A stretch of 28,041 nucleotides of DNA, taken from the IMG/VR virus record IMGVR_UViG_3300020054_000148, positions 1 to 28,041 of that record. One strand, written 5' to 3'. Below the pieces are notes generated by a model. That model did not search any database. It had not been told where the DNA came from and was given only the letters and a program-made list of their open reading frames with translations. The DNA comes from a virus. Positions 1 to 28,041 of this stretch are shown here, piece by piece (position 1 is the stretch's first letter; the number at the start of each line of letters is the position of its first letter). Both the position numbers and the translations under genes were made by a program.

Positions 1-755
1 TGGCTTCACGTCAAAAACCAGTGAGACAATCTTCAACTAAAAAATCGTTAGCTGATATTCGCAAAAAAGCAGAAATATACAAAAAGGAAGAAATTAATTT
101 GTCTAAAAAAGAAGAAATCTTCGAGGCAAAGGATCAATCTACTGATCGCCTAAAGATGCTCGTACGTCTTGGGTTAATGGATAAGAAAGATATGACCAAG
201 ATCGTTCGTTCGATTGGTAAGATGAAAGAGGATAAGCCAGTTTCCCCTGCTGACCGCAAAATCCTTTTTGATCTACTCAACGAACTGATTGGTATGGTTA
301 CTGGTGACGAACAAATGTTCCAGAAGGCAAAGAAAGCTGTACGTGAGGAGAAGGATCCAAACGAATATGATAAAGAAGGTGAAATGATGAAGAACCAACT
401 TCGTCAGATCTGTTCTGCTAATGAGAAGCTTATGAAGATGGTTGGTGACGATGATAACCTTCCAGAGTGGGTACAAAACAAAGTAACAAAGGCAACTGAT
501 TATATTAGATCAGTACGTGATTATCTTGAAGCAGTTGCAGAAGCCCCTAAGACCGAATCCGCCTCTATGAGAAACATGCAGCTTAATAATAAGATTAAAA
601 AATATGGCGTAGTAAAAACAGGTTCTATGTCGGGGAAAAAAGACGCTACGACTAACAACTGGGGAAAGCGTAGACCCCAAGATAGACAGGCAGCAGTAGA
701 TTCTATGTTAGGTCCAGATCATCCTTATAATTCTAAAAATAGGAATAAGAAATGA
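1..755 (+). CDS. Lysine-rich phage protein of unknown function (start codon cut by one base)
   Basis: The reading frame is open to the left edge. The first two bases, tg, followed by codons for ASRQKPVRQ, suggest an ATG whose A lies just outside the window; a GTG at 21 is a less likely internal start. The protein has about 250 residues, is rich in Lys, Glu and Asp, and is predicted mostly helical and soluble. The first half is a charged helical region. A later stretch around residues 150-180 (LPEWVQNKVTKATDYI) resembles a short motif I associate with several T4-like cyanophage proteins, a family resemblance and not an assignment. The C-terminal tail is basic and probably disordered. There is no signal peptide or membrane segment. 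It overlaps the next gene by ATGA, so translation is probably coupled. Its place before other small phage proteins and the spanins suggests a structural or assembly role, but I do not recognise a function. Confidence 0.85.
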   Translation, partial: ASRQKPVRQSSTKKSLADIRKKAEIYKKEEINLSKKEEIFEAKDQSTDRLKMLVRLGLMDKKDMTKIVRSIGKMKEDKPVSPADRKILFDLLNELIGMVTGDEQMFQKAKKAVREEKDPNEYDKEGEMMKNQLRQICSANEKLMKMVGDDDNLPEWVQNKVTKATDYIRSVRDYLEAVAEAPKTESASMRNMQLNNKIKKYGVVKTGSMSGKKDATTNNWGKRRPQDRQAAVDSMLGPDHPYNSKNRNKK

Positions 756-1060
756 TTACCTTTAAGACTTTCTGCGAAGAAAAAGATCCTAGAATTGCTA
801 GAGCCGGAGTAAAAGGTTTTAATAAACCAAAACGTACACCTGGTCATCCTGAAAAGAGTCATATCGTTGTTGCTAAAGATGGTGACAAGATCAAGACTAT
901 TCGATTTGGGCAACAGGGTGTAACAACGGCTGGTGCACCAAAGAAGGGTGAATCTGATCGTCAGAAAGCAAGACGTAAATCATTTAAGGCACGGCATGCT
1001 AAGAATATTGCAAAAGGCAAGATGAGCGCAGCATATTGGGCAGATAAAGAAAAATGGTAG
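752..1060 (+). CDS. Small basic phage protein, conserved-looking, unknown function
   Basis: This is a 102-residue basic protein whose ATG overlaps the upstream stop (ATGA). The middle has a short beta-like stretch (KTIRFGQQG, about residues 49-57) followed by a Lys/Arg/Ala-rich helical part (SFKARHAKNIAKGKMSAAYWADK, read in two halves). This layout, a strand with IRFG followed by a basic RARH-like helix and a closing aromatic W, recalls small conserved proteins of T4-like marine phages (the DUF5872-type arrangement), from memory and unverified. The basic charge would suit nucleic-acid or virion binding. No catalytic motif, signal peptide or membrane segment is seen. It overlaps the next gene by seven bases. 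Confidence 0.8.
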   Translation: MITFKTFCEEKDPRIARAGVKGFNKPKRTPGHPEKSHIVVAKDGDKIKTIRFGQQGVTTAGAPKKGESDRQKARRKSFKARHAKNIAKGKMSAAYWADKEKW

Positions 1061-1332
1061 AATCAACTAATAGCAGATTAGATCGAATTGAAGAGAAGCT
1101 CGATAAGCTTGCAGAAGCTATGATTGCGCTTGCAAGAGCAGAAGAAAAGATTATGTCAATACAAGAGAATCAACAGAATCAAATGGAACGGGTAAATAGA
1201 TTGTCCGTCAAAATAGATGATATTGATAAGAAGGTTGATGACAATGCAAGAGTCGTTAACGTTATTAGTAAATTATTTTGGGTAGTACTAGTGGCAGCAA
1301 TAGGTGCCATATCAACAAACTTATGGATGTAG
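1054..1332 (+). CDS. Coiled-coil protein with C-terminal membrane anchor (XhlA/holin-like layout)
   Basis: The protein has 92 residues. Residues about 5-65 are a heptad-rich coiled coil (RLDRIEEKLDKLAEA, then VNRLSVKIDDIDKKVDD), followed by one hydrophobic segment at about residues 70-90 (ISKLFWVVLVAAIGAI) and almost no tail. A soluble coiled coil followed by one C-terminal membrane helix is the layout of XhlA-type phage proteins, which are inner-membrane partners in host lysis, and also of various tail-anchored proteins. The spanin genes lie about 2.4 kb downstream, so a lysis role is possible but unproven. It overlaps the previous gene by seven bases and is followed after nine bases by the next gene, whose ribosome binding site AGGAG overlaps this gene's stop codon. 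Confidence 0.8.
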   Translation: MVESTNSRLDRIEEKLDKLAEAMIALARAEEKIMSIQENQQNQMERVNRLSVKIDDIDKKVDDNARVVNVISKLFWVVLVAAIGAISTNLWM

Positions 1333-1341
1333 GAGCATCGA

Positions 1342-2238
1342 ATGAAAACCGAAGAACTTAAGAAAATGGCTCATGCTCTGCTGGCAGTGCAGGAGTCACA
1401 ATTCCAGTACGTTGTGCCGGAAGAGATTGACGCACACGAAAGGACAGCCTTCCATGGTGCGGCAGCTGGTGCAGCTAAGGCAGGTAAATCACACTTCAGC
1501 TTCAAGGGTAAGAAATATCCTGTAACAATGAAGAAGGACGTAGCAACAAAGATTGCTGATTCCGTTGAGCACGACGAAGAAGAAGTTGTCGAAGAAGGTA
1601 AACTTCCACCTGCACTTCAAGCCTACATGGACAAGAAAAAAGGTAAGAAGTCAAAAGGTAAAGAAAACGAAAAAGATAATGATGATGATAACGATGATGA
1701 TGAAGACGAAAAGGAAGTAAAAGAAGCAAACGCACCAAAGGGTACACATACACCAAATAATGGTTCTCCGATGGGGCAAGGTCTTTCACCATCTGCTAAA
1801 AAAGAAGTAGATAACAAAACACCAATCTCACAAGAAATTGATGAGCCAACTGTTGATAAGCTAAACTTCCAAAAGTTTAGAACAATGACTAAGAAATCAC
1901 CTATGCGTTCAGGCGATAATGCAAAGGGTGATACTGCTATCAAACCAGGTGGCACACCAATGAAAGATCCAGCAGCAATGAAAGCTGAATCATACGTCGA
2001 AGAAAGCTATACCCATGAATTTGACTATGCAGAAGACGGAAAAAACACCGCAAAATCGTTTGTAGCCAAAGCTAAGAAAGCAGGGATTAAGGCAAAGATC
2101 CATGATCCTAGCGGTCCTGGTGGTGGTCATCCAGTTGTGCATCTTGGCCATAAAGACACTAAACATATGCATAGTTTTTTGAAAAAGCATTATGATCCAG
2201 ATATGCATCATGATGATTTAGACAGTCATAAAATCTAG
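1342..2238 (+). CDS. Acidic, low-complexity phage protein, possible head-core or virion component
   Basis: The ATG at 1342 is preceded by AGGAG at 1331-1335, six bases away. The 298-residue product has three parts. Residues about 1-80 contain AFHGAAAGAAKAGKSHF and KKYPVTMKKDVA, a pattern I recall from phage virion-type proteins. Residues about 95-135 are a highly charged run of Lys, then Asp/Asn/Glu, certainly disordered. The C-terminal 90 residues, starting near SYTHEFDYAED, look like a small alpha/beta domain with many His residues (GGGHPVVHLGHKDTKHMH). A disordered acidic centre is typical of phage scaffold and head-core proteins, but other roles are equally possible. No catalytic signature is seen. 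Confidence 0.85.
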   Translation: MKTEELKKMAHALLAVQESQFQYVVPEEIDAHERTAFHGAAAGAAKAGKSHFSFKGKKYPVTMKKDVATKIADSVEHDEEEVVEEGKLPPALQAYMDKKKGKKSKGKENEKDNDDDNDDDEDEKEVKEANAPKGTHTPNNGSPMGQGLSPSAKKEVDNKTPISQEIDEPTVDKLNFQKFRTMTKKSPMRSGDNAKGDTAIKPGGTPMKDPAAMKAESYVEESYTHEFDYAEDGKNTAKSFVAKAKKAGIKAKIHDPSGPGGGHPVVHLGHKDTKHMHSFLKKHYDPDMHHDDLDSHKI

Positions 2239-2249
2239 GAAACAATAAT

Positions 2250-2609
2250 ATGGCAAGCAGAATCAAACCAGTAAAAAACGGTGTACTTACCTCTCGCGGG
2301 TGGGTACACGAGCGTACGGGCGAAGTTCTAAAGGCAATGAAGGTAACACCAGAAATGCTGAACGAGTATTATGGTGTTACTCCTTCAGAGCCAGACCCTG
2401 TACCTGAATTATGCGCATGTGGTGATCCAAACTGTCAATGTGGTCCTGATTGTGATTGTGAACCACTTACAGAGGATTCACCAGCAGATCTATCAAAGAT
2501 GACAAAGAAGGAGTTAGCAGCCTTAGCGGAAGACGAAGGAATAGAGGTAGATACTAAGGAGACAAAGAAAAGTCTTCTCAGTAAACTTACCGGTGGATTC
2601 TTGAACTAA
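2250..2609 (+). CDS. Six-cysteine cluster protein with C-terminal HeH/Rho-N-like helix pair
   Basis: The 119-residue protein has an N-terminal part (residues 1-50) without recognised motifs. A dense cysteine cluster follows at residues 55-70, reading CACGDPNCQCGPDCDC, that is C-x-C-x4-C-x-C-x3-C-x-C. The rest, residues about 82-113, has LSKMTKKELAALAEDEGIEV and continues to LLSKL; this matches the helix-extended-loop-helix (HeH/LEM, Rho N-terminal, SAP-like) pattern found at the end of many phage virion and DNA-binding proteins. The cysteine spacing resembles metallothioneins or a metal-binding knuckle. I infer metal binding by the cluster and DNA or protein binding by the tail. AGGA at 2237-2240 is the probable ribosome binding site. 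Confidence 0.85.
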   Translation: MASRIKPVKNGVLTSRGWVHERTGEVLKAMKVTPEMLNEYYGVTPSEPDPVPELCACGDPNCQCGPDCDCEPLTEDSPADLSKMTKKELAALAEDEGIEVDTKETKKSLLSKLTGGFLN

Positions 2610-2619
2610 GGGCTAACTC

Positions 2620-2991
2620 GTGACAGAATATGATGAATTGCTAGATGAAGATCTGGTAGTATTTGCGGCAAAACATTACTACACTCCAAAGGGTTATATC
2701 GATCCAGAAGAGTTTTATGATGATTTAAAGCGAATCAAATATATTAAACGTTTGGTAAATCGTTATCTAGAAACTGGTAAATTAACTGAACGTTTGTTAA
2801 TGAATCATATTATTGTTATATTCAATGTGTTTGGTAATTATGCAGGATTGGTTATATTAACAAATAAGTTAGACGAAAAGCATTGGCCTATTGTTAAACC
2901 ATTTCTTGAATATCTACAATACTTGAAGCACGGACAACTAAAGCACATTAAGTCGAATAAAGAAGTAGAAGAAAAACTAAAGGAAATATAA
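2620..2991 (+). CDS. Conserved T4-like phage protein, unknown function (GTG start)
   Basis: The 123-residue helical protein starts at GTG, ten bases after the previous stop. The middle reads YIKRLVNRYLETGKL and LLMNHIIVIFNVFG, followed by HWPIVKPFLEYL. This sequence of RLxNRYLETG, NHxIVxxNVFG and a KPFLxYL ending is one I recognise as typical of a conserved hypothetical family in T4-like phages. It has no signal peptide; the hydrophobic stretch at about residues 62-85 looks like a buried helix rather than a membrane anchor. Its stop overlaps the next start as TAATG. A virion or assembly role fits its neighbours but is inference. Confidence 0.85.
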   Translation: MTEYDELLDEDLVVFAAKHYYTPKGYIDPEEFYDDLKRIKYIKRLVNRYLETGKLTERLLMNHIIVIFNVFGNYAGLVILTNKLDEKHWPIVKPFLEYLQYLKHGQLKHIKSNKEVEEKLKEI

Positions 2992-3590
2992 TGGGACTTT
3001 TAAAACAAGCTGGTGATTTAGTCTATACCTTTCGGTTTCTCACACTTCTTGTGACACCGTTTGATAAGACTGAAGCATATAAGGCTGGTATTATTGATGA
3101 GAACGGTAAAAGACTAAAAGACTTTGATCTTGATCGTATGGAAAATCGTATGAAGTACAAAGATGCTTATACACCTTTCCATCGTCTTGTATTCAATGTA
3201 AAACGTCTAATGGGCAAAGTTCCTGGTGGTAAATCACGTCTTGCATCATACGCTGCAGCACTTTATCTAATCAAAGAAAAATTCTCTGTTTCAGAAAAGA
3301 AGCTCCTATCTGGACTGAAAGAGGTTGGTATTGATCCACTAGATCTTATGGTAGAAGAAAGCCAATGGTTCCTACTCGAAGACGGCCGGCTTTCCCCTGG
3401 GATTTATAAGACAACTATCCACAAAGTGTTCAATAGTACGTGTGAGGAACTGATCTATCCCGGTGATAAGATCGTGGTAGATGAAGACGCACATCCTATT
3501 GGTGATGTTTTTGGTATTAACATTTATGAAGCAACACATAAACGTAGTAATCAGAAAATCTATATAACAGCTAACGAGATTGTACGATGA
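2991..3590 (+). CDS. Conserved T4-like phage protein, probable virion or assembly component
   Basis: The protein has 199 residues. The N-terminal half contains YTFRFLTLLVTPFDKTEAYK, a short charged stretch, then YTPFHRLVFNVKRLMGKVPGG and a helical SYAAALYLIKEKF. These recall a family of T4-like marine phage proteins in which an FxxLLxTPFxKTxAF motif is followed by TPFHRLVFNxKR. The C-terminal part (about residues 120-199) is beta-rich and may be a separate small domain. It overlaps the upstream gene by one base of the stop/start and the following 57-residue gene by ATGA. No enzyme motif is visible. The gene call is firm; the role is not known to me. Confidence 0.85.
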   Translation: MGLLKQAGDLVYTFRFLTLLVTPFDKTEAYKAGIIDENGKRLKDFDLDRMENRMKYKDAYTPFHRLVFNVKRLMGKVPGGKSRLASYAAALYLIKEKFSVSEKKLLSGLKEVGIDPLDLMVEESQWFLLEDGRLSPGIYKTTIHKVFNSTCEELIYPGDKIVVDEDAHPIGDVFGINIYEATHKRSNQKIYITANEIVR

Positions 3591-3760
3591 AGGTAAAAGA
3601 AGACGCACCAGCAGTTAGTACTGGTTCAATCCCTAACCCAGCAGTTACCTCTATGGGTCCAAGAATTAAAACAGTAAATGTAACTGACCGCCGTCGTAAA
3701 AAAGATAAAATACCAGTTCTTTTAAAACGATTTAGAAAGTATATAGAAGACAATGCTTAA
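3587..3760 (+). CDS. 57-residue phage protein with EDAPA motif, unknown function
   Basis: This small gene lies between two firm genes and accounts for an otherwise empty 160 bases. Its ATG overlaps the previous stop as ATGA, and its end overlaps the inner spanin start by eight bases. The product begins MKVKEDAPAVSTGSIPNP, has a TSMGPR stretch in the middle and ends in a basic helix with RRRKKDK and LLKRFRKYIED. An N-terminal EDAP motif followed by a Gly/Ser/Asn/Pro-rich stretch is a pattern I recall from short proteins or protein ends in T4-like phages. The overlaps on both sides and the protein-like composition support expression. Function is unknown. Confidence 0.7.
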   Translation: MKVKEDAPAVSTGSIPNPAVTSMGPRIKTVNVTDRRRKKDKIPVLLKRFRKYIEDNA

Positions 3761-4256
3761 GGTATACGTTCTTATTATTGTTCTTGGTATTCTTGGTGGT
3801 GTAGGTTACGGTGCTAAGTACTATTACGACACAACACAAGCAACTATTGCTACACTAAGAGAAAACAACGTAAAGCTTGAAGGAGCGGTAGAAACTGCAG
3901 AGGCAAGTATTGCACTTATGCAGGAAAATGCTGCTAAGATGCAAGAATTAAATAATCAATTAGCTTCTGATCTAAGACAGGCAGAAGCTTACAGTGATGA
4001 ACTAAGATCCAAATTCTCAAGACTTAACCTTGTACAGGATGCTCTTCGAGATAATGTAAAATTGGAAGGAAAGATGAATGGTGCAACTGCGAAACTTTGG
4101 CGTGAGCTCATGGCTGATACCGGTAGCTCTGATGACGTCCCTCTTCCTAGTTGGCTGCAGCCGCTACCAACCGGAACCGGAGATCAAAGTAGTGACCAAA
4201 GTGGAGAAGGTACAGATACCAACAGTATCGAGACCGAAGCCACTCCAGCTAACTGA
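3753..4256 (+). CDS. Inner-membrane spanin (i-spanin, Rz-like)
   Basis: The 167-residue protein has a single N-terminal membrane segment at about residues 3-22 (VYVLIIVLGILGGVGYG) followed by a long coiled coil to about residue 110, then a Pro/Ser/Thr/Gly-rich tail. That is the layout of an inner-membrane spanin, anchored in the host inner membrane with its coiled coil in the periplasm. Such proteins work with an outer-membrane lipoprotein to fuse the two host membranes in the last step of lysis. The partner is encoded in the +1 frame starting inside this gene at 4078, the Rz/Rz1 arrangement, and the overlap is 179 bases. Part of the low-complexity tail is thus probably shaped by the overlapping frame. 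No endolysin is seen in the window. Confidence 0.75.
   Translation: MLKVYVLIIVLGILGGVGYGAKYYYDTTQATIATLRENNVKLEGAVETAEASIALMQENAAKMQELNNQLASDLRQAEAYSDELRSKFSRLNLVQDALRDNVKLEGKMNGATAKLWRELMADTGSSDDVPLPSWLQPLPTGTGDQSSDQSGEGTDTNSIETEATPAN
4064..4070 (+). promoter_or_regulatory. Internal ribosome binding site for the outer spanin
   Basis: GGAAGGA lies inside the inner-spanin gene, seven bases before the ATG at 4078. It is a good Shine-Dalgarno match where none would be expected by the inner-spanin reading alone, and supports real initiation of the overlapping lipoprotein frame. Confidence 0.6.
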
Positions 4257-4485
4257 CGTCCGTGTATTTGTAGTAACTAAAGACACCCTTGAATCATTTG
4301 AAGCAGAATTCAAGGAGACTTATGGTGAGTTAGCCGTTGTTGTTCTTTCTATGCGTGACTATGAAAACCTAGCACTAAACATTGCTGAATTGAAAAGATA
4401 TATCGGTCAGCAAAAGAATATTATTGTTTACTATGAAGAGGCAGTGACTGACAATCCTGAACCGCAAGTTGAAGCAGCTCAATAG
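4078..4485 (+). CDS. Outer-membrane spanin lipoprotein (o-spanin, Rz1-like)
   Basis: The 135-residue product starts at an ATG inside the inner-spanin gene, in the +1 frame. Residues 1-27 are a lipoprotein signal: a short basic start (MVQLR), a hydrophobic core (WLIPVALMTSLF) and the lipobox LVGC with Cys27, followed by Ser28. Mature residues then have a Pro/Glu/Val stretch and a helical region to residue 120. It would be lipid-modified at Cys27 and sorted to the inner leaflet of the host outer membrane, where it bridges to the inner spanin across the periplasm. This implies a Gram-negative host. At about 108 mature residues it is longer than lambda Rz1 and continues well past the inner-spanin stop. 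Its stop overlaps the next gene by 17 bases. Confidence 0.8.
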   Translation: MVQLRNFGVSSWLIPVALMTSLFLVGCSRYQPEPEIKVVTKVEKVQIPTVSRPKPLQLTDVRVFVVTKDTLESFEAEFKETYGELAVVVLSMRDYENLALNIAELKRYIGQQKNIIVYYEEAVTDNPEPQVEAAQ

Positions 4486-5197
4486 ATGGTGGGTACCAGA
4501 CGAAGAAGAAGGTGATGGATATAAAGCCTGGACACCAGAAACCTGGCAAAATTATTTTTGTCAATTCACTGTAGACTTTTTCTGTTTAAATAAAAAAAGA
4601 ATATGTATCGACATTGGTGCAAATGTCGGTCAGACTACTATCGGATTTTCCCCTTATTTCCGAGAGATAAAATCATTCGAAGCAAACCCTATTGTATTTG
4701 AATGTTTTCAAAAGAATTTAGTTGAATATAATGTCAAGAATGCGATAGGATATAATTATGGTATTGGACCAGAGGAAAAATTATCTACCTTTAAATATAG
4801 GGTTGGAAGCTCTGGTATAAGTAGATTTATTGGTGATAATGAGACAGCGGAAACAGAATCTCTTCTTCTTAGTGATCTACCTATTAAAACCTTAGATTCT
4901 TTTAATTTCCTAGAAGTCGATCTTATTAAATTAGATATAGAAGGTTATGAAGCTCATGCATTACTTGGTGCAAAAGATACCATTCTTTATAATAAACCAA
5001 CTATTGTTCTAGAGATTGCGCGAAAACATTATAGTCAAAAAGAAAGAATACCTGTGATTATGAAGAATATGGGATACGTTGGTTTATTTAAAAGAAGAAG
5101 TGATTACTACTATGTCCCAGTAGAAAAAGGAATAGAGGTCGTGACAAACCTTCTGAAAAATTTCCCGGAAAATAATTGGGAATTAAACGGAATATAA
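4469..5197 (+). CDS. FkbM-family SAM methyltransferase (TTG start)
   Basis: This is a class I SAM-dependent methyltransferase of the FkbM type. Seen in the 242-residue product: motif I DIGANVGQ (residues 48-55), an acidic end to the second strand, FEANP (70-74), and KLDIEGYE (154-161), the signature of FkbM enzymes, which usually O-methylate sugars or other hydroxyl groups. No in-frame ATG occurs before motif I, and the N-terminal NRWWVPDEEEG looks like true protein, so the TTG at 4469 is the best start, 17 bases inside the outer-spanin gene. It ends the first block of genes; the next promoter follows at once. A second FkbM-type gene is cut by the right edge. The substrate is unknown; sugar methylation would suit the glycan genes downstream. 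Confidence 0.85.
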   Translation: MKQLNRWWVPDEEEGDGYKAWTPETWQNYFCQFTVDFFCLNKKRICIDIGANVGQTTIGFSPYFREIKSFEANPIVFECFQKNLVEYNVKNAIGYNYGIGPEEKLSTFKYRVGSSGISRFIGDNETAETESLLLSDLPIKTLDSFNFLEVDLIKLDIEGYEAHALLGAKDTILYNKPTIVLEIARKHYSQKERIPVIMKNMGYVGLFKRRSDYYYVPVEKGIEVVTNLLKNFPENNWELNGI

Positions 5198-5236
5198 CGA
5201 TATATCGGGGTTTACAAACTTCTAGTAACGATATAT
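5195..5236. repeat. Direct repeat TAACGATATAT around the nrdA promoter
   Basis: TAACGATATAT occurs at 5195-5205 and again at 5226-5236, 31 bases apart start to start, about three helical turns. The first copy is just upstream of the -35 region and includes the FkbM stop; the second overlaps the -10 box. It may be a paired operator, but low-complexity AT content makes chance possible. Confidence 0.5.
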
Positions 5237-5239
5237 AAT
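5207..5239 (+). promoter_or_regulatory. T4-early-type promoter for nrdA-nrdB
   Basis: GGGG (5207-5210) is followed by TTTACA (-35, 5211-5216), a 17-base spacer, and TATAAT (-10, 5234-5239). It is one of five copies of the same design in this window. The G-run with TTTAC matches T4 early promoters, which use unmodified host RNA polymerase with its housekeeping sigma factor. It stands upstream of nrdA. Confidence 0.8.
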
Positions 5240-5290
5240 ACTACCATCAAAATTAAAAATGTCAATAACACTGAACGCGAGTTTCGGTGC

Positions 5291-5295
5291 AGGAG
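5291..5295 (+). promoter_or_regulatory. Ribosome binding site fixing the nrdA start
   Basis: AGGAG lies six bases before ATG at 5302. It makes that ATG the probable start rather than the in-frame GTG at 5287, whose codons would run through this site. Confidence 0.75.
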
Positions 5296-5301
5296 TCCTT
5301 T

Positions 5302-7293
5302 ATGCAAAATACCATTAAGATTGATAAGTCAAAAGATAAGCTGCTAACAGAATATGCTGTTGGTATGCTTAAAGATTTCTATATGCGGAAGTCAGAGTCT
5401 TCACCCCAAGAAGCGTATGCTCGTGCAGCAACCGCATGGGCAACATTTAAAGGTCAGACAGATGATCTTTTGGCACAGCGACTATATAATGCCGTTTCAA
5501 ATAAATGGTTTATGTTTGCATCACCAGTTCTTTCAAATGCACCAAACGGTACAAAGAATGATAAAGGTATGCCTATTTCCTGTTTCCTAACTTATGTTCC
5601 AGATACACTTGAAGGACTAATCGATCATACTTCAGAACTACGATGGTTATCTGTTTATGGCGGGGGTGTTGGCGGTCACTGGAGCGACGTACGTACAGTG
5701 TCTGACATTGCTCCTGGTCCTATGCCTTTCTTACATACTGTTGATGCTGATATGATTGCATATAGACAAGGACGTACCCGTAAAGGCTCATACGCAGCCT
5801 ATATGGACGTTTCGCACCCTGATGTTATTGAATTCCTTAATATGCGTATACCGACTGGTGACGTACAACGTAAGGCTCTTAATTTGCATAATGCCATTAA
5901 CATCTCTGATGCATTTATGAATGCCGTTATAAAAAATGAAGATTGGGATTTGAAAGATCCGAAGGATGATGCAGTAAAAGAAACAGTCAATGCACGTAAG
6001 CTTTGGCAACGTATTCTTGAAACCCGTTTCCGTACTGGTGAGCCATATCTTAACTTTATTGATACAGCAAACAGACATCTACCGCAAAACCTTAAAGATT
6101 TAGGACTAAAAATCAATGGCTCTAACTTGTGTAATGAAATCCATCTACCAACTTCAGCTGAACGTACTGCGGTCTGTTGTTTATCTTCTCTCAACCTTGA
6201 ACTTTATGACGAGTGGAAGGATACTACTCTTGTCGAAGATCTTATCACTATGCTTGATAATGTGCTCGAGTATTTTATCGAAAATGCGCCAGATACAATT
6301 TCAAGAGCAAAGTTCTCTGCGGAGCGTGAACGATCTATTGGACTAGGTGCAATGGGTTTCCATTCACTCTTACAGAAACATGGTGTTGCCTGGGAGAGTG
6401 ATCATGCAAGAGAAATGAATAAAGTCGTGTTTGAAGATATCCAAAAGCGTGCTATTTCACAGACAGAAAAGCTTGCAAAGGAACGTGGTGAATATCCAGA
6501 TGGTATCGGTACTGGTCGTCGTAATGCGCATCTAATGGCTATTGCACCAAATGCTTCGTCTGGTATTATCCTTTCGACATCACCAAGTATTGAACCAAGT
6601 AAAGCAAATGCTTACACCCATCGTACACGTGCTGGTTCATTCCTTGTCAAGAACAAATATCTTGAAGAAGTACTAGATAGACACAATAATAACAATGAAT
6701 CTATTTGGACTTCTATTATTACAAATAAAGGTTCAGTACAACATCTACCATTCTTGACTGAAGGTGAAAAGGCAGTGTTCAAGACAGCACAAGAACTTGA
6801 CCAGAGCTGGGTGGTACAACATGCTGCAGACAGACAACCTTATATTTGTCAGGGTCAATCAGTAAACGTATTCTTTCCTGCTGGTGCAGAGAAATCATAT
6901 GTAAATAAGGTACACCTGAAAGCATGGAAAGAAGGACTAAAAGGACTTTACTACCTTCGTACAGAAGCAAAACAAAGAGCAGAAAATGTTTCTGAAAAAG
7001 TAGAACGTGTTGCTCTACGTGATGACGATCGTACTATTGTATATGGTAAGATTGATTGTCCATATTGTGCAAGAGCAAAAGAAGAACTTTCTTTACGTGG
7101 TATCCAGTTTGATTATATTGATCTACAAGAGATTGGTAAGACTGCAGCAGAAGTAACAGGACGTAAGGTAAAGACCGTACCACAAATCTATGTTAATGGA
7201 CAATACGTAGGTGGATACGATGAACTAATGGAATTTTTAAATCAACCAATGACAATTGAATCCGGTGATGAATGCCGGGCTTGTGAAGGCTAA
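5302..7293 (+). CDS. nrdA: Ribonucleotide reductase class I large subunit with inserted glutaredoxin domain
   Basis: NrdA reduces ribonucleoside diphosphates to deoxyribonucleotides for phage DNA synthesis, using the radical made by NrdB. In 663 residues one sees the active-site pair C94 (PISC) and C292 (AVCC), the N275-x-C277-x-E279 catalytic triad (NLCNEI), and the radical-path tyrosines Y550-Y551 (LYYLR). The redox tail C658-x2-C661 is at the very end (DECRACEG). Between core and tail, residues about 577-645, is a complete glutaredoxin: CPYC (586-589), TVP (625-627) and GGYDE. It would supply reducing power to the tail directly. The N-terminus starts with the helical core and no ATP-cone is visible, so overall dATP inhibition is probably lost. 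nrdB follows after 11 bases. The start is the ATG at 5302, chosen for its AGGAG. Confidence 0.95.
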   Translation: MQNTIKIDKSKDKLLTEYAVGMLKDFYMRKSESSPQEAYARAATAWATFKGQTDDLLAQRLYNAVSNKWFMFASPVLSNAPNGTKNDKGMPISCFLTYVPDTLEGLIDHTSELRWLSVYGGGVGGHWSDVRTVSDIAPGPMPFLHTVDADMIAYRQGRTRKGSYAAYMDVSHPDVIEFLNMRIPTGDVQRKALNLHNAINISDAFMNAVIKNEDWDLKDPKDDAVKETVNARKLWQRILETRFRTGEPYLNFIDTANRHLPQNLKDLGLKINGSNLCNEIHLPTSAERTAVCCLSSLNLELYDEWKDTTLVEDLITMLDNVLEYFIENAPDTISRAKFSAERERSIGLGAMGFHSLLQKHGVAWESDHAREMNKVVFEDIQKRAISQTEKLAKERGEYPDGIGTGRRNAHLMAIAPNASSGIILSTSPSIEPSKANAYTHRTRAGSFLVKNKYLEEVLDRHNNNNESIWTSIITNKGSVQHLPFLTEGEKAVFKTAQELDQSWVVQHAADRQPYICQGQSVNVFFPAGAEKSYVNKVHLKAWKEGLKGLYYLRTEAKQRAENVSEKVERVALRDDDRTIVYGKIDCPYCARAKEELSLRGIQFDYIDLQEIGKTAAEVTGRKVKTVPQIYVNGQYVGGYDELMEFLNQPMTIESGDECRACEG

Positions 7294-7304
7294 GAGGAGA
7301 AAAC

Positions 7305-8270
7305 ATGTCACTCACAGAAGTATCTAAAACTTATCGCCCGTTCCTATACCCATGGGCAGTAGAACTAACAAAGAAACATGAAGAGATCCATTGGGTCGAA
7401 GACGAAGCAGAATTATCAGAAGATGTACAGGATTGGAAGACCAAACTATCTGAAGAAGAAAAGGAATTTGTTACACAAGTTCTTCGTCTGTTTACACAGT
7501 CTGATGTTCAGGTAGGTGAAAATTACCATGAGCTTCTTATTCCTAAGTTTAAGAATAATGAAGTTCGTAACATGCTTTCTTCCTTTGCTAACCGTGAAGG
7601 TGTACACCAACGTGCATATGCACTTCTGAATGATACACTTGGTTTACCTGATGAAGAATTCCATGCATTCCTTGAATATAAGGAGATGGCAGATAAGATT
7701 GAATTTATGTCACAGGGTAATCCGAATACACTACAAGGCCTTGCACTTATTATGGCACAGTCTGTATTTAACGAAGGTATGAGCTTGTTTGCATCGTTTG
7801 TAATGTTGCTGAACTTCCAGCGCTTCGGCAAAATGAAGGGTATGGGTACAATCGTTGAATGGTCAATACGTGATGAATCAATGCACGTACAAGGTATTGC
7901 TAAACTGTTCCGTGAGTTCTGTGATGAACATCCACGTATCGTTAATGATGAACTGAAGTCAAAGATCTACCAGATGGCAAAAGATGCAGTAAAACTAGAA
8001 GATGCATTTATTAAACTTGCATTTAGTGGCCTAGATGAAGTTCAGGGATTAACAAAGCAAGAGGTAAAAGATTACATCCGTCACATTGCAGATCGTCGTC
8101 TCCTACAACTTGGTATGAAGCCAACGTTCAAGGTAAAAGATAATCCGCTACCTTGGCTCGATTGGGTACTAAATGGTGCTTCACATGATAACTTCTTCGA
8201 AAAACGTGTAACCGAATATTCAGTTACTTCTATGGAAGGTGACTGGGACTGGGAAGAAGAAGCTGCATGA
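7305..8270 (+). CDS. nrdB: Ribonucleotide reductase class I small (radical) subunit
   Basis: This is the 321-residue ferritin-like subunit that houses the metal cofactor and the tyrosyl radical needed by NrdA. The expected ligands are all seen: D67 (TQSD), E98 and H101 (REGVH), E157 (NEG), E191 and H194 (RDESMH). The radical tyrosine is Y105, seven residues after E98, so this is a conventional tyrosyl-radical type rather than a metal-free or Phe-substituted form. The C-terminal tail is acidic and ends in DWDWEEEAA, where NrdB tails bind NrdA. AGGAG occurs in the gap after nrdA, and the downstream zinc-ribbon gene overlaps the stop by ATGA, so the three genes probably form one unit under the promoter at 5207. 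Confidence 0.95.
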   Translation: MSLTEVSKTYRPFLYPWAVELTKKHEEIHWVEDEAELSEDVQDWKTKLSEEEKEFVTQVLRLFTQSDVQVGENYHELLIPKFKNNEVRNMLSSFANREGVHQRAYALLNDTLGLPDEEFHAFLEYKEMADKIEFMSQGNPNTLQGLALIMAQSVFNEGMSLFASFVMLLNFQRFGKMKGMGTIVEWSIRDESMHVQGIAKLFREFCDEHPRIVNDELKSKIYQMAKDAVKLEDAFIKLAFSGLDEVQGLTKQEVKDYIRHIADRRLLQLGMKPTFKVKDNPLPWLDWVLNGASHDNFFEKRVTEYSVTSMEGDWDWEEEAA

Positions 8271-8425
8271 AACTAAAAACATACGAAATTGAGTGTGACT
8301 TCTGTGAAGAGGTCACGCGCATTACAATGCTTACAAGAACAGAAATAGAACCAGAGCATTGTCCGTGTTGCGGTGAGTATGTTGGTGCAGTCTTTATTGA
8401 TGCTGAAGAAGATTCTGACGACTAA
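8267..8425 (+). CDS. 52-residue zinc-ribbon-like protein
   Basis: A short gene lies directly after nrdB, with its ATG overlapping the nrdB stop. The product MKLKTYEIECDFCEEV and onward has a C-x2-C pair (residues 10 and 13) and a second CPCCG group (residues 32-35), which together would hold one zinc ion, followed by an acidic tail of eight or more Asp/Glu. Small zinc ribbons are common in phage replication and nucleotide-metabolism regions. The overlap with nrdB and the clean metal motif make a coding origin convincing. Its partner is unknown; a regulatory or protein-binding role near the reductase is only inference. Confidence 0.75.
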   Translation: MKLKTYEIECDFCEEVTRITMLTRTEIEPEHCPCCGEYVGAVFIDAEEDSDD

Positions 8426-8445
8426 GAATCTTTATAGATATATGC

Positions 8446-8874
8446 ATGTGGTATTATAATGATAGAGAATTTAATCCCTCCGAAGACGAACTACGAGATT
8501 GGCAAGGATTCGTATATATCATCACGGATCTCACCAATAACAAAAAGTACGTGGGAAAGAAGGGATTCTGGTCAAGAAAAACATTACCCCCACTCAAAGG
8601 GAAAACCAGGAAAAGACGTAGTATTGTGGAATCCGACTGGCAGAAGTACTACGGATCATCTGATCTTGTTAAACAACTCCTTGAGGAAAAGGGTGAGCAG
8701 GGCTTTCGCCGTGAAATATTACATCTCTGTAAATCAAAGGGGGAAATGTCTTATCTTGAGGCGAAGGAACAGTTCGATAGATCTGTACTGCTAGATGATA
8801 CATATTATAATGGTATTATTAACTGTAGGATCCATCGATCCCATGTTCAGAGGCTAAAGGATGATAATTTATAA
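8446..8874 (+). CDS. GIY-YIG-like putative endonuclease
   Basis: The 142-residue product has the two halves of a GIY-YIG core: GFVYIITD (residues 21-28) and, after a short turn, KKYVGKKGF (33-41), with a following basic stretch and an acidic ESDWQKYYGSSD. Enzymes of this kind are homing endonucleases, repair nucleases or host-DNA nucleases in T4-like phages. The two motif halves are divergent (F-V-Y and Y-V-G), so activity is not certain. The gene lies between the nrdA/B unit and a methyltransferase-like gene, where mobile endonucleases are often found in T4-like genomes. No good ribosome binding site is seen before ATG 8446. It overlaps the next gene by 14 bases. Confidence 0.65.
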   Translation: MWYYNDREFNPSEDELRDWQGFVYIITDLTNNKKYVGKKGFWSRKTLPPLKGKTRKRRSIVESDWQKYYGSSDLVKQLLEEKGEQGFRREILHLCKSKGEMSYLEAKEQFDRSVLLDDTYYNGIINCRIHRSHVQRLKDDNL

Positions 8875-9454
8875 GTACAAAGACGACGATGAGTATCGTC
8901 GTGAACAATACAAAGCAAACGAAGAAAAAGAAGATAGAGTTTGGTTTCGTGAAAAAGATTTAATTTTCATGGATGAAATGATACCGTTTCCTGATGTAAA
9001 GAGTGTACTGTGTCACGGTACAAGGAACGGTGCAGAGCTTGAACTATTTCAAAACTATTATCCTGATGCAAGAGTACTTGGGACAGAGATCGCATCCAGT
9101 GCTTCTAAGTATAATAAAACTATCAGGCATGATTTTAGAAAGCCACATCACAAACTCACCGGTAAATTTGACATAGTATTTTCTAATTCTCTCGATCATT
9201 CGAATGATCCAGAAAGCACACTCGAAGTGTGGAGAGATCAGCTCAACCGTCGGGGCGTGATGTTTATCGAAGTAAAAGTAGATCAAACCCCAGTACGAAA
9301 TAACGGTGCTAGACCGTCAGACCCACTTGAATGGGAATATGAAACTGAGTTCAAGGAACTAGCAAGAAGTATGGGATTCAAAGTACATCCTAGACAACTT
9401 GATACTTTTCAAGCTGAACAACTTATTACTGTACTTTATATGTTAGAACAGTGA
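8861..9454 (+). CDS. Methyltransferase-like protein, paralogue of the gene at 20566
   Basis: The 197-residue protein has a Rossmann-like arrangement with VLCHGTRNGAELE as a motif-I-like loop, VLGTEIAS as the acidic second strand, and FDIVFSNSLDHS as the motif-II-like strand. A closely similar order occurs in the protein at 20566-21171 (LCHGTRAGWEQK, LGTEIS, FDIVFSNSFDHS), so the two are paralogues. In ordinary class I methyltransferases the first loop is GxGxG; here it is HGTRxG, so the cofactor site is altered and it may not be a methyltransferase in the strict sense. Overlaps on both sides (14 bases upstream, four downstream) show coupled translation. The substrate is unknown. Confidence 0.7.
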   Translation: MIIYKYKDDDEYRREQYKANEEKEDRVWFREKDLIFMDEMIPFPDVKSVLCHGTRNGAELELFQNYYPDARVLGTEIASSASKYNKTIRHDFRKPHHKLTGKFDIVFSNSLDHSNDPESTLEVWRDQLNRRGVMFIEVKVDQTPVRNNGARPSDPLEWEYETEFKELARSMGFKVHPRQLDTFQAEQLITVLYMLEQ

Positions 9455-10059
9455 TTTGTCCAGAGGAAGAGGTTTGGAAGTCTATAGACCCAGATGATAT
9501 TTGGGTGTTAGACAAATTTATTCTTGCAAGAAAATTAGGATATATTTGCGGTCCAGTAGGTATGGATGTTCCAAAGGATGACTGGTATATCTTGCGACCG
9601 TGTAAGAATGCCCTTGGTTTAGGTCTTGGCGCTAGTATAGAATATTTAAAAGCTGACTGGGGTGGCACAGACCATTTAACACCAGGATATTTCTGGTGTG
9701 AGATTTTCAGCGGCAGGCATTTGAGTGTAGACTACAACTGGGGTATACAGAGATTGTGTGTAGAAGGTAAAAAGCCAGACAACACACTCACACGCTGGGA
9801 AGAATGGACTCGTATACAAGAGTCTGTTCCATTTCCTGAAGTGTTAGGGGACTATGCTAGTAAGTATGAGTGGATCAATTGTGAGTTCATAGATGGGAAT
9901 CTAATAGAGGTACATTTCAGACATAATCAAGACTTTGCTGGTGGAGTAACACACTTCATCCCTGTTTGGGAAGGTGAAGACACAAATCCACCTGATGGAT
10001 ATAAATACATAGAGTATCCAGATATTCATGGGAGGATAGGAGCTTATGTACGAGTATAA
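9451..10059 (+). CDS. Conserved phage protein, unknown function (GTG start)
   Basis: The 202-residue product starts at a GTG overlapping the previous stop. It is rich in Trp, Tyr and Asp and contains the stretches GYICGPVGMDVP, YILRPCKNALGLGLGA and GYFWCEIFSGRHLSVDY, then ECEF-like INCEFIDGNLIEVHFRHN. I recall similar RPCxNxxGxGxGA and PGYFWCExFxGRHLSVDY patterns in conserved T4-like marine phage proteins without a function. The RP-x2-N and late ExH-type residues loosely recall ATP-grasp enzymes, which is a guess. It has no signal or membrane segment. It overlaps the thermonuclease start by 14 bases. Confidence 0.8.
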   Translation: MICPEEEVWKSIDPDDIWVLDKFILARKLGYICGPVGMDVPKDDWYILRPCKNALGLGLGASIEYLKADWGGTDHLTPGYFWCEIFSGRHLSVDYNWGIQRLCVEGKKPDNTLTRWEEWTRIQESVPFPEVLGDYASKYEWINCEFIDGNLIEVHFRHNQDFAGGVTHFIPVWEGEDTNPPDGYKYIEYPDIHGRIGAYVRV

Positions 10060-10465
10060 ATGCACAATTTTAAGAGTAGTAGATGGTGATACAGCAGACG
10101 TAGATATTGATCTAGGATTTGGCGTATGGCTAAGAAAACAACGTATTCGATTCCACGGTATTGATACCCCCGAAAGTCGGACCTCAGATAAAGTAGAAAA
10201 GAAGTATGGTCTGGCTGCAAAGCAGTTTGTAAAAGATCATATGCCAGTCGGATCTACACAAATCCTTGTTACTGAAAAAGATGCAATGGGTAAGTATGGC
10301 AGGATTCTTGGTAAGTTCAAGCTAGAAGATGGTAGAATCCTAAATGAAATGATGATTGAACAACACCACGCAGTTGCATATTTCGGTCAGTCTAAAGATG
10401 ATATTGCCGGAGGACATATAAAAAATAGAGAATTTATTGACGTTTCGGGGTTTACAATTAAATAA
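10046..10465 (+). CDS. Staphylococcal-nuclease-like thermonuclease
   Basis: The 139-residue protein is of the SNase family, Ca2+-dependent phosphodiesterases that cut DNA and RNA. Seen: VVDGDT (11-16) with the metal-binding Asp region, RFHGIDTPESR (35-45) giving R35, D40, T41 and E43, which match the catalytic Arg and metal-binding residues of the Staphylococcus enzyme, and KYGRILGK (83-90) with the second catalytic Arg, R86. All catalytic positions appear intact. It lacks a signal peptide, so it would act in the cytoplasm, perhaps in breakdown of host DNA or in nucleotide salvage. Its last codons contain the -35 element of the next promoter. Confidence 0.85.
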   Translation: MYEYKCTILRVVDGDTADVDIDLGFGVWLRKQRIRFHGIDTPESRTSDKVEKKYGLAAKQFVKDHMPVGSTQILVTEKDAMGKYGRILGKFKLEDGRILNEMMIEQHHAVAYFGQSKDDIAGGHIKNREFIDVSGFTIK

Positions 10466-10479
10466 AAATATGGTATTAT
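10447..10479 (+). promoter_or_regulatory. T4-early-type promoter, embedded in the end of the thermonuclease gene
   Basis: GGGG (10447-10450), TTTACA (10451-10456), 17-base spacer, TATTAT (10474-10479). The first half lies in the last codons of the thermonuclease gene (DVSGFTIK), so the coding sequence there is constrained by the promoter. It drives the RNase H gene. Confidence 0.75.
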
Positions 10480-10512
10480 AGAATGTAACAATTGGAGAAA
10501 GTGGAGAAAGCC

Positions 10513-11352
10513 ATGCTTATTATTGATTACAACGGTATTGCCATCGGTAATATCATCGCACAGAAATTAGCACCAGAAGAAGATCTTATCCGTCATATGA
10601 TCTTGAATTCTATTCGGATGTATAAACAGAAGTTCAAAGAATATGGTGACGTAGTTATTGTTGCTGATGCTGGTGGTAACTGGCGTAAAGACTATTATCC
10701 TGAATATAAAGCCAAACGTAAGACAAGTCGTGATGATGATAAGCGGGATTGGCAAGAGATCTTCCGTATCACAAATACTGTACGTGAAGAACTTGCTGAA
10801 AACTTTCCATATAAAATGGTACACGTATGGGGATGTGAAGCAGATGATTCCATTGCCCAGATCGTTATGTCTACACAAGAGTTTGGTCAATACGAACCTG
10901 TAATGATTATCTCTGCTGACCATGACTTTAAACAACTACAGAAGTTTGATAACGTCAAGCAGTTCTCCCCTATGACAAAGAAGTTTGTTAAGGAAGATAA
11001 TCCACGCCTCGGTCTTATGGAAAAGATCCTAAAGGGTGATTCAGGTGATGGTGTACCAAACGTCCTATCGGATGATAAGGTATTTGTAGAAAATAGAAAG
11101 CAGAATGTTCTTTCTGCTAAAAAGAAACAGGCGTTGCTCGAGGATCCAAAAGCTCTTGGTGAAGAGGTATATCGTAATTACCTACGTAATAAAAAATTGA
11201 TCGATTTATCTGAAACACCAGAAAATGTGTCAAAAGAAATCATAAATATTTTTATGAACCAAGATCCATGGCACAATAAAGGAAAGGTATTTCCTTATCT
11301 TGTCGAAAAACGTTGTAGATTATTAATTGAATGTGTTGAGGAGTTTTTCTAA
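10513..11352 (+). CDS. rnh: RNase H / 5'-3' exonuclease of the T4 Rnh (FEN) family
   Basis: This enzyme probably removes RNA primers and trims 5' ends during lagging-strand synthesis. The 279-residue product (T4 Rnh has 305) has the FEN-type acidic residues in order: D5 (LIIDYNG), D52 (VADAGG), E109, D111 and D112 (CEADD), D136 and D138 (SADHD), and D176 and D179 (GDSGDGVPN), the helix-hairpin-helix DNA-binding turn. A basic stretch YKAKRKTSR at 65-73 probably contacts the 5' flap. The start is the ATG at 10513, preceded by GGAG at 10503-10506, rather than upstream TTG/GTG codons. The promoter at 10447 lies directly upstream, and the next gene overlaps the stop by one base. Confidence 0.85.
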   Translation: MLIIDYNGIAIGNIIAQKLAPEEDLIRHMILNSIRMYKQKFKEYGDVVIVADAGGNWRKDYYPEYKAKRKTSRDDDKRDWQEIFRITNTVREELAENFPYKMVHVWGCEADDSIAQIVMSTQEFGQYEPVMIISADHDFKQLQKFDNVKQFSPMTKKFVKEDNPRLGLMEKILKGDSGDGVPNVLSDDKVFVENRKQNVLSAKKKQALLEDPKALGEEVYRNYLRNKKLIDLSETPENVSKEIINIFMNQDPWHNKGKVFPYLVEKRCRLLIECVEEFF

Positions 11353-11771
11353 TGGCTAAATTCGTATATGAAGTATTAGAACAATTTGAAAAAGCAAAAG
11401 ATCGTAAGGCTAAGATCCAAGTACTCAAACAGAATGATACCTTGGCTCTTAAGTCTATTCTAGCAGGTGCACTAGACCCGAAGGTCGAATGGTTAGTTCC
11501 CAAAGGTCCAGTTCCTTATACAGCAAATGAGGAACACAATGCACCCTCAAATCTAATTAGCAAATATAAAGATTTCCGGTACGTTGTCAAAGGCGGACCA
11601 GGAGAAAGGATTCCATCTTACAAGAGGGAAAGTGTATTCCTCGGTATTCTGGAATCAATCCACCCACGTGATGCTGAATTGGTTGTGAAAATGATTAACA
11701 AAGAAAAGCCGTGTGATGGTATGACCCTTAAGATTGTGAAAGAGGCTTTCCCGGATATTATTAGGAAATAG
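11352..11771 (+). CDS. Conserved T4-like phage protein (DUF6433-like)
   Basis: The 139-residue product begins with a helical EVLEQFEKAKDRKAKI, then LKQNDTLALKSILAGALDPKVEW, PYTANEE, a GGPGERIPSYKRESVFLG stretch with ILESIHPRDAELV, and ends in GMTLKIVKEAFPDII. This order (short helices, a DP-x-V-x-W-x-P centre, an LESLHPxDAxL motif and a closing EAFPxLI) is one I recognise from a conserved T4-like cyanophage family, named from memory as DUF6433. It has no catalytic signature. Its start overlaps the stop of the RNase H gene, and the transcript ends at the terminator 40 bases downstream, so it closes a two-gene operon. Function unknown. Confidence 0.85.
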   Translation: MAKFVYEVLEQFEKAKDRKAKIQVLKQNDTLALKSILAGALDPKVEWLVPKGPVPYTANEEHNAPSNLISKYKDFRYVVKGGPGERIPSYKRESVFLGILESIHPRDAELVVKMINKEKPCDGMTLKIVKEAFPDIIRK

Positions 11772-11811
11772 TATGGATCCAAACCCTAGCATCTTTAACC
11801 TAAACTTGTAC

Positions 11812-11842
11812 AGCGTACCATTTTCTATGGTACGCTTTTTTT
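11812..11842 (+). terminator. Rho-independent terminator
   Basis: A perfect 10-base-pair stem, AGCGTACCAT (11812-11821) and ATGGTACGCT (11827-11836), closes a five-base loop, with seven T residues at 11836-11842. It is the strongest hairpin noticed in this window. It would end transcripts from the RNase H operon. Confidence 0.9.
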
Positions 11843-11858
11843 CTGGAGAAAATCATAA

Positions 11859-12032
11859 ATGGTTTCAGCACAAATCGAACGACTTAAAAAAGATTCACGG
11901 CAACTTGAATTTGCAATCGCTCGGTATCGAAAACAAGGGAGAACAGATAGGATGGCCAAAGTGCTACTAAAGAAACTGTTCTTAGATGAACAGATAGCTG
12001 AAATTCAACAAACACGATTATTAGCAGCATAG
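11859..12032 (+). CDS. 57-residue helical basic protein
   Basis: The ATG at 11859 is preceded by GGAGAA (11845-11850), eight bases away, directly after the terminator. The product is helical and basic (QIERLKKDSRQLEF, then ARYRKQGRTDRMAK) and ends LLAA. Its stop sits at the G-run of the next promoter. It has no cysteine or membrane segment. The strong ribosome binding site supports translation, but no promoter is visible between the terminator and the gene, so it may depend on readthrough or RNA processing. An overlapping 65-codon frame at 11773-11970 crosses the terminator hairpin and is less likely to be real. Function unknown. Confidence 0.65.
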   Translation: MVSAQIERLKKDSRQLEFAIARYRKQGRTDRMAKVLLKKLFLDEQIAEIQQTRLLAA

Positions 12033-12065
12033 GGGGTTTACAAAGCGTCTCCGTTCTGGTATAAT
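12032..12065 (+). promoter_or_regulatory. T4-early-type promoter
   Basis: GGGGG (12032-12036), TTTACA (12037-12042), 17-base spacer, TATAAT (12060-12065). It drives the gene at 12100 and probably the oxygenase after it. An inverted repeat flanks its -10 box. Confidence 0.8.
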
Positions 12066-12089
12066 AAATAGAGTTTATCAGAACGGAGA
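12048..12089. repeat. 11-base inverted repeat flanking the -10 box, possible operator
   Basis: TCTCCGTTCTG (12048-12058) and CAGAACGGAGA (12079-12089) are perfect inverted copies, separated by 20 bases that contain TATAAT. The left arm is upstream of the likely RNA start, so it is a DNA-level repeat; the right arm includes GGAG of the downstream ribosome binding site. Confidence 0.6.
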
Positions 12090-12099
12090 TACATACATC

Positions 12100-12660
12100 A
12101 TGAACATTTTTATATTGGATACAAATCCAATCAAAGCTGCACAACAACAATGCGACAAGCACGTAGTTAAAATGGTATTAGAGTCAGCACAGATGCTATC
12201 TACTGCCCACCGCGTTCTTGACGGTACTCTCACCCGCATTCCATCAAAGTCTGGTAAGACTATGGTCAAAGGATGGGTATTGCCAGATTCTCGAGAAGAT
12301 ATTCTATATAAAGCAGTACATGTTGGGCATCCTTGCACTCAATGGACTATGGAATCATTAGCTAACTATGCATGGCATTATGACCACTTCGAGGCTCTTG
12401 CCATCGAATACGAATATCGATATGGTAAAAAGCATAAGTCCTATGTTGATCTAGAGTATGCTTTATCTATCCCGCCAAAAAATATTCGGCAAGACGTTGG
12501 TCAGACACCATTTAGGCTTGCGATGGGGGCAGCACCAGAGTGTATAGATAGTTTGGATCCCGTTGGATCTTACCGTGCGTTTTACCAAACCAAGCAGGAT
12601 CGTTTCTCTATGGATTGGACTAAGCGTTCTATTCCAGAGTGGTTTGAGGTAGCAGTATAA
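12100..12660 (+). CDS. Conserved phage protein with N-terminal DKHVVKM motif, unknown function
   Basis: The 186-residue product begins MNIFILDTNPIKAAQQQCDKH and continues with VVKMVLESAQMLSTAHR, a motif I know from a widespread phage family of unknown function (MNIF..D..P..AA...CDKHVVKMxLExAQxLxTAHR). Later parts, HVGHPCTQWTMES, EYRYGKKHKSY, and a Pro-rich TPFRLAMGAAPEC followed by YRAFYQTKQDRFSMDWTKRSIPEWF, complete the expected layout. Conserved Cys, His and Asp suggest an enzyme or a metal site, but none is assigned here. The ribosome binding site GGAG (12085-12088) is 11 bases upstream. Its stop overlaps the next start by TAATG. Confidence 0.85.
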   Translation: MNIFILDTNPIKAAQQQCDKHVVKMVLESAQMLSTAHRVLDGTLTRIPSKSGKTMVKGWVLPDSREDILYKAVHVGHPCTQWTMESLANYAWHYDHFEALAIEYEYRYGKKHKSYVDLEYALSIPPKNIRQDVGQTPFRLAMGAAPECIDSLDPVGSYRAFYQTKQDRFSMDWTKRSIPEWFEVAV

Positions 12661-13223
12661 TGGACAATTTTATTCGTATCTTTGATGATGTAATCCCGCA
12701 AGAATATTGCGATTATCTCATTGAAAGATTTCACCAACACGAAGATAGATGGGTACGACGTAACACCCTTACTTATGATTTCAACGAATTAAATCTTATT
12801 GAGAATCGTGACGTGTTTTCCCAGGAGTTCGAAAAGCTTGGACAACTCTTTGTAGATGCAACAGATCACTACGCAAAGACGTGTGAGCTATTTGATTGGC
12901 AGTGGCCAATGAAGTACGGTCTAGAAGAGATTCGTATGAAACATTACACCGCTGATAAAGGCGAGTTTAAGCCTCACATTGATTCTGGTAACTATCTTAA
13001 CTGTACACGCTTTCTTGTTATGTTCCTGTATCTCAATGATGGTGAAGGTGGTGAAACAGAATTCTTACATCCACATGAAGGTAAGGTAGAACGAAAAGCT
13101 GGACGATTACTTTGTTTTCCTCCGCACTGGACATATCCTCATGCAGGGAAGATGCCAATCGGTAATGACAAATACATTATTGGTTCCTATATGCGTTACG
13201 TATCGCCAGAAGAAAAAATTTAA
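12660..13223 (+). CDS. 2-oxoglutarate/Fe(II)-dependent oxygenase (prolyl-4-hydroxylase-like)
   Basis: The 187-residue product has the double-stranded beta-helix signature of 2OG-Fe(II) oxygenases: H106-x-D108 (KPHIDSGN), distal H161 (YPHAGK), and K171 (KYIIGSYMRY) at the usual 2-oxoglutarate-binding position. These enzymes hydroxylate proteins, nucleic acids or small molecules. Between these is a stretch LYLNDGEGGETEFLHP typical of prolyl-4-hydroxylase-like members. T4-like marine phages often carry one or more such genes. The substrate is unknown. It overlaps the upstream gene by one base and ends the unit before the promoter at 13238. Confidence 0.85.
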   Translation: MDNFIRIFDDVIPQEYCDYLIERFHQHEDRWVRRNTLTYDFNELNLIENRDVFSQEFEKLGQLFVDATDHYAKTCELFDWQWPMKYGLEEIRMKHYTADKGEFKPHIDSGNYLNCTRFLVMFLYLNDGEGGETEFLHPHEGKVERKAGRLLCFPPHWTYPHAGKMPIGNDKYIIGSYMRYVSPEEKI

Positions 13224-13237
13224 AAAAAAGTGATTTA

Positions 13238-13271
13238 GGGGGTTTACTTTTCTATTAAAAAGTATTATATT
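13238..13271 (+). promoter_or_regulatory. T4-early-type promoter
   Basis: GGGGG (13238-13242), TTTACT (13243-13248), 17-base spacer, TATATT (13266-13271). The -35 and -10 are weaker matches than the other copies. It stands upstream of the gene at 13304. Confidence 0.75.
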
Positions 13272-13303
13272 AGTATAGTAACAATAGGAAATGGAGACAC
13301 GTT

Positions 13304-13594
13304 ATGGAAAAGGCACTCGTAGATTACATCAATGCTCAGCGTAAAGAAGCAGAGGAATTTAATAAAATTCCTGGTAACTGGATGGGCATGATGCCCGAAG
13401 CTACCGATGTTGAATATTGGAGCCAACGTGTTCCCTCCGGCACTCTTCGTGAGTTCCAGCGCACAGAGCTGGAAGAATCTGCGTACTATATCACTGCTGA
13501 TCGTACGAGCAAATCGTATGCTCGTTCTTTGGACTTTCGGAATTGGTCCGATCGTGCTATCGAGCGTCATATAGAGAATATATGTCGACAATGA
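13304..13594 (+). CDS. Small phage protein, unknown function
   Basis: The 96-residue protein starts at an ATG preceded by GGAG (about 13292-13295). It is charged and helical at both ends, with GNWMGMMPEATDVEYWSQRV in the middle, followed by a stretch with many Glu, Arg and Ser. The MPE-x5-W pattern and the following TxRxFQRxELEE-type stretch recall a small T4-like phage family of unknown function. It lies under the promoter at 13238 and overlaps the SprT-like gene by ATGA (13591-13594) or more, depending on that gene's start. Confidence 0.75.
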   Translation: MEKALVDYINAQRKEAEEFNKIPGNWMGMMPEATDVEYWSQRVPSGTLREFQRTELEESAYYITADRTSKSYARSLDFRNWSDRAIERHIENICRQ

Positions 13595-14133
13595 TAGTGC
13601 ACTTTATGGGATACCATATATCTAATCGTCAGAAAAGAACTATAGAGAGAGCTACTGAGTTGGCTCTCGAATTTCTGGTGTCTAAGCGATTAGCAAATAC
13701 ATTAGATATACAATACCATATTGTTAAGGACCTATATAGTAAAGAAGGTGTATTCGGTGATTGCTTTACTGAAGATTATGATCGTTCACCAAAGTTCTTT
13801 GACGTGCGGTTATCTTGGACAAAGGCTGCTGATATACACATCGTTGTTTCTACGATATGTCACGAAATGATTCATGTGGCACAATATGCTCAGAGGCGAC
13901 TAAGATATTTGGCACGGTCAAATGTACAGGCTTTTGAAAAAGAACATGTTGATATGAACGAAGTAAAATATTATGAATTGCCATGGGAAAAAGAAGCATA
14001 TGAAAAAGAAGATGAGGTCTATGCATATGTACGTAAACATATGGCAGATAGATATTATATAAACTTACAAGAAGTGGATCAGAAAGTTGCCGAGCTATAC
14101 GCTAAGAAACAAACAGACAAACGAAACGTATAA
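13582..14133 (+). CDS. SprT-like zinc metalloprotein
   Basis: The product has 183 residues from ATG 13582, or 180 from 13591. The central motif HEMIHVAQY is a zinc-protease HExxH with a hydrophobic start (IVVSTICHEMIH), the arrangement in SprT/Spartan-type metallopeptidases and similar phage proteins. The N-terminal half has a basic, helical region. SprT-like domains in cells remove DNA-protein crosslinks, but phage members are uncharacterised, so the activity here is unknown. The start is ambiguous: 13582 has a weak GAG upstream, and 13591 overlaps the previous stop as ATGA. Its 3' end overlaps the next gene by 47 bases. Confidence 0.7.
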   Translation: MSTMIVHFMGYHISNRQKRTIERATELALEFLVSKRLANTLDIQYHIVKDLYSKEGVFGDCFTEDYDRSPKFFDVRLSWTKAADIHIVVSTICHEMIHVAQYAQRRLRYLARSNVQAFEKEHVDMNEVKYYELPWEKEAYEKEDEVYAYVRKHMADRYYINLQEVDQKVAELYAKKQTDKRNV

Positions 14134-14323
14134 CGTTGTTTGTACGTGGGACGAACTCCAGGAAAAGCTGAAAGAACCTAATATTGAAAAGGTTCTTAGT
14201 ACACCAGCATTCGTTTCTGGTGTTTCCGGTGGGCAGGGTAAACGTGTACCAGATGGATTTAAAGATCTTAAACGACGTATTAAAGAAAACTCTGGTAGAG
14301 GAAATACAATAAAAGTTGACTAA
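14087..14323 (+). CDS. Small phage protein with FmdB-like N-terminus, unknown function (TTG start)
   Basis: The 78-residue product starts at a TTG and overlaps the SprT-like gene by 47 bases. It begins PSYTLRNKQTNETYN, a beta-hairpin pattern like the start of small FmdB-type zinc ribbons, but the matching cysteines are absent (only one C, in VVCTWDELQEK). The rest has EKVLSTPAFVSGVSGG, then a basic GFKDLKRRIKENSG. The order of Y-T-x-R-N-K-x-T, a helix, an S-x-PA-x-VSGV turn and a basic helix is familiar to me from T4-like phages. The TTG start gives the protein its expected MPxY beginning, supporting the unusual start. Confidence 0.75.
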   Translation: MPSYTLRNKQTNETYNVVCTWDELQEKLKEPNIEKVLSTPAFVSGVSGGQGKRVPDGFKDLKRRIKENSGRGNTIKVD

Positions 14324-15005
14324 ATCTTATGCACCAAACACCGTAAAGCTGGAGCATCTTCAGCCTTTCGACGCTATTACTGGTAACCAGCAGAAAGCAT
14401 GTGACTACTGGGATAAAGGTTTAAATCTTATCCTTTCAGGTTCAGCAGGAACTGGTAAGACTTTCATTGCTATGAACTTGGCATTAGAAGAAGTCCTTGA
14501 TAGAGAAACCCCATACGATAAATTGATCATCGTGCGCTCGATCGTACCCACGCGCGACATTGGGTATCTTCCTGGTGATGAAGAAGAAAAGAAACAGGTC
14601 TATACATTACCATATGTTGGTATCTGTTCAGAGATCTTTGGCAACGGTGAAGCCTGGACTCGTCTTGTTATGCAAAAGAAAGTTTCATTCGAATCAACAT
14701 CATTCATACGTGGTACTACATTCAATAAGGCTATTATTATGGTTGATGAAATGCAGAACCTTAATTTCCATGAACTTGATTCTGTGGTAACTCGAGTCGG
14801 CAACAATTGTAAATTGATTATGTGTGGTGATTATTATCAGTCAGACTTCAAACGTGAAGATGAAAAGCGTGGGATCATGGACTTTCTAAACATTGTTGAA
14901 TCTTTGCAGCAATTCGAATTAATAGAATTCAGTTGGAAAGATATTGTACGCTCTGACTTTGTCCGTGATTATATTATGACTAAAGAAATGTTAGGGATTA
15001 AATAG
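14316..15005 (+). CDS. phoH: PhoH-like ATPase (TTG start)
   Basis: The 229-residue protein is a phage PhoH-like ATPase. Seen: Walker A GSAGTGKT (42-49), KLIIVRSIVP (69-78), GYLPGDEEEK (83-92), and Walker B IIMVDEMQN (140-148), followed by RVGNNCKLIMCGDYYQSD, which fits sensor and GD motifs of PhoH. PhoH proteins bind and hydrolyse ATP and may act on RNA; their role in phages is unresolved, though they are widespread in marine phages. The TTG at 14316 lies within the previous gene's end. No in-frame ATG occurs early enough to include Walker A. The stop overlaps the amidinotransferase GTG by one base. Confidence 0.9.
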   Translation: MTKSYAPNTVKLEHLQPFDAITGNQQKACDYWDKGLNLILSGSAGTGKTFIAMNLALEEVLDRETPYDKLIIVRSIVPTRDIGYLPGDEEEKKQVYTLPYVGICSEIFGNGEAWTRLVMQKKVSFESTSFIRGTTFNKAIIMVDEMQNLNFHELDSVVTRVGNNCKLIMCGDYYQSDFKREDEKRGIMDFLNIVESLQQFELIEFSWKDIVRSDFVRDYIMTKEMLGIK

Positions 15006-15922
15006 TGATCTATACAACGAATGAATGGGATCCACTAAAAAGGGTAATCCTTGGAACAACAAAAAATATGAACTGGCCCTTTCGAGATAAGGAGTACAGC
15101 GATATACCATTCCCACATGGACCAATTGACAAAAAGATCTTAGAGGAATCTGAGATTGCTTTGGAAGGGTTCCAGTCAGTTTTGGAAGATCTTGGGGTTG
15201 AAGTTCTAAGACCAATCGATCAGGATTATACCAAGCACCATGGCTTTGGTGCTTATTCTACCCGTGATTGTGTATTAGTCGTAGGCAATAAAGTAATCTT
15301 TACCCCAACCCGTTTTAAACAAAGAAGGGTAGAATGGAACGCACTTCGGCCACATATTGATGTGGATATAATTGAACCCCCCATTACTTCAGTACATTCA
15401 GGGGAACCAGATCCTATCTTCTTTGATGCAGCAAATGTTATTCGGTGTAATGATGATCTATTATATCTTGTGTCATCTACAGGTAATATGAAAGGCGCGG
15501 AATGGCTAGAAAGAGTATTACCAGATCATAATATACACCCTATTCAAAACCTTTACAGCGGGGCACATCTCGATTCAACAATTGTTCCTCTACGTGAAGG
15601 TCTTGTTATGTTGAATGCTTTTAGAGCAAATAGAACCTCTATCATCCCAAAGTTTATGAGAAGGTGGGATAAGATCTGGATTCATGATGAAGATATAGTG
15701 GAAATAAAAGAAGACCAGCATCCACATAACCAGTCAACAAAATGGATTATGATGAACGCTCTTAGTATAGATCCAAATACAATTATTCTGAATAGCTATC
15801 AGAAAGCGATCCGGAAAAAACTTGCTCAGTATAATATTGAGGTTGTACCTGTTGATCTGCCCCATACAAGATACCTACAAGGTGGTCCCCATTGTGTCAC
15901 ACTAGATCTATTAAGGACTTAA
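15005..15922 (+). CDS. Glycine/inosamine amidinotransferase-like enzyme
   Basis: The 305-residue product is of the amidinotransferase family, which moves the amidino group of arginine to an amine acceptor. Seen: NEWDPLKRVILG (6-17), typical of the family start; RD (87-88); FFDAAN (139-144); AHLDST (187-192) with H188 and D190; and the catalytic-cysteine motif QGGPHCVTLD with C297, matching Cys407 of human glycine amidinotransferase. The core is thus intact, although the protein is short and ends eight residues after the cysteine. Acceptor is unknown: glycine, ornithine-like or an aminosugar are options. The start is GTG, overlapping the PhoH stop; the next gene starts two bases on. Amidinotransferases are unusual in phages. 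Confidence 0.8.
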   Translation: MIYTTNEWDPLKRVILGTTKNMNWPFRDKEYSDIPFPHGPIDKKILEESEIALEGFQSVLEDLGVEVLRPIDQDYTKHHGFGAYSTRDCVLVVGNKVIFTPTRFKQRRVEWNALRPHIDVDIIEPPITSVHSGEPDPIFFDAANVIRCNDDLLYLVSSTGNMKGAEWLERVLPDHNIHPIQNLYSGAHLDSTIVPLREGLVMLNAFRANRTSIIPKFMRRWDKIWIHDEDIVEIKEDQHPHNQSTKWIMMNALSIDPNTIILNSYQKAIRKKLAQYNIEVVPVDLPHTRYLQGGPHCVTLDLLRT

Positions 15923-15923
15923 T

Positions 15924-16577
15924 ATGGTATACGATCCAAAAGACAATAAGTTATCAAAAGAGCAGATTGGGATTAAATACTTGGCCAGTCACAATCCCAT
16001 TTTTGAGCCGCGACACATTATTAAGAATGAAAATGTACTGAAGTCTATTCAAGATTTTGCGGCACAAAGTGAATATGAAAGTATTCATGCTCCAACAAGA
16101 ACAGGATCTTGGATGGTAAAGAATCCACTTAAGAAATTACCTCAAGCAAAAAGATATCTTACTAGACATGTTTATCCATTCAATGAACCAGTCGGTGCAA
16201 ATTGGATGAAATGGTATGGTGTGGGTCATTACTCAGGATTACATCAAGATCATGACGGTAGATATGCAAAATATGATAAGTCCGGAAGATTATGGTACAT
16301 TACAAGTATTATTATTAAAAGTAACGGTATGGAAGGCGGCCAGCTAATTATTGCTGGCGATTCCTCTTTTAATGATACCGAACGTGCATCAAGGATGATG
16401 GTCTTAGATATTACAGAACCTGGCTGGGGCGCATGCTGGAATATGTTTACCCTACATGGTGTATCACATATTACTGCAGGAGAACGTATTACTCTTATGA
16501 TAGCTAAACGCCATCCAAAGCACCTCAAAGCTGATCTAGAGAAAAAACAAAATTATGAATTAGTTCCGGTTTATTGA
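15924..16577 (+). CDS. 2-oxoglutarate/Fe(II)-dependent oxygenase-like protein
   Basis: The 217-residue product has an HxD pair (H107-Q-D109 in SGLHQDHDG), and a second half with LHGVSHITAGERITLMI, in which H178 and R188 fit the distal iron ligand and the 2-oxoglutarate-binding Arg. Between them is GGQLII, typical of a beta-helix strand. This supports a prolyl-4-hydroxylase-type 2OG oxygenase, but divergent from the one at 12660. It starts two bases after the amidinotransferase, so both belong to one operon. A joint role, such as making or hydroxylating an amidino-bearing product, is speculative. It ends six bases before the next promoter's G-run. Confidence 0.8.
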   Translation: MVYDPKDNKLSKEQIGIKYLASHNPIFEPRHIIKNENVLKSIQDFAAQSEYESIHAPTRTGSWMVKNPLKKLPQAKRYLTRHVYPFNEPVGANWMKWYGVGHYSGLHQDHDGRYAKYDKSGRLWYITSIIIKSNGMEGGQLIIAGDSSFNDTERASRMMVLDITEPGWGACWNMFTLHGVSHITAGERITLMIAKRHPKHLKADLEKKQNYELVPVY

Positions 16578-16582
16578 AACTA

Positions 16583-16616
16583 GGGGGTTTACAATTAATA
16601 TGAAATACGGTATGAT
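16583..16616 (+). promoter_or_regulatory. T4-early-type promoter for the nucleotidase and glycan operon
   Basis: GGGGG (16583-16587), TTTACA (16588-16593), 17-base spacer, TATGAT (16611-16616). It is the last such promoter in the window and appears to drive everything to the right edge. AAGGAG (about 16632-16637) precedes the ATG at 16646. Confidence 0.8.
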
Positions 16617-16645
16617 ACTCATATAATAAAAAAGGAGACTAATAT

Positions 16646-17173
16646 ATGAGTACAATTTTTCTAGATATGGATGGAGTCATCGCAGACTTCTTTTCAGCCC
16701 TTGCACAAAAAGAAGGTGTTGATCATTGGAAATCAATTTCAGATAAAGAAGTTGCTATATCCAAACTACGTAACACAGACTTCTTTTACCGTATCCCACT
16801 CTTCCCTACTTCAGATAAATTAGTGGATCATGTTAAAATGGTAGCCTGGCAGAATGAAATGGAATGGGGTATCTGTTCCTCACCTCTTACTGGAGACCAT
16901 AATAACTCAGCCTACTGGAAACGTCGTTGGCTAGAAAATGTAGGCTTTGTTCCTAAAACTGAAAACATGATTTTCACTGGTAACAAACATAAGTATGTCT
17001 TTAGCCCAATCGATGGTAAACCAAATATTCTCATCGATGATAAACCAGAAAATATCAAACGATGGAATGATGCTGGTGGTATCGGTATTCGCTACCAAGC
17101 AAATGAAGATGATCTTCAAGAATACCTATTTGTAGAACTGGAGAAAGCAATTGAGCAAACTGGGAATCGGTGA
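16646..17173 (+). CDS. HAD-type 5'(3')-deoxyribonucleotidase-like phosphatase
   Basis: The 175-residue product has the HAD motifs in order: FLDMDGVIADF (5-15) with nucleophile D7 and acid D9, the second motif in ICSSPL (76-81), and the last motif ILIDDKPENI (128-137) with D131 and D132. DxDGVxADF and the IDDxPENI ending are typical of the 5'(3')-deoxyribonucleotidase family, which dephosphorylates deoxyribonucleoside monophosphates. In a phage this could tune nucleotide pools together with NrdAB. It stands alone in its style at the head of the glycan operon, directly under the promoter. It overlaps the next gene by 23 bases. Confidence 0.8.
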   Translation: MSTIFLDMDGVIADFFSALAQKEGVDHWKSISDKEVAISKLRNTDFFYRIPLFPTSDKLVDHVKMVAWQNEMEWGICSSPLTGDHNNSAYWKRRWLENVGFVPKTENMIFTGNKHKYVFSPIDGKPNILIDDKPENIKRWNDAGGIGIRYQANEDDLQEYLFVELEKAIEQTGNR

Positions 17174-17423
17174 AGTCTGTAACCTTCGTTATGAGTTCGA
17201 AGAGATTGTATCTTGTGGTGCATTCAAAATGCAGGATTATGAAAGTGATATAGATAATCTATACGACTTTGTAGAAACAGGACACGTAAACAATCGTTTT
17301 CGTGAAGGATACGATCGAGCAAAAGAAATTGCAGAAACTTTAGTACAATATTATGAGTCACCAGAACTACATAAGGCGCGATCTAACAGTCGAAAAGTTC
17401 AAAAGAGCTTGGAAGCCTACTAA
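17151..17423 (+). CDS. Small protein, unknown function (TTG start)
   Basis: The 90-residue product starts at a TTG preceded by GGAG (17140-17143), seven bases away, a strong site that decides the start. It is mildly acidic and helical (YEFEEIVSCG, DIDNLYDFVETG, FREGYDRAKEIAETLV) with a Ser/Arg/Lys-rich tail. It overlaps both neighbours, the nucleotidase by 23 bases and the next gene by 71 bases. No known domain or catalytic motif is seen. Confidence 0.7.
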   Translation: MSKLGIGEVCNLRYEFEEIVSCGAFKMQDYESDIDNLYDFVETGHVNNRFREGYDRAKEIAETLVQYYESPELHKARSNSRKVQKSLEAY

Positions 17424-18246
17424 CCTTTCAAAGACTACTATTGACTTTAAATGTACCCCTGGGGTCGGTGACTTCATGTACATTCTTTCTGTTGCTTATA
17501 TGAGGTCGTTTGTGTTACAGAAGACCGTGACACTGAATCTACATTGGTATCATGACAAGGATTATCTGTTCCACTTTGAAGATCCAGAAACTATCCTCGA
17601 GCGTTTCGAATATGTGAATAATTTCTATTTAAAAAATAATACTGATGTGGTAATCAATCACCTCTTTAATGCAAATGATAGTTCATTATACACTAAAAGA
17701 TATTATGGTTTCAAGAAAGGTTGGGGACAGGAAAAGCCAGATCCTAGGTTTATCGGTCTTAAATATAACAGTTGGGAGTTTCGACCTAGTGTGCTAGAAA
17801 CAAATCCTAACAAGATTGTAGTTTGGACACAACTACAGAATGCTCAGACCCCACGTGGCTTTAAACAACCATTTGAGAGACATGGATGGGAAGAAGCACA
17901 GAGACGTATAGAAGCTCACGGATATGACATTACAGAAATCTCATATAGAACACCAATCCGTGAAGTAATGTACCATATAGCTACATGTAGAGCAACAGTA
18001 TCCTATGAAGGTATGTGGCACTATATAGCAAAGAATTATCATAAACCTATGATTGTTGTGTCAGCTGACTTGATAACAGAACTTCATACACCAAATGCTT
18101 TATCTTTTGCAAAACAAAAACCTACAGAGTATGACTGGTTTGACTATCACTGGTTTGATAACTTCGATTCCCATTTGGAGGAAGCGACAGCGCTTGCCCA
18201 CAGGGGCGAACGACTTATTAGAAAATTACATAAGAAGGTAGACTAA
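17353..18246 (+). CDS. Putative GT-B-type glycosyltransferase
   Basis: The 297-residue protein begins with a basic leader, then CTPGVGDFMYILSVAYMRS (about 34-52), an N-terminal glycine-rich loop as in GT9/heptosyltransferase-type enzymes. The C-terminal half has KIVVWTQLQNAQTP, a Rossmann strand, then EISYRTPIREVMYHIATCRATVSYEGMWHYIAK, reading as the donor-binding region where heptosyltransferases have xxDxxxxH-type motifs. The overall layout fits a two-domain GT-B fold, but no diagnostic residue makes this firm. It overlaps the previous gene by 71 bases and the radical SAM gene by one. The target sugar is unknown. Confidence 0.55.
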   Translation: MSHQNYIRRDLTVEKFKRAWKPTNLSKTTIDFKCTPGVGDFMYILSVAYMRSFVLQKTVTLNLHWYHDKDYLFHFEDPETILERFEYVNNFYLKNNTDVVINHLFNANDSSLYTKRYYGFKKGWGQEKPDPRFIGLKYNSWEFRPSVLETNPNKIVVWTQLQNAQTPRGFKQPFERHGWEEAQRRIEAHGYDITEISYRTPIREVMYHIATCRATVSYEGMWHYIAKNYHKPMIVVSADLITELHTPNALSFAKQKPTEYDWFDYHWFDNFDSHLEEATALAHRGERLIRKLHKKVD

Positions 18247-19205
18247 TGGAAATAGATCGTGCAGTAATTGAAATTAATGGTGGATGTAACTACACTTGCC
18301 AGATGTGCCCACAGACTAATCCAGACGGATCTACTGGAGCACGTGGTAAGAACTGGCTTAAGAAAATGTCTCTTGACGAGTTCGAAGATGCTGTTGCACA
18401 ATGTACTGAAGCAGGATTACGTGTAGTAAATCTTGAAGGATCTGGTGAACCAACACTCAACAGCAACCTACCAGAATACATTGCAATCGTGAAGAGGTAT
18501 GGTGCAAAAGCATTCTGCTTCTCTAACGGGTTCCGTATGCGTGATCAGTTTATGCGTGACTGTGTAGATGCTGGATTAGATTTCTTCCGTTTCTCTATCA
18601 TTGGATATAATCATATTGAATATAATAAGTGGATGAACAGTAATAACTTTCAATTTGTTCTTAACAATCTAAAATCTATGCAGGAATATGTTACCGAATC
18701 TGGATCAGACTGTGTTGTAGCTACCTATCATTTGATCCTTGATAATAACAATATTGATAATGAAGTAAAAATGTATCGCAATATTGTTGACTGGGCTGGT
18801 GTAAAAACTGAGATCTGGAAGATGCATAACTGGAGTGGGGTATATGAACCAGAATATGGAAGAGAAGGCGCAATCAAAACATGCGGACGTCCATTCAGCC
18901 CGGACGTTGTCATTCGAGCAGGCGGTCTTGGGGGTGAGCGAGGAGCAGTTGCACCTTGTTGCCAAGTACTTGGAAGAGACGATGAAGCAGTCCTTGGTCA
19001 CCTCAGTGAAGAAAGCCTTAGAGACATATGGTACGGGGAGAGGTACGAATCTCTGCGAGATGGCCACCGTACAGGTAACTACCCAGATTACTGTAAAGGA
19101 TGCGACTTCTTGATTGATGATCCAGAAGTCTTAGTCTATACAAATCACGAACGTGATCTCTACAAGATGCACGGGACGGAATTTGATCTGAATGATTATC
19201 GATAA
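18246..19205 (+). CDS. Radical SAM enzyme with SPASM-like C-terminal cysteines
   Basis: The 319-residue protein has the CxxxCxxC cluster motif at C14, C18 and C21 (GGCNYTCQMCPQ), which binds the 4Fe-4S cluster that cleaves SAM. It is followed by NLEGSGEPTLNSNL, the GEP motif that binds SAM, and further strands. The C-terminal part has TCGRPF, PCCQV and YCKGCDF, spaced as in SPASM domains that hold extra Fe-S clusters. SPASM enzymes often modify peptides or proteins, but some act on sugars or other small molecules. No precursor peptide is seen nearby. It is flanked by glycosyltransferases, so the substrate may be a sugar or glycosylated peptide. The start overlaps the upstream stop as TAATG. 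Confidence 0.85.
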   Translation: MEIDRAVIEINGGCNYTCQMCPQTNPDGSTGARGKNWLKKMSLDEFEDAVAQCTEAGLRVVNLEGSGEPTLNSNLPEYIAIVKRYGAKAFCFSNGFRMRDQFMRDCVDAGLDFFRFSIIGYNHIEYNKWMNSNNFQFVLNNLKSMQEYVTESGSDCVVATYHLILDNNNIDNEVKMYRNIVDWAGVKTEIWKMHNWSGVYEPEYGREGAIKTCGRPFSPDVVIRAGGLGGERGAVAPCCQVLGRDDEAVLGHLSEESLRDIWYGERYESLRDGHRTGNYPDYCKGCDFLIDDPEVLVYTNHERDLYKMHGTEFDLNDYR

Positions 19206-19800
19206 AGACATACAAATATATCAGATAGTTATCAGCGGTAATTCTGTTTCTGAATACTATGCAGAAAAAAGTGTTTACAGTTTTCAGCAATTGGGATATA
19301 ATAATATTCAAAGAGTGGAAGCTACTACACCTGATAATTATTCAAGTATGTGGCCACCAGCATTTTTACCGTTCAAACGATCGAGAGAGTATAATGCTAA
19401 AAGATCAAGAGACTGGTTACCAGAAGAACAGGCTATCTGGTATTCCCACTATACATGCTGGGAACGAGTAGATCAGCCATCACTTATTATCGAACATGAT
19501 TGTATGCTCTATAAAGAAATACCTGATCACTTATCCAAAAGAAATCTGTGGAGCTTTGGTATGACAGAAGATGGAAGAAACTTAGCTGCTCTTGGATACT
19601 ATATTAAACCTTCCGCAGCTAAAAGACTTAGAAGTATACAATCTATTTCCGCACCCGTGGACGCATGGATACATCGGCTGCAACCATGGTATGAGTATGG
19701 AAGACTTTCTAAAAATTATATAGATAAAAATGTATGCGCAAAACATTACATTAATGAAGAGGTTGGCACAAGTAAACCAACCGTTGGAGCAACACTATGA
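19192..19800 (+). CDS. GT25-like glycosyltransferase
   Basis: The 202-residue protein follows the GT25/LPS-glycosyltransferase pattern: an N-terminal strand IYQIVISG, a family-like VEATTP (42-47), a His-rich SHYTCW (85-90), and then SLIIEHDCML (97-106), where GT25 enzymes have an acidic metal/nucleotide-sugar motif. The end has GYYIKPSAAKRLR, matching the A/G-Y-xIKPSxAxxL pattern of the family. It overlaps the radical SAM gene by 14 bases. Likely transfers a hexose to a glycan acceptor; donor and acceptor are unknown. Three more GT25-like genes follow in this operon. Confidence 0.75.
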   Translation: MIIDKDIQIYQIVISGNSVSEYYAEKSVYSFQQLGYNNIQRVEATTPDNYSSMWPPAFLPFKRSREYNAKRSRDWLPEEQAIWYSHYTCWERVDQPSLIIEHDCMLYKEIPDHLSKRNLWSFGMTEDGRNLAALGYYIKPSAAKRLRSIQSISAPVDAWIHRLQPWYEYGRLSKNYIDKNVCAKHYINEEVGTSKPTVGATL

Positions 19801-20579
19801 AGAGATTGATTTATCAAGTTTATGTTGGTGGACGAAAGCTTAGACTGTACGATCACTGTATTGAAAGCGTTGCCAAGTACTGTAAAAAACATAAGATTGA
19901 TCATATTGTTCAAAGACACCCAAGACTAATGATTAAGCCTGACGTATTTTCTACAAATCGTAGTCAGGAATCTTATATGAAGTACGGTGGCTTCCTACCG
20001 ATCTATGAAAAAGAAAACGCCTTTGAACATTTTGATGAATATGATCAGATTGCAATCATTGATGCTGACATCTATGTACGTGACGATGCACCAAACATCT
20101 TTGATGAACTCACAGAAGAGTATGACTTTGGTGGGGTGGTTGAGAGAGATATGCCACTTACCGAAGATTACAAACGTAAGATTCTAAACTATTCACGTAT
20201 GCAATACGGATCGATCAGACTTGACTGGGATTGGCGTAAAGATACTGGCGGCGAGTTTATGAATATGGGTATGATGGTTATGAATAAATCATTTGCTAAA
20301 TACCTCAATGGTCAAACCCCAAAACAGTTTCTCATGCGTGCAGAGTTCAAACCATTCATCGATGGTATGGGACCATGGAAATGGTCTACTGACCAGACGT
20401 TATTGAATTATTGGATTAAGAAAGAACAGATGAAGGTCAAGAAACTCCATTGGAAATGGAATGGACTATATACTGCCAACACAAAGATTAACGAATGTCA
20501 TTTTGTACACTTCTTCCTGAAAGATAAGCTACCACAGAATGGCGAGAATGTAGAGGAGCTTATGAATGGAATTATTTAA
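19797..20579 (+). CDS. GT8-like glycosyltransferase (GT-A fold, DxD motif)
   Basis: The 260-residue protein has an N-terminal IYQVYVGG, a central AIIDADIYV (87-94) with D89-x-D91 as the metal-binding DxD motif, and FMNMGMMVMN (155-164), the acceptor-side strand of GT8-like enzymes. Towards the end come WSTDQTLLNYW and HFVHFF, where GT8 enzymes carry a D-Q pair and a His-containing metal ligand. It thus has the full set of GT-A features. It ends MNGII*, with the next gene's ATG inside that stretch. The proteins at 21168 and 26537 share its layout. Donor sugar unknown. Confidence 0.75.
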   Translation: MKRLIYQVYVGGRKLRLYDHCIESVAKYCKKHKIDHIVQRHPRLMIKPDVFSTNRSQESYMKYGGFLPIYEKENAFEHFDEYDQIAIIDADIYVRDDAPNIFDELTEEYDFGGVVERDMPLTEDYKRKILNYSRMQYGSIRLDWDWRKDTGGEFMNMGMMVMNKSFAKYLNGQTPKQFLMRAEFKPFIDGMGPWKWSTDQTLLNYWIKKEQMKVKKLHWKWNGLYTANTKINECHFVHFFLKDKLPQNGENVEELMNGII

Positions 20580-21171
20580 GTATAGTAATTATGAGGAATA
20601 TGTTAAATTCCAAACTGAAGGGAACAAACTAAAACTCAATTCACACTCAGGCGTTGGACCAGAGGTAATTGGGGAGATCAAAAAACGTATTCCTTTTGTA
20701 AGCCATATTCTATGTCATGGTACACGTGCAGGATGGGAACAAAAACATTTTAAGAATGCATACGGTGATAGCACATTTGTTCTTGGTACTGAAATCAGCG
20801 AAACAGCTACACAGTTTCCATATACGCTACAGTGGGACTTTTCAAAGGTGAAAGATGAATGGGTAGGTAAGTTCGATATTGTATTCTCTAACTCATTCGA
20901 TCACAGTATTACCCCCGAAGATACAATGAATACTTGGATGGATCAGGTAGCACCTAACGGTAGTCTTATTATGGAACTACATCTTGCAAGGCCAGGATGG
21001 AAACCAACGAAAACAGATCCACTATCTTATGTTCGTGACGATATTGTAGAGCTGGTAGATAAACTTGGTTACAAGATTATTGATGAATGGCCAAGTCCGG
21101 CATTTACTGATCATCGTGGCAGATTCGGGAAATATAATCATGGAAGACCAACATTAAGGATTCAAAAATGA
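20566..21171 (+). CDS. Methyltransferase-like protein, paralogue of the gene at 8861
   Basis: The 201-residue protein shares its order with the product of 8861-9454: ILCHGTRAGWEQK as the first loop, FVLGTEIS as the second strand, and FDIVFSNSFDHS as the fourth-strand region. The SAM-binding GxGxG is replaced by HGTRxG in both, a shared oddity. A catalytic Asn-Pro-type motif is not seen. The N-terminal region differs. It lies between two GT8-like genes, so a role in modifying a sugar or its acceptor is plausible, but the substrate is not known. It overlaps its neighbours by 14 and four bases. Confidence 0.65.
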   Translation: MELFKYSNYEEYVKFQTEGNKLKLNSHSGVGPEVIGEIKKRIPFVSHILCHGTRAGWEQKHFKNAYGDSTFVLGTEISETATQFPYTLQWDFSKVKDEWVGKFDIVFSNSFDHSITPEDTMNTWMDQVAPNGSLIMELHLARPGWKPTKTDPLSYVRDDIVELVDKLGYKIIDEWPSPAFTDHRGRFGKYNHGRPTLRIQK

Positions 21172-21989
21172 AGAATTTGATTTACCAGTACTGGTTAGGT
21201 AAACCAGGTATTGCAGTTCAGGCTGGTATCGATAATATGAAAGCATATGCAGAACGTATCGGTGCAGAATATCGTTTTGTAAAAAATCCTGGATGGGCAG
21301 CTAAGTATTGTGATATCCCTGCATATTATAATGCCTTTGAGCCTGTCTATAATCAAAAATTCTGGGAATATGATAACATCCTGTTTGTTGACACGGATGT
21401 TTTTGCTGTTGATGGATTAGAAGAAAGTATCTTTGATCAGGACGTAGGTCATATTGGTATTTGTGACGAACCCCACAAAGAGATCTCACATCTAAAAACA
21501 AAAAGCCATATTAATACTGCTAACGATGAACGTTGGAATAAGGTGATGGTAGAAAAATATGGTAAAGAAATGCCACGTAATGAAGCAGGTAATCTAAAGA
21601 TCTTTAATAGTGGTGTGGTACTATACACGAACGAAGGATTACGTCATGCACATGATAACTGGGAAGGATTCCAGGGATATATTAATAATGTACGTAATGC
21701 TGGACTGAATAAGTTTTATACAATTGATCAGAATTATCTACATGCTATGTTAACTATTGCTGATATGAATTATACGGTTATGGATAATGGATGGAACAGT
21801 TACGTACATTATGATGGTGATTCAAAGACTACACCACGTGCGGTAATAGATACTAGGACAGAAAATACAAAATTTGTTCATGTGCAGCTCAGAGGTGCAG
21901 ATGATCAGGACGCATCTTGGCATGAAGTCGTAGTTAATCGTCCTGTTGATGAATGGAAATTATTAGCACTGTTGATGAATGGAAATTAG
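21168..21989 (+). CDS. GT8-like glycosyltransferase with frameshifted C-terminus
   Basis: The 273-residue protein has IYQYWLGKPG near the start, NILFVDTDVFAV (70-81) with DxD D75-x-D77, and KIFNSGVVLY (144-153), the GT8 acceptor-side strand; IDQNYLH follows where these proteins have a conserved D-Q. It is of the same type as 19797 and 26537. The C-terminus lies across a 26-base tandem repeat (see repeat at 21943): after VDEWKL the frame shifts and it ends ALLMNGN*, whereas the second copy in the other frame would give VDEWKLVA*. The loss is at the extreme end and probably tolerated. Confidence 0.75.
   Translation: MKNLIYQYWLGKPGIAVQAGIDNMKAYAERIGAEYRFVKNPGWAAKYCDIPAYYNAFEPVYNQKFWEYDNILFVDTDVFAVDGLEESIFDQDVGHIGICDEPHKEISHLKTKSHINTANDERWNKVMVEKYGKEMPRNEAGNLKIFNSGVVLYTNEGLRHAHDNWEGFQGYINNVRNAGLNKFYTIDQNYLHAMLTIADMNYTVMDNGWNSYVHYDGDSKTTPRAVIDTRTENTKFVHVQLRGADDQDASWHEVVVNRPVDEWKLLALLMNGN
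21943..21988. repeat. Tandem 20-base repeat (26-base period) at a gene junction
   Basis: CTGTTGATGAATGGAAATTA occurs at 21943-21962 and again at 21969-21988, separated by six bases. The period of 26 is not a multiple of three, so the duplication shifts the reading frame at the end of the GT8-like gene and places its stop and the next start in a new arrangement. Confidence 0.85.
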
Positions 21990-21996
21990 TAGCATA

Positions 21997-22674
21997 ATGT
22001 TTGATGCTTATATTATAACCACGATCAATGCATTTGATGATGATAAGGTTCGCGCGCTCACGAAGAGATGTGTTGATTCTTGTCGTGCTTATAATATTAA
22101 ACCTATTTTATTTGATGCAGTTGTTCCTGCTACCTTGGAAAAATATTATCCAGGTTGGCCAGTACGTGAAGATTATCGTGAACGACTTCTCAATAATTAC
22201 CGTAAGAAAGCTGGTAAAGAACCAACAAAAGAAATCGAGAACCGAATGATTGTTATGCAACAATGTATGACAATGAGTCATTATGAGGTTCGTAAAAAGA
22301 TTATCCAAAATGGTTATCCAGCTATTATTCTAGAACATGATGCTATTGTACAACGTCAGTTAGATGTTGGACAACCATATAACCAGTTTGCTGTCAATCT
22401 ATGTAAACGTGAACAAGCTACACATGGTTATGCTATTGGCCCAGAACCAGCAAAGAAATATAATGATATCTATGAAGATCTTGGCTTTGCTGGTCATGAT
22501 AATATGAATCGTTATATCAACGAAGAACAAATTATTAAAATTACACCATATAGAGATTCAAATCCTGTTGTAGTTGGTAACGCACTTCATGAAAGTCAAT
22601 GGGATACACATAGAGGTGCAGTCAAGACCAAGCTTGATTATGTACCAACTACAACGTCAGGAGTATACAAATGA
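21997..22674 (+). CDS. GT25-like glycosyltransferase
   Basis: The start at 21997 (MFDAYIITTIN) aligns with the starts of the relatives at 24266 and 25906; ATG 21979 inside the repeat would add six residues. The 225-residue product has AYIITTINA, FDAVVP (39-44), MSHYEV (93-98) and ILEHDAIV (111-118), as in other GT25-like enzymes. The donor and acceptor are unknown. Overlap with the epimerase is ATGA. Two of these features, the YII-type strand and the SHY...EHDA pair, are repeated in all four GT25-like genes here, so the four probably arose by duplication. Confidence 0.75.
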   Translation: MFDAYIITTINAFDDDKVRALTKRCVDSCRAYNIKPILFDAVVPATLEKYYPGWPVREDYRERLLNNYRKKAGKEPTKEIENRMIVMQQCMTMSHYEVRKKIIQNGYPAIILEHDAIVQRQLDVGQPYNQFAVNLCKREQATHGYAIGPEPAKKYNDIYEDLGFAGHDNMNRYINEEQIIKITPYRDSNPVVVGNALHESQWDTHRGAVKTKLDYVPTTTSGVYK

Positions 22675-23600
22675 GGGTATTCATTACAGGTATTGCTGGA
22701 TTTATTGGATTCCATACAGCTCTACATTATAAAAAGAAAGGCTGGGACGTTTGGGGTATTGATAACTTCAATGATTATTATGATCCTAAACTAAAAAGAA
22801 AAAGACAGGATCTTCTGGTCCAAGAAAAAATAAAAGTAATGGAAGGTGATATTCGGTCTAAAAGTTTTGGCGCATACGTTCCAAAAGAAATAGATCTTGT
22901 TATACATCTTGCAGCCATGGCTGGTGTACGTTATTCTATGGATCACCCTGAAGAATATATTGATGTCAATATTGTTGGTACACAGAATGTTATTCGTTGG
23001 TGTGAAGAAAGAGATATAAAAGAAGTCATCTATGCATCTACCTCTTGTACAATGCATGGTAATCCGTTACCATGGAACGAGGATGAAAAACTTGGTAATC
23101 ACCTCAGCCCATATGGTTATACAAAGGCAACAAACGAACAGCAGTTCCGTACATCGAAGATCAAGAATGCAGTCGGTCTTCGATTCTTTACTGTGTATGG
23201 TCCGTGGGGTAGACCAGACATGGCACTCTTTTCATTTACAAAGAATATCCTAAATGGTAAACCAATTACAGTATTTAATAATGGTGATATGAAACGTGAT
23301 TTTACTTACGTAGATGATATTGTACAAGGTATTTGGTTGGTGTCACAGAACATGACGAAACGTGATATCTACAATATTGGATATGGTAAACAAGTTGAGC
23401 TGATGCATTTTGTCCATCGAATTCAGGAGGAGCTTGGCATTAATGCAGAGATTGAATATGCACCAGCACATCCAGCTGATGCAAAAGAAACTTGGTCAGA
23501 CACTCTCAAAATACAAAAGCTAGGATATAGCCCAACTACACCTATAGATAAAGGTGTGTATGAATTTATAAGATGGTACAGGAGTTACTATAATGATTAA
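22671..23600 (+). CDS. NAD-dependent nucleotide-sugar epimerase, UDP-glucuronate-4-epimerase-like
   Basis: The 309-residue product is a short-chain dehydrogenase-type sugar enzyme: GIAGFIG (7-13) binds NAD, D31 follows the second strand, and the catalytic pair is Y148 and K152 (YGYTK) with serines in STSCTM. HLAAMAGVRYSMDHPEEYI closely resembles UDP-glucuronate 4-epimerases and related UDP-sugar epimerases, and FFTVYGPWGRPDMA and RDFTYVDDIV support this. It would convert a nucleotide sugar, such as UDP-glucuronate to UDP-galacturonate, supplying the operon's glycosyltransferases. It overlaps the previous gene as ATGA and the next by eight bases. Confidence 0.85.
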   Translation: MRVFITGIAGFIGFHTALHYKKKGWDVWGIDNFNDYYDPKLKRKRQDLLVQEKIKVMEGDIRSKSFGAYVPKEIDLVIHLAAMAGVRYSMDHPEEYIDVNIVGTQNVIRWCEERDIKEVIYASTSCTMHGNPLPWNEDEKLGNHLSPYGYTKATNEQQFRTSKIKNAVGLRFFTVYGPWGRPDMALFSFTKNILNGKPITVFNNGDMKRDFTYVDDIVQGIWLVSQNMTKRDIYNIGYGKQVELMHFVHRIQEELGINAEIEYAPAHPADAKETWSDTLKIQKLGYSPTTPIDKGVYEFIRWYRSYYND

Positions 23601-24183
23601 TGCTGAATTAGGTCATGTGAAAGACGTAAGCGAATTTCATCTTTCAATTGTTGAGCAGCAGGAAGAAGCACACGGCACAGACTACTGTGCAATGCACCTT
23701 GCAATTTCTAAGTTCTGGAGAGAAGGCAATTGCAAAAGATACATGGAGCTTGGTGTACACCAGGGCGGAACAGCAGCAAATGCTATGCTTCTCAAACCAA
23801 CCCCACAGAAAATTACCCTCATTGATATTGATATGAGTAGATATAATAAGTATCTGAAGCCACTTGCAGAAGCACACGCAGAAGAAAATGGTATTCATCT
23901 TGATGTAAGAGAAACTGATTCTACTGGTCTTGGATCTATTGATGGCTGTGATATGCTTGTTATTGATTCTGTACATAAGGCAGGATTTATGCAGCGTGAA
24001 CTTACCATCCATGGACCAAATGTACGTAAGTACATTGTCGCACATGACACAAAGTTGCTCTTTAATAAACCAGACGATCAGTTACATCGTATGCTTGTTG
24101 GTTGGGGTAAAGAGAACGGCTGGAAGTTAGTAGAGCGCGGCGAAACTAGTGTAGGATATACAGTAATTCAAAAAGTGATTTAA
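23593..24183 (+). CDS. Class I SAM methyltransferase-like protein
   Basis: The 196-residue product has YMELGVHQGGTAANAML with motif I as ELGVHQGGT (52-60), then ITLIDIDM (74-81) as the second strand, and CDMLVIDSVHKAGF as the later D-rich strand. This resembles the Methyltransf_24/cephalosporin-hydroxylase-type group, which includes O-methyltransferases for sugars. It overlaps the epimerase by eight bases and the next gene starts two bases after it. The donor is presumably SAM; the acceptor may be a sugar hydroxyl, by context. Confidence 0.7.
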   Translation: MINAELGHVKDVSEFHLSIVEQQEEAHGTDYCAMHLAISKFWREGNCKRYMELGVHQGGTAANAMLLKPTPQKITLIDIDMSRYNKYLKPLAEAHAEENGIHLDVRETDSTGLGSIDGCDMLVIDSVHKAGFMQRELTIHGPNVRKYIVAHDTKLLFNKPDDQLHRMLVGWGKENGWKLVERGETSVGYTVIQKVI

Positions 24184-24184
24184 T

Positions 24185-25030
24185 ATGTCGCTAGAAATTA
24201 TTAATGAGATGTTTCCAGATGAAAGACCGACACTGGATACAGTACTTGAAAGGACAAAGCATACTATGAAAGCATACATCATTGCTCTTATGAATGATCA
24301 TGATTCGACTGTGGCAACACGTAGACTACTACTTAGTATTATGTCAACTGAATCAAATATTGAGCCATATGTTTTTAACGCAGTAACACCACAGACATTA
24401 CCATTTTACCAGAAAAGACTTTTTGGTAAGAGTGCTATTCCTAATATCAAATACACGTATCCACATCAAGGTGAAAAACGGTACGATATGCGCACTGGAC
24501 TAGAACTTTCTGGTTACGCTACAAAAGACATCAATAAACGTATCTCTTGTTTCATGAGTCACTACAACCTCTGGAAGTTGTGTATTGAGTACGATGAACC
24601 TATTATTATTTTAGAACAAGATGCCCTGTTTACAAAACAGTTTGATTATGGTATAATTAAGGATCGATTCACTGGAGATATCATGGGACTGAATCATCCA
24701 TCTGGTGCCACACGCCTTTCTAATGTGTATGATAGTTTGCTCAGGAAGAACTGGGATGATCGATATGCCAAGAGAGGACGTGAGCCGAAGCACGACGTCT
24801 TCGAAGCACCGTGGGTAGATAAAAATAAAATGGTACCACAAGGCATTGCAGGTAATTCTGCATACGTGATTAAACCATCTGGTGCCGAGAAACTTATTGC
24901 ACTTACAGCAGAAAATGGTATTTGGCCAAACGATGCTATTATGTGTAAACAACTTATGCCAGGGAAACTGCAGCACATCTATCCTTATGTGACCAAAGTC
25001 CAAGGTGGCAGATCAACTACGAGTGAATAA
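24185..25030 (+). CDS. GT25-like glycosyltransferase with N-terminal extension
   Basis: The 281-residue product has AYIIALMND (30-38), FNAVTPQTL (64-72), SHYNLWK (125-131) and IILEQDALF (141-149), with GNSAYVIKPSGAEKL near the end, matching GT25-like enzymes. In this copy the acidic motif reads EQDA, not EHDA. It begins 27 residues before the usual family start (ATG 24266), so either it has a real leader or translation starts later, near AAAGGA at 24249-24254. No signal peptide is seen in the leader. It stands two bases after the previous stop. Confidence 0.7.
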   Translation: MSLEIINEMFPDERPTLDTVLERTKHTMKAYIIALMNDHDSTVATRRLLLSIMSTESNIEPYVFNAVTPQTLPFYQKRLFGKSAIPNIKYTYPHQGEKRYDMRTGLELSGYATKDINKRISCFMSHYNLWKLCIEYDEPIIILEQDALFTKQFDYGIIKDRFTGDIMGLNHPSGATRLSNVYDSLLRKNWDDRYAKRGREPKHDVFEAPWVDKNKMVPQGIAGNSAYVIKPSGAEKLIALTAENGIWPNDAIMCKQLMPGKLQHIYPYVTKVQGGRSTTSE

Positions 25031-25033
25031 TAG

Positions 25034-25909
25034 ATGATTAAAGACATCAGTGCCCAACTGCTTCCTATGATGCCACCGTTTCGTCCCACAGTTGGTGCAT
25101 CACCCCATATGGTGTTTGACCGTGTAAGAAACAAATTTTATCGTGATTTAATTAGAAAAGAAGTAAAAGGTAAAGTTTGTGCAGAGAGTGGTTTTGGCAC
25201 AGGATTACTCGTTCTTTATGCACTACGGTACGGCGCGAAACATGTTTATGCGTATGAGATAGATCCTACGATGTTTGAAATAGGCAAAAAGATTCTGGAA
25301 GAGATGGGTGCTGATTTTTCAAGGGTTACTCTTATTCAAGGGGCTTACAAAGATGAACATGACGATGTTGAGATCCTAATTCAAGAGCGAGTTGATAGAG
25401 CCTTATGGGGTGAACAGATAATTAATACCTATCCCACAAGGGCAAAAATTATTCCAGGATTACTCGGCTGTAAAATTAAATCCAGACCAGGTCATCTCAT
25501 CCCAGAAAGAATAAAGAAACTTAAAAACCAATGGCTAAATAAAACAATAAGACGCAGGGATGTGCGTGGTAAGTTTAAACGTGTCATGCGGCAAATGATA
25601 AGATCTAATGAATACACTTCATACGACTCGCTTGTACGTGCTGAACTATTTGATGAGCCAGTTTATGAGGATACGATTTTAGGGTCGTATTCAATCGATT
25701 TAAACAAAGGATGCCCGGATAATTTTATCACGGTACCGATTGTTATAGATAATCCTGATACTCTTATCTGGTGTGATTATTCTATGAATGATTGGTCAAT
25801 CACTGAAAATCCCACGTGCTGGAAACCTGACAAAGTCGTAGTTAAACACAGACCCGGTAAAGTAACCTTTGTACAAGACACTCGTAATGGAGCATGGTGG
25901 TTAGAATGA
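25034..25909 (+). CDS. Methyltransferase resembling protein arginine methyltransferases
   Basis: The 291-residue product has a helix HMVFDRVRNKFYRDLI (25-40) matching the ML-x-D-x2-R-x3-Y helix before the SAM site of PRMTs, and AESGFGTGLLVLYALRYGAKHVYAYEID (50-77) as motif I with acidic YEID. Further on, ERVDRALWGEQIINTYP lies where PRMTs have the double-E loop; only one of the two catalytic glutamates is clear (E127). The remainder has no recognised features. It is class I SAM-dependent, but arginine methylation is unproven because motif I is ESGFGTG rather than DxGxGTG. It lies four bases after the previous gene and overlaps the next by ATGA. Confidence 0.6.
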   Translation: MIKDISAQLLPMMPPFRPTVGASPHMVFDRVRNKFYRDLIRKEVKGKVCAESGFGTGLLVLYALRYGAKHVYAYEIDPTMFEIGKKILEEMGADFSRVTLIQGAYKDEHDDVEILIQERVDRALWGEQIINTYPTRAKIIPGLLGCKIKSRPGHLIPERIKKLKNQWLNKTIRRRDVRGKFKRVMRQMIRSNEYTSYDSLVRAELFDEPVYEDTILGSYSIDLNKGCPDNFITVPIVIDNPDTLIWCDYSMNDWSITENPTCWKPDKVVVKHRPGKVTFVQDTRNGAWWLE

Positions 25910-26550
25910 AATCTTATGTAATTACAATTATGGATAATGAGAAATCTGTACAGGTTGCTCAGAGGTGCATCAAGTCTGCTGCAAAGTATGGTATTGAAGT
26001 AGAACACTGGAAGGCAACGACACCAGCAGACGGACCAATTGATTTACTACTTAAGGACGATGTGAAGATCGCAGGTCTACACGAACTATATTCACGTATT
26101 GCTAACTGCTCTGCAGCATTCCATTCACACTTTTCACTCTGGAAAAACTGTATTGCTACTAATGAAGATCATCTTATTTTTGAACATGATGCATTTGTTA
26201 CAGATCCTATTCCAGTGGATGTTAATTACAACAAACTTATTTCATTTGGTAAACCAAGCTACGGTAAGTGGAGACAACCTACGCAGATAGGTGTAAACCC
26301 ACTGACATCCAAAGGTTATCTTCCTGGCGCACACTGTTATATGTTAAAGCCAGAAGCAGCAAAACTTTTGGTTAGCCAAGCTAAAATCATGGCACGACCA
26401 ACGGACGTATATATTAATACACAAACATTCCCATGGGTTCAAGAATATTACCCGTGGCCAGTAGAAGCACGTGATAGCTTTACAACCATTCAAAAAGAAG
26501 CTGGATGTTTAGCTAAGCATAGTTATGGTGAGACTTATGAAATCATCTAA
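25906..26550 (+). CDS. GT25-like glycosyltransferase
   Basis: Start at 25906 (MKSYVITIMDN) overlaps the upstream stop as ATGA, preferred over the ATG at 25894. The 214-residue product shows SYVITIMDN, HWKATTPADG (34-43), HFSLWK (75-80) and IFEHDAFV (91-98), then CYMLKPEAAKLL, as in other GT25-like enzymes here. This is the smallest and cleanest of the set and may be closest to the ancestral form. Donor and acceptor are unknown. It overlaps the next gene by 14 bases. Confidence 0.75.
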   Translation: MKSYVITIMDNEKSVQVAQRCIKSAAKYGIEVEHWKATTPADGPIDLLLKDDVKIAGLHELYSRIANCSAAFHSHFSLWKNCIATNEDHLIFEHDAFVTDPIPVDVNYNKLISFGKPSYGKWRQPTQIGVNPLTSKGYLPGAHCYMLKPEAAKLLVSQAKIMARPTDVYINTQTFPWVQEYYPWPVEARDSFTTIQKEAGCLAKHSYGETYEII

Positions 26551-27181
26551 AATCTTTATTACAGGGTGTGATTCAAATACTGAATGGATGCTTGACTGGT
26601 TCGTAATGAACTACTTAAAACATAATAGTAATCAACTCTATATTATGGACTTTGGTATGTCAGAACGTGCATTAGAAAAACATGCAGGATTTGTGTTACC
26701 ATTACCACCAAGTAATCATGTTGGATGGTTTCATAAACCACTTGCTATGTTATATGCAGCACGTTTAGCAAAGAAGGTATGTTGGTTAGATACAGATTGT
26801 CAAGTACTTGGTGATATTAGTGGTATTTTTAATTTAATAGAAAAAAATAAATTAGCAATGGCAGAAGATCTTCCATGGTCAACAAGACGTGGTAGTAAAT
26901 GGCATAATTCTGGTGTAGTAGCATTTGAAGGTGTACCAGCTATCCTTACTGAGTGGCATGCTGCAGTTGTTAAGTCACCTCAGGTTGGGGATCAAGAAGT
27001 TTTACATTCTTTATTAAATACCCCAATGAGACGCTTTGTACATATCGTAGACTTACCGAATAAGTATAACGTATTGAGAGTCCAATGGGATAAAGATGAT
27101 AGTGTTCCAAAGGATGTTCTTATTAAACATTACACGGGTGCGAAAGGTAAACTACAGATTTGGGATCAGATGAATGGCTAA
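26537..27181 (+). CDS. GT8-like glycosyltransferase
   Basis: From ATG 26537 (MKSSKIFITG) the 214-residue product has KVCWLDTDCQV (80-90) with D85-x-D87, KWHNSGVVAF (121-130) and, later, GDQEVLHSLL, all typical of GT8-like GT-A enzymes. An upstream in-frame ATG at 26525 is possible. It ends QMNG*, and the next ATG is inside that stretch. It is shorter than its relatives at 19797 and 21168. The sugar is unknown. Confidence 0.75.
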   Translation: MKSSKIFITGCDSNTEWMLDWFVMNYLKHNSNQLYIMDFGMSERALEKHAGFVLPLPPSNHVGWFHKPLAMLYAARLAKKVCWLDTDCQVLGDISGIFNLIEKNKLAMAEDLPWSTRRGSKWHNSGVVAFEGVPAILTEWHAAVVKSPQVGDQEVLHSLLNTPMRRFVHIVDLPNKYNVLRVQWDKDDSVPKDVLIKHYTGAKGKLQIWDQMNG

Positions 27182-27776
27182 GGTTGTACATGTAATTGGT
27201 AATGGTGATACAGCATCTCTCTACAAACCTGCAAAGGGACTAAAGGTAACATGTAACGTTCCACCGTTTGCAGTACCAGATGTTTGGGGTACGTGCATCG
27301 TAGATTTTAAGATGATGGTAGCAATGAATGAAGGATCTGTAATTCCTCCTGGACAATGGATTCTTGGTGCAAGACCACACAAATATATGGAACTGAATCC
27401 AAATCTACGTATTAAATGGATGAACAACATTAGAGAATATTATACTGTACTTCCAAAATATGCTGGTAATTTTACTAATTTCAATTGTGGTCATATGGCA
27501 GTACATTATGCAGCAAATAGATTAAAAGGCGAAGAAATCCACATGTATGGATTCGATTCAATCTTTGACTTTAATCTTAGAAGCTATACTGACATGGTAT
27601 TGAATTCTGATAGAGGTAATACAAATAACCTTAGATTAGCAAACAACTGGAGACCAATCTGGGCAGAAATGTTTAAAGAGTTCAAGGATACAAAGTTTGT
27701 GTTACACCACAAGCATAATGAAAGTAAAATCCCACTGCCAGAGAATGTAGAAGTTCATGTATCATCAAAGAAGTAG
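27174..27776 (+). CDS. Rossmann-like protein, possible sialyltransferase/DUF115-type glycosyltransferase
   Basis: The 200-residue product starts VVHVIGNGDTASL (4-16), a glycine-rich nucleotide-binding strand, and has TNFNCGHMAVHYAANRLKGE followed by IHMYGFDSIF, which recalls the later strand of GT42 sialyltransferases and DUF115-type proteins (x-Y-x2-G-x-D). It is shorter than typical GT42 enzymes. I cannot decide between these families. It overlaps the GT8-like gene by eight bases and the last gene by 20. Confidence 0.55.
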   Translation: MAKVVHVIGNGDTASLYKPAKGLKVTCNVPPFAVPDVWGTCIVDFKMMVAMNEGSVIPPGQWILGARPHKYMELNPNLRIKWMNNIREYYTVLPKYAGNFTNFNCGHMAVHYAANRLKGEEIHMYGFDSIFDFNLRSYTDMVLNSDRGNTNNLRLANNWRPIWAEMFKEFKDTKFVLHHKHNESKIPLPENVEVHVSSKK

Positions 27777-28041
27777 TTACCTCTGGGAGAAGACCTATCT
27801 TTGGCCCGAGAAGGATGTACACCTTTGGAGATCTCTGAATAAAGAAAAGTCTGGACCAGCATTATTCCAAAAAGTAGTTGACCTGGCACCTGGTCATGAT
27901 ATAATCATACAAGCTGGTGGTGCTTGTGGTATCGTACCTGATTTCTATTCAGAACATTTTAAATCTGTTTATACGTTTGAACCAGAACCAGAGAATTTCC
28001 ACTGCTTACTAGCGAATGCTGGAAATCCAAACGTATATAAA
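27757..28041 (+). CDS. FkbM-type methyltransferase, N-terminal part (runs off the right edge)
   Basis: Starting at ATG 27757, the frame is open to the last base, giving 95 residues without a stop. The visible part begins MYHQRSSYLWEKTYLWPEKD and has IIIQAGGACGIVPDFYS, then VYTFEPEPENFHCL. The latter (Y-T-F-E-P-x-P-x-N) is the second-strand signature of FkbM-type methyltransferases, and the preceding loop takes the place of the usual DxGANxG motif I, although the Asp is replaced by Gln-Ala. The rest of the gene lies outside the window. It is the second FkbM-like gene here, and the likely end of a sugar-methylation module. Confidence 0.7.
   Translation, partial: MYHQRSSYLWEKTYLWPEKDVHLWRSLNKEKSGPALFQKVVDLAPGHDIIIQAGGACGIVPDFYSEHFKSVYTFEPEPENFHCLLANAGNPNVYK

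Follow-up and report, generated by a model that had tools for sequence, protein, structure and literature searches.

The window examined here, i.e. the whole stretch of 28,041 nt at positions 1 to 28,041 of the IMG/VR virus record IMGVR_UViG_3300020054_000148, carries the two adjacent genes of a class I ribonucleotide reductase (RNR), nrdA and nrdB. All features of the two genes are given on the plus strand. The gene nrdA (nrdA-grx; 5302..7293) runs from an ATG at 5302 to a stop at 7293, with a ribosome-binding site AGGAG (5291..5295; read from the sequence) 7 bases upstream of the ATG. Based on Pfam, NCBIfam and the open reading frame, it encodes an alpha subunit of 663 aa with an internal glutaredoxin (Grx). 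The Pfam matches along the protein are, in order, Ribonuc_red_lgN (all-alpha), Ribonuc_red_lgC (barrel, E 3e-113) and Glutaredoxin PF00462 (E 1.3e-12; 48.2 bits against a cutoff of 22.9). The best-scoring curated NCBIfam model is the PRK09102 alpha subunit (765.5 bits, cutoff 620), whose match halts just ahead of the Grx. Together with the core tree discussed below, this match puts the protein putatively in the NrdAk subclass.

The catalytic core, which is without an ATP-cone, comprises residues 1-553 (5302..6960), as delimited by the Pfam and NCBIfam matches, alignment invariance and a search for the ATP-cone. It has the residue set of class I alpha subunits (E. coli C225, N437, C439, E441, C462, Y730 and Y731, on a 10-strand barrel core), which in the alignment correspond to C94 (5581-5583), N275, C277 and E279 (6124-6138), C292 (6175-6177) and Y550-Y551 (6949-6954), the latter being the Tyr pair of the radical path. 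These residues are invariant among 109 aligned NrdAs, except for C292, which is found in 108 of them. After YYLR, the alignment shows a Cys-free linker of 24 residues (554-577; 6961..7032), which leads into the Grx domain (residues 578-647; 7033..7242), as placed by the Pfam match at 7036-7209 and by PDB matches. The last Grx helix is separated by a spacer of ~10 residues (648-657; 7243..7272), defined by sequence comparison, from the C-terminal redox tail CRACEG (658-663; 7273..7290). The tail was identified by alignment, and its CxxC (C658/C661) is the C-terminal redox Cys pair of class I NrdA.

An 11-bp gap, which contains a second ribosome-binding site AGGAG (7295..7299; read from the sequence), separates nrdA from nrdB (7305..8270). 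Pfam, NCBIfam and alignment identify the nrdB product as a class I radical-generating subunit of 321 aa, in which neither a Grx nor an ATP-cone is found by Pfam search. It has the conserved metal-ligand pattern D, ExxH, E, ExxH (E98, H101, E157, E191 and H194), plus Tyr105, and its closest solved chain is 9dws.

Just downstream of nrdB, the window encodes a SegE-type GIY-YIG endonuclease (8446-8874; Pfam SegE_GIY-YIG, E 1.4e-37). A SegE gene also adjoins nrdB in L095, a 142-kb contig that is binned as a Sphingobacteriales MAG. As its nrdA-grx and SegE surroundings match those of the window, this contig is probably of phage origin and misplaced in a bacterial bin. The RNR genes here look like homing-element targets. 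Elsewhere in the window there is an overlapping spanin pair in different frames (3753-4256 and 4078-4485), made up of an inner-membrane Rz-like protein (PHROG 739, 13) and a lipoprotein Rz1-like protein (PHROG 812). In addition, an FkbM-type methyltransferase (4469-5197), a nucleotide-sugar epimerase (22671-23600) and a weak radical-SAM match (18246-19205) suggest that the RNR operon is surrounded by genes for modifying glycans or nucleotides.

Identity of the glutaredoxin domain and absence of an ATP-cone

The motifs of the inserted domain, as read from the sequence, are CPYC (7057-7068; residues 586-589, i.e. C586/C589), TVP with the cis-Pro (7174-7185) and GGY (7210-7224), which are the glutathione-site motifs of a Grx. 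Its best PDB matches are the glutaredoxin 1 and glutaredoxin 3 chains 1ego and 1fov. Fold family and motifs point to a dithiol glutaredoxin, for which a glutathione (GSH)-dependent activity is predicted. An identity as an NrdH-redoxin is contradicted by the TVP and GGY GSH motifs, and there is no NrdH model among the matches listed. Across 71 aligned fusions, the cis-Pro motif reads TVPQ in 68 and SVPQ in 3, and the GG motif is kept in all except one (70/71), while the CPxC dithiol motif is present in all fused members. Judged by one close pair, in which pN is 0.019 vs. a pS of 0.304, the Grx is under purifying selection.

Pfam search reveals no ATP-cone (PF03477) in either RNR subunit or anywhere else in the record, or in any of eight complete or long phage genomes. 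Moreover, the stop-to-stop frame of nrdA opens at 5275 of the window, and thus there is no space for a hidden N-terminal cone in NrdA. The first-pass annotation, which had been made from the sequence of the window, was therefore right that NrdA has no N-terminal cone. It had also treated this as part of a compact design, and this does not hold: the cone is likewise missing from the alphaproteobacterial relatives and the Grx-less phages of the same NrdA family, and the cone-less state has already been noted for NrdAi/NrdAk and cyanophage NrdAs (PMC6370689). Since it is common to the Grx-less relatives and the bacterial homologues, the absence of the cone is no part of the novelty of the insertion. 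With no cone on either subunit, the window RNR, like other members of the NrdA family, would lack a general dATP shut-off, and a loss of dATP inhibition is to be expected for it.

Distribution and evolution of the core-Grx-tail layout

The layout is found in the NrdA of C48C1 (Kyanoviridae), which is 77% identical to that of the window, and in other deposited phages, namely: Delftia phage PhiW-14; cyanophages S-TIM5, S-TIM54, S-TIM61 and S-TIM66; Synechococcus phage S-CBWM1; and Acinetobacter phages nACB2 and SH-Ab 15599. In IMG/VR, hundreds of contigs match a C-terminal query. A set of 234 full-length NrdA ORFs, which is enriched for the fusion since several of the queries included the Grx, contains 148 with the fused layout. 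Thus, the first-pass annotation, whose coordinates are also correct, was right to place a complete CPYC Grx between the core and the CxxC tail, as confirmed by the Pfam order, by the motifs and by 148 NrdAs, whereas its view that an insertion at this position is unusual does not stand after a search of NrdAs in which, in a partly enriched sample, 148 of the 234 ORFs are fused.

In all 148 fused NrdAs, the terminal CxxC is followed by exactly two residues and so begins at the sixth position from the end, and none of them has a Cys between the YY and the Grx. Of the 71 aligned fusions, 53 have a spacing of 35 residues from the Tyr (Y551) to the first Grx Cys and the others one of 22-28, and the spacer between Grx and tail is still shorter in L228 than the ~10 residues of the window. 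Because Grx-less relatives carry the same type of tail (ECVACQG, ECLACHA and similar), the Grx is placed inside the linker, and the simplest reading of the tail is that it is the ancestral one. On the sequences collected, the layout is fixed in one large marine phage clade and is found in two further clades; the source of the window is a marine-type phage. An assembly chimera, a frameshift or chance was rejected as an explanation, given that numerous independent contigs and also cultured phages have this layout and that selection on the Grx is purifying. Among the genome-scan matches listed, none of the fusions is on a clear bacterial chromosome; these matches include at least two fusions, both on MAG contigs, one of which is L095.

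Several variants of the gene were also encountered. NrdA ORFs of 817-1020 aa are present in L259:2480-5101, L087:2246-3271, L086, L181, L189, L194 and L199. An intein is annotated in the NrdA of S-CBWM1, and in the Acinetobacter phage NrdA the SNLC active-site segment is interrupted by an intein splicing match that is below the Pfam cutoff. In L031:2547-4435 and L079:2481-4462, nrdA is broken into two frames, probably by assembly or sequencing frameshifts.

The core tree separates the fused NrdAs into three groups: group I, to which the window belongs; group II, which is S-TIM5-like; and group III, which includes PhiW-14 and the Acinetobacter phages. Grx-less phages fall between groups I and III. 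In the Grx tree, group II forms a separate, fully supported clade, and group III joins group I. Group II probably goes back to a separate insertion at the same position, and the trees as a whole point to two or more insertions at this linker site; a single origin of all fusions was rejected, as group II is distinct on both the core and the Grx trees. A single core clade of groups I and III is only marginally rejected by the AU test (p 0.0485). For the Grx type common to these two groups, one fusion with losses and the transfer of a Grx-tail segment are both possible.

One glutaredoxin on either RNR subunit

A scan with a core-only query yielded 80 loci, 77 of which extend to the Grx and 76 of which have NrdB present. 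In this sample, the Grx is found in all 77 NrdAs that reach that region and in none of the 76 NrdBs. The sister clade was scanned with the NrdA core of Methylophilales phage Melnitz, which is 68-70% identical to that of the window; among the cultured Grx-less relatives, Melnitz is the closest. In the Melnitz-type clade, no NrdA has a Grx, and an N-terminal Grx is present in 71 of 71 complete NrdBs; two more loci give a solo Grx match, with NrdB split or cut there. It should be noted that the patterns in both scans are at the level of clades and thus reflect few evolutionary events. In eight complete or long phage genomes, there is exactly one Grx each, and it is always fused to the RNR (NrdA in seven, NrdB in Melnitz). 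Across these comparisons, the operon keeps one Grx, whichever subunit carries it. Thioredoxin (Trx) is absent from seven of the eight phage genomes, only S-TIM5 having one. For pyridine-nucleotide disulfide (flavin) reductases, there is no match over the cutoff in the phage genomes searched, and thus glutathione reductase would have to come from the host.

Other arrangements are found within the same RNR family. The NrdBs of Citromicrobium phage RXM (L094:3787-5055) and Sphingobium phage Lacusarx (L258:4646-6046) have a C-terminal Grx, which constitutes a third fusion position. In Agrobacterium phage Atu_ph07 (L092:2549-4438), nrdA has its own tail and is followed 12 bases on by a free grx gene, an arrangement that is a possible precursor of the fusions; a free grx near nrdA is also present in RcXuper. 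Two routes to the NrdA fusion were considered and rejected. Stop-codon read-through into an adjacent grx, as could be envisaged from Atu_ph07, would yield the order core-tail-Grx, which is seen in none (0/148 with a linker Cys). Relocation of a Melnitz-type NrdB Grx into NrdA via a shifted gene boundary is at odds with the Melnitz NrdB Grx and the window Grx being 27-36% identical and not grouped on the tree.

That Grx fusions are known for some RNR subunits, as the first-pass annotation had said, is borne out by Rozman Grinberg et al. 2018 (PMC6187632). In that paper, the Grx fused to Facklamia ignava NrdB (NrdBi) is an efficient GSH-driven reductant, Grx::NrdB is also listed for Francisella (NrdBk) and 24 viruses, and grx::nrdA is mentioned in passing for ‘two viruses’; its text does not describe the position of the Grx relative to the tail, its distribution or its alternation with NrdB fusions. 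The two viruses are probably Delftia phage PhiW-14 and cyanophage S-TIM5, both of which show core-Grx-tail in public records and whose NrdAs are 44% and 38% identical, respectively, to that of the window.

The Grx::NrdB systems (Facklamia, Francisella and Melnitz-type) resemble the window in having a single Grx on a single RNR subunit, but their Grx is at the N-terminus of NrdB (at the C-terminus in RXM and Lacusarx), while that of the window is inside NrdA before the tail. Of the F. ignava-type arrangement, the window has the subunit fusion and not the N-terminal position on NrdB; the F. ignava RNR also has an ATP-cone, unlike that of the window. The cone-less NrdAs of the NrdAk/PRK09102 type (alphaproteobacteria, pelagiphages and vibrio phages) share the core family and the CxxC tail with the window, but have no Grx between the two, the distance from the Tyr to the tail Cys being only 17-60 residues. 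The class II NrdJd likewise has an extra C-terminal redox module that mediates turnover, although this module is a zinc-bound Cys array with no Grx and is not reduced by the redoxins tested (PMC5704485). Thus, the principle is known from Grx::NrdB, and what appears to be new is the arrangement within NrdA ahead of the tail and that it is widespread.

A proposed redox relay and its alternatives

Class I RNRs reduce their active-site disulfide with a C-terminal Cys pair, on which Trx, Grx or NrdH acts as reductant in turn (PMC6187632). In the window RNR, each turnover would oxidise the active-site pair C94/C292, and the tail CxxC (C658/C661) would enter the active site and take over the disulfide. 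The tail would then be reduced by the CPYC (C586/C589) of the neighbouring Grx domain, which ends ~10 residues upstream of it; this could happen in cis or between the two chains of the alpha dimer. Host glutathione and glutathione reductase would re-reduce the Grx. Such a relay would need the tail to reach both the active site and the Grx across this short spacer. The Grx would be placed in the flexible linker, and not at the end, so that the tail remains a free C-terminus, which a read-through fusion with a downstream grx would not allow.

We consider it highly probable that the window RNR alpha subunit carries its own reductant in the form of a GSH-dependent dithiol Grx. This had been proposed in the first-pass annotation and is the best reading of the locus: the Grx is intact and has the GSH motifs, the conserved tail comes next, and the domain is the sole Grx in the complete genomes checked. 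Both Cys pairs, the GSH-site motifs and the length of the linker are conserved, and the Grx of a close pair shows little non-synonymous change, all of which argues for a built-in reductant that works. From this layout we infer the electron path, the action in cis or trans and the benefit to the phage. The papers found contain no biochemistry on any grx-nrdA protein, and the main reductant might still be a Trx or Grx of the host. The independence from host redoxins that had also been claimed is plausible, but it would not extend to host glutathione, glutathione reductase and NADPH, which would still be needed given that no flavin reductase is found over the cutoff.

The fused Grx might instead act mainly in trans, on the tails of other NrdA chains or on other phage or host proteins, with the fusion only securing stoichiometry and co-expression. 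The Grx on NrdB in the sister phages and the free grx in Atu_ph07 and RcXuper indicate that the Grx need not be covalently linked to NrdA, and the sole Grx of these genomes may serve other targets. However, the strict linker length in 53 fusions suggests that geometry matters, as does the fact that distant NrdAs have convergently acquired the insertion at one site, and we regard this explanation as unlikely.

Far less probable is that the Grx replaces the tail, with the CPYC acting directly on the active-site disulfide and the terminal CxxC left as a relic. The CPYC does lie 35 residues past Y551, inside the 17-60 range of the tail Cys in the Grx-less relatives, and the automatic alignment superposes the two, but the terminal CxxC is invariant (148/148) and the active site of class I RNRs is too narrow to admit a folded Grx. 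We give equally little credence to a redox-regulatory domain, by which the Grx would sense the glutathione state or glutathionylate NrdA, gating the enzyme in place of the ATP-cone. While the cone is indeed missing and the fused Grx of Facklamia can take a monothiol route (PMC6187632), the CPxC dithiol motif is present in all members and the cone-less, Grx-less relatives of the same family do without a Grx.

The preferred reading is hence that of a GSH-dependent reductant built into NrdA. In its fullest form, the whole relay of active site, tail and Grx would be on one chain, the insertion would be recurrent and independent, and the sister phages would have fixed the same solution on NrdB with a different Grx; the tail would obligatorily be recharged in cis or within the dimer, and the dNTP supply would be free of host Trx, host Grx and dATP feedback. 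For this fuller account taken as a whole, we hold the balance to be even.

The redoxins of RNRs are normally separate proteins that are shared with other pathways. That phages keep one Grx and build it into either RNR subunit suggests that, during infection, dNTP synthesis is limited by the supply of redoxins. NrdA-Grx is a single-chain system in which the recharging of the tail could be trapped structurally, and the NrdA-Grx and Grx-NrdB sister clades are a natural pair in which to compare tethering geometry.
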